Shown in pieces: positions 1 through 64,000 of a stretch of DNA of 64,000 nucleotides; the stretch's first letter is position 1; the number at the start of each line of letters is the position of its first letter. The notes beneath the pieces are model-generated. The model worked only from the letters and a program-made list of their open reading frames with translations. It did not search any database and was not told where the DNA came from. Made by a program: the position numbers and the translations under genes. This DNA comes from Mucilaginibacter aquatilis (GTDB lineage Bacteria > Bacteroidota > Bacteroidia > Sphingobacteriales > Sphingobacteriaceae). Location: contig NZ_WQLA01000005.1 in the NCBI RefSeq assembly GCF_009755275.1, forward strand, positions 1 through 64,000, given 5' to 3'.

Positions 1-351
1 CGCTTTGTTTGCATTTTCGCAAATTAAAGTGCATTATTTTTGCAAAATAACCGTCAATCATTTGTAGTTGAGCGCAATATGGAAAAGTAACGGAGTTTTT
101 GGTAATAAGAATCACTTTATTGACTACTAGCTTCTATACTATATATATAAGGAGTGCTACAAATAGTGTGGCGCTTTATCCAGCTTGTCGGAACTATTGA
201 CTCATCTATATAGTAATAGTATATATACCCGCCGTGGTTTAGTTAAAAGATGTTAAATAAAGTACGTCTTTATACTAATAAGACATGTGGCTGTTAATTT
301 CGCGCTTAAATAATAATTGACTGATTTACATTATATAATTATCTTTGCAGG
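1..351. other. AT-rich intergenic region upstream of bamD
   Basis: No gene is visible. The right end holds the bamD promoter, listed separately. A second TAnnTTTG-like box lies at 35-42 with a TTTG at 8-11, but no credible reading frame follows it before bamD. It may be chance in AT-rich DNA or drive an untranslated RNA. Confidence 0.5.
317..347 (+). promoter_or_regulatory. Bacteroidota-type promoter of bamD
   Basis: A TTG at 317-319 is followed after 20 nt by TATCTTTG at 340-347, which fits the Bacteroidota consensus TTG-N19-21-TAnnTTTG exactly. The box ends only 4 nt before the bamD ATG, so transcription would start at or almost at the start codon, giving a leaderless or nearly leaderless mRNA. 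Confidence 0.6.
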
Positions 352-1287
352 ATGTTTAAAAAGCAACGTGCTATAATTGCAGGTTTATGTATTGCCGGAA
401 CGCTTGTAGTTGGCAGCTGTAAAAGCAGCTACGAAAGGCTGAAGGAAAGCAATGACAGGGCCAAGCAATATCAGCAGGCCATAAAATACTATAATAAAAA
501 AGACTACTCGAGGGCATTGGAGCTTTTTGAGCTTTTAACACCTAAGTATCGTGGCCACGGTGAGGCAGAAGAACTATTCTTCTTTTACGCTTACGCCAAC
601 TACTATCAAAAAGATTATACATCGGCACGTTACCATTTTAAAAACTTTGCTGATATGTACCCGGCCAGTAACCGTGCTGAAGAGTGCAGGTATATGTCGG
701 CGTATTGCTACTACCTCGATTCGCCTAACCCTACGCTCGACCAGGAAAATACAACCAAGGCTATTGAAACTTTACAGCTATTCATTAACCTGTATCCTAA
801 AAGCGAAAGAAGTGTTGAAGCCGGTAAGCTTATACAAAACCTGCGCGACAAACTTGAGGCGAAAGCATGGTTAAATGCCAAGCTTTATTTTGATATGGGC
901 GATTACCTTTCGGCAGTTATGGCTTTTAATAATGCACTGCGCGACTATCCAGATACCAAGTATGCCGAGGAAATGGAATACCTGACCGTTGAAGCGCAGT
1001 ATTTATATGCGAAGAACAGTGCTGAATACCGTCAAGAAGAACGTTACAACCAGGCAATTACCTATGCCGACCAGTTTGCAGAGAAATTTCCGGAGAGTAA
1101 GCATAACAAAGCAGTTGCTAATTACCGCACCGATAGCCAACGCGGTATTGACAATGCCAAACGCGTTTTAGCTGCTTTAGAAGCTGAAGGTAAACTACAT
1201 AAAAAAATGGCTAAAGACAGCAGCCGTTCAACAGGACAGCAGCAGTCTATTACTGATAAAAATAACCAAAAAAGTCCGCAACAATAA
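352..1287 (+). CDS. bamD: Outer membrane protein assembly factor BamD
   Basis: This is the TPR lipoprotein of the BAM complex, which folds beta-barrel proteins into the outer membrane. The N-terminus is a lipoprotein signal with the lipobox V-G-S-C (Cys23). TPR-like helical repeats run from about residue 35 to 270, with the family-typical segments YYNKKDYSRALELFE and YQKDYTSARYHF. At 311 aa it is longer than the E. coli protein, with a Lys/Gln-rich tail after about residue 280. The start is fixed by the signal peptide. rpoZ follows 11 bp downstream, so the two are probably co-transcribed. Confidence 0.9.
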   Translation: MFKKQRAIIAGLCIAGTLVVGSCKSSYERLKESNDRAKQYQQAIKYYNKKDYSRALELFELLTPKYRGHGEAEELFFFYAYANYYQKDYTSARYHFKNFADMYPASNRAEECRYMSAYCYYLDSPNPTLDQENTTKAIETLQLFINLYPKSERSVEAGKLIQNLRDKLEAKAWLNAKLYFDMGDYLSAVMAFNNALRDYPDTKYAEEMEYLTVEAQYLYAKNSAEYRQEERYNQAITYADQFAEKFPESKHNKAVANYRTDSQRGIDNAKRVLAALEAEGKLHKKMAKDSSRSTGQQQSITDKNNQKSPQQ

Positions 1288-1298
1288 AATATACGAAC

Positions 1299-1631
1299 AT
1301 GAGCAACAATAATAATACTAACAAACCAACTGTAGCAAGCAGCACAGTAACCCGCGATTTACGTGACCTTGACCGCTCTACAGGTAACCTGTACGAGTCG
1401 ATTGTTATTATGTCAAAACGCGCAAATCAAATCTCAAACAACATCAAAGAAGAGTTGCACCAGAAACTTTCTGAGTTTGCGTCATCAAACGATAACCTTG
1501 AAGAGGTATTTGAAAACCGCGAGCAAATTGAAATATCTAAGCATTATGAGCGTTTGCCAAAACCTACTTTAGTTGCCGTTCAGGAGTTTTTAGATGATAA
1601 AGTTTACTTCCGTAACCCAAACAAAGAGTAA
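1299..1631 (+). CDS. rpoZ: DNA-directed RNA polymerase omega subunit
   Basis: This 110-aa protein matches the Bacteroidota form of omega, the small subunit that helps assemble and stabilise RNA polymerase around beta prime. The characteristic segment is near residues 32-45 (YESIVIMSKRANQI), followed by a short acidic helix. The N-terminal Asn/Thr-rich stretch looks disordered. The gene sits 11 bp after bamD, an order often seen in this phylum with coaBC, porD and recN downstream. A terminator-like hairpin follows, separating it from coaBC. Confidence 0.87.
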   Translation: MSNNNNTNKPTVASSTVTRDLRDLDRSTGNLYESIVIMSKRANQISNNIKEELHQKLSEFASSNDNLEEVFENREQIEISKHYERLPKPTLVAVQEFLDDKVYFRNPNKE

Positions 1632-1682
1632 CAAAACTTACCCTGAACACTTAAGTGCTACAGGTATAAGATTAATTATAGG

Positions 1683-1716
1683 CCGGATGCTAATTTAATT
1701 TAGTATCCGGTTTTTT
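1683..1716 (+). terminator. Rho-independent terminator after rpoZ
   Basis: Arms CCGGATGCTAA (1683-1693) and TTAGTATCCGG (1700-1710) pair with one mismatch and are followed by six T residues. Confidence 0.7.
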
Positions 1717-1801
1717 GTTTAAGCCACTTTTTATTGAGTAATAAGGCTTACTTTACATTTAATTGTATTTGCATTAGTTACGCTGTTAGCGTAGCGTTTT
1801 A

Positions 1802-1809
1802 TATTTTTG
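1802..1809 (+). promoter_or_regulatory. TAnnTTTG -7 box of coaBC
   Basis: TATTTTTG matches the Bacteroidota -7 consensus and ends 4 nt before the coaBC ATG at 1814. No clean TTG stands at the expected -33 distance. It would give a leaderless transcript. Confidence 0.45.
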
Positions 1810-1813
1810 TGCT

Positions 1814-3010
1814 ATGCTTGAAGGCAAAAAAATTGTATTGGGTATATGCGGAAGCATAGCCGCTTATAAAGCGGCCACACTGGTTAGGCTACTTGTAAAA
1901 GCTGGTGCCGATGTTAAGGTAGTGATGACGGCCGATGCTATAAATTTCATAACTCCGCTAACACTGGCTACGCTATCAAAAAACCCGGTTTTAATTGAGT
2001 ATTTTAACAAAGCTACCGGCGTTTGGAACAACCATGTTGAGCTTGGCCTATGGGCCGATTTATTTGTAATTGCACCTGCAAGCGCTAACACACTTGCTAA
2101 AATGGCCAATGGGCAGTGTGATAACTTACTTACCGCGGCATACCTTTCGGCAAAATGCCCGGTTTACTTTGCCCCTGCTATGGATTTAGATATGTGGCAA
2201 CATCCTGCAACCACAGGTAACGTAAAAAAACTGCAGAAGTACGGTAACATTCTAATTCAACCAGGTACAGGCGAGTTGGCTAGTGGCTTGCATGGAGAGG
2301 GCCGCATGGCTGAACCTGAAGAAATAGTAGGCTTTTTACAAAACGAGGCTACCAACAGTAAGCCGCTTAGCGGAAAATCGGTTTTAGTAACAGCAGGCCC
2401 AACCTATGAAGCCATTGACCCGGTCAGATTTATTGGTAATCACTCATCGGGCAAAATGGGTTTTGCAATTGCTGCTCAATTGGCTAACCGTGGTGCAAAG
2501 GTGATGTTAGTAACCGGACCAACTGCAGAGAAGTTATTACACAGTAGTATTGAAAGGATTGATGTAGTATCGGCCCAGGAGATGCTTAATGCGTGTGTTG
2601 GCCATTTTTCATCTGCCGACATCTGTGTTATGAGTGCTGCCGTTGCCGATTATACTCCACTTACCGTTGCCAGTCAAAAAATCAAGAAGCAAGAAGATAC
2701 TTTTTGTATAGACCTAAAAAAAACAACGGACATATTAAAGGTATTAGGTGAAAGCAAGAAAAGCGATCAATTACTGATTGGATTTGCACTGGAAACACAA
2801 AATGAGGAGCAAAACGCGATAGATAAACTTCGCAAAAAGAATCTTGACCTCATTATCCTTAATTCGTTAAATGACAGTGGTGCCGGGTTTAAGCTCGACA
2901 CTAATAAGATAACAATGATTGATAGCAGCCTTCAAAAAACCATTTTTGATTTAAAAAGCAAAGACGAAGTAGCGGCAGATATTGCCGACAAAATTGTAGC
3001 TTTATTATAA
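1814..3010 (+). CDS. coaBC: Bifunctional phosphopantothenoylcysteine decarboxylase/phosphopantothenate-cysteine ligase
   Basis: This enzyme carries out two steps of coenzyme A synthesis: 4'-phosphopantothenate is joined to cysteine and then decarboxylated. The flavoprotein CoaC domain (about residues 1-180) begins GICGSIAAYKA, with the catalytic His in NNHVELGLWAD and the substrate-clamp motif PAMDLDMW. The CoaB domain (about 185-398) has the VTAGPTYEAIDPVR entry and the GNHSSGKMG nucleotide-binding segment. The position where E. coli has Cys158 (ACG before GRM) reads ASG here (ELASGLHGEGRM). I believe this is common in Bacteroidota but did not check. The next gene starts 2 bp after the stop. 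Confidence 0.93.
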   Translation: MLEGKKIVLGICGSIAAYKAATLVRLLVKAGADVKVVMTADAINFITPLTLATLSKNPVLIEYFNKATGVWNNHVELGLWADLFVIAPASANTLAKMANGQCDNLLTAAYLSAKCPVYFAPAMDLDMWQHPATTGNVKKLQKYGNILIQPGTGELASGLHGEGRMAEPEEIVGFLQNEATNSKPLSGKSVLVTAGPTYEAIDPVRFIGNHSSGKMGFAIAAQLANRGAKVMLVTGPTAEKLLHSSIERIDVVSAQEMLNACVGHFSSADICVMSAAVADYTPLTVASQKIKKQEDTFCIDLKKTTDILKVLGESKKSDQLLIGFALETQNEEQNAIDKLRKKNLDLIILNSLNDSGAGFKLDTNKITMIDSSLQKTIFDLKSKDEVAADIADKIVALL

Positions 3011-3012
3011 CT

Positions 3013-3906
3013 ATGAAAAAGCTGTTACTGTTCCTTATTTTATGTTTTGCCGGCTTTGCTACGCTTGCACAAGACTTAAATGCAAGGGTACAGGTACTTT
3101 CACCAAAAATTGCTACTACCAACAAGCGCATTTTTACAACCTTGCAAACCGCCATGCGCGAGTTTTTAAATGGCCGAAAGTGGAGCCCGGATGCCATACA
3201 GCCTGATGAAAAAATTGACTGCAGCTTTATATTAACTATAACCGCCTGGGATAACGGAACAAGTTTCAGCGGCGAGTTGCAAGTACAATCAACACGTCCT
3301 GTTTATAATGCTTCGTACAATACACCTGTATTCAGCATAAACGACCGCGATTTTGATTTTACATACACCGAAGGACAAACCATTGATTTTAACAATCAAA
3401 ACTTTCAAAGCAACCTTGCTTCTGTGCTGGCCTTTTACGCCTACACCATTTTAGCCTTTGATTATGATAGCTTTTCGAAATTTGGAGGCACCTCATACTT
3501 TGCCAACGCGCAGTCGGTTGTGATTAACGCACAAAGCTCATCATACCGTGGATGGAAAGCTTTTGATAATAACACCAACCGTTACTGGCTCTCCGAAAAC
3601 ACCATGAGCGGCACATACATTCCGTTGCGCGAATTTATGTACAACTACCATCGTTTGGGGTTGGATCGTATGGTTGAAAATGCCACCGAGGCCCGGCAAA
3701 CCATATTTAACTCATTACCAGTGCTCACTCAGTTAGACCGTGTACGCGTTGGAGCTACCCTCCCTACCCTTTTCTTTTTAGCCAAAAGAAGTGAACTGGT
3801 TTCAACATTTTTAAAGGCCGATCCGCAAATGCGTGTTCAGGCTATGAATATACTTTTACAAGCCGACCCTGCCAACGGAACTTTATATAAAGCGCTGCAA
3901 CCATAG
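3013..3906 (+). CDS. porD: DUF4835 family protein, type IX secretion protein PorD-like
   Basis: This 297-aa protein begins with a clear signal peptide ending in LAQ (about residue 20) and is otherwise soluble, so it is probably periplasmic. The LNARVQVLSPKIATTNKRIFTTLQTAMREFLNGRKW opening is split here only by naming its landmarks: LNARVQV, then the TLQTAMREFLN helix; together they typify DUF4835, named PorD because it is linked to type IX secretion. It lies between coaBC and recN, the usual position in this phylum, and is coupled to coaBC by a 2-bp gap. The biochemical role is not known. Confidence 0.75.
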   Translation: MKKLLLFLILCFAGFATLAQDLNARVQVLSPKIATTNKRIFTTLQTAMREFLNGRKWSPDAIQPDEKIDCSFILTITAWDNGTSFSGELQVQSTRPVYNASYNTPVFSINDRDFDFTYTEGQTIDFNNQNFQSNLASVLAFYAYTILAFDYDSFSKFGGTSYFANAQSVVINAQSSSYRGWKAFDNNTNRYWLSENTMSGTYIPLREFMYNYHRLGLDRMVENATEARQTIFNSLPVLTQLDRVRVGATLPTLFFLAKRSELVSTFLKADPQMRVQAMNILLQADPANGTLYKALQP

Positions 3907-3945
3907 CAAATACTAAGAATATTAGGCATTGGTATGGTAATTGAA

Positions 3946-3953
3946 TATCTTTG
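3946..3953 (+). promoter_or_regulatory. TAnnTTTG -7 box of recN
   Basis: TATCTTTG stands 19 nt upstream of the chosen recN ATG (3973). It lies inside the longer open frame that begins at 3934, which supports the shorter RecN start. Confidence 0.45.
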
Positions 3954-3972
3954 CCACAACCATATTTTACTT

Positions 3973-5634
3973 ATGCTTCAGCAGCTAACCATTAATAATT
4001 ACGCGCTAATAAACAACCTCGACATTAACTTTGATGCCGGACTTAATATAATTACCGGCGAAACAGGTGCTGGTAAATCAATTATATTGGGTGCGTTATC
4101 CTTAATATTAGGTCAGCGTGCTGAAAGCAAATACTTCTTTAACCAGCAAAAAAAATGCGTTATTGAAGGCACCTTCAAAATTGGCAGCTTTCACTTAAAA
4201 GCTTTTTTTGAGGATAACGATTTAGATTACGAAACAGATACTGTTTTACGACGCGAAATTTCGGCCGATGGAAAATCCAGGGCATTTGTTAATGACACGC
4301 CGGTTAATTTAGCCACCCTCAAGTTACTGGGCGAGCAGCTGATAGATATACATTCGCAACAAGCTACGCGTGAAATTAATGATCCGGCCTTTCAGCTGTT
4401 AGTGGTTGATGGTGTTGCCAAACACCAGCCGTTACTCACGCAATACCAGTCAGATTTTCGTGCCTATAAAAAGGCAACTAATAAATTGCAACAACTTATT
4501 GCAGACAGCGACAAGGCTAAAGCAGATTTAGATTATTTTCAATTTCAGTTTGAAGAACTTGAAAAGGTAAACCTGGTTGAAAACGAGCAAGAAGAACTTG
4601 AGCAAGAGCTTTACACGCTTAATAACGCCGAGGAGATTAAACGTAATTTAACAGCGGCTTTGTATTTGATTCAGGACGGCGAATCGGCAGCGGCATTACA
4701 AATAAAAGAGGCTAACCAACAACTTGCGTCGCTCGAAAAATTCAACCCGTCTATTGCCGAACTGCATGAACGCCTGAGCAGCAGCTTAATTGAACTTAAA
4801 GATATTGCTGCTGAAATTGAACAGCTGGAAGATGCAACCCAAACAAATGAAGCACGGGCAAATGATGTAAATACTCGCCTTAGCCTTATCTATAATCTGC
4901 AGAAAAAACACCGCGTTAATACCAATGCCGAACTTTTAGCCATACAGGAAGAACTTTCGTTAAAAATTCAGCAGGCTATGTTTGGTGATGAAGAAATTGC
5001 ATCGTTACAAGAACAGATTGAACTGCAAAAGGCCGACCTGGAAAAACTGGCGGCACAACTATCAGCAAATCGTGTTAATGCACTTCCTGATATTGAGCAG
5101 CAGGTAATGGATACGCTTGCCGAAATGGGTATGGGCAATGCACAACTTAAAATAGAGCATACGCATACAACCAATAATGAACTTACCAAAAACGGAACGG
5201 ACCAAATAAAATTTATGTTTACGGCCAATAAAGGTCATAACCTTGCCGAAATGAGTAAGGTTGCATCAGGCGGAGAGCTTTCAAGGCTGATGCTTAGCAT
5301 CAAATCAATCATTGCTCATTATACCGCCTTGCCAACCATAATTTTTGATGAGATAGATACAGGCGTATCTGGCGAGGTAGCCAACAAAGTGGGCATTATA
5401 ATGGAACGCTTAGCTAAAAACCTGCAGGTTATGACCATTACGCACTTGCCACAAATTGCCAGCAAAGGCAAAAGCCATTACTTTGTTTATAAGGACAACA
5501 CCAGTGATGTTACTCAAACGCAAATTAAACAGCTTACAAATGATGAGCGTGTAGTTGAAATTGCAAAAATGCTAAGCGGCGACAAGCCTGGTGAAAGTGC
5601 GCTGCAAAACGCAAAAGATTTACTGGAAATTTAA
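3973..5634 (+). CDS. recN: DNA repair protein RecN
   Basis: RecN is an SMC-like ATPase of recombinational double-strand break repair. The Walker A motif GETGAGKS is at residues 29-36. A long coiled-coil middle (about 150-370) follows, then the ABC signature SGGELSR, Walker B IIFDEIDTGVSG and the H-loop region ITHLPQIAS. The frame is open from an ATG at 3934, but the family always begins close to MLQQLTINNYALI, and a promoter box lies between the two ATGs, so 3973 is chosen (553 aa). Length is normal for the family. Confidence 0.93.
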   Translation: MLQQLTINNYALINNLDINFDAGLNIITGETGAGKSIILGALSLILGQRAESKYFFNQQKKCVIEGTFKIGSFHLKAFFEDNDLDYETDTVLRREISADGKSRAFVNDTPVNLATLKLLGEQLIDIHSQQATREINDPAFQLLVVDGVAKHQPLLTQYQSDFRAYKKATNKLQQLIADSDKAKADLDYFQFQFEELEKVNLVENEQEELEQELYTLNNAEEIKRNLTAALYLIQDGESAAALQIKEANQQLASLEKFNPSIAELHERLSSSLIELKDIAAEIEQLEDATQTNEARANDVNTRLSLIYNLQKKHRVNTNAELLAIQEELSLKIQQAMFGDEEIASLQEQIELQKADLEKLAAQLSANRVNALPDIEQQVMDTLAEMGMGNAQLKIEHTHTTNNELTKNGTDQIKFMFTANKGHNLAEMSKVASGGELSRLMLSIKSIIAHYTALPTIIFDEIDTGVSGEVANKVGIIMERLAKNLQVMTITHLPQIASKGKSHYFVYKDNTSDVTQTQIKQLTNDERVVEIAKMLSGDKPGESALQNAKDLLEI

Positions 5635-5758
5635 ACGTTAGCGGTAGGCCTGCACCACATTAACACTTTAAGATGCCCGGTACTAACCTGTCTATATTAC
5701 TCATCGGTAACTGATAAATAATTTTTACCTTTACCCCCCGATAACAATTCGAAAGAAC

Positions 5759-6571
5759 ATGGCTTATAATTTATTACAAGGTAAAAAGGGTATCATTTTC
5801 GGCGCCCTTGATGAAAAATCTATTGCCTGGAAAACAGCTCAACGCTGTAAGGCCGAAGGTGCCGAACTGGTGTTAAGCAACGCACCCATTGCCTTGCGTA
5901 TGGGCACCATCAATCAACTGGCCGAAGAAGTAAACGCGCCGGTTATTCCTGCAGATGTTACCATAACTGCTGATATTGAAAACCTGTTTACAAAAGCTCA
6001 GGAACATTTTGGCGGTAAAATTGACTTTGTACTGCACTCAATAGGCATGAGCCTTAACGTGCGCAAAGGTGTACACTATACCGAAAACAATTACGATTTT
6101 ACGCATAAAGGTCTTGATATTTCGGCGTTAAGCTTGCACCGTATATTACAGGTTGCCATGAAACAAGATGCTATTAACGAATGGGGTTCAGTTGTAGCTT
6201 TATCATACATAGCAGCTCAGCGCGTATTCCCTGATTATAATGATATGGCCGACAATAAGGCTATGTTAGAAAGCATTGCACGCAACTTTGGCTACCAGTA
6301 TGGTGTTAAAAAGAATGTACGTATAAATACAATTTCACAATCGCCAACGCGTACTACTGCCGGCTCGGGTGTCAAAGGTTTTGACGGCTTTGTTGACTTT
6401 GCCGAAAAAATGAGTCCGCTGGGTAATGCCACTGCTGATCAGTGTGCCGATTACTGCGTTACCTTATTTTCAGATTTAACCCGCATGGTAACTATGCAAA
6501 ACTTGTTTCATGATGGTGGTTTCTCATTCACCGGAGTTACACAAGCCATTATTGAACAAATGGATAAGTAG
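5759..6571 (+). CDS. fabI: Enoyl-[acyl-carrier-protein] reductase (NADH) FabI
   Basis: FabI catalyses the last step of each fatty-acid elongation cycle, reducing trans-2-enoyl-ACP. It is a short-chain dehydrogenase of 270 aa. The N-terminal segment GKKGIIFGALDEKSIAWKTA is the FabI version of the Rossmann entry. The catalytic Tyr/Lys set is in SYIAAQRVFPDYNDMADNKA, and the C-terminal DGGFSFTG is conserved. It is monocistronic: the gap to recN is 124 bp and a strong terminator follows. Confidence 0.93.
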   Translation: MAYNLLQGKKGIIFGALDEKSIAWKTAQRCKAEGAELVLSNAPIALRMGTINQLAEEVNAPVIPADVTITADIENLFTKAQEHFGGKIDFVLHSIGMSLNVRKGVHYTENNYDFTHKGLDISALSLHRILQVAMKQDAINEWGSVVALSYIAAQRVFPDYNDMADNKAMLESIARNFGYQYGVKKNVRINTISQSPTRTTAGSGVKGFDGFVDFAEKMSPLGNATADQCADYCVTLFSDLTRMVTMQNLFHDGGFSFTGVTQAIIEQMDK

Positions 6572-6597
6572 TTATAACTACAAAAAAACAAAATACG

Positions 6598-6624
6598 GCC
6601 GTAGCAAAAAACTACGGCTTTTTT
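6598..6624 (+). terminator. Rho-independent terminator after fabI
   Basis: GCCGTAG (6598-6604) pairs with CTACGGC (6612-6618), loop of 7, followed by a T6 tract. Confidence 0.85.
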
Positions 6625-6661
6625 GGTTGCTTATTAACTAAATAATTAGTTAATTTGATGT

Positions 6662-7876
6662 ATGCTAAGGTTCGGTTTTATTTTGCTGATACTTTTCCCC
6701 TTTTTAGCAAAGGCGCAGTTTACCATCAGCGGTAAAATTATAAACCTGTATGATAAGAAACCTGTTGCCAAAGCCAGCATATTTCTGAGTAATACCACCG
6801 TTGGAGGGTCAAGTAACGACGAAGGAGCTTTCCTGTTAAGTGATGTTAAACCTGGCCAGTATGATATGGTTATTTCGAGCGTTGGCTATGAAACGTTGCA
6901 CAAAACCTTACAGGTGAATCAAAACCTGGAACTGTCATTCGTTGAACTTACACCTAAAACAGTTGAGCTTAACGCGGTTGTTGTAAAACCCGATCCCAAT
7001 TGGGTACAAAACTACCAAATGTTTAAAGAGGAGTTTTTTGGCCGCACGCCCGAGGCTGCTCAATGCAAAATATTAAACCCTGAGATTTTAGATTTGCATT
7101 ATGACAAAGCCACAAACGAGTTAATTGCAAGTACAGTTGACTATTTAGAGATAGAAAATAAAGCGCTTGGTTATAACTTAAAATACAATTTAATTGAATT
7201 TAAGCGCAACTATCGTTCGGGAGTACTCTTCTACTTTGGAAACACTTTGTATACTCCAATTAAAGCCAAACCTTCACAGCAAAAAAAATGGTATAAAGCA
7301 CGTTTAAGAGCTTATCTTGGCTCAAGCCAGCATTATTTTCGTTCATTATTGGGCAACAGGTTGAAAGACGAAGGCTTCAATACCATGCGGCTCATGCGCA
7401 AACCCAACCCTCAACGCCAACCTGATAGCCTCATACAAGCAAAACTAAAGCATCACAGGCAATCAAACCTGGTAAACGGCAGGTTTAATATTCAAGCTAC
7501 AGATTCCTTGTCTTACTGGGCGAAGCAAAAACAGCTACCTGTATCGGTGGATTATTTGGTAACTAAGCCACTGAGAGTTGATAGTTTAGTTAAACGTACT
7601 GATGTTGCGGGCATATTTGCTTTAAGCTTCAATGATATTCTATACATTGTATACACGCGTAAAGCTGATGACGGATCATTATTTAATAAGCCTATGAACG
7701 CTCCTGATCATCCTACATCATTAATGAACTTTAATGAGCAATATGCATTTTTTGACGCTAATGGAATAATCATCAATCCTTCATCTATTATGTGTGAAGG
7801 CGCCTGGGGAGTTGACCGTATGGCAAAAATGCTGCCTGTTGACTACGACCCGAAAGAAGTAAACACCAAACCTTAA
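6662..7876 (+). CDS. CarboxypepD_reg-like domain protein, secreted, function unknown
   Basis: A signal peptide ends near residue 19 (AKAQ). Residues 20-105 form a carboxypeptidase regulatory-like beta-sandwich (GKIINLYDKKPVAKASIFL, then the VGYETLHKTLQV strand), a domain common in Bacteroidota surface proteins. The remaining 300 residues have no domain I can name. The protein is rich in Lys/Arg (KPSQQKKWYKAR) and lacks a TonB plug or barrel. It has its own short upstream region with a TTAATTTG box at 6649-6656, 5 nt before the ATG, and ends at a bidirectional terminator facing clpC. Confidence 0.7.
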   Translation: MLRFGFILLILFPFLAKAQFTISGKIINLYDKKPVAKASIFLSNTTVGGSSNDEGAFLLSDVKPGQYDMVISSVGYETLHKTLQVNQNLELSFVELTPKTVELNAVVVKPDPNWVQNYQMFKEEFFGRTPEAAQCKILNPEILDLHYDKATNELIASTVDYLEIENKALGYNLKYNLIEFKRNYRSGVLFYFGNTLYTPIKAKPSQQKKWYKARLRAYLGSSQHYFRSLLGNRLKDEGFNTMRLMRKPNPQRQPDSLIQAKLKHHRQSNLVNGRFNIQATDSLSYWAKQKQLPVSVDYLVTKPLRVDSLVKRTDVAGIFALSFNDILYIVYTRKADDGSLFNKPMNAPDHPTSLMNFNEQYAFFDANGIIINPSSIMCEGAWGVDRMAKMLPVDYDPKEVNTKP

Positions 7877-7899
7877 TACCACATCACAAACAACACCAA

Positions 7900-7929
7900 A
7901 AAAAGCCGCCTCTTTCGGGGCGGCTTTTT
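7900..7929. terminator. Bidirectional terminator between convergent genes
   Basis: AAAAAGCCGCC (7900-7910) pairs with GGCGGCTTTTT (7919-7929). A-tract and T-tract on the two sides make it work in both directions, ending the surface-protein gene and the convergent clpC. Confidence 0.88.
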
Positions 7930-7946
7930 ATTTATTTAAAAGACAT

Positions 7947-10481
7947 TTATCCTTGCTGTTCTGCTTCCGGAGTTTTGTTTTCTCCGTTATGCTTGGCATT
8001 AACCTTAACTTCGTTTGCTTCTTTATCAAAGTCAACTTCCATTACGTCACCTTCGGCTAATTCACCTTTTAATATTTCCTCGGCAATTGGGTCTTCAAGG
8101 TATTTTTGAATTGCACGTTTAAGTGGTCTTGCACCAAAGTTTTCATCGTAACCACGCTCGGCAATCACTTCTTTGGCATTTTCGGTTAACTCAATTTTAT
8201 AGCCTAAGCCGTTAATGCGTCCAAATAATGAAGCAAGCTCAATGTCAATGATTTTGTAAATGTTCTCCTTAGTAAGAGAGTTGAATACAATAACATCATC
8301 AACACGGTTTAAAAACTCAGGAGCAAAAGCACGTTTAAGCGCGTTTTCAATTACACCTCTTGAGTGAGCATCAGCCTGGTTAAGTTTAGCAGCAGTGCTA
8401 AAACCAACACCCTGACCAAAATCTTTCAACTGACGTGCACCAATATTTGATGTCATGATGATGATAGTGTTCCTGAAATCAACCTTACGTCCTAACGAGT
8501 CGGTTAACTGGCCTTCATCCAACACCTGCAACAAAATGTTAAATACATCAGGGTGTGCTTTCTCAATCTCATCAAGCAACACAACAGAGTATGGTTTGCG
8601 GCGCACTTTTTCAGTCAATTGCCCACCTTCTTCATAACCTACGTAGCCCGGAGGCGCTCCTACTAAGCGAGACACGGCAAATTTCTCCATGTACTCGCTC
8701 ATGTCAATCTGTATAAGTGCATCCTCAGAATCGAACATGAAGCGGGCAAGTTCTTTAGCAAGTTCGGTTTTACCTACACCGGTTGGGCCTAAGAAAATAA
8801 ATGAACCGATTGGTTTTTTTGGATCTTTTAAACCTGCACGGGTACGTTGTATAGCACGGGTAAGCTTTTTAATAGCGTCATCCTGACCGATGATTTTACC
8901 TTGGATGTTGTTGGTCATGTTCAACAGTTTTTGGCTGTCGGCTTGTCCAACTTTTTGTACCGGGATACCGGTCATCATGGCAACAACTTCGGCAACGTTA
9001 TCTTCGGTTACGGTATAACGTTTTGATTTGGTTTCTGCTTCCCATGCTGCTTTAGCCTGCTCTAGTTCTTCTAGCAAATGCTTTTCAGTATCACGAAGTT
9101 TTGCAGCTTCTTCATACTTCTGGCTACGCACAACACGGTTTTTCTCAACCTTAATCTGCTCAATCTTTTGCTCAATATCCAGAATGTTATCCGGAACATG
9201 AATGTTAGTTAAGTGCACACGTGAACCGGCCTCGTCTAAAGCGTCAATAGCTTTATCAGGTAAGAAACGGTCGGTAATATAACGTGCAGTTAAGCTAACG
9301 CAAGCATTAATAGCTTCAGGAGTATAAGTTACGCCATGGTGCTCTTCGTATTTATCCTTAATGCGGCTCAAAATTTCAATGGTTTCATCTGGCGAAGCAG
9401 GTTCAACCATTACTTTTTGGAAACGACGATCTAAGGCGCCATCTTTTTCAATGTACTGACGATACTCATCTAAAGTAGTTGCACCAATGCACTGAATTTC
9501 ACCGCGGGCAAGGGCGGGTTTAAACATATTCGAGGCATCTAATGAGCCTGAAGCACCACCAGCACCTACAATAGTATGAATCTCATCAATAAACAGGATA
9601 ACATCCGGAGATTTTTCCAACTCATTCATCACGGCTTTCATACGCTCCTCAAACTGGCCACGGTATTTAGTACCGGCTACCAATGAGGCCAAATCTAAAG
9701 TAACCACACGTTTGTTAAATAAAACACGCGATACTTTGCGTTGAACAATACGTAATGCAAGTCCTTCAGCAATAGCCGATTTACCCACACCCGGCTCACC
9801 AATCAAAATAGGATTGTTCTTCTTACGGCGTGAAAGAATTTGCGATACACGCTCAATCTCTTTTTCACGCCCCACAATAGGATCCAGTTTACCTTCTTCT
9901 GCTGCTTTTGTTAAATCGCGGCCAAAGTTGTCAAGTACCGGAGTTTTTGATTTAATATCTGACACCTTTTTAGGCTGACTGAATGATTCTTCTTCTTTGA
10001 AGTCATCATCGCCTCCGGTTGATGAACCAGGCATTTCATCGGTAATGTTTTTATGTGATTCTACTTCACCTTTAAAAATTTCGTAGTTCACATTGAACTG
10101 TAATAACAGTTGTGAGGCAATATTATCTTCATCACGCAAAATTGACAGCAGCAAATGCTCTGTGCCTATAATGTCGCTCTTAAATATCTTTGCTTCCAGA
10201 TAGGTGATTTTCAACACCTTTTCTGCTTGTTTGGTTAAAGGAATGCTGCCAATATGAACATTGGTACCACTGGTACCCTTAACAGCATCTTCTACTGCGC
10301 GACGCAGTTTGGCGGTATCCACATTTAAGCCTTTCAGCAATTTTATGGCTATGCCGTCACCGTCGCGGATTAAACCTAATAACAGATGTTCTGTACCTAT
10401 ATAATCGTGACCAAGGCGTAAAGCCTCCTCCCGACTGTAGGAAATCACATCTTTAACACGTGGCGAAAATTTAGCTTCCAT
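7947..10481 (-). CDS. clpC: ATP-dependent Clp protease ATP-binding subunit ClpC
   Basis: ClpC is the Hsp100 unfoldase that feeds proteins to ClpP. Two Clp N repeats (residues 1-150, with [10 protein letters not shown] and [10 protein letters not shown]) are followed by a first AAA module with Walker A GEPGVGKS at 228-235 and Walker B FIDEIHT. A UVR-type coiled middle domain ([19 protein letters not shown]) distinguishes ClpC from ClpB and ClpA. The second AAA module has GPTGVGKT near residue 560 and the [13 protein letters not shown] segment. The C-terminus carries the D2-small domain and an acidic tail. The gene stands alone, convergent with its right-hand neighbour. Confidence 0.95.
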
Positions 10482-10981
10482 CGAGTACCTTTCTATAGTT
10501 TTGTTTTACTTGCCGAATGAATATCTCTTTTCAGAAAAACGGGGTACGCAAACGGAAGTGTGTATGATCATTTAACAACAATGTTGCCAACATTACAAGT
10601 TGACACGCATAAATTGTTATTTAATTGTAATCTGTTAAATAACGGGTTTTTTGACATTTAAACCCGATGTTGTTTATAAAATTAATGTGCATTAATTAAC
10701 ACATTACAATTGCAATTTAGTATTTGATTTAAAAAATACGATATAGTTTAATAAAAATATCTTTACTACCTTTTAACAGCACAAAATGCCATGTTATTTA
10801 GTCATAAGCCATGCCATTAAGGCACACTACTGTTAATATTAATTGATACGTCTATTGACTGTGGATTGTTAGCCGTGACGTACGAAATCACCTAAAATCT
10901 TTCGTGCTAATAAGAATTGAGCTTTACTTGCTTTTGTAATGCCATCAATTTGGCTGATATTTGAATTCATAATAAAGCAAC
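10482..10981. other. 500-bp intergenic region between divergent clpC and ettA
   Basis: This AT-rich region has no credible reading frame. It must hold the clpC promoter (minus strand) and the ettA promoter. For ettA, a TTTTG at 10932-10936 and a GATATTTG about 18 nt further on, some 20 nt before the ATG, is a one-mismatch fit to the Bacteroidota consensus. No CIRCE-like inverted repeat was seen near clpC. Confidence 0.5.
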
Positions 10982-12661
10982 ATGGCCGACGAAAAAATAA
11001 TATTCTCGATGGCGGGTGTAAGTAAAATTTACCCACCTCAAAAACAAGTACTCAAAAACATTTACCTGTCGTTTTTTTACGGTGCTAAAATTGGCGTAAT
11101 AGGTTTAAACGGTTCGGGTAAATCATCATTATTGAAGATCATCGCCGGATTAGATAAATCAATCCAGGGCGAAGTGGTTTTTTCACCGGGTTACTCAGTT
11201 GGTTACCTGGCTCAGGAACCAGTTCTTGATCCTGAAAAAACCGTGCGCGAGGTGGTTGAAGAAGGCGTTGCCGAAGTAACCGCTATATTAAAGGAGTACG
11301 AAGAGATAAACGAAAAATTTGGTTTACCTGAGTATTACGAAGATGCTGATGCTATGGATAAACTCATGGCACGCCAGGGCGAATTACAGGATAAAATTGA
11401 TGCGGTAAATGCATGGGAGCTTGATACCAAACTGGAGCGCGCAATGGATGCGTTACGTTGCCCCGAACCTGATACTAAAATTGGTGTACTTTCGGGTGGC
11501 GAGCGCCGCCGTGTGGCTATGTGCCGGTTGCTGTTGCAGGAACCTGATGTACTATTGTTGGATGAGCCTACCAACCACTTGGACGCCGAGAGCATTGACT
11601 GGCTGGAACAACATTTACAACAGTATAAAGGCACCGTTATAGCCGTAACGCACGACCGTTATTTCCTTGACAATGTAGCGGGCTGGATTTTAGAACTTGA
11701 CCGCGGTGAAGGCATTCCATGGAAAGGTAATTACTCCTCATGGTTAGACCAGAAAGCCAAACGCCTTGCACAGGAAGAGAAAACTGAAAGCAAGCGTCAA
11801 AAAACCTTAGAGCGCGAGCTGGAGTGGGTACGTATGGCACCTAAAGCACGCCACGCAAAAGGTAAGGCCCGTATTGCCAACTATGAAAAATTAGCATCCG
11901 AGGAAACCAAGGAGCGCGAAGACAAGCTGGAGTTATTCATTCCACCGGGTCCGCGTTTGGGTAATGTGGTTATTGAAGTAAATAATGTAACCAAGGCTTA
12001 CGGCGATAGGGTATTATTTGAAAACCTGTCATTCTCACTTCCTCCAGCAGGTATAGTAGGTATTATTGGCCCCAATGGTGCTGGTAAAACTACACTATTC
12101 CGCTTAATTACAGGTCAGGAACAACCTGATGCAGGCGACTTCCGTGTTGGAGAAACGGTAAAGCTTGGCTACGTTGACCAAATGCATGATGACTTAAAAG
12201 CCGATAAATCTGTTTGGGAAAACATTACCGACGGGCAGGAAACTATCCTGCTGGGCAATAAACCTATTAACTCACGTGCTTACGTTTCTAAATTTAACTT
12301 CAACGGCGGCGATCAGCAAAAGAAGATAGATGTGCTCTCGGGTGGTGAACGCAACCGTGTACATTTGGCCATCACACTGAAAAAGGGTTCAAACGTATTG
12401 CTGCTGGATGAGCCTACCAATGATATTGACGTTAATACATTGCGTGCCTTAGAAGAGGCCCTGGAAAACTTTGGAGGCTGTGCGGTAATCATCAGCCACG
12501 ACCGCTGGTTCCTTGACCGTATTTGTACGCATATATTGGCCTTTGAGGGCGATTCGCAGGTTTACTTTTTTGAAGGCAACTATACCGACTACGAAGAAAA
12601 CCGTAAAAAACGTTTAGGTGATGTAGCGCCTAAGCGCATTAAGTATAAAAAGCTGGCATAA
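10982..12661 (+). CDS. ettA: Energy-dependent translational throttle protein EttA (ABC-F)
   Basis: EttA is a soluble ABC-F ATPase that binds the ribosomal E site and gates the first elongation step according to ATP level. There are two ABC domains: Walker A GLNGSGKS at 41-48 with signature LSGGERRR, and GPNGAGKT near 360 with a second LSGGERNR. The linker between them carries the long EttA helical arm (residues about 95-140, including EEINEKFGLPEY) and the P-site-tRNA interaction region (ERELEWVRMAPKARHAKGKAR follows the first domain). Length (559 aa) is typical. A strong terminator follows. Confidence 0.94.
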   Translation: MADEKIIFSMAGVSKIYPPQKQVLKNIYLSFFYGAKIGVIGLNGSGKSSLLKIIAGLDKSIQGEVVFSPGYSVGYLAQEPVLDPEKTVREVVEEGVAEVTAILKEYEEINEKFGLPEYYEDADAMDKLMARQGELQDKIDAVNAWELDTKLERAMDALRCPEPDTKIGVLSGGERRRVAMCRLLLQEPDVLLLDEPTNHLDAESIDWLEQHLQQYKGTVIAVTHDRYFLDNVAGWILELDRGEGIPWKGNYSSWLDQKAKRLAQEEKTESKRQKTLERELEWVRMAPKARHAKGKARIANYEKLASEETKEREDKLELFIPPGPRLGNVVIEVNNVTKAYGDRVLFENLSFSLPPAGIVGIIGPNGAGKTTLFRLITGQEQPDAGDFRVGETVKLGYVDQMHDDLKADKSVWENITDGQETILLGNKPINSRAYVSKFNFNGGDQQKKIDVLSGGERNRVHLAITLKKGSNVLLLDEPTNDIDVNTLRALEEALENFGGCAVIISHDRWFLDRICTHILAFEGDSQVYFFEGNYTDYEENRKKRLGDVAPKRIKYKKLA

Positions 12662-12675
12662 TATATACCGTTAAC

Positions 12676-12714
12676 AAAAAAGCGGAGAACATTTAAATTG
12701 TTCTCCGCTTTTTT
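12676..12714. terminator. Rho-independent terminator after ettA
   Basis: A 15-bp perfect stem, AAAAAAGCGGAGAAC (12676-12690) with GTTCTCCGCTTTTTT (12700-12714), 9-nt loop, T-rich on one side and A-rich on the other. It can also stop the convergent SusD operon. Confidence 0.9.
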
Positions 12715-12800
12715 TTGGTTTAAGGCGAAGCATTTGTCGTGCTTCGTCTGGTTAACTTCATAAGTAAACAGGAGCAATTGAAAACTGCACCTGTTTATTT

Positions 12801-14576
12801 TCACAATCTAAAAGGTAAATAAACACCGTTTGTAGTGCTTAACTTGTTGTAAGCGTTTGCCGCTTCTGAGTTGCCTTCCAAATCAAGCTTAGCACGTACT
12901 TTTTGCGCCAAATAAGTAGTGCTACCTCTGCGAAGCGATACGCGAAGTAAATCGCCCCAGCGTTGGCCTTCAAAAGCCAGTTCGGCAGCATCTTCATTTA
13001 TAATAGCATCTTCCATGTTTGCAACCTGGTTATTTTGGTATAAACCAGGGTCTAATCTTGGCAGGTTTGCCCGGCTGCGCGAACCTATTTGTCTGTACCA
13101 CGGGCCTTTGAAATAAGGCACGGCTCCGTCACGTCCGTCCATATCATACGGTGCAGGTGCTTGTGTTTGCATAATATTGGTTACGTCACTAGGCACAGTT
13201 CCGGTACCCGGGAATACACTGTTATAGGTTTCGCGCACACCAACGTTGGTAAGCGCGTAAGCAACCTTAACCTGATTATCTCGGCAGGCGGCTTCGGCAA
13301 AGTGCAGGTTGAGTGTTGCTGCACGGTAAAGCAACCAACGGCCCTGGCGCTGTAGCACGTTAACAGGTATAAAGGCGTTGTTTAAGTAATAGTATAACTG
13401 TTTTGCAATAACCGGCTGACCGTTTATAGTGCGAACAGACATCTTTCCGCGTGCATCACCAACAAAGTTGTTGCTCTGTAGCTGGCTGTCCCAATTGTTA
13501 AGCGCAAGTTTAGAGGCAGTAAGTAAATAACGGCCACCTTGGTTCGAAAACAAGTCGATAAACGGATTTACCGGTGCAAAATTACGGTCAAACGGTATTG
13601 TCCAAATCCATTCAGAACTGGTTTCAGTCCCTTGCGTAGGGTTACCAAAAATAGATCGCCAACTGTTTGCATTAGTGTTATCATCTAACAAAGTATTTTC
13701 ATTGCCACCTTGGGTATAAGTAACCAAAAACCTGCTGTAATTGGGTTTATACTGCCAAAAGCTGGCATCGTTACCACCACCACCATTACGGTATCCGGTT
13801 TCGGTAACGTACCTGTACATTCGTGATGCATCGGTATAGCGGCCTCTCCACAAGTACAAATCGCCCAGTAAGCTACGTTTTTCAACAAAAAATAAGTTGG
13901 TTGGGTAACCATCAACGGTAGTATTTAATGATGTACTTGATGAACCGGTTGAACTTGTTGCGCTGTAACCCTCCAGGCTGCGCGGTGGCTCCATCGAAGC
14001 AATAAGCTTATCAAGCAAATCATTAAATGTAAGCTTAGGGAATTTGCTTTCATCTTTTAATGATTCAACCGTTTCTAACGGATCGGTTACGTAAGGTACG
14101 CTACCCCAGTGCATACCTAACTGCAGGTACAAAAAGCATCTTACAGCATTAATGTCTGCGTAGCGCTCATTGTAATCAGCCTGCGTTAGTTTTTTTGCGG
14201 CCAGCATAACATCAAAGTTTTTAAGCGCATCATTACAATTCATAATGATTTTGTAAAATGGCTTAGGATCGGCCCACGGATTATCGGGCGTTACGGTATG
14301 CGTGTGTAACTGGCGTAAATACTGATCGGCATTTATAGTCGGGCTTATTAAGTCGGCCCGCAGTTCATTTAGAACTATGTACCTATCGGCAATGCCCTGC
14401 AACTGTCCGTAAATACCAATTACTGCTGCATTGGCGTCATAAACAGTTTGATAGTGGTTAACAATATCTACCTGGTTTTCGGGCTCAACATCTACCAGTT
14501 TCTTACAAGAAACAGAAGACACCAGCGCACTTGCCAATAAAATTTTATATATGAATTTGTAGGAATGTTTTTTCAT
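12801..14576 (-). CDS. SusD/RagB family nutrient-binding outer membrane lipoprotein
   Basis: SusD proteins sit as lids on SusC TonB-dependent transporters and bind glycans or peptides at the cell surface. This 591-aa member starts with a lipoprotein signal (lipobox ending at Cys24, SSVSCKK) and then the family opening VDVEPENQVDIVNHYQTVYD. The C-terminal hallmark is near residue 535: NEDAAELAFEGQRWGDLLR. It is the last gene of a seven-gene minus-strand run and lies 20 bp downstream of its SusC partner. The substrate cannot be told from sequence; no glycosidase is in the run. Confidence 0.9.
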   Translation of the reverse strand: MKKHSYKFIYKILLASALVSSVSCKKLVDVEPENQVDIVNHYQTVYDANAAVIGIYGQLQGIADRYIVLNELRADLISPTINADQYLRQLHTHTVTPDNPWADPKPFYKIIMNCNDALKNFDVMLAAKKLTQADYNERYADINAVRCFLYLQLGMHWGSVPYVTDPLETVESLKDESKFPKLTFNDLLDKLIASMEPPRSLEGYSATSSTGSSSTSLNTTVDGYPTNLFFVEKRSLLGDLYLWRGRYTDASRMYRYVTETGYRNGGGGNDASFWQYKPNYSRFLVTYTQGGNENTLLDDNTNANSWRSIFGNPTQGTETSSEWIWTIPFDRNFAPVNPFIDLFSNQGGRYLLTASKLALNNWDSQLQSNNFVGDARGKMSVRTINGQPVIAKQLYYYLNNAFIPVNVLQRQGRWLLYRAATLNLHFAEAACRDNQVKVAYALTNVGVRETYNSVFPGTGTVPSDVTNIMQTQAPAPYDMDGRDGAVPYFKGPWYRQIGSRSRANLPRLDPGLYQNNQVANMEDAIINEDAAELAFEGQRWGDLLRVSLRRGSTTYLAQKVRAKLDLEGNSEAANAYNKLSTTNGVYLPFRL

Positions 14577-14596
14577 AATACTAATTAGTCAACTTA

Positions 14597-17500
14597 TTAT
14601 ATACCAATGCGCACACCTAACTGTACTGTTCTAAACTGCGGCTCAAGCGTAGTATCTATACCACGCAGCAATAAATTTTCACTCGGTGCAAATTCAGGAT
14701 CATAGCCCAGGTACTTGGTAAAAGTTACCAGGTTGTTACCTGTTGCATATACCTTAATGTATTTAGGGAATCTGGCCTTTTTAAGGTTTACATCATAACT
14801 TACCGATAAGGTGCGTAAACGCATGTAAGATCCGTCTTCAATCCAGCGGTCAGAAAAACTTGAGTTACCGCTCGGGTCGCCAAAGGCAACACGTGGCATT
14901 GGCGTAACTTGCCCGTCAGCTCTCCACCTGTTGTTTACTGCAAGGGTTTGGTTGTTGTAATTACTGCCCGATTCAATTTGACGACGGGTATAGTTGTATA
15001 GCTTGTTACCCTGGCTAAAGGTAAACAATGCATTTACTGTAAACCTTTTGTAAGTAACGCCTGTGCTTATGCCACCTACAAAATCAGGATTTGGGTTGCC
15101 TATAACCTGCATATCCTGTGCGTCAATAACTTTATCGTTATTAACATCAACAAAGCGCATATCGCCACCCTGTAAAGGAACCAATGCGCCCTGGCTGTTG
15201 CGGTATGACAAACCTGCAGCTGCAGCCTCGTTACCTGAAGTATATACGCCATTGGTTTTGTAACCGTAAAATACTCCGGCCGGACGACCAACTTCGGTTA
15301 AAATGGTAGCACCAGCATACTGCGTGCGCATTGAAGCCGGTAAGCTGGTAATTTTATTACGGTACGCAGCAATGTTAAAGCCCAAATCCCACTTAAAGTT
15401 AGCTTGGCTAATAACACGGCCGTTAACTGATAATTCAAAGCCGTTAGTACGCATGCCACTGTTGTTGGTAACAGCGTAAGCTAAACCACCGGTTGAAGCC
15501 ACAGGCTCTTGCGTTATCATTCGGGTAGTGGTATTCCTGAATACGTCGGCAGTGATGCTTAAACGTTCTTGAAAGAAGGCTGCATCTAAACCAAAGTTCA
15601 GTTTTTTACCTATTTCCCACTGTAGCATTGGGTTGCCAAAGTTGGCTCTTACAAGTCCTTGCAAACCTAATAGGTTTTGTGAGGTGTAATATTGGCGTGC
15701 AGCATAGTTACCAATATCATCATTACCAGTTAGGCCATAGCTGGCGCGAAGTTTAAACATCTCAATAAAATTAATGTCAGCCATAAACTTTTCTGATGAT
15801 ACCACCCACGCTACCGAAGCTGAAGGTAACAGCGCCATTTTTACACCGCCCAATGAAACACCATCGGCCTGTGTGCCAAAGCGCGAAGAAGCATCGGCTG
15901 TTAAATTAAAATTGAAAATGTACTTGTTATATAACTGGTAGTTGGCGCTCAAGTAATTGTTTAACCAACGATATTTACCAATATCGCCGCCAACTGTACG
16001 TGTAGCAGCTAAACCATTACCAACAGTAACTAACTGATCAATAGCCGAATTAAAGCTACGATCAACATTATACTGGGTAGTAAAGTGAGTGAACCTTGCT
16101 CCTAAATAAACTCCTAAGGTGTGCACCCTATTGAACGTACGGTTGTATGACAAATAGGTATCGTTATATAAACTGTACAAACGCTGGGTTTGGCTACCCA
16201 GGCGACTATCTATAACAACAGTGGCTGTAGTGTCATTGGCAACACCGGCACGCGGCATAAAGGTAGTTTCGCGAACCTTGTCGGCCGTTATACCTATTAA
16301 TGATTGTGCGGCAAAGCTTCGGCTGAATTGGTAGCGGAAAGTAAGATTACCAAAAAAGCGGTAGTTACGGTTTAGTGCTTGTGAATTAGCCAATACGGCA
16401 GCAGGATTACTTATCCCGAATATGTCAGTATCAGCTAGGTTTGGCGACTCTACACCTGCAGCGTTCACATCATTGGTGCGCAGCAGAGGCGATTTAACTA
16501 AACCAAGGTAAAGCTGGTTGGTTGACGGCGACAAACCCTGATCACGCAAATTTTGCTCATTGTACTGGAACGAAAGATTTGCCTTAATGGTAAAATTACG
16601 GCTGATATTTAAATCGGCATTAAAACGAGTACCAAACTTACTTAAGTCTGTCATGGGCGTAATGCCTTTGTTATCGCCATAGCTTAATGCTAATACGTAA
16701 CGGGCAATATCATCACCGCCAGATACGCGAAGGTTATAGTTTTGATTGAAGCCATTTTTGAATGCACGTTTTTGCCAGTCGGTGTTATTATGGTACACAT
16801 AATAGTTTGGCTGCGACGGATCATCATTCATATAAGGCAAAGCAGAGATTTGTGATGATGTAAGATTGCTGGTGCGCAACAAATCAGACAAATAAGTGCG
16901 ATAATCTCCGGCCTGCATCATTGGCAACCTAAAACTGCCCGGTACATAGTTATAACCGCTATAAGCCGAAAAGTCAATTTTAGTTGCAAGATCCGGGCTG
17001 GCGTTGGTAGTAATTAAAATTACACCGTTGGCGCCTTTGGTACCGTAAATGCCGGCTGTGGCATCCTTTAAAATGGTATAGTTATCAACGTCGCGCAAAT
17101 CAAGGTTACTATAAGGGTTATGAACGTGCCCGCTAATAAGTGAGCGGTTGTAACGGTAGGTATCGTAAATCATACCATCAACCAAAACCAACGGTGCGTT
17201 ACCGCCATAAAGTGAATTATAACCGCGTAAAAATAAATTAGCACCAATGTTAGGCGTTCCCGACCGGCGGACCACATCCAAACCTGCTACCTTACCCTGC
17301 AAATAACTATCTGAAGTTTCTTGCGAGGTTGGCTCAAATGCTCCAAAAGTATTTACTGTTGATACGGCACCTGACAGGGCACTTTGCGATACATTACCAA
17401 AAGGCATGCGGGCTATATCATAAACAGAGTTGTAAGAACCCTCAAACAACAAAATATCAGGTAACGTTTTGCGACCCTTTATAGGCACTTGTTTCTCCTG

Positions 17501-17818
17501 GTATCCTTGTCCGCTAACGGTTAAAACAACATCAAAATTAGGCAGGTTTATGGTAAAACGGCCGTTTTCATCACTAATGGCCGATGAGTAGGCAGGCACG
17601 CCAATGCTTATCCCTGATACCGGGCGTTTAGTAGCAGCATCTTTAATTACACCGCTTAGTTTAGGGCCTTTAGCCCTCAGGGTAGAATCGGCCTTGTAAC
17701 GTGCAATACTATCTGCAAGCCGTACTGATACGCTATCTGTTTCCTGCGCATGGGCTTTTATACCTCCTAAAAGGCATAAAAAGAGCAGCAAACCAAATGA
17801 TTTAGTAAAATTTTGCAT
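14597..17818 (-). CDS. SusC/RagA family TonB-dependent outer membrane transporter
   Basis: A 1073-aa TonB-linked transporter. It has a signal peptide (HAQE end near residue 25), a CarboxypepD_reg domain (about 50-130, GPKLSGVIKDAATKRPVSG), a plug domain with the SusC-type RGYNSLYGGNAPLVLVDG, and a 22-strand barrel ending in an aromatic-poor GVRIGI tail. The gap to the upstream fasciclin gene is 15 bp. The plug lacks the usual standard TonB-box spacing that I could recognise, but the overall order is normal for SusC. Confidence 0.92.
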   Translation of the reverse strand: MQNFTKSFGLLLFLCLLGGIKAHAQETDSVSVRLADSIARYKADSTLRAKGPKLSGVIKDAATKRPVSGISIGVPAYSSAISDENGRFTINLPNFDVVLTVSGQGYQEKQVPIKGRKTLPDILLFEGSYNSVYDIARMPFGNVSQSALSGAVSTVNTFGAFEPTSQETSDSYLQGKVAGLDVVRRSGTPNIGANLFLRGYNSLYGGNAPLVLVDGMIYDTYRYNRSLISGHVHNPYSNLDLRDVDNYTILKDATAGIYGTKGANGVILITTNASPDLATKIDFSAYSGYNYVPGSFRLPMMQAGDYRTYLSDLLRTSNLTSSQISALPYMNDDPSQPNYYVYHNNTDWQKRAFKNGFNQNYNLRVSGGDDIARYVLALSYGDNKGITPMTDLSKFGTRFNADLNISRNFTIKANLSFQYNEQNLRDQGLSPSTNQLYLGLVKSPLLRTNDVNAAGVESPNLADTDIFGISNPAAVLANSQALNRNYRFFGNLTFRYQFSRSFAAQSLIGITADKVRETTFMPRAGVANDTTATVVIDSRLGSQTQRLYSLYNDTYLSYNRTFNRVHTLGVYLGARFTHFTTQYNVDRSFNSAIDQLVTVGNGLAATRTVGGDIGKYRWLNNYLSANYQLYNKYIFNFNLTADASSRFGTQADGVSLGGVKMALLPSASVAWVVSSEKFMADINFIEMFKLRASYGLTGNDDIGNYAARQYYTSQNLLGLQGLVRANFGNPMLQWEIGKKLNFGLDAAFFQERLSITADVFRNTTTRMITQEPVASTGGLAYAVTNNSGMRTNGFELSVNGRVISQANFKWDLGFNIAAYRNKITSLPASMRTQYAGATILTEVGRPAGVFYGYKTNGVYTSGNEAAAAGLSYRNSQGALVPLQGGDMRFVDVNNDKVIDAQDMQVIGNPNPDFVGGISTGVTYKRFTVNALFTFSQGNKLYNYTRRQIESGSNYNNQTLAVNNRWRADGQVTPMPRVAFGDPSGNSSFSDRWIEDGSYMRLRTLSVSYDVNLKKARFPKYIKVYATGNNLVTFTKYLGYDPEFAPSENLLLRGIDTTLEPQFRTVQLGVRIGI

Positions 17819-17833
17819 AGTTAAGGTTGGAAG

Positions 17834-19450
17834 TTATTGTATAATAGGTACCAGTTTTACGTAATCGAAAGTGACGTTATTTGCATTTGCCGTAGTGCTG
17901 TTGGCGCCCACCACATACATATTAACTGATGTACGTTTGGTTACGGTAAAGTTGCCGCCTGTAAGACCAATTGTGTTAGCCGCAGTAGCTGTGCTGGTAG
18001 GATTGCTTCCGGCAACATTAGTTGCACTGCGGTTTGCCGGCGTTGGCAAAGTAAGTTCTTCATAGTTTACAAACGGACTGCCGTTAACAAGCACAGGCCC
18101 TATGCGCTGCGAAGGAAACTTAACTACATCATTAGGGACGATAGTGCCGTTTGAACCAACTACAGGAGCAGTAATTTGCCCGAAGTTGAAGCTCTCAACA
18201 ATATCGGTTGGTGCGCTAAAATTAATATCATTAACCGCACGTACTACTACACGGTATTGGCATGTGTACAGGTTAGTGAGTTTGTAAGCCGCGAAGAAGT
18301 TGGCAGGCAAAGTGTTAGTGGTGCCTATCATTATATCTTTTAGGGTAACTCCCTTATCATCGCGGCGGCTGCGGTAAAAAATGCTTCCGTTTGCATCTGT
18401 ACGGGCAAAAAAGCTCGGACGTTCGCCCTCAATTATAACAGGTGTAATTTTTTGTTTGATGTCAAACGGCATACTGTTCACTACATATACCATACCGTTA
18501 CTGGCACGGTAGCTTTGCACAATAGCACCCTGGCTTGCTGGCACCGTTACATTGTTTACTGAAGCAAGCGCATTAAAGCCTGTTGGGGCAATTGAACCTC
18601 TTACCGCTACATCTTTAAGCACATTATATGCCGCCAAAATGTTCATGGTGGTATCAGTTGAGTTAGTTACCGTTGCAAAGTACTTACTTACCTTGTTGCG
18701 CTCAGCATCATAAGCAGCATCGGTTAACACAAAGTAAGTATAGGTACTGTCTTCATTTGCTAAGCTGGCTACACGGTTAAAGTATTTGTTAACATTAACC
18801 ACACCGGTATTGGGAACCAATATTGGCTTGCCTGTACGCGGATCATAACTTTGTACCGTTGCTTTTGAAGTATCGATAAAAGTAGTATCCTGGCGTAAAA
18901 TGTAAGCTTTGTGCATGTCGGCCACGCCGTTTAAACTCCTGATGTATTCAGAGATATTCATTTTAGGCGGTATAGCCTTATCAATAACATGAATTACCCC
19001 GTTTTTAACGTAAAGGTTAGGCGTGGTTATAGTTGCCTCATCAACAGTTGTTGTATTGAAACTTAAGTTTTTGCCACCCAATGTACGTATGCGTAAGCCA
19101 GCTTGTGCTGCATTAGTTAAATACACCTGTGCTACTATATGATTATTTACAAACTTTTTAAGCTGTGCGGTATCGTTTACAATAGTCTGGTCTACACCTT
19201 GCAGGGCCTGATTGGTTGGGGCAAAAATGGTATAGGTTTTTGAACCGGCCAAAAGTTTATCATATCCCAGTTTAGTAAGATAACCTGAGAACGTGCTCAG
19301 GTTACCATTTTCTTGAATTTGCTGCATTACGGTCTTATCCAGCTGCTGATCAACAGCTGCGGTACGATCGTCCCACTGCTTTTTGCAGGCACTTAATACT
19401 GTTGTTACCAACAGCAGCGCCATTATATATTTAATTTTAAAGCTATTCAT
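17834..19450 (-). CDS. Fasciclin (FAS1) domain lipoprotein
   Basis: A 538-aa lipoprotein (lipobox LSAC, Cys22). Two FAS1 domains occupy about residues 35-170 and 180-340, recognised by the segments YTIFAPTNQALQGV and NGVIHVIDKAIPP, the H2-box-like end of a fasciclin fold. The remaining 200 residues are beta-rich with Asn/Thr/Ala-rich ends and may form a carbohydrate-binding-like module. It lies 46 bp downstream of another fasciclin gene. FAS1 proteins mediate adhesion or ligand binding; in Bacteroidota they often accompany SusC/SusD pairs, but the ligand is unknown. Confidence 0.82.
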   Translation of the reverse strand: MNSFKIKYIMALLLVTTVLSACKKQWDDRTAAVDQQLDKTVMQQIQENGNLSTFSGYLTKLGYDKLLAGSKTYTIFAPTNQALQGVDQTIVNDTAQLKKFVNNHIVAQVYLTNAAQAGLRIRTLGGKNLSFNTTTVDEATITTPNLYVKNGVIHVIDKAIPPKMNISEYIRSLNGVADMHKAYILRQDTTFIDTSKATVQSYDPRTGKPILVPNTGVVNVNKYFNRVASLANEDSTYTYFVLTDAAYDAERNKVSKYFATVTNSTDTTMNILAAYNVLKDVAVRGSIAPTGFNALASVNNVTVPASQGAIVQSYRASNGMVYVVNSMPFDIKQKITPVIIEGERPSFFARTDANGSIFYRSRRDDKGVTLKDIMIGTTNTLPANFFAAYKLTNLYTCQYRVVVRAVNDINFSAPTDIVESFNFGQITAPVVGSNGTIVPNDVVKFPSQRIGPVLVNGSPFVNYEELTLPTPANRSATNVAGSNPTSTATAANTIGLTGGNFTVTKRTSVNMYVVGANSTTANANNVTFDYVKLVPIIQ

Positions 19451-19496
19451 TATATGAGTATATACAGATAGTAATAATTGATGGAAGTGGCCTTAA

Positions 19497-21227
19497 TTAC
19501 GGAATTAACACTCCGCTACGGCCTAGTTTAGGTCTTATCTGATCCATATCTATCGGCCTGAATTCAACAGCGTCGAGCTGGAACTGCACTGCACAACCTG
19601 TACATGCTGTAGATGTAAAGGTTATAGTATGACGTGCGGTAGTTGGTACATTTACAATTCCAACTAACCTGCCAACGTGCGTTGGTGCTTTAGTAAAGCT
19701 TGCAATAGGCCACTCCGAATAGCTTTTGAAACCGCGCGATTCGGCTTGTGCTTCGGTTTCACCGTATATAAGCGCATCATTAGGGTTTAAGATGTTTGGT
19801 AAAGTAACGCCATCAAAAGATACAGGTATGCTTTGGCTGCCGGTGCCATACTTGTAATCAACCCATATTTTATAACGGCCTTTAACAATTACCGGAGTGG
19901 TGAAGGTAGCCTGTGATGTATTGCTTGCATTAGCTCCCGTTCTGAAACGCAAGCCTATGTTTACATAATCGTTACCGTAGTAATATTCTTCCGGACCCGG
20001 AGTAGCGGCGGTATTTTTATACTCCAAACGGTTGTTATCATTAGCAGGGCCTACTAGCACAACTTCGCTTAAGGATGCATAGTTAAAAATTTTGCTTTGA
20101 CCCGGAACGCGGTAAATACCCGAGCGTCTGATTTCGGGCTGGTTTGCCACGTCAAAATATACAGGTGTTGGGAACCGTACTTTGATTTTGTAGCTGCCCA
20201 GCGGGCGGTGTAACACACCGTTGTTGGCAGATACATCACTGTTATTACGGTCTAGTGCTATCCCCGGTTCCAGTATGCCATTAAAGGTATCATTGTTAAG
20301 CAATACAGTTTGACCGCTCAACTGACTGGTAGTAACTTCAAGCGGTGCAAGGGTTGCATGCGCGGTTGATGTGGCAATGTCAGAAAGGTACGCCAACTCG
20401 GGCCATACGCGGTAGGCGCAAAACAGCCAAAGGCTATCGGCATGATCTCTAGGGTTACCTTTTGTTGAATATTTGGCTTTTAAAGCATTGTAGTTGGCGA
20501 TGCCATTAGCATTGAACGCACTATCGGTTTCAGCAATAAGCGTTAAAAACTTGCGCGATGCATTGGTGTTGGCTGCGCTGGCAACGTTCAATGTATCATA
20601 AAAACCTGTCTCTTTTAAAGCAGTTGTAAATATGCTGTATTTTGGATTTTGCTCCAGTGTTTTTGCAAGTGTAAGCTCGGCCGGAAACAAAACATTATCA
20701 ACAACATGAATAAGGCCATTACCGGTTTTAATATTACCGGTTACAAAATTAGCCTGCTTGTTAATCACAACTGAAGTTACACCGTTTACACTGCGTGTAC
20801 CGGTAATAATGTACTGTCCTGATTGTGTTGGGGTACGCAGCTTTCCGTCTTTGAAAAAGCTTGAGTTCAACGTATCGGCCAGCATACTTACAGCAATTAT
20901 TTTTTTGGCGGTTGCTTCATCAAGGGCATCAACACTTGTTTTGTTGTTTGCTTTGAGATAAGCATTTACACCAGCGTTGTTTGATACGAACAAGGTGTAC
21001 GCACCATAAGCATCAAGGTAACCTGCGTAACCTGCCTTATCAATTATTTGCTTAAAAAGCGAATAGTCGGGGTTTTGACCAATGTACGTGTACATGTTTA
21101 CCGTACTGGTTGTGGTGTAGGTAAGCGCTTCGCGTTTACAACTGTTTAAACCAATAATCGTCATGAAGCCCAATACCAACAGTATTGCAGGCATTCCATC
21201 AAATATTCTTCTCATATCTGCTTTCAT
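19497..21227 (-). CDS. Fasciclin (FAS1) domain lipoprotein
   Basis: A 576-aa lipoprotein with a rather long signal (lipobox LNSC, Cys30); an internal ATG four codons later would also give a good signal. FAS1-like domain 1 runs from about residue 40 to 175 (YTLFVSNNAGVNAYL; NGLIHVVDNVLFPAE) and a divergent second one from about 180 to 350. Residues 350-576 form a beta-rich C-terminal part that resembles a jelly-roll ligand-binding module (GRYKIWVDYKYG; TFTSTACTGCAVQFQLDAVE). It lies 18 bp downstream of a SusD gene in the same run. Confidence 0.8.
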   Translation of the reverse strand: MKADMRRIFDGMPAILLVLGFMTIIGLNSCKREALTYTTTSTVNMYTYIGQNPDYSLFKQIIDKAGYAGYLDAYGAYTLFVSNNAGVNAYLKANNKTSVDALDEATAKKIIAVSMLADTLNSSFFKDGKLRTPTQSGQYIITGTRSVNGVTSVVINKQANFVTGNIKTGNGLIHVVDNVLFPAELTLAKTLEQNPKYSIFTTALKETGFYDTLNVASAANTNASRKFLTLIAETDSAFNANGIANYNALKAKYSTKGNPRDHADSLWLFCAYRVWPELAYLSDIATSTAHATLAPLEVTTSQLSGQTVLLNNDTFNGILEPGIALDRNNSDVSANNGVLHRPLGSYKIKVRFPTPVYFDVANQPEIRRSGIYRVPGQSKIFNYASLSEVVLVGPANDNNRLEYKNTAATPGPEEYYYGNDYVNIGLRFRTGANASNTSQATFTTPVIVKGRYKIWVDYKYGTGSQSIPVSFDGVTLPNILNPNDALIYGETEAQAESRGFKSYSEWPIASFTKAPTHVGRLVGIVNVPTTARHTITFTSTACTGCAVQFQLDAVEFRPIDMDQIRPKLGRSGVLIP

Positions 21228-21244
21228 TTTTTTAAGTGCAAAAA

Positions 21245-22726
21245 CTATTTATAGAAAGGGTTTTGGATTAGATTAGGGTTGGTTTGTAATTCGTACTGGT
21301 TAATTGGCAGGTAATGGTTGTTTTTATCACGCAGCTTATTCAACGCAGCCTGCTGAGCATCAGGAGGTATTACTTTAACAACAGCGCTAAGTAGTACGTC
21401 TATCCGGGCATAGTTGTTGCGCTTTGCGTGGCGCAGCAGGTCGTACCAGCGTTTACCTTCGTAGGCAAGCTCCAGGGCACGCTCCTGTAATACATAATCA
21501 TTAAGGCCGTTAACGTCAGTAGCCGATGGCACTAAAGGAGATGATTTAGTTAATGCCCGGCCGCGGGTGCGTATCTGGCTAACAATGTCCAGTGTTTCCT
21601 GACCGCGGTTGCTGTTGGCGCACGCTTCTGCTTTCATCAGCAATACATCAGCATAGCGGTAAAAAATCCAGTGAGCAAACGAGTTATCAAGAGAACGTAC
21701 AGTGTTAGGTGAAAGACCTATATACTTATAAATATACTGGTCACTCTGGCGTACAGATGCATCAATTCCTCTTACATCCTTGATATTGATTGGGTCCACA
21801 TCATCCTGTCCCCAAAAGTTTTCAATAATATCCTGCGGTGCTCTAAAACGCAACGGGATATTAAACATAGTGTAAAAAGGATTAAGGAACTGGTTATCAA
21901 ACTGCAGTTCAAAAATACTCTCGGTTGAGTTACCGGCAACAAACAGGTTGTTGAACCAAGCTACGTCGGGTACCATCGCAAACCGGCCCGAGGTAATAAT
22001 TTTGTCACAGGCGGTTATACAATCAGCATAACGCTCCATCCATAAATACACATCGGCCTGCAGCGCGTTAATGCTGAATTTAGTAACACGGCCTTTGTCA
22101 GACGCCACAACACCATAGCTTGATACGGCGTAACCTTCGGCAGTTTGCAAATCGGCTACAACACGGTTAAGCACTTCAGCCTGTGTGTTTTTAGGCACCT
22201 GGGCAATATCACTGTCAGATGCAGTTGCGCTTAACTTAAGCGGAACGTCACCAAAAGTACGGGCCAGATAAAAATACATTATAGAACGTATGGTAAGCGC
22301 CTCGGCCAGGTAAGAGTTTAACTGCTCGCGGGTAAGCGTATTATCACGCTCTATAACGGCGGGTGCAAAATCAAGCACTGTATTACACAAGTTAATAACC
22401 TGGTAAAACGCGGCCCAGCTGGTTATGCGGTTTGTGGCCAGTATGTTGTTGTTTACCACGTTAATATCATCCTGCAAGGAGTTTAAACCCGGTATAACCA
22501 TATCGGCACGCAGCTCTCCCCAAATAAAGAAGTTTGCTGTTGTACCTCCCATGCTGGTGTACAAGGCTACCACCGCCGATGAAAGCTGCTCCTTGGTTTG
22601 CCAGAATTTATCACGCGTTACCCCATCCTGCGGTCTCAGCTCCAGGAACTTATTGCAGGAGGTAGTTGTTGCCAGCACCGCCATTGAGGTAAGTATAATT
22701 GCTTTATAAAATGTTTTTTTAAACAT
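21245..22726 (-). CDS. SusD/RagB family nutrient-binding outer membrane lipoprotein
   Basis: A 493-aa SusD, partner of the SusC gene 15-20 bp upstream. The frame is open one codon further (GTG at 22729), but ATG at 22726 is chosen because it begins the lipoprotein signal (lipobox TTSC). The family opening is FLELRPQDGVTRDKFW, and the C-terminal hallmark is VLQERALELAYEGKRWYDLLR. Unlike the 591-aa paralogue at the end of the run, it is close to the usual SusD length. Confidence 0.9.
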   Translation of the reverse strand: MFKKTFYKAIILTSMAVLATTTSCNKFLELRPQDGVTRDKFWQTKEQLSSAVVALYTSMGGTTANFFIWGELRADMVIPGLNSLQDDINVVNNNILATNRITSWAAFYQVINLCNTVLDFAPAVIERDNTLTREQLNSYLAEALTIRSIMYFYLARTFGDVPLKLSATASDSDIAQVPKNTQAEVLNRVVADLQTAEGYAVSSYGVVASDKGRVTKFSINALQADVYLWMERYADCITACDKIITSGRFAMVPDVAWFNNLFVAGNSTESIFELQFDNQFLNPFYTMFNIPLRFRAPQDIIENFWGQDDVDPINIKDVRGIDASVRQSDQYIYKYIGLSPNTVRSLDNSFAHWIFYRYADVLLMKAEACANSNRGQETLDIVSQIRTRGRALTKSSPLVPSATDVNGLNDYVLQERALELAYEGKRWYDLLRHAKRNNYARIDVLLSAVVKVIPPDAQQAALNKLRDKNNHYLPINQYELQTNPNLIQNPFYK

Positions 22727-22743
22727 CACGGTATAGTTTATAA

Positions 22744-25700
22744 TTAAAATGATGCGGTTAAACCTAAGGTGTATAATTTAAGTGGCGGTGTAGCACTATT
22801 ATCAGTAGCTAACTGGAATATGCCATTACCCTTCATTGATACTTCCGGATCCTGACCTGTGTAACGTGTGAACGTCAACAGGTTTTCGGCCGTTACGTAA
22901 GCACTCAGGTTTTTAGCTTTAAGGCGGCTTGCAACCTTTTTGTTAAAGGTGTAGCGCGCTGTAATTGACCTGAAACGCAGGAACGTTCCACTTTCAACAT
23001 AGCGCGATGAGCCAAGCCAGTTGTAACCGTTATTGTAAAGCGCGCGCGGCATATCTGTTTCATCGCCGGCTGTACGCCATCTTCTTAGCGTGGCTGTACT
23101 TTGGTTATTAAATGAGTACATGTTTGTTGTAATCATTTTTGTACTGTTTATAACTTGGCCGCCTGTACGGAATGAGAAGAAGGCGTTTAGTTTAAGGTTA
23201 CCTTTAAAGGTAATGCTAGGGCCAAAACCACCTGTAAATTTAGGGTTGCCGTTACCCAGATACACTACGTCCTGATAGTTAATGTTACCATCGTGATTAA
23301 CGTCTTCATACATGGCATCACCTGGCTGGAAAAGGTAATCGGTTGCAGGATAGTTAAAGCGCATTTGAACCGGCGTGCCCGAAGGGCTTACAATTTGATT
23401 GCCGTTACCATCGCGGGCAATGGTTGCATCTTTATCTTTATAAACACCTGCGTATTTGTAGCCATAGAATGAACCCAGCGGGTTGTTAACCTGCAACAGC
23501 TGCAGGTACTGACCGTTTAATGAAACGTTACCCGAAGATGTTTGGTAGTATGGCGATATAGCTTTAACTGTGTTTAAGTTTTGCGCAATGTTGAAATTGA
23601 ATTCAACCATCCAATTTTTGGTTTTAAGCGGCGTGGCAAATATGCTAAGCTCATAACCTTTGTTTTCAAGCGTTCCTACGTTAAGCAGTACCCTGCTGTA
23701 ACCGTTAACAGTTGAAATATCAATACCCGGTTGTGCAAGCAAATCGCGGGTGGTGTTTTGATAAAAGCCCAAGTCAATGTTTAACCTGTTTTTAAACAAA
23801 ATAATGTTTAAGCCACCGTCAATACCGGTTAACTGCTCCCAGCGCAAATTATCAAGCTGTATATTGCTCGGGAACAAACCAGCCTGGCCAAGGTAGCTGC
23901 TGCCGGTGTTAACATAAGTATTGTAAAACAGGTAATCATACCTAGGTACACCACCGCTGCGGCCAATACCACCTCTAAAGCTTAACTCATCCAAAAAATT
24001 ATCAAACTTCTTCATGAATTTTTCGCCCGATAAACGGTAACGGAACGACGCCGATGGAAACAGTCCGTACCGTTTGCTTTCGCCAAACCTTGAGTTACCC
24101 TCGCCGCGCAGGGCAACGTTAACAATGTATCTGTCTAAAAACTTGTATTGTCCGTTAACCAATGCTGCCACCCAGCGGGTTTGGTTAATACCGGCATCAA
24201 CACCTAAACCAGCATTGGTTATACGTCCGGGTACCGACGGATCTTGTAAAAAAGGTGAAGCTGTACCTGCAATGGTTTGCGATTGTGTTACCGATTTTTG
24301 ATCACTGGTTTGAACGGAAAGTAAACCGGTGAAGGAATGCTTTTCGTTAATACGCGGTGTATAAATAAGGTTGGTTTTTGATACTACCGAGTAGGTATCA
24401 TAATCAGAACTGGCTGCACGGTTAACCGAAGTTTCGGTAAACGGACGGCCGGTTGCTATTTGAGGTAAAAAACGATCTTGCTTACCGTTGCTTATGTCAA
24501 ATACAATGTCGCCGTTAAGGTTAAGCACCTCAGGAATGATATTGTAAGTTAGGTTAAAGTGCGGGATAATACGATCGGTTACCAGCCTGTTTTTTGCCGA
24601 TAGCGCCATTGCCAGTGGGTTGTAAATTGGCACACCTGCCGCCGGGTTATAAGCGCCCTGAATATTGGCAGCCGGCGAAAAGTAGTTTGGAGTTAATACG
24701 CCGGCATCATTATATTCATAAATGCTCATGTTAGGCATTTTGATCATAGCTACGTTACGTACACCATCAGCTTCGTTACCATTGTTATCAACAGAGAAAG
24801 AATAATCGGTAACGTTGTGCGCATAAGATATGAAAGTGGTGAACCTTATTTTGCTCGATACCACATAATCGAGGTTTAAGCGGGTGTTTAAACGGCTGAA
24901 GCCGGTACCTACCGTGGTACCTGTTTGGCCATTGTAACCTACCGAAGCAAAGTAACGGGCTTTGTCGCCACCACCTGAAATAGATAGGTTATTATCAGTT
25001 AAATAACCTGTGCGGGTTATAGCTTTTACCCAATCAGTGTTTTGGCTGTAGTTATTGTAGTAGTAAGGGTCAAATGAATCGTTTGAAAATTCCTTAATGC
25101 TTGATGGCAGCGGTACGCCCGACACGTTCATGTACATTTCGGGAATAAAGGTTGAGTACTGATCGCCGCTAAGCAACGGAATGGTTGATGGCTGCTGTGA
25201 TAGTGTACCTTTAAAGGTATAGCTAATGCTTGGCGCACCTTTTTGACCGCGCTTGGTGTTAATAATTAACACACCGTTAGCAGCCTGAGCACCCCAAACA
25301 GCAGTTGCCGCTGCATCTTTCAATATCGATATATCTTTAATGTCTGACGGGGCAATACTCAACAGGTCGGCATATTGGTTTTGGTCGGCCGTACTGAAGT
25401 TAAAATTGGTTGGTACCGATGTTTGAAAAGGCACGTTATCAACCACAATAAGCGGATTAGTATTACCGTTAAGCGTTGCCGTACCACGAATTCTGATAGA
25501 CATACCAGCGCCCGGGTCGCCCGAATTCGATACGATATCTACTCCGGGTAAGCGGCCTTGTATAGCCTGGTCAATACTGGTTGCCTGTAGTTCCTCTACG
25601 TCTTTAGCATTAAGAGTAACGGTTGAGGTGGTTTGGTCGCGCTTATCAATAAGCAAACCGGTACCGTTGTTAACCGGCGGGCGCGCTGTAACCACAACAT

Positions 25701-26046
25701 CGGTTAAAGCACGTGCGTTTGATTCGAGCTGTACTACAAAGCTGCGGCGCGCACCAATTTCAAGTGTGCGGCTTTTATAGCCAATGGTTGATATTACAAT
25801 TTTGTGGGTTACATCAGTAACCTTCAATGCAAAGTTACCATCAATATCTGTAGCCTGGCCGCTAATGGTACGGCCATCCTTATCCTGCTCAACAACGGTT
25901 GCACCAATAACCGGCAGCTTATCGCGCGAGTCGGTAACCCGTCCTTTTATTAATATCCTTTCGGCTGTTTGCGCATGTACGTTTACAAAAGCAAATACGC
26001 ATAAGGCAAAAACCGTATAAAAAACAGTAGTATAAATTCTTCTCAT
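22744..26046 (-). CDS. SusC/RagA family TonB-dependent outer membrane transporter
   Basis: A 1100-aa TonB-dependent transporter with signal peptide (VHAQ end near residue 26), CarboxypepD_reg domain (about 30-115, KGRVTDSRDKLPVIGATV), the plug segment VVVTARPP near residue 120, and the SusC hallmark GTATLNGNTNPLIVVDNVP. The barrel ends in LGLTASF, with the terminal Phe expected for recognition by the BAM complex. It is the second gene of the seven-gene run and lies 15 bp after a large fasciclin gene. Confidence 0.93.
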   Translation of the reverse strand: MRRIYTTVFYTVFALCVFAFVNVHAQTAERILIKGRVTDSRDKLPVIGATVVEQDKDGRTISGQATDIDGNFALKVTDVTHKIVISTIGYKSRTLEIGARRSFVVQLESNARALTDVVVTARPPVNNGTGLLIDKRDQTTSTVTLNAKDVEELQATSIDQAIQGRLPGVDIVSNSGDPGAGMSIRIRGTATLNGNTNPLIVVDNVPFQTSVPTNFNFSTADQNQYADLLSIAPSDIKDISILKDAAATAVWGAQAANGVLIINTKRGQKGAPSISYTFKGTLSQQPSTIPLLSGDQYSTFIPEMYMNVSGVPLPSSIKEFSNDSFDPYYYNNYSQNTDWVKAITRTGYLTDNNLSISGGGDKARYFASVGYNGQTGTTVGTGFSRLNTRLNLDYVVSSKIRFTTFISYAHNVTDYSFSVDNNGNEADGVRNVAMIKMPNMSIYEYNDAGVLTPNYFSPAANIQGAYNPAAGVPIYNPLAMALSAKNRLVTDRIIPHFNLTYNIIPEVLNLNGDIVFDISNGKQDRFLPQIATGRPFTETSVNRAASSDYDTYSVVSKTNLIYTPRINEKHSFTGLLSVQTSDQKSVTQSQTIAGTASPFLQDPSVPGRITNAGLGVDAGINQTRWVAALVNGQYKFLDRYIVNVALRGEGNSRFGESKRYGLFPSASFRYRLSGEKFMKKFDNFLDELSFRGGIGRSGGVPRYDYLFYNTYVNTGSSYLGQAGLFPSNIQLDNLRWEQLTGIDGGLNIILFKNRLNIDLGFYQNTTRDLLAQPGIDISTVNGYSRVLLNVGTLENKGYELSIFATPLKTKNWMVEFNFNIAQNLNTVKAISPYYQTSSGNVSLNGQYLQLLQVNNPLGSFYGYKYAGVYKDKDATIARDGNGNQIVSPSGTPVQMRFNYPATDYLFQPGDAMYEDVNHDGNINYQDVVYLGNGNPKFTGGFGPSITFKGNLKLNAFFSFRTGGQVINSTKMITTNMYSFNNQSTATLRRWRTAGDETDMPRALYNNGYNWLGSSRYVESGTFLRFRSITARYTFNKKVASRLKAKNLSAYVTAENLLTFTRYTGQDPEVSMKGNGIFQLATDNSATPPLKLYTLGLTASF

Positions 26047-26061
26047 GAGTAAGGCCGGTGA

Positions 26062-28347
26062 TTAATAGATATATTTTAGGTAATTATTAATTTGATGGAA
26101 CAGGGTGCGTGTACCCAAATAGTTACTGGTTGCCGGAAAATAACTGCTATTGTTTGGCGATAAAACAGTTGCTGTTCTTCCGTAGCTATCCTGCACCCTT
26201 AAATTGTTAGGCTGGTTGAAAATGTTAATGTTAACTACATCACCATTAGCATTTTTAAGCAGGGTTGGCTGTGCCGTTCCGTTGGGAGATTTTTTACCAT
26301 CAGGCGCAATAGTAATACCTGTTAAAAAGTGATAGTAGATAAACCTGGCAACATTATCTTTTTCAACTGTTGACGTTGGTGTAAAATTAGGCACACCAGT
26401 TGCCACATTGCCCGGCAATACGCCATCTTTTACAGCCTGCACTATAGCCTCGTTGGTTGGTATAAATACGGTATAGTTGGCACCCAGCGTAAGACCAGTT
26501 AAGTCTTGCGTGTTGGCGTTGTAAATTGATGAACTTACCAGGTAACGATAGAAGTTATAGTAAGGAGAAGTAGCAGTTGCAGCATTTACCGCAATTTGCT
26601 GAGGCAACGTTTTTTGCGGGTAAGTAATGATGCCGTTATTACCTAAATAATAAACCTTGCCATTAACATAGTTTTTAGAACCAACAACGTTTAGTATGGT
26701 GTTGCTTTCAACCGTACCACCCGATGATACTGTGTTGTTATTCCAACGAATGTACTCACCGTTGTAAGTTTCAATAATACCACTACCTGATAAATCATTC
26801 AGCTCGTTGTTAGGCGTTGGCACAACGCTCAGCAATAGTATCCTTGTTAACATTTCACGTACACCTGTGGTAGTAGTGGTACCGTTTACGGTATAAGTAA
26901 AAGTATTGGTGGTTGAATTGTATGCGTAACCGGCGGCGTTAAGGGCTGCATCAGGCATCATAAATATGGTGTATTTAAGCCCGGGGTTAGTGATGGCAAT
27001 ACGCAGGCTTTGGTTAAGCAGCAACGTCATGATCGAATAATTTTTCGGATCCAGGTATGCCCTTGCATACACCGTACTGAATACGTTTGTTGCCTGTACT
27101 TTATTAGTACCGTAAAACACACCGTTACTGCAAAACTGCTTTTGTATAATATCGCCTGTTGAACTAAACCTTGCAGGCTCGTTTAGGTAGTTATTGGTTG
27201 ATGCAAATTTTGATGGCCAAACGGTTGTTTGAAACATGTGTGCATTCAGCAAATCAGAAATAATTCCTGGAGGAAGCGTATTTACCAATGCATCAATTTG
27301 TGCGTCGCTCAACGGAGCATCAGGTGATGATTTGAAATACTCTAATACAACATCATTCAAATATTTGTAAAGCGAAGTATTGTTAGGCGCAAATAAGCTA
27401 TAACCATCGCTTTGCGCATCATTATCCTGAATTTTAAGGAAGTTCTCGTTATTGGGAGAATAGGCTAAAAGGCTATTATAAAACTTAACGAAAACACTAT
27501 CGGGCTTACCGGTTAACAACCTGTAGCGCGCGTTTAAATCAGTGTTGCTTACATAAGCAACCATAAAGCGTTCAAGTATACGTTTGAACAAGCTGTACTG
27601 CGTGTTGCCTGCAAGCTGATTTTCGAGACTTGGCAGAGGCAAAACAACGCGGTCTATCTCATGAATAACGCCGTTTTCGGCAAGGATATTACGGTTAACA
27701 ACCTGTGCATCAACAACGTTAAATCCATTATAGGTGGCATTAGGGAAAAAGTACTTGTAATCGGCTTCGGTAATGCCGCGGGCAGCCATATAGGTTGAAT
27801 AAAAATAAGGTATGTGCTTATTATTATTATCACCAAATACATAAGCGGCGTTACGGTTGCTGCTTACCTGTACCCTTTTACCTCCATTTGGCAGCGTTTC
27901 GGTATAAAAGCCGTCATAATATGCTGTACGGCGCTTATAAGCCGAATTAGGAACCCAGCCTTGCGGCTGTGAACTTGACTGATAATCAGCAATATGATCG
28001 GTTTGGTAAGCGTTGTAAACCAGGCAGTAGGTTACAATTTTTCGCGCTGTAACAGAGTCAATCCTGTCAAGCGATGTATTATTCTCAGTAAAATATTTTT
28101 GAAAGGCAGCATCATTAGGCGCAAAAAACGTCCAGTAGCCTGATGCACTGAGCGTTTTCTTATAGCCCGATATGTCTATTACTGCCAGTAAGCTCTTAAA
28201 GTTACCCTTACTTTCGAGGGTTTGATAAATAGGTGGGCCAAGGTTTTCGGGGCGGCCATAATAATTGTCAAGAGCTTCCTTACGGCAGCTTGTAAACAAC
28301 CCTATTACGCATAAAAAAACGAATAATTTGTTCAATAGCTTATACAT
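26062..28347 (-). CDS. Large multi-fasciclin (FAS1) domain lipoprotein, first gene of the SusCD run
   Basis: A 761-aa lipoprotein, lipobox FTSC (Cys21 from the chosen start). The frame opens one codon earlier with GTG (28350), but ATG at 28347 is preferred. About four FAS1-like units can be seen: YWTFFAPNDAAFQKYF, then NGVIHEIDRVVLP ends unit 1; YSLFAPNNTSLYKYL opens unit 2; YTIFMMPDAALNAAG unit 3; YTVFIPTNEAIVQAV unit 4. It is the promoter-proximal gene of the run, so the operon leads with the ligand-binding protein rather than the transporter. Confidence 0.82.
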   Translation of the reverse strand: MYKLLNKLFVFLCVIGLFTSCRKEALDNYYGRPENLGPPIYQTLESKGNFKSLLAVIDISGYKKTLSASGYWTFFAPNDAAFQKYFTENNTSLDRIDSVTARKIVTYCLVYNAYQTDHIADYQSSSQPQGWVPNSAYKRRTAYYDGFYTETLPNGGKRVQVSSNRNAAYVFGDNNNKHIPYFYSTYMAARGITEADYKYFFPNATYNGFNVVDAQVVNRNILAENGVIHEIDRVVLPLPSLENQLAGNTQYSLFKRILERFMVAYVSNTDLNARYRLLTGKPDSVFVKFYNSLLAYSPNNENFLKIQDNDAQSDGYSLFAPNNTSLYKYLNDVVLEYFKSSPDAPLSDAQIDALVNTLPPGIISDLLNAHMFQTTVWPSKFASTNNYLNEPARFSSTGDIIQKQFCSNGVFYGTNKVQATNVFSTVYARAYLDPKNYSIMTLLLNQSLRIAITNPGLKYTIFMMPDAALNAAGYAYNSTTNTFTYTVNGTTTTTGVREMLTRILLLSVVPTPNNELNDLSGSGIIETYNGEYIRWNNNTVSSGGTVESNTILNVVGSKNYVNGKVYYLGNNGIITYPQKTLPQQIAVNAATATSPYYNFYRYLVSSSIYNANTQDLTGLTLGANYTVFIPTNEAIVQAVKDGVLPGNVATGVPNFTPTSTVEKDNVARFIYYHFLTGITIAPDGKKSPNGTAQPTLLKNANGDVVNINIFNQPNNLRVQDSYGRTATVLSPNNSSYFPATSNYLGTRTLFHQINNYLKYIY

Positions 28348-28729
28348 CACACTTATATATAAATATGTCAGGTTTTAAAAACGAGAAAACGGTTAAACGC
28401 CGCAAAGCTGCCTGAAAAGCAGCTACTTAATTATTAAGTGTCAATTTGACTAAATAAAGTTTGGGGTGCAGAAACCCAAAGGGGGTTAAAATGTAAAAGT
28501 TTACTCATACGTTGGTTTTAATTGGTTATTTATCTACAAAAGGAAGTATACAATATTAGCGGACATGTATACTATTTTATCAGGTAACTAAATTATTGAC
28601 TTATTGTAATCTAACCATCCTGCACTATCCTTATTTATAAATTTTTATTAATTCATATAATAATAAATGCCATAAATTGCAATATCAATAACCAATTAAC
28701 GGCTTCGTTAACATAAACCAAAACCCTGA
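28348..28729. other. Intergenic control region between the SusCD-fasciclin run and the MG2 protein gene
   Basis: No gene is visible in about 380 bp. It contains a hairpin and a palindrome close to the minus-strand run (listed separately) and a looser dyad, AGTATAC (28545-28551) and GTATACT (28567-28573), 15 bp apart. No clear TAnnTTTG box was found for either divergent gene. Confidence 0.5.
28406..28439. promoter_or_regulatory. Hairpin plus palindrome upstream of the SusCD-fasciclin run
   Basis: AGCTGC (28406-28411) pairs with GCAGCT (28419-28424) around a 7-nt loop. Immediately next to it is the perfect 15-mer palindrome ACTTAATTATTAAGT (28425-28439). Both lie 60-90 bp before the first start codon of the minus-strand run. 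The palindrome could be an operator and the hairpin an mRNA leader structure; neither role is shown by sequence alone. Confidence 0.35.
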
Positions 28730-31213
28730 GTGAAAACATTAATCCTTGTTGTTGTATGCGCGTTTTTGTGCAGCACCGTCCTGCCTGCGCATGCACAAAC
28801 GGCACCGGCGCAAAAGCCAATAAAGTTATTTTTTGAGAAGGTGTATCTTCATACCGACAGGCAGGTTTACACCCAGGGCGACGATGTATGGTTTAAAGCC
28901 TACCTTGTTAATGCGCAGGATAATCATCTCATATCAACCAGCAAAAGTCTTTACACCGAACTTATATCACCCACGGGCAATGTGGTAAACCAGGAGATGG
29001 TGCTGATGAAAGACGGGCTTGGCATTGGTGATTTTAACCTATCTGGCAACCTTGCAGCAGGCACCTATCGCTTACGGGCCTACACCAACTGGATGCGCAA
29101 CTTTGGCGATAACTTTATATTTGAAAAGAAACTCACCATTGTTAGTGCGCAAGCCGCCCCCCCCATATCAAAGCCTATGCCCGCGGTTATCAGGTTTTTT
29201 CCCGAAGGTGGTTCATTAATCACTGGCGTCACCTCGGTTATTGCCGTTAAAGCCGAAACAGCCTCGGGTGAGGGTATAGCTGCTAAAGGGGCCGTATACT
29301 CAACCTCGGGCGATACAGTTGCTCATTACACTACCGATAGTTTGGGTATGGGCGTGTTTACTTTACTGCCTGTAGCGGGTCAAACATACCAATCAAAAAC
29401 AGCGTTGAATGGCACGCAGGTAGTAATTGCGCTGCCACAACCATTAAATAATGGTTTCACCCTAAAAATATATCGCCAGGATACATCTGTATATGCCGTA
29501 GTTGCCTGCAACGAGCAATTGGTAAGCCAATTGGCCAATCAAAACTTATCACTTAAAATCCGCAGTTTTGGGCGGGTAACTTACCAGCAAACATTTCAAC
29601 TCAAAAGCAATACGGCTGCTATACAAATACCAGTGAGCCAGTTACCAGGTGGTATTGCTGCCGTAACCTTATATGATGCTGCGCAAAAACCAAATTGTGA
29701 GAGGCTTTTATACATAGAACCACGCGACAAAACATCTATAGCCTTTAACCTCGACAAACCTTCTTTTGCTCCGCGCGAAAAGATCTCCTTAAATATTTCG
29801 GTTACCGGCAATCATGGTCAGCCCGTTAAAGGCAACTTTTCGGTAAGCGCAGTTGACGCCAGTCTGTCTACTGCTGATGATAGCAACATTATGTCATACC
29901 TTATGCTGCAATCAGAGTTAAAGGGTTACATTAAAAATGCAGCGCGATACTTTGATACCAGCAACCCGCAACGCGCAAAGCAGTTGGATTTGTTGTTACT
30001 AACCCAGGGCTGGCGCGATTTTATATGGAAACGCCTGGCAGATACCACACTTCGTATTGCCTATATTCCCGAACAAGGTATTAGTCTTACGGGGTTGGTT
30101 AGAGACAGCAAACACGCGCCTATACCCAACGCCAACGTTACCCTTATAGCAAACGCTGCCAATGGCAGGCTATTTGGAGCACAAACCGACGCAAAGGGCA
30201 GGTACTTTTTTGATAATTTACTGCTTACCGGCCGGCAAAAACTAAACCTTTCATCAAAAAATTTGAAGGGCAAGGCAACAGGAACTTTAAGTCTCGATTC
30301 GTTGACTAACAACTACGCTCCGGTATCACCAGGTGTATTGTATTCCTATGTAACTAAACCACAATTTAACGAAGCAAATACTGCATCGCTTGTAAAGCAG
30401 GTTGCACTGGCCAGGCAACGTAGCCTTTCTGATACGCTTATCAGGCTTAAAGATGTGGAGGTGCGCACGCCAGCACGCCGGCAATTTACCGATCGCACAG
30501 TAACAACGTTTGGTTACAAAGATGAGGTACTTGATGTTACCCCTGCCGACAGCACTTACAATTCACTGAAGAATTACATTCTTGCCAAATCTAACCAGGC
30601 CCGTACCTCAGCAGATGGAAACGGTATTGCATTTGTGTCTGACGGTCGCCTTACCCCTCCACGCATTGTGGTTGATAACCGCGATGTAGTTTTTAGTGAT
30701 AATGATGCCAGCGATGTAATCAATCAGATGTCAAACCATTACTTTGAAATGCCCATGTCGGCCGTAAAGAAGGTGGTGATCAAAAAACTGGTTGGTGGTC
30801 CTTCATTACTTGTACAAAACAACGAGGGGTTTGCAGCTACAAGCGCTGCTGCCAGTGCTTCAGGAAGGGCTTCGCAATCGCGCAGTGATATGCCTGTTAT
30901 GTACGCCATATACTTAACGCTGAATCCAGACGGTATAAACAAATTTAAGGTTGGTGCTACACAGGCAGAAGTTAACGGGTACTACGAAGCCCGTACATTT
31001 TATAGCCCCGCTTACGAAAAGCCACAACCTGCCGATAAGACCGATGCACGCCCAACCCTTTACTGGCTGGCCGATGGAAGTACCGATGCTGCCGGGAAAT
31101 CTACAGTGAGCTTTTATAACAGTGATATTAAAACCAACGTTCGTATTGTGATACAAGGCATCAGTAGTAATGGCTTTCCTTTATTTTATACTAAAACTTA
31201 TAACACAAGGTAA
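28730..31213 (+). CDS. Secreted MG2/macroglobulin-like protein with CarboxypepD_reg and plug-like domains
   Basis: An 827-aa secreted protein, start codon GTG, signal peptide ending AHAQ near residue 23. The N-terminal half has the MG2-type opening KVYLHTDRQVYTQGDDVWF and LPGGIAAVTLYD-type macroglobulin beta-sandwiches. A CarboxypepD_reg-like unit is near residues 445-520 (GLVRDSKHAPIPNANVTL), and a degenerate TonB-plug-like stretch follows (residues about 600-700), without a barrel. This arrangement is frequent in Bacteroidota, often near SusC/SusD loci; the function is unknown. It is divergent from the SusCD run. Confidence 0.75.
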   Translation: MKTLILVVVCAFLCSTVLPAHAQTAPAQKPIKLFFEKVYLHTDRQVYTQGDDVWFKAYLVNAQDNHLISTSKSLYTELISPTGNVVNQEMVLMKDGLGIGDFNLSGNLAAGTYRLRAYTNWMRNFGDNFIFEKKLTIVSAQAAPPISKPMPAVIRFFPEGGSLITGVTSVIAVKAETASGEGIAAKGAVYSTSGDTVAHYTTDSLGMGVFTLLPVAGQTYQSKTALNGTQVVIALPQPLNNGFTLKIYRQDTSVYAVVACNEQLVSQLANQNLSLKIRSFGRVTYQQTFQLKSNTAAIQIPVSQLPGGIAAVTLYDAAQKPNCERLLYIEPRDKTSIAFNLDKPSFAPREKISLNISVTGNHGQPVKGNFSVSAVDASLSTADDSNIMSYLMLQSELKGYIKNAARYFDTSNPQRAKQLDLLLLTQGWRDFIWKRLADTTLRIAYIPEQGISLTGLVRDSKHAPIPNANVTLIANAANGRLFGAQTDAKGRYFFDNLLLTGRQKLNLSSKNLKGKATGTLSLDSLTNNYAPVSPGVLYSYVTKPQFNEANTASLVKQVALARQRSLSDTLIRLKDVEVRTPARRQFTDRTVTTFGYKDEVLDVTPADSTYNSLKNYILAKSNQARTSADGNGIAFVSDGRLTPPRIVVDNRDVVFSDNDASDVINQMSNHYFEMPMSAVKKVVIKKLVGGPSLLVQNNEGFAATSAAASASGRASQSRSDMPVMYAIYLTLNPDGINKFKVGATQAEVNGYYEARTFYSPAYEKPQPADKTDARPTLYWLADGSTDAAGKSTVSFYNSDIKTNVRIVIQGISSNGFPLFYTKTYNTR

Positions 31214-31377
31214 ATATGTGTAACAAATTATCAGGATATTTGTAATTTATTATCAATATGACAATTATTTGCAGCCTTGCATGCAAATATTACATGAATG
31301 CCTTATACTTGTATAACAATTTAAATTGTTGATTTTTAACGTACATACCTTAAAAATAGCATAAACAACTTCTTCCT

Positions 31378-32373
31378 ATGATCATTGATTCAAGGGCCTA
31401 CGCACGTGCAGGCCTGCTTGGTAACCCAAGCGACGGTTACTTTGGCAAAACCATCAGCGTTAGTATCAAAAACTTCGGCGCGCACATCCTATTATTTCAA
31501 TCGCCCGAGTTGGTTATTGAGCCGCAGGAAGCTGATGCCAATTCATTCCGTAACATTTATCACCTGCGCGATACCGTTGCCCTTATAGGTTATAATGGCG
31601 GTATTCCAATTATAAAGGCGGCTATAAAAAAGTTTTGTGATTATTGCACGCTTAACGGTATACGCCTGGCTAATAAAAACTTTACTATACGCTACCGCTC
31701 AACCATACCAAGGCAGGTGGGCATGGCAGGATCAAGTGCTATTATCATTGCAACTTTAAAGGCTTTGATGCAGTTTTACCAGGTTGAGGTTGAACCACAC
31801 GTTTTACCCAACATTGCCCTTGAAGCCGAAACTCAAGAGATGGGTATAAATGCCGGTTTGCAGGACAGGGTTATACAATGCTATGAAGGCTGTGTGCATA
31901 TGGACTTTAACAAGCAGCAAATGGCACAGCATGGCTACGGCGTGTACACACCGCTTGACCCTAATAAACTGCCAAAACTATATCTTGCTTACAAAACCCA
32001 GTTAGGTAAAGTATCGGGCAAGGTGCTGAACGAAATACGCGCCAAATATGACAAAGGCGATGAGTTTACCATTAATACCCTAAATACAATTGCCAGCCTG
32101 GCCGATGAAGGTATGAAAGCCATTGAAGCACAGGACTATGGCCTGCTTGGCGAACTCATTAATGCCAACTTTGACAATCGCTGTAAAATTATGACCATCA
32201 GCGATAGCAATATGGAGCTCATTAATACGGCACGTGCCTGCGGAGCATCAGCATCGTTCACAGGATCGGGTGGTGCTATTATAGGCATCTACCATGATGA
32301 TGAAATGCTTAAAAAGCTGGTATACAACTTAAAGAAAATCAACGCACGAGTTATAAAACCTTATATTTTATAG
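31378..32373 (+). CDS. GHMP-family sugar kinase, glucuronokinase-like
   Basis: The 331-aa protein is a GHMP kinase. The Gly/Ser-rich ATP loop is RQVGMAGSSAI near residues 115-125, and the C-terminal GHMP motif is SASFTGSGGAIIGIY. The opening RAYARAGLLGNPSDGYFGK and the stretch GINAGLQDRVIQCYEGCVHM agree closely, from memory, with plant glucuronokinase, which makes glucuronate 1-phosphate. The next gene, 9 bp downstream, is a uridylyltransferase that could convert that product to UDP-glucuronate. Other sugar-1-kinases of the same family remain possible. Confidence 0.75.
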   Translation: MIIDSRAYARAGLLGNPSDGYFGKTISVSIKNFGAHILLFQSPELVIEPQEADANSFRNIYHLRDTVALIGYNGGIPIIKAAIKKFCDYCTLNGIRLANKNFTIRYRSTIPRQVGMAGSSAIIIATLKALMQFYQVEVEPHVLPNIALEAETQEMGINAGLQDRVIQCYEGCVHMDFNKQQMAQHGYGVYTPLDPNKLPKLYLAYKTQLGKVSGKVLNEIRAKYDKGDEFTINTLNTIASLADEGMKAIEAQDYGLLGELINANFDNRCKIMTISDSNMELINTARACGASASFTGSGGAIIGIYHDDEMLKKLVYNLKKINARVIKPYIL

Positions 32374-32382
32374 AAATTTACA

Positions 32383-33258
32383 ATGGTAAAAAAAGCAGTA
32401 ATACCGGCAGCCGGGTTAGGCACCCGTTTCTTACCGGCAACTAAGGCATCACCTAAAGAAATGCTGCCCATAATTGATACGCCAACAATACAATATGTAG
32501 TTCAGGAGGCAGTTGATTCGGGTATTGAAGATATTTTAATTATTTCGGGCAAAGGCAAACGCTCAATTGAAGATCATTTTGACCGTCACCCTGAGCTGGA
32601 AGAGCGCTTACTTGAAAAAGAAGACAAGATGTATGACGAGATCATGCACCTGTCAGATATGGCTAACATCCACTTCATTCGCCAAAAAGAAATCAGCGGT
32701 TTGGGCGATGCCATTTACTATGCTCGTCATCATACAGGTAATGAGCCTTTTGCAGTTTTACTGGGTGATACCATTATCAACTCGGTAATACCTGTTACTC
32801 AGCAACTTATTGACATTTACGAGCAGTACCAAAGCACTGTAATTGCGGTTGAAACTGTTCCTCACGATAAAGTATCCCGTTACGGCATTGTAGGCGGCAG
32901 CATGATGTCTGACACGTTGATGAACCTTGATCAGCTGATTGAGAAACCATCAATGGAAAGCGCCCCATCAAACCTGGCCATTGCCGGCCGTTACGTTTTA
33001 ACCCCGGAAATTTATACCGCGTTAGAAAAAACCCCTCCGGGCAAAAACAACGAGGTACAATTAACCGATGCAATGGTGAACCTTTTAAAAAGTGAAAGCA
33101 TGTATGCCCACACTATTGAAGGTAAACGCTATGACATAGGTAACAAACTTGATTTTCTTAAAACTAACGTAGAGTTTGCTTTACGCCGTAAAGAATTTGC
33201 CGCACCGTTTTACAACTTCCTTAAAGAAATTGTAGAGTCGCATAAAGATCAGTTCTAA
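32383..33258 (+). CDS. galU: UTP-glucose-1-phosphate uridylyltransferase (GalU type)
   Basis: A 291-aa nucleotidyltransferase that makes UDP-sugars from UTP and sugar 1-phosphates. The signature GLGTRFLPATKASPKEMLP is at residues 11-29, and the catalytic Lys is in LIEKPS. The C-terminal KRYDIGNKLDFLKT matches GalU. It follows the GHMP kinase by 9 bp, so the two are surely co-transcribed. GalU enzymes prefer glucose 1-phosphate, but the neighbour suggests glucuronate 1-phosphate may be a physiological substrate here. A strong terminator follows. Confidence 0.88.
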   Translation: MVKKAVIPAAGLGTRFLPATKASPKEMLPIIDTPTIQYVVQEAVDSGIEDILIISGKGKRSIEDHFDRHPELEERLLEKEDKMYDEIMHLSDMANIHFIRQKEISGLGDAIYYARHHTGNEPFAVLLGDTIINSVIPVTQQLIDIYEQYQSTVIAVETVPHDKVSRYGIVGGSMMSDTLMNLDQLIEKPSMESAPSNLAIAGRYVLTPEIYTALEKTPPGKNNEVQLTDAMVNLLKSESMYAHTIEGKRYDIGNKLDFLKTNVEFALRRKEFAAPFYNFLKEIVESHKDQF

Positions 33259-33284
33259 TATTTACTGGTTTGTAACATAGGAGA

Positions 33285-33314
33285 GGCCGCTATAATAAAT
33301 AGCGGCCTTTTTTT
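33285..33314 (+). terminator. Rho-independent terminator after galU
   Basis: GGCCGCTA (33285-33292) pairs with TAGCGGCC (33300-33307), loop of 7, followed by T7. Confidence 0.9.
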
Positions 33315-33370
33315 GTATTAACGTTTTAAAAAAACGAAGTCGTATCTCTTTAATATTTAGTTACGCAAAG

Positions 33371-33928
33371 CTTGCAAGCCTGTCGCTCTACGCTCATTCG
33401 CCGCGGGGGCTGTTACTTTTTCATAGCCACAAAGTAATCAAAAGGCCTATTCATCGCAATCCCTCCCCACGCATGGGCAGCTCCCGCCGGGTGCGCTGAA
33501 TGCCCCGCGCTCTTTTAAAGCTCATTCCCCTCCGTGTGATTACGATCCGCCTCGGGCGGAGTGGCAATCTCATAATGAGAGTTAAAAACGCGAGAAATCG
33601 TCACGTTGCCAATGCTCTTAGCCCCTGCTGCTACTCGCGATGACATGATGGCGATGGTTCACCGCATAAACTTCCCCGTTACCTTCCAGCTTCGGGGCGA
33701 AAGCGGGGCAGCACATGATGGGCGTTGTAGCTGGGTAGGGCCTCTTAGACTTTGCTGAAGCGTAGGGAAAGAGCGAACGAAGTGGGGCAAAAATAAAAAG
33801 CCCGTGGTGTTGCCCGGCTTTGCAGCGCAGGCCACGTGCGGCAAATGAAGCATAGGGAGGTGACTTGATTTTTGGTTCTTTTTATCAAGAAAAAGAACAA
33901 AGAGCCTCCGCGGCTCAGAAGCGGTAGA
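33371..33928. repeat. Long dispersed repeat, copy A (direct-orientation partner at 40224-40729)
   Basis: About 560 bp of GC-richer, non-coding DNA. Two blocks match copy B: a left block (about 33371-33520, with CTGTCGCT, CGCTCATTCGCCGCGG and GTCATAGCCACAAAGTA-like stretches) and a right block (about 33683-33928). The last 70 bp, with GAGGTGACTTGATTTTTGG and CCGCGGCTCAGAAGCGGTA, differ from copy B at a single visible base. The middle 160 bp is unrelated in the two copies. No convincing reading frame exists; the short open frames here are by-products. Nothing else is seen in the 850 bp between galU and the next gene. Confidence 0.8.
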
Positions 33929-34108
33929 TAAGTGATATGCTCACGAAGCTTCATCTCCCCAAACTACTTAACCCCAAATCACCCTTCCATCCTACCCCAT
34001 CCTGCTCTTAAACAATTAATTTTGATTTAACTGCAAGTTTCGTCACCTTAGCAGCAACCAGTTAAAAATGCATTTGTGGTTATTACATTTATAAAGTAGT
34101 AACTATAC

Positions 34109-37100
34109 ATGTTTTCTTTTGTGATATTTAAAAAACAGCTACAACAAACGCTGGCACTAATGCTTGCTACCGGCAGTTTAATCTGTCAGTTTACGCAGGC
34201 CAAGGCGCAAACCAGTGCAAAGCCGTGGCATAATATTGAGCGTACCGTACGGTACCAACCCAGCGGACAAGACTTCGTCATAAAAAACGGAACCCGCCGC
34301 TTTAACCGCGCCATATACGGCACTAATACTGCCTTTAGGGTAGAGGCCGGAGACTTACCCGAATTTGCTTTGTACCTGCCCGGCATGGGCGGTAATCTTA
34401 AACTTGGCCTCATTAAAGGCACCCAAAGTAAGTGGCTTATTAACGCCCAAAATATTGAGGCAAGGTACCGTCCGGGTTCCATGCTATACACCATTCATGA
34501 CCCTATGCTGGGTACAGGCACCATCAATATACAAGTACTGGCCGGTGCCGATAGCGAAACCCTCATAGTTAAAGCCGATGTTAAAAACGCAAGTGATGTA
34601 CAGCTTTTATGGGCTTATGGCGGTGCTACTGGCAAAAAGTTCTCGCGCGATGGTGATATTGGCGCCGACCCGGAATCATCCTTTTACCTCAAACCCGAAT
34701 ATTGCGCTAACAATCGCTATCAGCTTAAAACAGGAAGCTTTGTACTTGATTTTACCGTGACCACCGAGGCTACCTGGTACTTAAACGAACAAAGTCCCGC
34801 TAAAGAAAACAAAGCAGAAGTTTCAAAAAACACCATTACAGGCGTATACCCTGCATCGGTAGCTGTAAAACAAGCAGATGCCGATAAGCAAGTCACGCCT
34901 TTAGACTTATATAACTCAACCGCCACCGGCAGGCCGTTAGTATGCGGCTTGATTAAAGATACGGCCAAGCCTTTATACTGGATGATAGGCCGCGGCAGCA
35001 TTGATAAGCCCTACGCCCTACTTGCTGCCGAAACCGATAAAGCCGAAGCCGCACGTAAAAAGCTGACCTCTCGCGTACAGCTTAACACCCCCGACCCGTA
35101 CATTAATACCTTGGGCGGAGCGCTTGCCGTGGCTGCCGATGCCATATGGGAAGCGCCATCTTACATGCATGGTGCCGTAGCCTGGCGCATGCGCTTACCG
35201 GCATGGCGCGGTGCTTACGTGGCCGATCCGCTGGGATGGCATGACAGGGCCTCGCAACATTTCAGCAGTTATGCCTTGTCGCAAATTACCAGTCCGGAGA
35301 GCGGACCTGTAATTGCCGATACGGCCCTGCAACTGGCACGCCAGCAGGAAAAACTGGGTAACTCGATGTTCAGCAGCGGGTATATTGCACGTAACCCGGG
35401 CGGCGATATTCGTCCGCACCATTATGATATGAACCTGGTATTCATCGACCAGATGCTTACCCACTTTTACTGGACGGGCGACATAGCCAGTGTAAAAAAA
35501 CTTTGGCCAACCATTAAACGGCACCTAGTTTGGGAAAAACGCAATTACGACCACGATGGCGATGGACTGTATGATGCCTATTGCTGCATTTGGGCCAGCG
35601 ATGCCCTGCAATACAGCGGCGGTGGCGTAACCCATTCATCGGCCTATAACTACCGGACTAACCTTGTTGCCGCCCAACTGGCACAAATAGTGGGCGATGA
35701 TGCTACACCCTACAAGCAAGAAGCCGAAAAGATAAAAACCGCTATCGCTAAAAATCTATGGATGCCTGGTAAAGGCACTTACGCCGAATTTAAAGATCTG
35801 CTGGGCAACAAACTGCTGCATACATCGCCCGGGTTATGGACTATATACCACGCCATTGACGAAGGTGTACCCGATGCTATGCAGGCCTACCAAAGTTTGC
35901 GTTATGTTGATACAGAGATACCGCACATTCCTATTATAGCCAAAGGACTAACAGGCAATAATTATCTGCTGGCTACTACCAATTGGTTACCCTACACGTG
36001 GTCGCTCAACAACGTGGCCATGGCCGAAAACATGCACACCACGCTTGCCTACTGGCAGGGCGGCCGTGCCGAAGAGGCTTATGAGCTTTGGAAAAGCACT
36101 TTGCTGGAGAGCATGTATTTAGGCGCAAGTCCGGGTAACTTTCAGCAATTATCATTTTACGATGCCATACGCGGTGAGCTTTACCGCGATTTTGGAGACC
36201 CGGTTGGTATAAGCGCCCGCACTTTGGTTGAAGGTTTGTTTGGAATTAAACCCGACATGCTCAACAATCGCCTAACCATTAAACCCGGCTTACCCGCCGA
36301 CTGGGCCTACGCATCGCTCAAGGTGCCCGATATAAGCATCGATTTTAAACGTACCGGTAATTTAGATAGTTATATCATTGCTTCATCAATGCCTAAAAAC
36401 GTGCCTTTAAACTTTGAATTAAATGCCCGTTCTGCGCAAGTAAAGCAAGTTACGGTAAACGGTAAACCAGTTAAATGGATTTGCCAGTCATCAGCGGTAG
36501 GTAGCCCGGTTATACAAATTGCAGCCGGTGTACAAAAGCACTATACAATTAAAGTGGTTTGGGGTACCGGGGCTATAGCAACCGCAACACCCGAACTTAA
36601 TGGTGTGGCAGGACAATCTTACAGCCAGTCGTTTGGTAAAGCTACAGTAATTAAAGTGGCCGATCCGCAAGGTATTTTGGGGACACAGTCGTTTAAAGCT
36701 AACCAGCTTAATTATACACTTAAACCATCAGTAGGCAACCATACTGCCTTTATACAATTAAAGCAAGGCGCTTTAACCTGGTGGCAACCGCTTAATGTAG
36801 TCATACAGCCGCAACCTGTGGAAATTAAATTTGAGGTTGAACAACCCGCCGATCAGTTGAAGTTTGCAGTAGTTAACCATGCGGTCAAAGGCACTATACA
36901 AATTCAGGTAAATCCTGAAACTAAATCGGCCTATACACAAACGGTACAGGTCGACGGCAAGAGTCAATCCGCGGAAATCACTGTTCCGGCGCAGCATTTA
37001 ATTGTAGGTAGTAACCATGTGCGCTTACAATATGGAGGAAAAGTGATAGATACCGCCATTATTAACTGGCGGGTGAATACCAACCAGCCTATGCAGCCGG

Positions 37101-37807
37101 TTGATATGTCGGCAAAGTTTAATGATGAAGTAACGCACATTTTCACCAACCAATACTTGTCGCCAAGGCCGCAAAGTGTAACGCTGCAACTGCCTACGCA
37201 GGGCATTGGCAACTGGTGTTACCCGCTTACCAAGGCCAACATTGATGACAGTGGCTTACGCAAAGCAGCAGGCAGCAAAAACCTGCTCCAACTGTCGCAG
37301 CACATAAGCTTTGCAACACCGGGCAATGAGGGTAAAAACATTGCCTTTACCTCGCAGTGGGACAACTACCCACGCAGTATCAACGTATCGTTAAACGGTT
37401 CGGCATCGCATGCTTATTTGTTAATGGCTGGTTCTACTAACCCTATGCAAACCCGTTTGGTAAATGGCACAATAACCATTACTTATGAAGACGGCACCAA
37501 GCAAAGCCTCGAACTAAAAAACCCCGAAAACTGGTGGCCTATTGAGCAGGACTACGATAACGACGGCTTTGCCTTTAACCCCGGCGCAGCCAAACCGTTA
37601 CGCGTTTACCTCAAAACCGGTACAGCAGCTTTAGATTTTAAAGATTTTACAACCATAAAAGGTTTCAGTAATAAAGGTATTGATGGAGGCGCGGCTACGG
37701 TGTTGGATATGTGGCTTGACCCTGCTAAAAAGTTAAAAAGCCTCGACTTGAATACCGTTGCTAATGATGTAGTCATTGGATTAATGGGAGTGAGTTTGGT
37801 GAGGTAG
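34109..37807 (+). CDS. Secreted DUF4450-type six-hairpin glycosidase-like protein
   Basis: A 1232-aa secreted protein (signal ending in KAQ, near residue 35). The N-terminal beta-sandwich (about 40-330) matches DUF4450 (GTRRFNRAIYGTNTAFRVE). An (alpha/alpha)6-barrel-like part follows at about 340-720, with YDHDGDGLYDAYCCIWASDA and SSAYNYRTNLVAA, as in amylo-alpha-glucosidase and GH78-type enzymes. The C-terminal 450 residues are beta-rich accessory domains. Acidic residues in the barrel could be catalytic, but specificity is unknown. It is paired with the next glycosidase-like gene, 227 bp downstream, and the two are flanked by a repeat pair. Confidence 0.7.
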   Translation: MFSFVIFKKQLQQTLALMLATGSLICQFTQAKAQTSAKPWHNIERTVRYQPSGQDFVIKNGTRRFNRAIYGTNTAFRVEAGDLPEFALYLPGMGGNLKLGLIKGTQSKWLINAQNIEARYRPGSMLYTIHDPMLGTGTINIQVLAGADSETLIVKADVKNASDVQLLWAYGGATGKKFSRDGDIGADPESSFYLKPEYCANNRYQLKTGSFVLDFTVTTEATWYLNEQSPAKENKAEVSKNTITGVYPASVAVKQADADKQVTPLDLYNSTATGRPLVCGLIKDTAKPLYWMIGRGSIDKPYALLAAETDKAEAARKKLTSRVQLNTPDPYINTLGGALAVAADAIWEAPSYMHGAVAWRMRLPAWRGAYVADPLGWHDRASQHFSSYALSQITSPESGPVIADTALQLARQQEKLGNSMFSSGYIARNPGGDIRPHHYDMNLVFIDQMLTHFYWTGDIASVKKLWPTIKRHLVWEKRNYDHDGDGLYDAYCCIWASDALQYSGGGVTHSSAYNYRTNLVAAQLAQIVGDDATPYKQEAEKIKTAIAKNLWMPGKGTYAEFKDLLGNKLLHTSPGLWTIYHAIDEGVPDAMQAYQSLRYVDTEIPHIPIIAKGLTGNNYLLATTNWLPYTWSLNNVAMAENMHTTLAYWQGGRAEEAYELWKSTLLESMYLGASPGNFQQLSFYDAIRGELYRDFGDPVGISARTLVEGLFGIKPDMLNNRLTIKPGLPADWAYASLKVPDISIDFKRTGNLDSYIIASSMPKNVPLNFELNARSAQVKQVTVNGKPVKWICQSSAVGSPVIQIAAGVQKHYTIKVVWGTGAIATATPELNGVAGQSYSQSFGKATVIKVADPQGILGTQSFKANQLNYTLKPSVGNHTAFIQLKQGALTWWQPLNVVIQPQPVEIKFEVEQPADQLKFAVVNHAVKGTIQIQVNPETKSAYTQTVQVDGKSQSAEITVPAQHLIVGSNHVRLQYGGKVIDTAIINWRVNTNQPMQPVDMSAKFNDEVTHIFTNQYLSPRPQSVTLQLPTQGIGNWCYPLTKANIDDSGLRKAAGSKNLLQLSQHISFATPGNEGKNIAFTSQWDNYPRSINVSLNGSASHAYLLMAGSTNPMQTRLVNGTITITYEDGTKQSLELKNPENWWPIEQDYDNDGFAFNPGAAKPLRVYLKTGTAALDFKDFTTIKGFSNKGIDGGAATVLDMWLDPAKKLKSLDLNTVANDVVIGLMGVSLVR

Positions 37808-37812
37808 GTTTG

Positions 37813-37919
37813 TCTGAACCGGAATTGGCCACAAATAAAGAATTTTCGGAATTGCTTATCGCTTTATTGAGGGCAAGCAATTCTGTCAATTTTACAAATT
37901 CCTAAAATTCCGGTTCAGA
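37813..37919. repeat. MITE-like element with perfect 14-bp terminal inverted repeats
   Basis: TCTGAACCGGAATT (37813-37826) is the exact reverse complement of AATTCCGGTTCAGA (37906-37919). A second nested pair, GAATTGCTT (37849-37857) and AAGCAATTC (37875-37883), makes a 107-bp double stem-loop. A partial relative (GGAACCGGACTTTTAAGAA) is at 43037-43064. It has no coding capacity and sits between the two glycosidase genes. Confidence 0.65.
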
Positions 37920-37946
37920 TGGGCTTGCGTTAGAATATGCCTGAGG

Positions 37947-37969
37947 GGTGCTGAAACAAGTTCAGCATG
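37947..37969 (-). repeat. Short dispersed repeat (GAACTTGTTTCAGCACC type)
   Basis: On the minus strand this reads as CATGCTGAACTTGTTTCAGC plus ACC. Close relatives in the same window are at 43256-43277 and 43954-43975 on the plus strand. REP-like repeats of this kind are common between genes in this phylum. Confidence 0.55.
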
Positions 37970-38034
37970 ACCGTGAAAAAAGAAAATAAAAACACACTGC
38001 TCTTTTGTAAGAGCTGCAGAATGAATAAACCACT

Positions 38035-40167
38035 ATGAAGAACCTCAAAATTATTTTATTTACACTAAGCTGCATGGCGGCGGCTTCCGTAACGCAGGCG
38101 CAGCGTATTAATCGCGAGCAGCTGGTTAAGCGCCATAATGTGGTGGTAAAGACTATCGATTCGTTATCGTCATTATCAGTTGGCAACGGCAAATTTGCCT
38201 ATACGGTTGATGCTACTGGAATGCAAACCTTTCCGCAGAAATACGAGAAAGGTGTACCGCTGGGTACGCAATCGGAATGGGGCTGGCATAGTTTTAAAGA
38301 CACCATGAATTTGAAGCCTGAGGAATCGTTAAGAGAGTATACGCTTAACGGCCGCAAGGTGACCTACATGGTACAACTTAAAACGCCCGAGCGCGGCAAA
38401 CTGGCTTCAGACTGGTTCAGGCAAAATGTGCACCGTTTGCAGTTGGGCAACTTAGGCTTATTGCTAACCAAAAAAGATGGCAGCGAGGCAGGACCTGCGG
38501 ATATTAAAAATATCAATCAAACCCTGAATTTATGGACAGGAGAAATTACCAGTACGTTCAACTTTGATGGTGTGCCGGTTAAAGTAACCACGGTTTCGCA
38601 CCAGCAGCAGGATTTGCTGGCGTTTAATATCCAATCGGATTTAGTGAAGCAAGGCCGCTTAAAAGTGCGGTTGCGCTTCCCGTTCCCAACTAATGAGTGG
38701 GGCGATTACGGCACCAATTACAAAAACCCGGGCAAGCACACATCGTCAATCGTAAAAAACAGTGGGCAAATGGCGGTTATTAAACATCAGTTAGATACCA
38801 ACGCTTACTACACCGAACTGGCCTGGACAGGCGCGGCAGCTGTTAAAAATGTAGCGCCGCACTATTTTGTACTGTCATCAAACGGCGGCAGCAATCTGCA
38901 GTTTAGCTGTTTGTTTAGTAAAACCCAGCAGCGTGCCCTGCCAGCCTTTGCAGCGGTTGATGCAAACAGCATACAGGGTTGGAAAACGTTTTGGATGAGT
39001 GGCGGCGCCATCGATTTTACCGGCAGTACCGATAAACGCGCTAAAGAACTGGAATGCCGTATCATCCTCTCGCAGTACCTAACCAAAATACAGTGCGCAG
39101 GTTCACAGCCTCCGCAGGAAACCGGCTTGACTTACAACAGCTGGTACGGCAAACCTCACCTCGAAATGCATTGGTGGCACGGCATCCATTTTGCCCTTTG
39201 GGGACGTGAGCAGTTGCTGGAAAAAGGCATGAAGTGGTACGATCATGTGTATGAAAACGCTGTAAAAATTGCCAAACGCCAGGGCTACGAAGGTGCCCGC
39301 TGGCAAAAAATGACCGACCCCGATGGTAACGAAAGTCCATCATCGGTTGGTGCATTGTTAATTTGGCAGCAGCCGCATTTTATTTACTTTGCCGAGCTGG
39401 CTTACCGTGCGAACCCCAATGCCAAAACACTTGCCGCTTATAAAAAGAACGTCATGGCCACTGCCGACTTTATGGCATCTTTTCCATATTATGAAAAGGA
39501 TAAAGGCCGCTATATTTTAGGTAAAGGCGTTATACCGGCACAGGAACGTTATAATGCCGAAGATACCTTTAACCCAACCTACGAACTGCAATACTGGTAC
39601 TGGGCGCTACAAACTGCCCAGCAATGGCGAAAACGCCTGGGCATGCAACCGAATAAAAAGTATGATGACGTAATGCAAAAGCTATCGGCCCTGCCACAGG
39701 CCAATGGCGTTTATCTAGCTACCGAAAGCGCCCCCGACTCCTATACCAATCCTAAGTTTAAAACCGACCATCCGTCAGTAATGGGTTCTTTAGGTATGGT
39801 GCCCTACAACAAACGCTTGGATATGGGCGTAATGAACAAAACCTTCGACCTAGTTTGGAACACCTGGGACTGGCAAGACACCTGGGGCTGGGACTTCCCG
39901 ATGGTAGCCATGACGGCTGGCCGTTTAGGTAAGCCAGACAAAGCGGTGGATGCCTTGTTTATGAAAATCCACACCAACATATACCTCGTTAACGGCCACA
40001 ACTACCAGGATGATCGCCTGCGTTTATACCTGCCGGGCAATGGCGGTTTGTTAGCAGCCGTAGCCATGATGTGTGCAGGTTGGGATGGTAGTAAGGGTGA
40101 GAATCCGGGTTTTCCTAAGAATGGGAAGTGGAAAGTAAAGTGGGAAGGTTTGAAGAAAATGCCGTAA
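38035..40167 (+). CDS. Secreted six-hairpin glycosidase-like protein (GH65-like fold)
   Basis: A 710-aa secreted protein with signal peptide (TQAQ end near residue 23). An N-terminal beta-sandwich (about 30-330) is followed by an (alpha/alpha)6 catalytic barrel. The barrel motifs are EMHWWHGIHFALWGREQLL, GARWQKMTDPDGNESP, LLIWQQPHFIYFAEL and GVIPAQERYN; the Glu of the last is the likely general acid, by analogy with GH65-type enzymes. The family has no substrate that I can name. It probably works with the DUF4450 protein upstream; plant or fungal glycans are a reasonable guess. Confidence 0.68.
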   Translation: MKNLKIILFTLSCMAAASVTQAQRINREQLVKRHNVVVKTIDSLSSLSVGNGKFAYTVDATGMQTFPQKYEKGVPLGTQSEWGWHSFKDTMNLKPEESLREYTLNGRKVTYMVQLKTPERGKLASDWFRQNVHRLQLGNLGLLLTKKDGSEAGPADIKNINQTLNLWTGEITSTFNFDGVPVKVTTVSHQQQDLLAFNIQSDLVKQGRLKVRLRFPFPTNEWGDYGTNYKNPGKHTSSIVKNSGQMAVIKHQLDTNAYYTELAWTGAAAVKNVAPHYFVLSSNGGSNLQFSCLFSKTQQRALPAFAAVDANSIQGWKTFWMSGGAIDFTGSTDKRAKELECRIILSQYLTKIQCAGSQPPQETGLTYNSWYGKPHLEMHWWHGIHFALWGREQLLEKGMKWYDHVYENAVKIAKRQGYEGARWQKMTDPDGNESPSSVGALLIWQQPHFIYFAELAYRANPNAKTLAAYKKNVMATADFMASFPYYEKDKGRYILGKGVIPAQERYNAEDTFNPTYELQYWYWALQTAQQWRKRLGMQPNKKYDDVMQKLSALPQANGVYLATESAPDSYTNPKFKTDHPSVMGSLGMVPYNKRLDMGVMNKTFDLVWNTWDWQDTWGWDFPMVAMTAGRLGKPDKAVDALFMKIHTNIYLVNGHNYQDDRLRLYLPGNGGLLAAVAMMCAGWDGSKGENPGFPKNGKWKVKWEGLKKMP

Positions 40168-40223
40168 TCAATTCGTTATGCAACGAATGAAGCAATCTCT
40201 GCGAAGGCACGGCTTTTAGTAGA

Positions 40224-40729
40224 GTTTGCGAACCTGTCGCTTTCCGCTCATTCGCCGCGGAGGCTTTGTACTTTGTCATAGCCACAAAGTACCAAAAGGC
40301 CTATCCACAACGATCCCTGCCCACGCACAAGCCAGCTCCCGGCCGGGCGTTGTGGAAGCCCAGCGCTCTTTTTAACAGTACAAAGCCCCGAAGTTGCGTC
40401 GCAACTTCGGGGCTTTGCTTTTCACTTTCTCTCCCTTGACCTTTCGCCCTTAACCCTTTCAGCTTTTCCCCCTCTTAGTCACATCCCAGCTTCGGGTCGA
40501 AAGCGGGGCAGCACTGATGGCCTGTGCGGCAGGAAAGGGCCTCTTAGATTTTGCCGAAGCTCAAGCCTTAAGAGCGAGCGAAGCAGGGCAAAAGATAAAA
40601 AGCCCGTGGTGCTGCCCAGCTTTGCAGCAAAGGCATGAGCGACAACGAAGCATTGCGGAGGTGACTTGATTTTTGGTTCTTTTTATCAAGAAAAAGAACA
40701 AAGAGCCCCCGCGGCTCAGAAGCGGTAGA
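40224..40729. repeat. Long dispersed repeat, copy B (partner of 33371-33928)
   Basis: The same architecture and orientation as copy A, about 500 bp. The left block (40224-40377) and the right block (about 40484-40729) match copy A; the 100-bp centre is replaced by a perfect 37-bp hairpin (listed separately) and unrelated DNA. Copies A and B bracket the two glycosidase genes as direct repeats about 6.85 kb apart. No gene is seen in this interval (40168-40754). Confidence 0.8.
40381..40417. terminator. Perfect 18-bp-stem hairpin inside repeat copy B
   Basis: CAAAGCCCCGAAGTTGCG (40381-40398), a single T, then its exact reverse complement CGCAACTTCGGGGCTTTG (40400-40417). It lies 214 bp after a plus-strand stop and can act as a terminator for both the upstream glycosidase and the convergent peptidase, though no long T-tract follows. 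It could also be an inverted-repeat insertion within the repeat. Confidence 0.55.
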
Positions 40730-40754
40730 CGCTATGCTTAACCGCTTAAATAAA

Positions 40755-42875
40755 TTATTTAATCTCCACACCCATATTTACAAACATAAACGCCCACTTA
40801 TCCGTCTCCTGACCAATAATTTGCGCGGTTGACCTGCCCGCACCGTGTCCGGCATTCGTTTCAATACGGATTAACGTTGGGGCCGGGCCTTTCTGCATTT
40901 CCTGCAGGCGGGCGGCAAATTTAAAGGAGTGTGCGGGTACCACGCGGTCGTCATGGTCGGCGGTGGTTACCATAGTTGCGGGGTAGCTGGCCGGTTTAAG
41001 GGCATGGTAGGGCGAATATTGGTACAGGTACTTAAACATGCCTTCGCTGTCTTCGGCGGTGCCGTAATCATAAGCCCAGCCTGCGCCGGCGGTAAATTTG
41101 TTATAGCGCAGCATATCCATCACACCAACCGCCGGGAAGGCAACCTGGCACAAATCGGGGCGCTGGGTTATAGTGGCGCCTACCAGCAAACCACCGTTTG
41201 AACCACCTGCAATGGCCAGGTAGTCTTTACTGGTGTATTTGTGGGCTACAAGGTATTCGGCAGCGGCAATAAAATCGTCGAACACATTTTGCTTGCGCAT
41301 TTTAGTGCCGGCTTTGTGCCAGGTTTCGCCGTATTCTCCACCGCCGCGCAGGTTAGGTACGGCGTATATGCCACCCTGCTCAAGCAGTGCAATGTTTGAT
41401 GTGCTGAACGATGGCGTTAAATTCACCCCAAAACCGCCGTAGGCATAAAGCAGCGTTGGGTTTTTACCATTGAGCACTACACCTTTTTTATAGGTAATAA
41501 TCATGGGAACCTTGGTACCATCTTTCGATTTGTAAAATACCTGCTTGCTCTCATACAACTCAGGGTTAAACTGCACGCCCGACTTTTTATACACGTCCGA
41601 CTTACCCGTTTGCACATTGTACTTAAAAATAGTGCTCGGGTATACGTACGAGGTAAAGGTGTAATAAATATCCTTATCCTCCTTTTTAGCACTAAAGCCC
41701 GACGCCGTGCCCACGCCCGGCAGGGTAACCGCATGTTCCAGCTTGCCATCCATGTTATATTGCTGAATCAGCGTGGTAGCATCCTTCAAATAGTGCGCAA
41801 ACAGCTTGCCGCCAGCCGTGCTAACCTCCAGTACGTTGGCCCCTTTGGCTATCAAATTTTTCCACTTACCACTCTGCGGATCGGCCGCATCAACCGTTAC
41901 CAGGCGGTACGTTGGCGCGTATAGGTTGGTATGAATGTATAGCTTGCAGCCCACGTTATCCACCACGTAGTGCACATTATCCATATTGTTAACCACGTTT
42001 ACAATGGCGCTGCCGGGTTTGCTCAGGTCTTGTATGTAAAGTTCGTTACCGGTGGTGGAGTTGGCCGCCGTAATTACCAAAAAGCGTTCATCCTCGGTTA
42101 AGTAGGCGCTAATGTAGCGGCGCGGGGTTTCGGCTCCGCCAAATATGAGCTTGTCTTGCGCTTGCGGGGTACCCAGTTTGTGCCAGTAAAGTTTATGCTG
42201 ATCGGTCATGCCCGATAGCTGACTCCCCTCCTTCGGCTTATCGTAAGTGCTGTAGTAAAAGCCTTCGTTGCCGCGCCAGGCAATGCCCGAAAATTTGACG
42301 TCTTTAAGCGTATCGCCTACGGTTTCCTTGTTTTGCGCGTTAATAACAACGGCATTGGTCCAGTCGCTGCCCCCGCCCGAAAGCTGGTAGCCTGCCAAAC
42401 TGCCGTCTTTACTAAACGATATACCGGCCAGCGAGGTAGTACCATCCTTGCTGAATTTATTCGGGTCTAAAAACACTTCCGGTTCGCCGCCCTCGGTTTG
42501 CCTGTACAATACCGCCTGGGCCTGCAAACCATCATTTTTGTAGAAATACGTATAAGCACCCTCCTTAAATGGCGCGCTGTATTTGGCGTAGTTCCACAGC
42601 GTTTCAAGGCGCTTGCGTATAGTTTCGCGGAAAGGAATTTGACCCAGATAGGCCTGCGTTACCTTGTTTTGTTCCTGCACCCAGGCCTTGGTATCGTCGG
42701 CGCGGTCGTCTTCCAGCCAGCGGTATGGGTCGGACACGGTGGTGTCAAAATAAGTATCGGTAACGTTTCCCTTTTTGGTTTGCGGGTATGGGGCAGGTTT
42801 AATATTCATGCGTTGAGCGTAGGTATGGCCGCAAAACAAGGCAGCCGTAAGTAATAAACAATAGTTTTTAACCAT
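40755..42875 (-). CDS. Secreted prolyl oligopeptidase family (S9) serine peptidase
   Basis: A 706-aa secreted S9A peptidase. A signal peptide (TYAQ end near residue 21) precedes the family opening DPYRWLEDDRADDTKAWV. A seven-bladed propeller fills about 90-430, and the alpha/beta hydrolase domain the rest. The catalytic triad is visible: Ser in GGSNGG, Asp in TTADHDDRVVPAHS and His in TNAGHGAG. It removes short peptides after proline. It is monocistronic and convergent with the glycosidase gene, with repeat copy B between them. Confidence 0.92.
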   Translation of the reverse strand: MVKNYCLLLTAALFCGHTYAQRMNIKPAPYPQTKKGNVTDTYFDTTVSDPYRWLEDDRADDTKAWVQEQNKVTQAYLGQIPFRETIRKRLETLWNYAKYSAPFKEGAYTYFYKNDGLQAQAVLYRQTEGGEPEVFLDPNKFSKDGTTSLAGISFSKDGSLAGYQLSGGGSDWTNAVVINAQNKETVGDTLKDVKFSGIAWRGNEGFYYSTYDKPKEGSQLSGMTDQHKLYWHKLGTPQAQDKLIFGGAETPRRYISAYLTEDERFLVITAANSTTGNELYIQDLSKPGSAIVNVVNNMDNVHYVVDNVGCKLYIHTNLYAPTYRLVTVDAADPQSGKWKNLIAKGANVLEVSTAGGKLFAHYLKDATTLIQQYNMDGKLEHAVTLPGVGTASGFSAKKEDKDIYYTFTSYVYPSTIFKYNVQTGKSDVYKKSGVQFNPELYESKQVFYKSKDGTKVPMIITYKKGVVLNGKNPTLLYAYGGFGVNLTPSFSTSNIALLEQGGIYAVPNLRGGGEYGETWHKAGTKMRKQNVFDDFIAAAEYLVAHKYTSKDYLAIAGGSNGGLLVGATITQRPDLCQVAFPAVGVMDMLRYNKFTAGAGWAYDYGTAEDSEGMFKYLYQYSPYHALKPASYPATMVTTADHDDRVVPAHSFKFAARLQEMQKGPAPTLIRIETNAGHGAGRSTAQIIGQETDKWAFMFVNMGVEIK

Positions 42876-43089
42876 AACAACGGGTTTTTGTTGATGTACA
42901 GATTAAGGCAGGCAGCTAAATAAATGATTTTGAGGGAAGAAAGCAAATGAGCCACCGGTTGCGGGAGGGTGTGAGGCCGGCGGTGTGTAGCGGGCGACCG
43001 GATACCGGGTGCTGGTTTCGAGAGGCGAGGTTGTTTGGAACCGGACTTTTAAGAATTTACAGGACGGGCAGCATAGTTTGCCCCTGGAT

Positions 43090-43209
43090 TTTTATCCTCA
43101 TATGTCATTTTGAACGATAGAGAGAAATCTTGTTCATCATGCGAAGTTAGAATGAGCAGAATAGCTTGTCCTTCCATTTTTATCCTACTTGTCATTTCGA
43201 ACGATAGAG
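43090..43209. repeat. Tandem pair of GTCATTTCGAACGATAGAG-type repeats
   Basis: Two copies of TTTTTATCCT followed by a TGTCATTTTGAACGATAGAG-type sequence lie at 43090-43130 and 43177-43209. An inverted relative (TTTCTCTCTATGGTTCGAAA) is at 44068-44094. Upstream, 43037-43064 resembles the end of the 37.8-kb MITE-like element. Otherwise the interval 42876-43393 has no gene. Confidence 0.6.
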
Positions 43210-43255
43210 TTAATTATGCAAAGTAGGTAGCGTGTAATATACCCACCATGCAATG

Positions 43256-43277
43256 ATGCCAAACTTATTTCAGCACC
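43256..43277 (+). repeat. Short dispersed repeat (AACTTATTTCAGCACC)
   Basis: ATGCCAAACTTATTTCAGCA plus CC, 20 of 22 bases identical to the copy at 43954-43975. Confidence 0.55.
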
Positions 43278-43393
43278 TTTATCCAGGGCGTGGCGCCGGC
43301 CAGGTATTTTGTTAAAAATTAACAAATAGTGCCCCCTGCTTAGCAATATGCCGAAATGTAATTTATAAATTAGCGCTACACAATAACCTTATC

Positions 43394-43876
43394 ATGAACC
43401 AACCTACCTACGGGCAAACCTTAACACCAGTCAATAACATTACCCGCAGGCGTAAATTGCTGCCTTGGTGGGTAATTGGCTTCACCTGGGTGTTTTTGCT
43501 GTTTGGAGTTACTGCGCCTGTTACGCTTATTTTGGGCGTGTTAGGTTATACGTTCCAGCTATCGGCATTGGGCCTGGCAACAAACGAGCCGCTAAGCATT
43601 ACCGGCTTTGCTGTTATGCTTATACTTGCGTTTAAAGGCTGGGTAGCCTACGGTTTATGGACCGAAAAGGAATGGGCCGTACGATGGGCAAAACTCGATG
43701 CCATTTTAAGTGTGGTTATTTGCGTAGCCACCACGCTAACCTCTCTGCTAACACCCGGAAACCTGAACCTCAGGCTCGAGTTTATCCTCATTATTCCGTA
43801 CTATTTTAAAATAAACAACATTCAATACGATTGGGAAAACTTTGAACTGGAAAATAAAATACTGATTGAAGAATAA
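43394..43876 (+). CDS. Hypothetical inner membrane protein
   Basis: A 160-aa protein with about three to four hydrophobic segments: residues 23-50 (WWVIGFTWVFLLFGVTAPV), 65-90 and 105-125. The N-terminus is cytoplasmic-like and basic (ITRRRKLLPW) and the C-terminus acidic. I do not recognise a family. It stands alone between repeat-rich DNA. Confidence 0.6.
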   Translation: MNQPTYGQTLTPVNNITRRRKLLPWWVIGFTWVFLLFGVTAPVTLILGVLGYTFQLSALGLATNEPLSITGFAVMLILAFKGWVAYGLWTEKEWAVRWAKLDAILSVVICVATTLTSLLTPGNLNLRLEFILIIPYYFKINNIQYDWENFELENKILIEE

Positions 43877-43953
43877 ACTGATTGGTTTGCTCATGTTATA
43901 GCTTGCCGAAGTTTGCAAGACAGGCACAACTAAAAACTACCATCTACCGAGCT

Positions 43954-43975
43954 ATGCCGAACTTGTTTCAGCACC
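43954..43975 (+). repeat. Short dispersed repeat (GAACTTGTTTCAGCACC)
   Basis: ATGCCGAACTTGTTTCAGCA plus CC. It is followed at 44013-44094 by a hairpin element (see the next entry). Confidence 0.55.
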
Positions 43976-44012
43976 CCACAGGTAAGTGTCTACCCTGTCA
44001 CCTTATTACGCT

Positions 44013-44094
44013 TGCCATTTTGAAAACGGGAAATCTTTTCAAAGCATTCAGCCTGTCAATTCGAAAAGATTTCTCTCTATGGTTCGAAATGACA
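44013..44094. repeat. Inverted pair of GTCATTTCGAA repeats forming a long imperfect hairpin
   Basis: GAAATCTTTTC (44030-44040) is the exact reverse complement of GAAAAGATTTC (44063-44073). The outer parts, TGCCATTTTGAA (44013 on) and TTCGAAATGACA (to 44094), are near-complementary. The unit is one plus and one minus copy of the repeat seen at 43103 and 43190. The rest of 43877-44285 has no gene. Confidence 0.6.
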
Positions 44095-44285
44095 GCAAGC
44101 AATAGTAGCTCATAACTCCATCAACAATTCACCAAAAGATAATTTGGGCGTTTCCCTCCGGGTCGGGCTATTCGCTGCAAGTCCTCGTTTCGCAATGCTA
44201 CACTGTGGGCTTTCCGCTACTATCCCTAACGCAAACTTCGTCCTAAACCTAATTGAACAGGAATAATGTAGCATTGGATACATAA

Positions 44286-45440
44286 TTAAAGAGAGTTAAA
44301 ATGATTCTGATAAACCATTGATTTTAATTGCTCAAACTGCCCTAACAATAGCTTTTTAATCTCGTCTCTTTGTGTTAATGTTAAATATCCATCAGTTAGT
44401 TCAATAGCAGATGCAAAATTAATTTCGAGCGGAGCCTTATGAGATCTGTCTTTCTGGTATTCATGAAAATTAAAATCCATTTTTACTTTTCCACTTACAT
44501 TTTTCTCCACTAATCTGAATTTGAATGTAGCTTGCATTCGCCAAACAATTAGGTTAGGATAATATTTCTCTTCATCAAGAAAAAAAGTAGTTTCTACCCG
44601 ATTCCCCCGGAATATTAATTCCTCTTTATTATCCATCCACTTTAACTCTTCTGGAAGAGGCATGCTTGTCTCTGGCCGAAATTCAAAAGAAACAACATTT
44701 TCCCCTTCAAATTTTAATGTTTTTGCCTCAGTAGAATTAAAAAGTTTCAAAAAAAACACAATCCGGCCTGTGTTATCAAAGTCATCAAATCTAATACGAT
44801 GCTCTTGTTCCTGCTCATTAATTAGCTTAAGCTCTTTACATCGCTTTTCGAAGAAGGAAACCGACTTATTAACGACGGCTTTTGTTTCATTAGAGGTAAA
44901 AAATCTTTGAAAATTTATTTGATTATCTACGTGCATCAAACTAACGATAGCTTTGAATTGAGACTTATGGTTCACCCAAGACTTATTATAATTACTCCGT
45001 TCTATTGTTATCTCTACTTCTATTTCCTTGTCCTTTACAACAATCTTAGCTTGAGGTCTTCCAACTATTTTATAGTTGTCTCTTAGCAATGCATTTTTGG
45101 GAGTAATTTGTTGAACTAAGTTGGGTAAAAATTCTTTATGAACAAATTCTGTTAAATTTTTAAAGTCGCTATTTAAGTTAATCTTACCAGAACCAGCACT
45201 CTTTAAATTATCTTCTTTAATTGTTTGCCTCTCAACCAATACATCAAACTCGGGAGGAGATAGTAACAAACATGACAAAATAGAAACTGTTTTTTCCTTT
45301 TGTGTCCCAGGAGTAAAAATTCCTCTTTGTCTTAATATAGCTTTTACATCTGCTTCTGAAATATAAGATTGATTAGCAAGATCTCTGATCATTTCTCCGC
45401 TCGGTATAAAAGAATGAGGGTTGACTTTAGTATTGGCCAT
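44286..45440 (-). CDS. GapS4b-like protein (second gene of a putative GAPS4-type defence pair)
   Basis: A 384-aa soluble protein. The opening (HSFIPSGEMIRDLANQSYIS, then EADVKAILRQRGIFTPG) and the SCLLLSPPEFDVLVERQTIKED stretch recall GapS4b of the GAPS4 anti-phage system, described in gamma-mobile-trio elements; this is from memory, without alignment. The rest is predicted beta-rich with no catalytic motif I can name. Its ATG overlaps the upstream stop by one base (TAATG), so translation is coupled to the broken partner gene. The locus is clearly more AT-rich than its surroundings, as expected for transferred DNA. Confidence 0.5.
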   Translation of the reverse strand: MANTKVNPHSFIPSGEMIRDLANQSYISEADVKAILRQRGIFTPGTQKEKTVSILSCLLLSPPEFDVLVERQTIKEDNLKSAGSGKINLNSDFKNLTEFVHKEFLPNLVQQITPKNALLRDNYKIVGRPQAKIVVKDKEIEVEITIERSNYNKSWVNHKSQFKAIVSLMHVDNQINFQRFFTSNETKAVVNKSVSFFEKRCKELKLINEQEQEHRIRFDDFDNTGRIVFFLKLFNSTEAKTLKFEGENVVSFEFRPETSMPLPEELKWMDNKEELIFRGNRVETTFFLDEEKYYPNLIVWRMQATFKFRLVEKNVSGKVKMDFNFHEYQKDRSHKAPLEINFASAIELTDGYLTLTQRDEIKKLLLGQFEQLKSMVYQNHFNSL

Positions 45441-46357
45441 TACTGTATAAGTTTATCATTGTAAGAAAGCACTTTAATTTTTCTTGCTAAATTGCTATCA
45501 CGAAAGTATTCTGTAACCTTTCGAACACTGTTTTCATTGCCATTAATTACAAAATCGGGAAACAAAATATCAATAGCCCCAGCGAATGCTCCTGAAAGTT
45601 TATTAGCCAAGCCGATAAGTTTTTTTAGGTCTTCTTCGTTATAGGCATCTATTGCATATAGTACAATGTTTTCAGATTCTGAGTTAGAATATTTTATGGG
45701 AATTATACTCGAATTGATATACTCTACCGGTAAAATAAATCCACTTTTAGTTTTAATATCTTCTCTATAATTTAATCCAGTTTCAATATAAAGAAATTCC
45801 CAGCCTTTATAATTCTGATCTGCATGATTCAAGATTTTCCAAATAAATTCAGCCTTTCTCAAATCAACCAAATATCCTGCTTCAAATTGGAAATCTTCTA
45901 TCCCTTCAACGTTTGCAGTAGCGGTCTCTTTTAAAAGATCTCTCGACTCTTCGGAAGCCTCATTAGAAAACTATAAAAGAACACCGATTATGCTTTCTGA
46001 CTCAAAAGAATCTTGCATAAACTGTTCACCGATTCCTATCTTCTCGTTTGAACGATTGTAACAGCTACAAATATCCGATAACTCTTTTAGATGGGATTTC
46101 AACTTAGAATTTGGGTATTTTGTATAATCACTTGTTGCCTTTATTGAAACTACAGCATTTACCAATCGCTGCTGTATCAATGGACAAGCATATAATTTTA
46201 GATAGTCAATTCCATGTGTCTCTCTATTTGGATGTTTTAAGGAATCATTACAAGGAATAGATAAGCCTCTTTGGCCATTTATCCATCCAATTCGCTCGAG
46301 AAAGCGATAACCAGCCTCTTCTCCTAACTCTCCGGTTCTTTTAGAAATTTCGCCCAT
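45440..46357 (-). pseudogene. GapS4a-like nuclease-fold gene split by an in-frame TAG
   Basis: Two open segments, 45971-46357 (128 codons) and 45440-45970, are in the same frame and separated only by TAG at 45971-45973. Without it a 305-codon gene is intact. The N-terminal part opens SKRTGELGEEAGYRFLERIG and has THGIDYLKL followed by VVSIK, a PD-(D/E)xK-like Asp51...Ser71-x-Lys73 arrangement as in GapS4a. The second part (from TTG 45871) continues KGWEFLYIETGLNY. A nonsense mutation, a readthrough codon or an assembly error are possible; loss of function is the simplest view. Confidence 0.6.
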
Positions 46358-46460
46358 TATAGGTTTTAGGTTATATTAGCCTCTAAGGTAATTTTTTGAA
46401 TTAAAACTTAGAGTATTTATTGAATTTTCCCTATACACGCACGTCGCGTGTGCTACAAAT

Positions 46461-46586
46461 TCAAACCTTACCCAACACAACCACCACCTGCCCCTGAAAC
46501 AACCTCACCGCCTCAACCACATCATCGCTCAATTGCCCCACCATCAACCCAATATTTGAGCCGCTAACATCTACTGAGGAACATAT
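46461..46586 (-). pseudogene. Possible C-terminal gene remnant
   Basis: A 41-codon open stretch on the minus strand ends at TGA (46461-46463) and reads SNIGLMVGQLSDDVVEAVRL in its middle, with a VVVVLGKV end. It is blocked upstream by TGA at 46587. The GC-rich, valine-rich coding style contrasts with the AT-rich defence locus, suggesting the tail of an older gene cut off by rearrangement. I do not recognise the family. The remaining part of 46358-46778 holds nothing else that I can see. Confidence 0.3.
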
Positions 46587-46778
46587 TCAGCTTGACTACT
46601 GTCAATTTAACGCCGTTCCAAGTAATAGCGCAATCAATATTTCCGGCCTGCATTCCTCATTTGTATATTTAATTGTCAATTAGCTCAAAATAAGCAGATG
46701 GTATATGCTTATTTTGAATATGTGATTCTTATAATATTGCTAAGCTTACAGTAGCCCAATAATTTCTATATTTAAACG

Positions 46779-47207
46779 ATGAAAGCCTTTCTAACTTTAT
46801 TTTTAATAGCCAGTTCTTATATAGCTTGTGGTCAAATGAAAGTGAATAAGGATGCGCAAAGCAAACTTAAGGCATTTATAAAAAAGTCAAAATTTGATGC
46901 CGAACCAGCAACTTCTTTCAATGGCTTATCTCATGCCAATCTTAAACCCCAATTTAATTCGTTGCTAAATGCCGCCCCAAAAGACTTTTTAGTTACTGCA
47001 GTCCATCAGCCCACAGAAGAAAAATTTCAACAAGATATAGGTAAAGGATTATCAAGGTTTAACCCCTTTTACTTGCAGCTTGATTCAGAAGATCAGGATA
47101 GAATATGCGGGTATTTTGAAGAGTTAATGGATTGTGTAGGTTTACAAAGCTCCAATGGAAAACTTAATGAATGGCGTTATGGTTTTAATCCATCAAAAAA
47201 GCAATAA
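46779..47207 (+). CDS. DUF4844 domain secreted protein
   Basis: A 142-aa protein with a signal peptide (SYIACGQ at about residues 13-19; Cys17 could be lipidated). The C-terminal part, LSRFNPFYLQLDSEDQDRIC and YFEELMDCVGLQSSNGKLN, fits the DUF4844 pattern of small secreted proteins. Function is unknown. It stands alone between the GAPS4-like locus and an MBL-fold gene. Confidence 0.6.
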   Translation: MKAFLTLFLIASSYIACGQMKVNKDAQSKLKAFIKKSKFDAEPATSFNGLSHANLKPQFNSLLNAAPKDFLVTAVHQPTEEKFQQDIGKGLSRFNPFYLQLDSEDQDRICGYFEELMDCVGLQSSNGKLNEWRYGFNPSKKQ

Positions 47208-47279
47208 TATTCAACACGTTTGCTAACATCCCCCCTTCTAACAATCTTTTAACAAAACTTGGCGTTATTACCATACCAC

Positions 47280-48386
47280 ATGCTGTTCGCCCCAAAAAAG
47301 AAATACTTCAACCTCATAACTGCAGCTACCCTTTGCCTACTCACCGCCTGCAAACTCGTCCCATCATTAGGCCACAACCCCGAGGGCGAGGCGCTTACCC
47401 GGGTGCAGCAGCAGCCCAATTACAAAAACGGGACATTTAAAAACCTGCCCTACCCCGATGATACCGTGCAAACGCGCATTAAGGGCGGCAACATGATGAA
47501 ACTGTTTTTCGGCAAGCCCGATTCGGTGGTTCCACCGCGGCAACTGCCCTGGGTTAAAACCAACCTTAAAACCCTGCCCAGTGCTCAGCCTGTAGTGGTG
47601 TGGTTCGGGCATTCGTCGGTACTAATTAAGCACCAGGGCACCAACATATTAATCGACCCGGTTTTTAGCGGCAACGCCGGTCCCGTGCCCGGTATGGTGA
47701 AAGCCTTTAAGGGTGCCACGCATTACGGGGTTAATGATATGCCGCCTATTGACGTGGTTATCATATCGCACGATCATTACGACCACCTGGACTACCGCAC
47801 GCTCAAAAAACTGCGCAAACAGGTTAAAAAGGTTATCGTGCCGGTGGGCGTGGGTTCGCACCTGCAGTACTGGGGCTATCAACCGTCTCAAATTATAGAA
47901 CTCAACTGGCACCAAAGCCACACCCTGCCCGGCGGCATCAGTATTACGGCCACCCCGGCCAGGCACCGCTCCAACCGTACGCTGGAGGGTAATAAAACCC
48001 TTTGGGCATCGTACGTTATCAAAACCGGCAACTACAAACTCTTTTACAGTGGCGACGGCGGTTACGGCCATCATTTCAAAACCATAGGCACACAATACGG
48101 CCCGTTTGATTTGGCCCTGGTGGAGTGCGGGCAATACAGCCCCAACTGGCCGCACAGCCACATGCACCCCACCCAAACCGCCCGGGCCGCACAAGATTTG
48201 CAAGCCCGCATTATGCAGCCCGTACACTGGGCTAAGTTTGCCGAAAGCTCCCACGTTTGGAACGACCCGGTACGCCAGCTTCTCCCCGCCGCCCAACAGT
48301 TAGGCGTCGAGGTTAGCGTCCCCCGCCTTGGCGAACCATATGTGGTGGGCAGTCCGGCGTTGCATAAAGTTTGGTGGGAGTTGTAA
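47280..48386 (+). CDS. MBL-fold metallo-hydrolase lipoprotein (UlaG/NAPE-PLD type)
   Basis: A 368-aa metallo-beta-lactamase-fold protein. The frame is open from a TTG at 47259, but ATG 47280 is chosen because it starts a good lipoprotein signal (lipobox LTAC, Cys24). The zinc motif HxHxDH is SHDHYDHLDY near residue 165, with later metal ligands in TPARHRSNR, FYSGDGGYG and PVHWAKF. The WFGHSSVLIKHQGTNILIDP segment is typical of the UlaG/NAPE-phospholipase D-like group. The substrate is unknown; an outer-envelope location is likely. Confidence 0.82.
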   Translation: MLFAPKKKYFNLITAATLCLLTACKLVPSLGHNPEGEALTRVQQQPNYKNGTFKNLPYPDDTVQTRIKGGNMMKLFFGKPDSVVPPRQLPWVKTNLKTLPSAQPVVVWFGHSSVLIKHQGTNILIDPVFSGNAGPVPGMVKAFKGATHYGVNDMPPIDVVIISHDHYDHLDYRTLKKLRKQVKKVIVPVGVGSHLQYWGYQPSQIIELNWHQSHTLPGGISITATPARHRSNRTLEGNKTLWASYVIKTGNYKLFYSGDGGYGHHFKTIGTQYGPFDLALVECGQYSPNWPHSHMHPTQTARAAQDLQARIMQPVHWAKFAESSHVWNDPVRQLLPAAQQLGVEVSVPRLGEPYVVGSPALHKVWWEL

Positions 48387-48574
48387 AAATTTTTGAGCGG
48401 CTCAAATCAAAAGGTCAACCGCTTCAAAAAGACTTCTTCGATGCTAAATTTTCAGGCCAACTGATATTTGAGATGGGCCGGTATTAATTTGGGGTAATTT
48501 TGGATTTATCAGGGGTAAATAAAACGGAAATCAGGAGCGGTTTTTCAACGTTTTCAGCATTGCCTTTAAAATCC

Positions 48575-48582
48575 TATTTTTG
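48575..48582 (+). promoter_or_regulatory. TAnnTTTG -7 box of lpxH
   Basis: TATTTTTG ends 9 nt before the chosen lpxH ATG (48592) and overlaps the alternative TTG start (48580), which argues against that start. Confidence 0.45.
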
Positions 48583-48591
48583 AAACCTCTG

Positions 48592-49374
48592 ATGACGGCC
48601 CGTACCAAAATATATTTTGCATCTGATATTCACTTAGGCGCCCTGGGCTATACCAGCAGCCGTGAGCGCGAAGCCCGCATTGTAAACTGGCTCGACAGCA
48701 TTAAGCATGATGCCGCCGAACTGTTCCTGGTAGGTGATGTGTTTGACTTTTGGTTTGAGTACAAAACCGTTGTTCCGCGTGGTTATATACGCTTTTTGGG
48801 CAAACTAGCCGAACTGGTTGATTCGGGCGTTAAGCTCTACCTGTTCAAGGGCAACCACGATATGTGGATGTTTGACTACTTTGTTAAAGAGCTGAATGCC
48901 ACCATAATAAGCAATGAACTGATTATTGAGCGACAGGGCAAACGCCTGTTCATTCATCACGGCGATGGTCTTGGCCCCGGCGATGGCAAGTATAAGCTAC
49001 TTAAAAAGGTGTTTCGCAGCCGTTTGTGCCAATGGCTTTTTGAGCGCTTGCACCCCAATTTGGGCGTTGGTGTGGCCAATTACTGGTCGGGCCATAGCCG
49101 TTTGGCCAACGCTGCCCCGCAAGAGCAAAAACTGTTTGAGAACGAGTGGCTGGTTACTTTTGCGCGTGAGGCACTGCAAACGCAACACTATGATTATATG
49201 GTATTCGGGCACCGCCATGTGCCTATGGTTATGCAGTTAAACGAGCGCAGCCAATACGTCAACTTGGGCGAGTGGATTAATTCCAATTCATACGCAGTTA
49301 TGGCTAACGGCATAGTTGAGCTACGTTATTTTGAGCGAAACGGCAACGCAACCGCCAACGAGGTACAAGATTAG
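48592..49374 (+). CDS. lpxH: UDP-2,3-diacylglucosamine diphosphatase LpxH-type
   Basis: LpxH removes UMP from UDP-2,3-diacylglucosamine in lipid A synthesis. This calcineurin-like phosphoesterase has the full motif set: ASDIHLGALG, GDVFDFW, FKGNHDMW, HHGDGLGPGDGKYK and FGHRHVP, all metal ligands. The frame is open from TTG 48580; ATG 48592 gives MTARTKIYFASDIHLG and 260 aa. It is followed 68 bp downstream by the comM gene. Confidence 0.85.
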   Translation: MTARTKIYFASDIHLGALGYTSSREREARIVNWLDSIKHDAAELFLVGDVFDFWFEYKTVVPRGYIRFLGKLAELVDSGVKLYLFKGNHDMWMFDYFVKELNATIISNELIIERQGKRLFIHHGDGLGPGDGKYKLLKKVFRSRLCQWLFERLHPNLGVGVANYWSGHSRLANAAPQEQKLFENEWLVTFAREALQTQHYDYMVFGHRHVPMVMQLNERSQYVNLGEWINSNSYAVMANGIVELRYFERNGNATANEVQD

Positions 49375-49442
49375 CCCTCCGGGGCGTAGGCAATATTTTA
49401 TTATTTTGATATATTTATTGCCTCATACATAATCTTATTCAC

Positions 49443-50309
49443 TTGTTAGTAAAAACCTTTGGCAGCGCGGTTTACGGTATTGAAGCTACCACCATTACCG
49501 TAGAAGTAAATATTGCTGCCGGTACCAAATATTTTATTGTAGGCCTGCCCGATGTAGCCATTAAAGAGAGCTATTTCCGGATTGAATCGGCCCTGAAGAA
49601 CTGTAACTATAAAATGCCCCGCCAGCAGGTGGTGGTAAATATGGCCCCTGCGGATATTCGTAAAGAAGGTTCGGCGTATGACCTTACCATTGCCACAGGC
49701 ATCCTGGCGGCCAGCGGCCAAATGGTAGCCGATGATCTGGACAAGTACCTCATCATGGGCGAACTATCATTAGACGGCGGCCTGCATCCCATTAAAGGTG
49801 CCCTACCCATTGCCATACAGGCCCGCAAAGAAGGCTTCAAAGGTTTCATTCTACCCAAGCAAAACGCCCGCGAAGCAGCCATAGTGAATGATTTGGAAGT
49901 TTATGGTGTTGAGTCGATAACGGAAGTATTCAACTTTTTTAATGGTGATACCAAGCTCGAAAGAACACTTGTAAACACTCGCGAAGAGTTTTATGACAGC
50001 CTGTGCAACTATGCCAGTGATTTTAGCGAGGTAAAAGGGCAGGAAAACATTAAACGCGCGCTGGAAATTGCAGCAGCAGGCGGACACAATGTCATTTTGA
50101 TAGGTCCGCCGGGTGCGGGTAAAACCATGCTGGCCAAGCGAATGCCTTCTATAATGCCGCCGCTAAGCTTGCACGAATCGCTCGAGACGACTAAAATACA
50201 TTCTGTAGCGGGCAAAATGGCTGCTGCCGATGCGCTGGTTACTACGCGTCCGTTCCGTTCGCCGCACCATACTATTAGTGAGGAGATACTGGCAAACGCG
50301 GGGGTGTAA
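49443..50309 (+). pseudogene. comM: comM/yifB 5' part, interrupted by the integrative element
   Basis: The Mg-chelatase-like AAA+ helicase ComM aids branch migration during natural transformation. This fragment (TTG start) has the N-terminal domain MLVKTFGSAVYGIEATT, the Lon-like fold, and the Walker A motif GPPGAGKT near residue 220. The native sequence continues to RPFRSPHHTIS (codon 279, ending at 50279). The next nine codons (EEILANAGV, stop) come from the inserted element. The missing part resumes at 60106; 279 + 233 residues rebuild a 512-aa protein of normal length. Confidence 0.92.
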
Positions 50310-51957
50310 CAATACTAAAATCTGTACCAATAAGACCCTCTGGCTCATAATTTGAATATCGTTTATTATTAGCCTCGTTTATTTTTTTAGACGATGGGTA
50401 GTAAAATGTCTGACAATCAGTTTCGTTAGTGGGCTCATTTAACGTCACCGACAAATTGATGTTAATATCAATTTTATATAACTCGGTATCTTCATCATAA
50501 TCAATTATTATTCTATCTATTAGTTTGCGAATTAGGCTGTGTTTGAAGTCATAGTCAGCTCGTTCAATAACATTTGTTAGCTGTTCTTGAAAATTTGTAT
50601 AATCATCGTATTGCTGTTTAAAATTTTCAAAGTTTTTTAATAATTCTTGTGAGTGTTTTATTTCCTTTTGAGCAGTCTCAATAACTAAATTAGATTCACG
50701 AAGGTATGTTTCAACTTCATCCATGGTAATTAGCTCCTGCTGAAAAAGTGCAATGGTTTTATCTTTAACACGTTTAGCTTCGTTCATTTTCGACTTCAAA
50801 ACTTCAATTTTTTTTAAGGTATTATCGATTTCAATTGGGTTCTGTATTTTTTCAAGCTCTTTAAGTGCCTGTTCGCTTATTAGATTACTATGGATTACTT
50901 TATCCCAGATTAAATCATCTAAGTAATCAATGTTGATACTTCTTAATCCACAACTTGATTTGGTGATTTTCGATGAACACTGGTAATAATGGTCTTTTTT
51001 ATTTTCTCTGGTTCTCCCGGCAAGATTTCTGCCACAGCGTGCACAGGTGCAAAGCCCCCTTAGCAAATAGCTATGTTTTTTAGAACCTGTCAACCTCCTG
51101 TTTTTTGAAATCTGTTCTTGCGCTTTATCCCAGAGATTTTTACTAACTATGGCCGGAGCTGAAATTAAGTCATCATTATATCTACGTTGACCCATATAAA
51201 TAGGGTTTTTAAGTATGCCTAAGATTGTATTATTAACCCATCTAACATGTTTAGCTTCTTTTACTGTAATTTGTCCTGTAAATTTGTTTTTCACTTCATA
51301 GGTGCCTTTTCTTAGCTTCTTATTGTACATGGTTGGAATTTTCATAGAATTAAGAATATCAGCAATCTTACCTGTACCCAATCCGTTCAAATACATATCA
51401 AAAATTTGCTTAACTATTTTTGATTCTTCTGAGTCAATTACAAGTTCTTTATTATTCCCAGATTTATATCCATAAGCACCCATACCGGCAAAAGATTTCC
51501 CCTCATTGGCACGATTTCTAAGTACGGATTTGACCTTAGCTTTTGTTTTAAAAACGAAGTCTTGGTTAAGTAAGGCTTTAATGCCATTCATTAAGACTTG
51601 ACTATCATCTCGAAAGTCGATGACACCTTCAAGTCCTGTGTGAATTACAACATCCTTCTTTGCACATAAATTCGCTATTCGAGAATTTACAACCGGGTTT
51701 CTTGTTAATCTCGACATGTCCATTGTAAAAATTGCGTCTACATTGCCAGTTTGTATGTCTTCAATTAAGCGTTGAAACATGGGGCGATTTGACGTGTCCT
51801 CGTTTACTGCGGATACACCATGGTCTATATAAGTGATGTAGCTCATTGCTAATTGATTTGCTTTATCAATTCCTTTTTTTATTTGGTCATCAATTGAACC
51901 TGTTGTTTCTTTCTCAACAGATTGGCGCGCATAAATGCCTAATACATTTTTTTTCAT
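50275..51957 (-). CDS. Large serine recombinase (integrase) of the element
   Basis: A 560-aa serine integrase. The catalytic Ser13 is in GIYARQS at the start of the resolvase domain (1-150), with the SRLTRN segment near 93-98. The recombinase domain (about 160-290) has GMGAYGYKS, and a zinc-ribbon follows (CTCARCGR with later QCSSKITKSSCG). A coiled-coil domain fills about 370-460. The gene ends at attL: its stop TAA (50275-50277) is comM DNA. In the excised circle the frame would run on for 31 more codons. It was read from attP as TTA CCC TAT CAA ACA and onward to a TAA. Confidence 0.92.
   Translation of the reverse strand: MKKNVLGIYARQSVEKETTGSIDDQIKKGIDKANQLAMSYITYIDHGVSAVNEDTSNRPMFQRLIEDIQTGNVDAIFTMDMSRLTRNPVVNSRIANLCAKKDVVIHTGLEGVIDFRDDSQVLMNGIKALLNQDFVFKTKAKVKSVLRNRANEGKSFAGMGAYGYKSGNNKELVIDSEESKIVKQIFDMYLNGLGTGKIADILNSMKIPTMYNKKLRKGTYEVKNKFTGQITVKEAKHVRWVNNTILGILKNPIYMGQRRYNDDLISAPAIVSKNLWDKAQEQISKNRRLTGSKKHSYLLRGLCTCARCGRNLAGRTRENKKDHYYQCSSKITKSSCGLRSINIDYLDDLIWDKVIHSNLISEQALKELEKIQNPIEIDNTLKKIEVLKSKMNEAKRVKDKTIALFQQELITMDEVETYLRESNLVIETAQKEIKHSQELLKNFENFKQQYDDYTNFQEQLTNVIERADYDFKHSLIRKLIDRIIIDYDEDTELYKIDININLSVTLNEPTNETDCQTFYYPSSKKINEANNKRYSNYEPEGLIGTDFSIVTPPRLPVSPH
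50277..50297. other. attL junction of the integrative element
   Basis: The comM sequence ending ATTAGT is followed by GA (50280-50281, the likely crossover dinucleotide), then element DNA, with CAAAC at 50293-50297. The same GA occurs at 60106-60107 in attR, before the native TGTGGCC of comM. CAAAC lies exactly 11 bp from the GA. Confidence 0.75.
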
Positions 51958-52041
51958 TTTTTGCTATTTTTATTAGCTAAATTAAGCGCATAATATCAAA
52001 AGTCAAGCGACGAGTTAAACATATATATTCGTATAAATACA

Positions 52042-53247
52042 TTATGATTGGTGGTATCCATTATTCAACTCTTTTACAAAATCTTTGAAATGCAGCCAAT
52101 ATTTTTCCACAGTTTTCTTGCTAATATTAAAGTTCTTATATACGGTAGATTGTGTTATTTTACCGTATGTAGAAAACTGCCAATTTTCGAGTATAGCGTA
52201 CATTTTATGTAAACTATCCTCTGTTCTCTTTTTTGCTAACTCGTCTCTACAAATTTTTAATTTCTCGTCCTTACTTAGCGTAGAGCTTTTCTTAAAAATT
52301 ATTTTACGTTTATTCCAATTTAAAATTGGAGCTAAACTCCCGTTGATTTTGTATTCGAAGACAGAGTTTATAATTCGCGTTAAATGGTCAGCATCAACAG
52401 GATTTGTAAACATAATTTGATTTGCGTTACCGACGATTTTTCTGGCCGTTTGCTTACTTAAATGGGGATTTAGCCAAATTAGATTATTAGTGTATGCGAG
52501 TAAAGTATTATTCCTATTACTGTTTTTCTTATAAATTGGCAACCAACAATTAATGATGTCTAAGCCATTCCAATCTATCAGCATCTCTCCATCAATTTGA
52601 AAATCATCAATGTTGTCAAATCTTATTCTTTCCTTGTCACTAATGTCTACCCCCCGGTCAACTGTATATGCTTTCTTTTCCTTTTTTATTACAATAGAAG
52701 GGGTGGGATTTAAATCTAATATTGAATCAAAGGTATATGATGATTCATTAATGAATATCTCTGGGTCATAGCTTAAAACATTAGCTTGAGTAGCTTTTCT
52801 CGCACCGGGGTCAAAGTATTTTGTTAAACCTAATTGAGCACAAATATTGTTATAAGTTGAAGTGTAATTAACAAGCGTTAACCCATTTACTTTTACAACA
52901 ATACTGTATCCTTTACCTCCAAAGGATTTATAAAGTGAATAGATTTTTGATTTATCTAAAGTACTTACGATTTCATGATTATTATCAACATCAATGTATA
53001 ATAGGCCAGTTGCGGAGGTACAATTGCAGTCCTTTTTACTGTCGTGATAAGTAAAATTGTAAGTAACTGCGGGAACACTTCTTTTAACAAATTCATAAAT
53101 ATTATGACCCTTACTAAATTGTCGGGCAGCATTTATTTCTTCTTTAAAATTAGAATCTTTTACAAGATTAAACCATTCGGTTGCAGTAGTAAAGTTTTGA
53201 ACTTTTGGTGAAAAAATGTTATCATACACATTTAATCTAATAGACAT
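52042..53247 (-). CDS. BT4734/VirE N-terminal-type primase-like protein
   Basis: A 401-aa protein. The core (about residues 60-190) has YHDSKKDCNCTSATGLLYID and DVDNN, FGGKGYSIVVKVNG and VLSYDPEIFINESSYTFD. These fit the BT4734-like (VirE N) domain, an archaeo-eukaryotic primase relative found in Bacteroidota mobile DNA. The last 150 residues may hold a winged-helix unit (TQSTVYKNFNISKKTVEKYW). There is no helicase domain, so it may rely on host replication. It is transcribed towards the recombinase gene, 84 bp away. Confidence 0.65.
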   Translation of the reverse strand: MSIRLNVYDNIFSPKVQNFTTATEWFNLVKDSNFKEEINAARQFSKGHNIYEFVKRSVPAVTYNFTYHDSKKDCNCTSATGLLYIDVDNNHEIVSTLDKSKIYSLYKSFGGKGYSIVVKVNGLTLVNYTSTYNNICAQLGLTKYFDPGARKATQANVLSYDPEIFINESSYTFDSILDLNPTPSIVIKKEKKAYTVDRGVDISDKERIRFDNIDDFQIDGEMLIDWNGLDIINCWLPIYKKNSNRNNTLLAYTNNLIWLNPHLSKQTARKIVGNANQIMFTNPVDADHLTRIINSVFEYKINGSLAPILNWNKRKIIFKKSSTLSKDEKLKICRDELAKKRTEDSLHKMYAILENWQFSTYGKITQSTVYKNFNISKKTVEKYWLHFKDFVKELNNGYHQS

Positions 53248-53320
53248 CGTTTATTAAAATTACCCGGTTCATTGTTTAATCCCCTATCAAGGGTTAGGGA
53301 GCGGATATAGATAAGTAACA

Positions 53321-53452
53321 ATGAAAATTAACTATACCCGTGATACCTTCCTAAACTATTTATTTACCTTTTCGCGCTTTTATGCGTTAGAATTAGTAAT
53401 TATCTTAAAATTAGCTTCGAAAAAGCAAGATGTAAAGGGTATTCTGCCTTAG
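53321..53452 (+). CDS. Candidate 43-aa small protein
   Basis: ATG 53321 to TAG 53450-53452 encodes a 43-residue peptide, basic, with a hydrophobic middle (YALELVIILKLASKK). It lies in the otherwise empty 358-bp gap 53248-53605, divergent from the primase-like gene. It could be a toxin-like or excisionase-like peptide, or chance; nothing beyond the open frame supports it. Confidence 0.25.
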   Translation: MKINYTRDTFLNYLFTFSRFYALELVIILKLASKKQDVKGILP

Positions 53453-53605
53453 TAGATTTTTTATTGAATTATATTTTCAACTCGCTTAAAATATCCTGTT
53501 ATATAAGAAAGAAAGCTTTAATGCCTAATAACTACTGGGGGTAGCCTCAAAAATTTTTCTAATTTTTATTTTAAAAATTTCAAGTATGAGCTATTTATTA
53601 GTGTT

Positions 53606-53821
53606 ATGGAACTAATACTACAAAAGTCAAAAGTCAGAAATTTTTTAGAACGATTATCAACCATTCAAGATACCTATAAAGGTATCTATATCACCGGGGA
53701 GCTGTCTGAGTATATTAAGTTAACGGCTCACGAAGGAAAGCCGCGCTTAAAATTTATCAAGCCGATAAATAACTATGTAAAAGTAGCATGCTATGAAGCA
53801 CTTATTGATACTTTACTATGA
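53606..53821 (+). CDS. Hypothetical 71-aa protein
   Basis: A small soluble protein with one predicted helix at the N-terminus (LILQKSKVRNFLERLSTIQ) and a beta-rich rest. No family recognised. It lies between the primase-like gene and the lipoprotein gene, on the opposite strand to both. Confidence 0.45.
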   Translation: MELILQKSKVRNFLERLSTIQDTYKGIYITGELSEYIKLTAHEGKPRLKFIKPINNYVKVACYEALIDTLL

Positions 53822-54000
53822 CCATAACCTACTTTAAAGGTACTTTAATGCACCTTTAAACGGTTAACAAAACAAATTATTAGATTTTTCTACTGCAAAA
53901 TTGGCTGAAATTAGCATAGATTCACAGCTTTTTACCTAAGAAAAGGCACTAAGAGCAAGTATTTAGCACATTAAGATAATCAAAAATTTCAAAATGCCCG

Positions 54001-54732
54001 TTATGGATTGCCATCACATTGGTAACTAAATTCCAATATAATTGTACCGTTAAGATGCCCCGTCATTGTTAGTAGAATGCAACTATCATTAATATTGTAA
54101 GGCATATAAAGATATTTATGGTCACTTGGGGAGTTGCTTTCAAGGACGGCACCATATTTTTCTGCATACCATGAGTATATTTCCCTACCACTTACGCCCT
54201 CTACAGTATATTTTTTTATTGATTTATTTCTTACAGCTTCAACGGGGTGCGGCAAATCTATAACGTTTCTTAAAATCGGATTGCTCACACTGCCGATTTC
54301 ACTACCGTGATGTACTTGTTTATTACTTTCAATCGAATTGTCCAATGATTGCTCTTTATAGGCAACGGAGCTATTATTACAATCAGTATAGCCTTTCAAT
54401 ATTCCCGGAACCATTACGCCTCCGTCCAACTCAACCGCGTTAAAAATTAGCGTTACGCAATTGATACCCTTTATTTTCACCTTTGGCCTATTCCAAACAC
54501 AAGTTACTGTAGCATTCACCATTTGCCCACTTTGTTGTTGTTTAAGGCTTCCTTCCGTAATGTCGATGTCACTTTCGGTATCCGGCGCGCCCCACGCTTT
54601 TACAATTTCTTGATAAGATTTCAATTCAATATCATCATAGCAGTCTTGCATAGAATCATATTCAGTTTTTACTGAACAAGATGATGTTGATAATAGAAAA
54701 ATTAGTAGAAGTACTGACGATATTAGTTTCAT
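54001..54732 (-). CDS. Element-encoded lipoprotein of unknown function
   Basis: The frame is open from 54768, but ATG at 54732 is chosen: it begins a classic lipoprotein signal (MKLISSVLLLIFLLSTSSC, Cys at 19). That moves a perfect palindrome (54760-54779) outside the coding region. The mature 224-aa part has no domain I recognise; it has several Cys residues and a C-terminal YMPYNINDSCILLTMTGHL stretch. Shared control with the divergent XRE regulator is likely. A surface or periplasmic role is inferred. Confidence 0.65.
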   Translation of the reverse strand: MKLISSVLLLIFLLSTSSCSVKTEYDSMQDCYDDIELKSYQEIVKAWGAPDTESDIDITEGSLKQQQSGQMVNATVTCVWNRPKVKIKGINCVTLIFNAVELDGGVMVPGILKGYTDCNNSSVAYKEQSLDNSIESNKQVHHGSEIGSVSNPILRNVIDLPHPVEAVRNKSIKKYTVEGVSGREIYSWYAEKYGAVLESNSPSDHKYLYMPYNINDSCILLTMTGHLNGTIILEFSYQCDGNP

Positions 54733-54759
54733 TCCGCAAAAGTTATAATACCTGCAATT

Positions 54760-54779
54760 ATATAGCATATATGCTATAT
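54760..54779. promoter_or_regulatory. Perfect 20-bp palindrome, likely XRE operator
   Basis: ATATAGCATATATGCTATAT equals its own reverse complement. It lies 28 bp upstream of the divergent lipoprotein start (54732) and 32 bp upstream of the XRE start (54812). A site like this is where an XRE repressor would control both genes. Confidence 0.6.
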
Positions 54780-54811
54780 TTCAAAATATTAGTATCCGCA
54801 GCTTTGCTTTG

Positions 54812-55042
54812 ATGGCAAAGCGTCATATTGTAGAACCAATAGCAATTGAATTATTAGCTAATAATGTGCGAAAGCATAGAATTAAAGCTAATATTAGTCA
54901 GACTACGCTTGCAAATTTGGTTGGTGTGACATATAGCCAGATTGCTCGAATTGAATTAGCAGAAATCAATACTTCAGTTAGCATGATTTACCTTATTGCT
55001 AAGGCATTAGATATTGAACCAAGTAAGCTATTAGAAATGTGA
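54812..55042 (+). CDS. XRE family helix-turn-helix transcriptional regulator
   Basis: A 76-aa protein made of a single HTH_3 domain. The recognition part is KANISQTTLANLVGVTYSQI followed by ARIE. The frame opens at TTG 54809, but ATG 54812 is the natural start. It lies beside the palindrome and is divergent from the lipoprotein gene, which suits an autoregulated repressor of element genes. Confidence 0.8.
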   Translation: MAKRHIVEPIAIELLANNVRKHRIKANISQTTLANLVGVTYSQIARIELAEINTSVSMIYLIAKALDIEPSKLLEM

Positions 55043-55053
55043 GAACATTTACC

Positions 55054-55599
55054 TCACTCACCAATGGTTATTTTACGATTATAGTTTAATATTAATAATT
55101 TGGCCTCATGTCTGTAAACCTCTCTTGCAATAACCAATTGTTCATTTGTATAATGTGAATGCTCTGGGAGGTTCAGTGCATCAACTAATGAATCGGTAAA
55201 ATTGTTAAGTTCATTTTTTAAAAATCCAGTCCAAATTTTAAGATTTTCAGAGACTCGTATAAAGGCGTTACTATTCACCGAGCGGTTATTAACAAGTTGC
55301 ATCAACCTGTTTTCGAGAATTTGAAGGTGATTTTTCACTAAAACTTGCAAGTCTTCAATGATTATGCTCTTATTTAGTAAATACTTATTATTCTCAATCA
55401 ATTGTTCTGCTAAAGCTCTTTGGTCTAAGATTGCAGTTGAACTTAAACTTGGGTCAATTTCAAGTTCTTCTGCTTCAAAAGTTTTTAATTCTCCGATACT
55501 TAATTCAACATGGACTTTTGAACTATCATCTTCGTTGGGAACAACATACCCTCTTTCACCTGTTGCTTTTACAATGACGTTAGTAAATTCTGGAAACAT
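55054..55599 (-). CDS. Hypothetical 181-aa protein
   Basis: The frame is open from TTG 55614, but ATG 55599 (MFPEFTNVIVKATGERGYVV) is preferred. An N-terminal SH3-like small beta-barrel (about 1-50) is followed by a long, helical, possibly coiled-coil part (about 55-150). No family recognised. It is divergent from the DUF2971 gene, 87 bp away, so the two may share a control region. Confidence 0.5.
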   Translation of the reverse strand: MFPEFTNVIVKATGERGYVVPNEDDSSKVHVELSIGELKTFEAEELEIDPSLSSTAILDQRALAEQLIENNKYLLNKSIIIEDLQVLVKNHLQILENRLMQLVNNRSVNSNAFIRVSENLKIWTGFLKNELNNFTDSLVDALNLPEHSHYTNEQLVIAREVYRHEAKLLILNYNRKITIGE

Positions 55600-55685
55600 G
55601 ACTTTTTTATTCAAATGTAAAACAAAAAGTAAAGTATATATCGGTATTAAATAAACTATTATTTTGTAACGATAAATAAATTTTT

Positions 55686-56543
55686 ATGCGAGATAACAAT
55701 GCAGGTAAAGCTATTCCAATCAATGAGCTTCAGGTGCCAGAGGTTCTCTATAAGTACAGAGAATTTAAAAATGAATATCATGTAAAATCGATAACTAAAT
55801 GTCAAGTTTACCTCCCCTCGGCGAATGAGTTTAATGACCCATTCGATTCAAAAATTCCTTTTAGATACAATCCGGAGGAGCTTACTAAAGAAAATATTTA
55901 TCTTAAAAGCTTGGAGGTTGCAAAAAATGCGCAGGCAGGCTTAGAGGAGGAGGAATATCAGCAGATGGCTTATCGTGCGGAAAGTGAAGGTCTCCTTTTT
56001 GATTCGTATCATTTAGATGAATTTGATAAAAACACTTTCAATCGACTTTGTAAAGACTATGCTGTTTTTTGTTTGACTCCTGATTGTCTAAACCTGTTAA
56101 TGTGGTCATATTATGCCGATTCACACAGAGGCTTTAGTATCGGTTATGATGCTAAGTTTTTGGTTAAATGTGGCTACTTTTCAATTGGTGGCAAAATAAT
56201 GTACACTGACCAATTTCCTAAGATGCCATTATTTTTATCAGAAAATGACTACCCCATGCTGAATATTTTATTCACAAAATGGAATAAGTGGGAACATGAA
56301 AATGAGTACAGATTAATACATCGATTAGGCACTGGAAAAATAAAAGATTTGCCAAGTGAAGCAATTAAAGAAATTGTATTAGGCTGCCAAATAAGCAATG
56401 AGAAAAAAATTGAATATGTTATGATGATTAAGGAAGTATTACCTAAAGTTGATATATACGAGATTAAAATGAGAAAGGATGGCTTCGGATTAACAAAGGA
56501 ACCAATAGTTAATCAACGGTTACTGCTATTTGATAAAGTTTAA
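55686..56543 (+). CDS. DUF2971 domain protein
   Basis: A 285-aa protein with the features of DUF2971: an opening VLYKYREFKNE, ANEFNDPFDSKIPF near residue 48, then LCKDYAVFCLTPDCLNLLMW and YYADSHRGFSIGYD. The family is found in defence islands and mobile elements; its activity is not established. Its stop lies 8 bp from the convergent resolvase gene. Confidence 0.75.
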   Translation: MRDNNAGKAIPINELQVPEVLYKYREFKNEYHVKSITKCQVYLPSANEFNDPFDSKIPFRYNPEELTKENIYLKSLEVAKNAQAGLEEEEYQQMAYRAESEGLLFDSYHLDEFDKNTFNRLCKDYAVFCLTPDCLNLLMWSYYADSHRGFSIGYDAKFLVKCGYFSIGGKIMYTDQFPKMPLFLSENDYPMLNILFTKWNKWEHENEYRLIHRLGTGKIKDLPSEAIKEIVLGCQISNEKKIEYVMMIKEVLPKVDIYEIKMRKDGFGLTKEPIVNQRLLLFDKV

Positions 56544-56551
56544 TTCTTACA

Positions 56552-57157
56552 TTAAGCTTTTAACTCTAATATTTTTTTTATTTTAATAACTGTTTTAGTT
56601 GAAACGTCATTTATTTTACCAATCTCTCGTATAGTCAAGCCCTTTTTTAAGCTTTTAATTACTGCTTGCGAAGTTGGTTTGTTCATAAATTCTTTCTCAG
56701 ATTCCTTAGCACCTTGTGGTCTACCGAGTTTACCACCTTTTTGTAAGTAAACCATCCTCCCTACCATTGTACGCTCTTTGATATTTTCAAGCTCCATTTG
56801 ATATAAAGATGCCATAATAGAACTTATCATACTCCAAATGGGGTTTTTAATACCATTCGGTCTCGATTGTATGGCAATGTTTCGAACAATGACGTTAACG
56901 TTTTTATTGTCAAGCCACTCCAAAGTATTTATAACATCTCCGGTGTTTCGTCCTAATCTACTAAACTCTTCTACAATAATCTCAGTAACCAGTCCTTCAT
57001 TTACTAAGTTCATTAGCTGTTTACCCTTAGGTCTTTCTTGAAAAGGTAAATTACCAGAGACTTTGTCAAGTAATACTAAATCGTACTTCTCATTATCAAC
57101 TAAAAACCTGTTACCCGTTTGATTAAGAGTAGATACCCTGTTATATTTAACTTTCAT
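56552..57157 (-). CDS. Small serine recombinase (resolvase/invertase family)
   Basis: A 201-aa serine recombinase. The catalytic Ser is Ser9 (YNRVST), with EEFSRLGRN near residues 63-71 and the E-helix LENIKERTMVGR. A C-terminal helix-turn-helix (LTIREIGKINDVSTKTVIK) matches the Hin/Tn3-type DNA-binding domain. It may resolve multimers or invert a segment. No invertible inverted-repeat pair was found nearby. It is convergent with the DUF2971 gene and divergent from the ABC-3C operon. Confidence 0.88.
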   Translation of the reverse strand: MKVKYNRVSTLNQTGNRFLVDNEKYDLVLLDKVSGNLPFQERPKGKQLMNLVNEGLVTEIIVEEFSRLGRNTGDVINTLEWLDNKNVNVIVRNIAIQSRPNGIKNPIWSMISSIMASLYQMELENIKERTMVGRMVYLQKGGKLGRPQGAKESEKEFMNKPTSQAVIKSLKKGLTIREIGKINDVSTKTVIKIKKILELKA

Positions 57158-57308
57158 TGTTATATTTTAAATCACACAATAAAAGTACAACATTTTTTAG
57201 TTCAATCAAAGTAATATAGCCTTGACTTCTAAAAATTATGTTGTAATTTAACTTATAACTATTTGTACTACATCTAATGATTAATGTATATTGTAAAAAA
57301 CCTAAAAA

Positions 57309-57509
57309 ATGAACTGGACAGCATTAAGCAGTATCGTCGCTTCACTATCATTGATTTTAAATTTAATTCAAGCATTCCGAAATAAATCCCTGAAAAAGGA
57401 AGTAGGAGACTTAAAGCAAAAAATTAGTGGAAGCTATAATAGAACACAAACCAATCATGGCTCTGGAGGCCAATATATGGCCGATAGAGATATAAATTTA
57501 GGAAAATGA
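57309..57509 (+). CDS. 66-aa single-pass membrane peptide with C-terminal RDIN motif (putative effector)
   Basis: The protein has one transmembrane segment (residues 3-23), a basic and Lys-rich helix (24-40), and a Gly-rich C-terminal segment at 49-64 with pattern N-x-G-x-G-x-QY-x-A-x-RDIN-L. The next gene's product has the same pattern at its N-terminus. Its TGA overlaps the next ATG (ATGA, 57506-57509), so they are translationally coupled. I infer a membrane-acting effector recruited by the shared motif. No homologue was recognised. Confidence 0.65.
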   Translation: MNWTALSSIVASLSLILNLIQAFRNKSLKKEVGDLKQKISGSYNRTQTNHGSGGQYMADRDINLGK

Positions 57510-58078
57510 TTGAACAGGCCAACAACGGTGCCGGAAATCAGTACGCAGCACTTAGAGATATTAATATTGTTGAACAATCCGCAAAGATTACGAGCAACTT
57601 TTCCGAGATTATTAATATATTGGGTGAACAGTTGGGGGTAAATGATTCAGCTGATTCCCTACCATCAAGTCCTTTTTCACCGGAAGATAAAATTTCCTAT
57701 AACAACGTAACCACTTATAAGGAAATTATAGATGAGTTTAAAGTATTTGTGGGAAAGCTATCAATGATTTATAATGAATATGATAAGCAAGGTTTAAATA
57801 CGACGGCCAATACCCTTCTGAATATTAAATTGACGTATCTAAAAATCAAGTCAAAATTATTGAAGGAGAATCCTTCTAAGAACGCAATAGATGTTATTAG
57901 AGAAAATGCTGATGGCATATTTTTAGAAGTTGAAAACCAGCTTTTTAATGAAATAAAAAATAGTTCAAATATTACAGCAAGCCGGGACGTGATTAACATA
58001 TCTTTGCAAGTAATTATGATTGATGCCTTTATGCGCTGTAAAATACTTGAAGAACCAATCAAACATGTTGCTTCCTAA
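57506..58078 (+). CDS. ABC-3C system CTD protein with N-terminal RDIN motif
   Basis: A 190-aa protein. Residues 6-21 carry the N-x-G-x-G-x-QY-x-A-x-RDIN-I motif shared with the preceding membrane peptide (10 of 16 positions identical). From about residue 50 on it matches the C-terminal domain of ABC three-component systems: ISYNNVTTYKEIIDEFKVF, LNIKLTYLKIKSKL and IMIDAFMRCKILEEP at the end. In most ABC-3C systems the effector domain is fused before this CTD; here the only N-terminal extra is the motif, so the effector seems to be the separate membrane peptide. Confidence 0.65.
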   Translation: MIEQANNGAGNQYAALRDINIVEQSAKITSNFSEIINILGEQLGVNDSADSLPSSPFSPEDKISYNNVTTYKEIIDEFKVFVGKLSMIYNEYDKQGLNTTANTLLNIKLTYLKIKSKLLKENPSKNAIDVIRENADGIFLEVENQLFNEIKNSSNITASRDVINISLQVIMIDAFMRCKILEEPIKHVAS

Positions 58079-58298
58079 AGACACAAATCCTATTAATAGT
58101 ATATATTTTAATGGGGGAAACATTTTAAACACACTCATTTCAATAAGAGGGAAGAGGATTGACTTCTTTAAATTGTACGAGAAAGTAAAGTCATCTAATG
58201 AGATTTCCTTACAAACCTATATCTTAACCTTGGATTGGCTTTATCTGTTAGGGTCGATTAAGCTTGATGATAACGGAAAAATAGTTAAATGTTTTTAA
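58065..58298 (+). CDS. ABC-3C system middle component (MC6-like)
   Basis: The frame is open from 58020, but ATG 58065 (MLLPKDTNPINSIYFNGGN) is the family-like start and overlaps the upstream gene by 14 bp. The 77-aa protein continues FFKLYEKVKSSNEISLQTYI, then LTLDWLYLLGSIKLDDNGK, as in the small middle component of ABC-3C systems, a winged-helix-like adaptor between ATPase and effector. Its stop overlaps the ATPase start by 10 bp. Confidence 0.65.
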   Translation: MLLPKDTNPINSIYFNGGNILNTLISIRGKRIDFFKLYEKVKSSNEISLQTYILTLDWLYLLGSIKLDDNGKIVKCF

Positions 58299-59983
58299 AG
58301 TCGTTAACAATTCAGAATGAATCCGTCACTGTTCGTGACATTAGATTCCATAAAGGTTTAAATTTAATAATTGATGAAACCGATACAGATACTCCACAAA
58401 GTTCTGGCAATAATGTAGGTAAAACAACAGTATTGAAACTCATAGATTTTTGTCTGGGTGGTAATGGGGTCAATGTTTACAAAAAAGACATGGAGTTTAA
58501 AGATAAATCCTATGTCGACGTTGAAAATTTTTTAAAGCATAATAACATAATAATAACTCTTGTTCTAAAGCAAGATTTAGATGTTGAAGGAAGTCCTGAA
58601 ATTGTAATAAGGAAAAACTTTTTAAATCGCAGTCAAAAAATTCAAGAAATTAATGGTGAATATTTTAATGATAAAGCCTTTGATATTAGGTTAAAGCAGT
58701 TAATTTTTCATTCTACAGGGCACAAGCCTACTTTTCGGCAAATTATTGCCAAAAATATAAGATATGAGAAGAATCGGTTAGACAACACATTAAAGGTACT
58801 CTTTCACACAACTACGTTTGAAGAATATGAAGCCTTGTATTTTTTTTGGTTAGGTATTGATACAGATACCGCAAGTAAAAAACAAAAGCTACACTTACAA
58901 AAATCCACAGAGGAGACTATAATAAAACGTTTAAGACGGGATACATCACTTTCTGAAATTAAGCAAGCCCTATCTGTTATTGATAGAGATATTGAAGACT
59001 TAGATAAGCTGAAAAAACGGTTTAATATTAATGATGATTATGAAGTTGATTTAGATAAGTTAAATATAGCTAAGTCAAATATCAACAGGTTATCAAGTCA
59101 AATAAGCAGATTAAATCTTCGTAAGAACATAATTCTTGAAGCCAAGTCTGAATTGGAAAAGGAATACGCAAACATTGACATTAATCAGTTAAAAGAAATT
59201 TATAATTCGGCTTCCGGGTTTTTACCGGAGATGCACAAAAAGTTTGAAGAGATGCTTTCATTTCACAATCAAATGCTGAAAGAAAAAATCAAATTTGTTA
59301 GCACCGAAATTCCATCACTTGAATTAGAGATTGAAAACTCCAATTCATTAATGCAAAGCGAAATAAAAAATGAAACTTTTTTAGCTGACAAATTGAACAA
59401 GTCTAACGCCTTAAAAGAGTTAGAAACAATAATAGGTCAACTAAACAAAAAATACGAGCAAAAGGGCAAATATGAAGAACAACTTCGACAATGGTCTGCT
59501 TCTACTGAAAAATTAGAATCCATTGAAAAGGAGCTAAAAGAGATTAATGACGGGATAACATCTCAGGATAAAGATTTAGAGAATAAAATTGAAGGCTTTA
59601 ACAAATTCTTCTCAAAAATATCACAAAAGTTATACGGCGAGCAATTCATTTTAAGTCATGATAAGACGGAAAGAGCGTATGTTTTAAAGATTGGAGCTAT
59701 TGGCGGTGTGGGTACTGGTAAGAAGAAAGGGCAAATCGCAGCATTCGATATTGCTTATGTTCAGTTTTGTGACGAAAATGATATACCATGCTTACATTTT
59801 ATATTACACGACCAAATTGAAACTATACATGATAATCAATTATCATTAATTTCAAACGTTGTGAATAATGTTAATGTTCAATTTGTAGTTCCTGTTTTAA
59901 GAGATAAGCTTCCTCCTGAAATGAACATCGAAACATTTAAAATTATCGCATTATCTCAGGAGGAGAAGTTATTTAAAGTTTAA
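58289..59983 (+). CDS. ABC-3C system ATPase (DUF2326-type, SMC/Rad50-like)
   Basis: A 564-aa ABC ATPase. Walker A is SSGNNVGKTT (GK at 44-45), and LIDFCLGG follows. A long coiled coil fills about residues 200-440. The C-terminal half-site is DUF2326-like: AIGGVGTGKKKGQIAAFDIA, YVQFCDENDIPCLHFILHD and VVPVLRDKLPPE. Such ATPases sense a DNA or phage signal in ABC-3C systems. Four genes (57309-59983) overlap in series, a single transcription unit. Confidence 0.8.
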   Translation: MFLKSLTIQNESVTVRDIRFHKGLNLIIDETDTDTPQSSGNNVGKTTVLKLIDFCLGGNGVNVYKKDMEFKDKSYVDVENFLKHNNIIITLVLKQDLDVEGSPEIVIRKNFLNRSQKIQEINGEYFNDKAFDIRLKQLIFHSTGHKPTFRQIIAKNIRYEKNRLDNTLKVLFHTTTFEEYEALYFFWLGIDTDTASKKQKLHLQKSTEETIIKRLRRDTSLSEIKQALSVIDRDIEDLDKLKKRFNINDDYEVDLDKLNIAKSNINRLSSQISRLNLRKNIILEAKSELEKEYANIDINQLKEIYNSASGFLPEMHKKFEEMLSFHNQMLKEKIKFVSTEIPSLELEIENSNSLMQSEIKNETFLADKLNKSNALKELETIIGQLNKKYEQKGKYEEQLRQWSASTEKLESIEKELKEINDGITSQDKDLENKIEGFNKFFSKISQKLYGEQFILSHDKTERAYVLKIGAIGGVGTGKKKGQIAAFDIAYVQFCDENDIPCLHFILHDQIETIHDNQLSLISNVVNNVNVQFVVPVLRDKLPPEMNIETFKIIALSQEEKLFKV

Positions 59984-60078
59984 GGAGTTTTGCTTTAAAC
60001 CTTATAATTATAGCAATCGAAACTGTTTTATATGTGTATTTCTTCTTGCAACAATGTATACACTCAATGTGAAACAAA

Positions 60079-60807
60079 ATGCCCCCCATGTTTGATAGGG
60101 TAAGCGATGTGGCCTTGGTTGGCGGGGGCGGGCATCCGCAACCCGGCGAAATATCGCTTGCGCATAATGGTGTGCTGTTTTTAGATGAGTTGCCGGAGTT
60201 TAAACGCACGGTGCTAGAGGTGATGCGCCAGCCGTTAGAAGAACGCCGTGTAACCATATCCCGCGCAAAATTTACGGTTGATTACCCGGCCAGCTTTATG
60301 TTGGTTGCCAGTATGAATCCTTGCCCCTGCGGTTACTACAACCATCCCGAAAAGGAATGCGTATGCCCGCCGGGAGTGGTTCAAAAATACCTGAGCAAAG
60401 TATCAGGTCCGCTGTTAGATCGTATTGATTTGCATGTGGAGGTTACTCCTGTAAACTTTAATGAATTAGCGTCTGACAGGCTCGCCGAAAAAAGCGAAAT
60501 CATTCGCGAGCGGGTAATTAAAGCACGCGATATACAGATTGAGCGCTTTGGTAACAAACCCGATTTGCATTGCAATGCTCAAATGACACCACAAATGGTA
60601 CGCGACATATGCAAGGTAAATGAGGCGGGGCAAAACCTGCTTAAAAAGGCCATGGAAAAGCTAGGCCTATCGGCCCGTGCCTACGACCGTATACTTAAAG
60701 TTGCCCGTACCATTGCCGATTTAGCCGGAAGCGAAAACATTAATATGGAACACCTGGCCGAGGCCATTCACTTCCGTAGTCTTGACCGCGAAGGTTGGGC
60801 CGGATAA
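60079..60807 (+). pseudogene. comM: comM/yifB 3' part
   Basis: The native sequence starts with codon GAT at 60106 ([20 protein letters not shown]), preceded by 9 element-derived codons from an ATG at 60079. The fragment keeps Walker B (LFLDELPEF), the sensor [16 protein letters not shown] zinc-like motif and the C-terminal helical lid ([20 protein letters not shown]), 233 native residues. With Walker A on the other fragment, neither half can form an active helicase alone. The element could restore the gene by precise excision. Confidence 0.92.
60090..60108. other. attR junction of the integrative element
   Basis: GTTTG (60090-60094) is followed by 11 bp, then GA (60106-60107), then native comM DNA (TGTGGCC). 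With attL this rebuilds attP as GTTTG-N11-GA-N11-CAAAC, exactly symmetric about the GA core. Confidence 0.75.
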
Positions 60808-60825
60808 TACAATAACCACAATTTT

Positions 60826-61290
60826 ATGCGCAATACAAACACACCAACATCATTTAAGGCACTGCAAATTATAACATATGCGTTATGCATTGGTGTCGTT
60901 ATGTTTTTAGGGGTAGCTTTCATGCTTAAACACGAGGAATTGGTATTATGGCCTGTTAAAGGTCAGGATACCTTGTTAAACATCATTGCTTTGGTTATGG
61001 CAGTTGCGTCGGTTTTACTAAGCAATGTTTTGTTTCAAAGCCTGCTATCAAAGATAGATACAAGTTTACCGATAAGTAAAAAGCTTCCGCACTATGTTAC
61101 GGCTTATATAGTGCGTTTTGCATTAACGGAGGGCATGGGCTTATTTAACGTGGTTGTATTCCTATTGTCAGGTTGTTTAATAAACGCTATGATGGCTGTA
61201 GCAATTATTTTGTTGATGCTGGCCGTTAAACCCAACCGTGAAAAAACAATTGACGACCTTAAAGTGTATTATCCTGATACGCTTGATTAA
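60826..61290 (+). CDS. Hypothetical inner membrane protein
   Basis: A 154-aa protein with four hydrophobic segments: residues about 13-30, 45-67, 90-110 and 115-137. A Lys/Pro-rich cytoplasmic tail follows. I do not recognise a family. It lies 18 bp after comM and 27 bp before the heme oxygenase gene, so these genes may form a unit. Confidence 0.55.
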   Translation: MRNTNTPTSFKALQIITYALCIGVVMFLGVAFMLKHEELVLWPVKGQDTLLNIIALVMAVASVLLSNVLFQSLLSKIDTSLPISKKLPHYVTAYIVRFALTEGMGLFNVVVFLLSGCLINAMMAVAIILLMLAVKPNREKTIDDLKVYYPDTLD

Positions 61291-61317
61291 ACGTGTTGAA
61301 ACATCTACCTTGCGCTA

Positions 61318-61896
61318 ATGCTATCAGAAAAACTTAAAACAGAAACGCTATCTAATCATCAGCAGCTCGAAAAAAAATTAGTGGCACAAATGAAAGCCAT
61401 TCGATCAGAGTCTGATTACGCCGCACTGCTACAACTATTTTATACCTATTTTGGTGCACTTGAAAAACGCATTGATCAATACATTACTCCAGCAATTTTA
61501 GCCGACTATGCCGACCGCAGAAAAACAGAGGCCCTGGCGAAAGACATCAGTGATTTAGGTGCCGAACCATCATCACTGGCTCCTGAAACCGCACTTCCAC
61601 CCATCAACAATCAACTTGAAGCTTATGGTGCTCTTTACGTAATTGAAGGCTCAACGCTTGGCGGAAAAATTATAAGCAAAATGATGGCACAACAATTGGC
61701 ATTAGAGAACAACAAAGGCTTGTCTTTCTTTACCGGATATGCTGACAAGTCAAATGAAATGTGGGACAAATTCAAAGAATCATTGAATTTACAGCCCAAA
61801 AGCAGCGTTGAGGAGCAAACTGTTATCGATTCGGCTAATGAAACTTTCTTAAAGTTTAAACAGTGGTTTGACCATAATCAAGCGCAACTGTCCTAA
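61318..61896 (+). CDS. Biliverdin-producing heme oxygenase
   Basis: A 192-aa bacterial heme oxygenase, which opens heme to biliverdin, CO and iron. The probable proximal heme ligand is His14 in LKTETLSNHQQLEKKL. The distal helix segment is GALYVIEGSTLGGKIISK. Such enzymes often serve a bacteriophytochrome; none is in the window, but a lone receiver-domain protein follows 85 bp downstream. Iron capture from heme is the other possible role. Confidence 0.82.
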   Translation: MLSEKLKTETLSNHQQLEKKLVAQMKAIRSESDYAALLQLFYTYFGALEKRIDQYITPAILADYADRRKTEALAKDISDLGAEPSSLAPETALPPINNQLEAYGALYVIEGSTLGGKIISKMMAQQLALENNKGLSFFTGYADKSNEMWDKFKESLNLQPKSSVEEQTVIDSANETFLKFKQWFDHNQAQLS

Positions 61897-61954
61897 AATA
61901 AACACGTAGCCGGCAGGCTAACTTATTTATAAATAGTAAAATAAAAATATATCG

Positions 61955-61962
61955 TAAGTTTG
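61955..61962 (+). promoter_or_regulatory. TAnnTTTG -7 box of the receiver-domain gene
   Basis: TAAGTTTG lies 19 nt before the ATG at 61982. No TTG is visible at -33. Confidence 0.4.
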
Positions 61963-61981
61963 TATACTCACTACTTCATCT

Positions 61982-62362
61982 ATGAATAACAGTACTAACC
62001 GTAAAATTGTCATTTTTGATGACGATGAAGATATTCTTTCTATTTGCGCTTACATTTTAGAAGAGCAAGGCTGGGAAGTTCACACCTACACTGATTGTAA
62101 TAACATCACTGAAAAAGTTACGGCAGTTATGCCCGATGTAATTTTGATGGATAACTGGATACCTGAAGCCGGTGGTATTGTAGCAACACAAACGCTTAAA
62201 ACCAACGATGAGCTGAAAAATATCCCTGTTGTATATTTTTCGGCCAATAGCGATATACAGTTACTTGCCAGCCATGCCGGTGCAGAAACCTATCTTGCTA
62301 AACCTTTTGATTTAGATGAACTAGAAAAAACTATAAGCAACGTTTTACAAAAGGCTTCTTAA
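61982..62362 (+). CDS. Single-domain response regulator (receiver only)
   Basis: A 126-aa CheY-like receiver with an acidic pocket Asp13-Asp14-Asp15, phosphoacceptor Asp57 (ILMDNWIP), Ser87 (YFSAN) and Lys107 (LAKPF). No output domain is present, so it must act through protein partners, such as a histidine kinase in a phosphorelay. It has its own promoter box and a strong terminator. Confidence 0.88.
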   Translation: MNNSTNRKIVIFDDDEDILSICAYILEEQGWEVHTYTDCNNITEKVTAVMPDVILMDNWIPEAGGIVATQTLKTNDELKNIPVVYFSANSDIQLLASHAGAETYLAKPFDLDELEKTISNVLQKAS

Positions 62363-62385
62363 TTATATTTGCACTTAATAACTAT

Positions 62386-62427
62386 AAAAAGAAAACGCCC
62401 GTTAGCAATAACGGGCGTTTTCTTTTT
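62386..62427. terminator. Bidirectional terminator after the receiver gene
   Basis: AAAAAGAAAACGCCCGTTA (62386-62404) pairs with TAACGGGCGTTTTCTTTTT (62409-62427), loop GCAA. A perfect 19-bp stem with A- and T-rich ends serves both convergent genes. Confidence 0.9.
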
Positions 62428-62448
62428 ACTATAGAGAGCGACTAACAG

Positions 62449-64000
62449 TTAGTCAATGGTTGGTCCGGCACCGCCACCGCGATTACCTCCAAAGCCACCA
62501 CCTTGCCCGCCGCCGCCAAAGCCGCGGCCACGACGCTCACCATCACCACCCTGCATTGGCGAACGGCCTGCAAATTTCTGTAGCCTGTAAGTAAACGTTA
62601 GCAGTAAATAACGTCCTAAACGATTGGTTTGAGTTTGGGTACGTACGTTATTAGCATTTACAATTGAAAAGCCTGTATTTTGGTTGAATAAATCAAACCC
62701 TTGTACACGAACGGTTGCAGCATTCTGTTTCAGGAAGCGGCGCTCAACAAATAGGTTTAAGATGTTAGGATTTGGAACATCAAAGCTATAGCCGTAGTTA
62801 ACGGTACGGGTAAAATCATAGCCTAACGTCCAGTCCTTTAAAATATAGTTTTTACCGCTTAATGTTAGGTCTAATGTACGGATGTTGGCGTTACCTATTG
62901 CACGCGGAGCATCAATAGTATTGGTAGTTCTGTTAATGGTGTAACGCGCACCTGTTTCCAGGTCAATCTTATCTAATATATTCACCCTAAACCTTGGGTA
63001 TGGCGCAAAGGCTAAGTTTTTAGATACGTTTTTTACAAAAGGTGTAGCAACGTTGTTTGAGTCAACACTGTTGGTAAACGAAAGGTTGTTAGTATAAGTA
63101 ATGCTACCATTCAACACCAGTGTGAACTTGCGATTTTGCCACGGCTTAGCATAAGTAACATTTGCCTGCCCCTGGTAATAGCCGTCAACATTCATGTAAT
63201 TTGAAAACACCGTATTTTTGAATGAATTGAGGCCGGGATTTGCCGCCAACGCTGCAGGAGTGAATCTTACCGGGTAAACAGTTGACGTAGTCACAATTTT
63301 ATTATTGGTTTGATTGAAACTCAAACTGCTGAAAAATATGTTACCGGTTTCAAAACTGAACTTATTGTAACGCAAGTTAAAGTTATTGGTAAACTCCGGA
63401 TTTAAAGCCGGGTTACCTTGAACAGGGTATAAAGCGTTTGAGAAATTAATTACCGGAACCAACTGATTGTATGTTGGCTGGTTGTTTGAACCATTGTAGT
63501 TGAAGTTAAGCGATTGGCTGCGTGAGAAGTTATAGCTGAAACGCGCTGTTGGAACAAAGTTAAACGTGCGCTTGTCTGTAACTGGCCTAACTACGGATTG
63601 TGCAATGGCATCAAAAGAATTTCCTGAGCCTTCCAGTTTGCTTGGCAATACTCCTGCACCAAGGGTAAGGTTATATTTAGGTTTGATAAACCTGTAGTTT
63701 AAGCCTACACGGTGCGTGGTGAAAGTATAATTATAATCGCTGGTACCTAGGGGATAATTGTTTATTTGATTTCCGGCAGCAACGGTATCAGTACGGTTGT
63801 CGTTGCGGTTAGTGGTACGGTTATATGCATAATTAAGTTCCAGGAATGAAACCTTGCTTAGTGGCTCTATATACGACAGGCTTATTCCGGATGTAAGCGA
63901 ACGGTAATAAGTGTTTACCAACTGATTTACCGGCACATTTAACCTGTTTACCGTAGCTTCATCATAAGTGTAAACAGGGTTATCAAAACTAAAATTACGT
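62449..64000 (-). CDS. Outer membrane beta-barrel family receptor, 5' end cut by window edge
   Basis: The frame is open to the window edge at 64000, so the N-terminus (signal, CarboxypepD_reg and plug) is missing; the GTG at 63936 is not the true start. The visible 515 residues are barrel strands of the OMP_b-brl type (LNFNYNGSNNQPTYNQLVPV; GNPALNPEFTNNFNLRYN). The C-terminus is a Gly-rich tail (RGFGGGGQGGGFGGNRGG). Such proteins are TonB-dependent-like receptors with unknown ligands. Confidence 0.82.
   Translation of the reverse strand, partial: RNFSFDNPVYTYDEATVNRLNVPVNQLVNTYYRSLTSGISLSYIEPLSKVSFLELNYAYNRTTNRNDNRTDTVAAGNQINNYPLGTSDYNYTFTTHRVGLNYRFIKPKYNLTLGAGVLPSKLEGSGNSFDAIAQSVVRPVTDKRTFNFVPTARFSYNFSRSQSLNFNYNGSNNQPTYNQLVPVINFSNALYPVQGNPALNPEFTNNFNLRYNKFSFETGNIFFSSLSFNQTNNKIVTTSTVYPVRFTPAALAANPGLNSFKNTVFSNYMNVDGYYQGQANVTYAKPWQNRKFTLVLNGSITYTNNLSFTNSVDSNNVATPFVKNVSKNLAFAPYPRFRVNILDKIDLETGARYTINRTTNTIDAPRAIGNANIRTLDLTLSGKNYILKDWTLGYDFTRTVNYGYSFDVPNPNILNLFVERRFLKQNAATVRVQGFDLFNQNTGFSIVNANNVRTQTQTNRLGRYLLLTFTYRLQKFAGRSPMQGGDGERRGRGFGGGGQGGGFGGNRGGGAGPTID

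Follow-up and report, generated by a model that had tools for sequence, protein, structure and literature searches.

GAPS4 is a known two-gene anti-phage system, and profile matching confirms that the gene pair described here belongs to it. The pair was found in Mucilaginibacter aquatilis, a soil-type bacterium, on a 64,000-nucleotide stretch of contig NZ_WQLA01000005.1 that is referred to below as the window. The closest intact GAPS4 is that of M. terrigena (NZ_SEWG01000007.1, L016), with 68% identity in GapS4a and 70% in GapS4b, and our searches found no copy closer than this one. Its genes stand in the same order and meet at the same tight junction as those of the window. However, its gapS4a is uninterrupted, and the pair occupies a different locus, beside a methylmalonyl-CoA mutase-like gene (named from its sequence) and a toxin-antitoxin-like pair. 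A second point of reference lies between the same flanks in the closest relative at the locus, genome G032 (L038). This is PDC-M41A/B, which is likewise a two-gene candidate defence cassette but is made up of proteins unrelated to GAPS4, and is the alternative occupant of the site.

The interruption of gapS4a also invites comparison with a survey that reports in-frame stops to be common in bacterial genes, many of these genes having dN/dS below 1, and that proposes short-term down-regulation as their role (PMC7918605, 2021). The gene of the window resembles those cases in having one stop, most likely young, in an otherwise maintained gene. The surveyed cases had to share their stop between species, whereas the stop of the window occurs in one genome only.

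Identification of the Pair as GAPS4

The pair comprises the following features:

45974..46357, minus strand: first segment of gapS4a, codons 1-128; matches NF047933 and carries the G-x-D...S-x-K nuclease-like motif
45971..45973, minus strand: in-frame TAG, gapS4a codon 129; seen in the sequence and in the alignment of relatives
45443..45970, minus strand: second segment of gapS4a, codons 130-305; matches NF047933 and ends at its natural TAA (45440-45442)
44286..45440, minus strand: gapS4b, intact, 384 aa; matches NF047934, its start overlapping the gapS4a stop

Translation of the gapS4a frame (46357-45440) yields 128 codons, the TAG, 176 codons and the TAA, which bears out the claim of an earlier note on this DNA that two segments in one frame are parted by TAG only. 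The same note had described the second gene as intact and coupled by TAATG, and this too holds: gapS4b is a 384-codon open reading frame (45440-44286) with the last A of the gapS4a TAA as the first base of its ATG. The two genes are adjacent and co-directional, with an equally tight junction in nine relatives.

When compared with the NCBIfam profile for GapS4a (NF047933), the first segment matches positions 1-132 (133.5 bits, E 9e-39) and the second matches positions 135-302 (151.8 bits, E 2.5e-44). Since the pieces cover successive parts of a single profile, the continuity of the frame goes beyond chance. Scanned through the TAG, gapS4a reaches 298.2 bits against a curated cut-off of 270 bits, and gapS4b scores 309.1 bits against NF047934, above its cut-off of 300 bits, so that both genes of what had been proposed as a GAPS4-like pair pass their respective profiles. 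Taken separately, neither piece of gapS4a reaches the cut-off of 270 bits, and the genome as written thus encodes no GapS4a above it. Forty-two tRNAs in the genome reach the Rfam cut-off; ARAGORN assigns anticodons to all but one of them, none being CUA, and the remaining tRNA aligns with a GCA anticodon. Because gapS4a has the TAG at codon 129 and no UAG-reading tRNA was found, the system is classed as a broken GAPS4 rather than a working one.

GapS4a matches were present in 7 of 150 genomes of the genus, which is a patchy distribution. Neither PADLOC-DB 2.0.0 (2023) nor Pfam gave a GAPS4 match for the pair, and a sequence search of solved structures gave no match. The plasmid collection held just two distant GapS4a relatives (32% identity), and no relative was found in viral contigs, for the scanning of which the GapS4a profile is too diverse.

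The family motif of GapS4a, G-x-D(51)...S(71)-x-K(73), is present in the first segment, and G49, D51, S71, and K73 are invariant in the family. The earlier note had placed a PD-(D/E)xK-like motif in this segment; the location stands, but the residue pattern does not, as the whole family has Ser in place of the Asp or Glu of PD-(D/E)xK. The nuclease-like motif is backed by no match to Pfam or to solved structures, and structure models built from two-sequence alignments (mean pLDDT 42.5 for GapS4a and 39.1) are too poor for judging the fold.

The Stop Codon Among Relatives

The TAG falls inside a conserved stretch of GapS4a, G-(V/I/L)-(L/I)-x-W. Of the ten full-length relatives, nine have TGG (Trp) as the codon aligned to it and one has TAT (Tyr). 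The sense codon for which the earlier note proposed to look is thus there in all ten, but Tyr, which it named, is not likely to be the ancestral residue. A stop conserved between related genes, the mark of a programmed readthrough gene, is accordingly absent among these ten. Three sampled searches, of the genus, the class, and the phylum, returned 15 distinct genomes with GapS4a matches, and an internal gapS4a stop was seen in one, that of the window, which is also the sole genome of its species compared.

Residue changes unique to the window or to M. terrigena, polarised with the other relatives as outgroup to this pair, number 10 and 12, respectively, before the stop and 14 each after it, and these even counts indicate no decay past the stop. 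Relative to M. terrigena, pN/pS is ~0.26 in the part of gapS4a that precedes the stop, ~0.32 in the part that follows, and ~0.27 in gapS4b, although synonymous sites are saturated at this distance (pS ~0.77 even against this nearest GAPS4). No second lesion besides the TAG was found in gapS4a. The absence of decay fits a recent mutation and would fit functional readthrough equally, as rate alone cannot part the two.

The Locus and Its Surroundings

Two further features define the insertion:

44233..46475, no strand assigned: GAPS4 cassette, not shared with G032 (blastn against L038)
44142..44240, no strand assigned: dispersed ~100-bp repeat, Flavo-1-RNA-like on the minus strand (44157-44235), abutting the left cassette edge

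The flanks are ~84-92% identical in DNA to those of G032. In blastn comparison, homology ends at 44232 on the left and restarts at 46476 on the right. Between these flanks G032 has TcmP-like and Gp37/Gp68-like genes, whose match in PADLOC is PDC-M41A/B, a candidate defence pair. The site thus appears to exchange defence cassettes, and the GAPS4 stretch looks like an exchangeable one. The G+C content of the GAPS4 genes is 33-34%, compared with 41.6% for the window.

A search of the same genome gave 33 matches to the 301-bp flank, and roughly half of these fall on the end that holds the 44142-44240 repeat. This repeat scores 34.2 bits against Flavo-1 (RF01705), under the gathering score of 42, and the RF01705 model finds only five matches in the genome, one of them above the cut-off.

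Several other observations were made around the cassette. A stretch of ~800 bp (43150-43954) with a 160-aa open reading frame (43394-43876) is absent from G032, and is thus a second insertion at this spot, beside the GAPS4 cassette. About 80 bp upstream of gapS4a lies a perfect inverted repeat, ACACGC-GACGT-GCGTGT (46436-46450, 6-bp arms), the core of which occurs once in the genome and which is absent from the region read upstream of M. terrigena gapS4a. Further along the window, an island of ~9.8 kb (50.3-60.08 kb) interrupts a comM/yifB-like gene (Mg-chelatase type ATPase), the two parts of which lie at 49443-50309 and 60079-60807. The island carries large serine recombinases (CcrB-like) and matches to the PADLOC candidates PDC-S31 (55686-56543) and PDC-M68B (58289-59983). 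In G032 the comM/yifB-like gene is in one piece (L038 926-2464).

Origin of the Stop

The earlier note had left three options for the stop, namely recent loss, readthrough, and assembly error, and recent loss is the best of them, given that the stop is unique, that it sits at a conserved Trp position, that no decay follows it, and that no suppressor tRNA was found. We consider it probable, with good confidence, that a gapS4a-gapS4b operon was acquired horizontally at a cassette-exchanging locus and was recently inactivated by one nonsense mutation in gapS4a. Judged from the sequence, GAPS4 function has most likely been lost, and the loss is most likely recent. The proposed course of events would begin with horizontal gain of the operon at a site that swaps defence cassettes, followed by the single mutation. 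Ribosomes would then halt after residue 128 and release a fragment that keeps the nuclease-like motif but misses 176 residues, or 58% of the protein. As the gapS4b start lies inside the gapS4a stop, translation of gapS4b probably needs ribosomes coming from gapS4a, and through this coupling the early stop would probably also lower the amount of GapS4b.

Both assembly error and readthrough are less likely than recent nonsense inactivation. That one substitution is the sole defect, in two genes that otherwise look maintained, is what would be expected if base calling or assembly had gone wrong and the living strain had an intact gapS4a. However, with 10 contigs, 99.98% completeness and 0.04% contamination the assembly is clean, and six conserved flanking genes, of 2,467 codons in all, contain no internal stop and can be aligned with G032 over their full length. 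Base substitutions are moreover the rarest type of error in assemblies of this kind. Taken together, the clean assembly and the stop-free flanking genes make an isolated substitution error unlikely, and we regard this explanation as improbable. Somewhat more doubtful still is the proposal that ribosomes pass the TAG often enough to be useful, the stop tuning down the amount of the nuclease subunit. Such readthrough would account for a frame that continues undamaged and for a rate of change that is not raised past the stop, and the many in-frame stops with dN/dS below 1 offer it a precedent. Yet those stops were found to be short-lived, mostly on the polymorphism scale (PMC7918605). All ten full-length relatives lack the stop, a tRNA that reads UAG is not among the 42 detected, and no readthrough signal was identified. 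TAG is also an ordinary terminator in the window, where it ends 6 of 29 long open reading frames and is thus not reassigned. We regard active readthrough of the gapS4a TAG as unsupported and improbable.

Two further proposals both appear very unlikely. The amber codon could act as a switch, leaky or reversible, that holds a defence nuclease, assumed to be costly, almost fully off, while in part of a population its activity returns when the stop is occasionally read through or reverts; we would give this little credence. Least probable of all is a working split GapS4a, formed by the 128-residue fragment alone or together with a fragment restarted after the stop. The motif does sit in the first segment, and in the second segment the final 143 codons are open from a TTG, but that segment has no in-frame ATG, the cut hits the conserved stretch that ends in Trp, and the sampled GapS4a matches include no other genome with a split gapS4a as a standing form.

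A second broken gapS4a was seen in the Bacteroidota genome G491 (L117, G491:C53, 6375-7214), where after residue ~147 the frame enters a transposase open reading frame that we take to be IS630-like, from its sequence and general knowledge. This break adjoins a scaffold gap, and a DNA methyltransferase-like gene lies upstream. As gapS4a is cut here as well, the gene has probably been lost at least twice, in the genome of the window and in G491.

Implications and Fused GAPS4-like ORFs

Recent inactivation of the pair would be a documented case of a defence system, itself described only recently, being lost in nature through a single nonsense change, at a place that in a close relative is taken by another candidate defence pair. 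A broken GAPS4 is an ordinary kind of event and reveals no new mechanism. It does call for caution, as a broken system can be listed as present by profile searches in which fragments are scored or stops are read across.

More novel than the broken pair of the window are GAPS4-like fusions in single open reading frames of ~880-895 aa, seen in two Bacteroidota genomes, G070 (L014/L008, G070:C1 ~861.3-863.9 kb) and G141 (L020/L007, G141:C3 ~173.6-176.3 kb). In these, an N-terminal domain of ~205 aa is joined to two regions, one resembling GapS4a (161 bits in G141) and the other GapS4b (130 bits). The G-x-D...S-x-K motif of GapS4a has apparently been lost from the fusions, and the N-terminal domain features a D...QxK nuclease-like motif (VDIRW...QIKSS, VDIKW...QVKSS). 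These open reading frames may represent a fused GAPS4 variant with its nuclease site relocated to a new domain.
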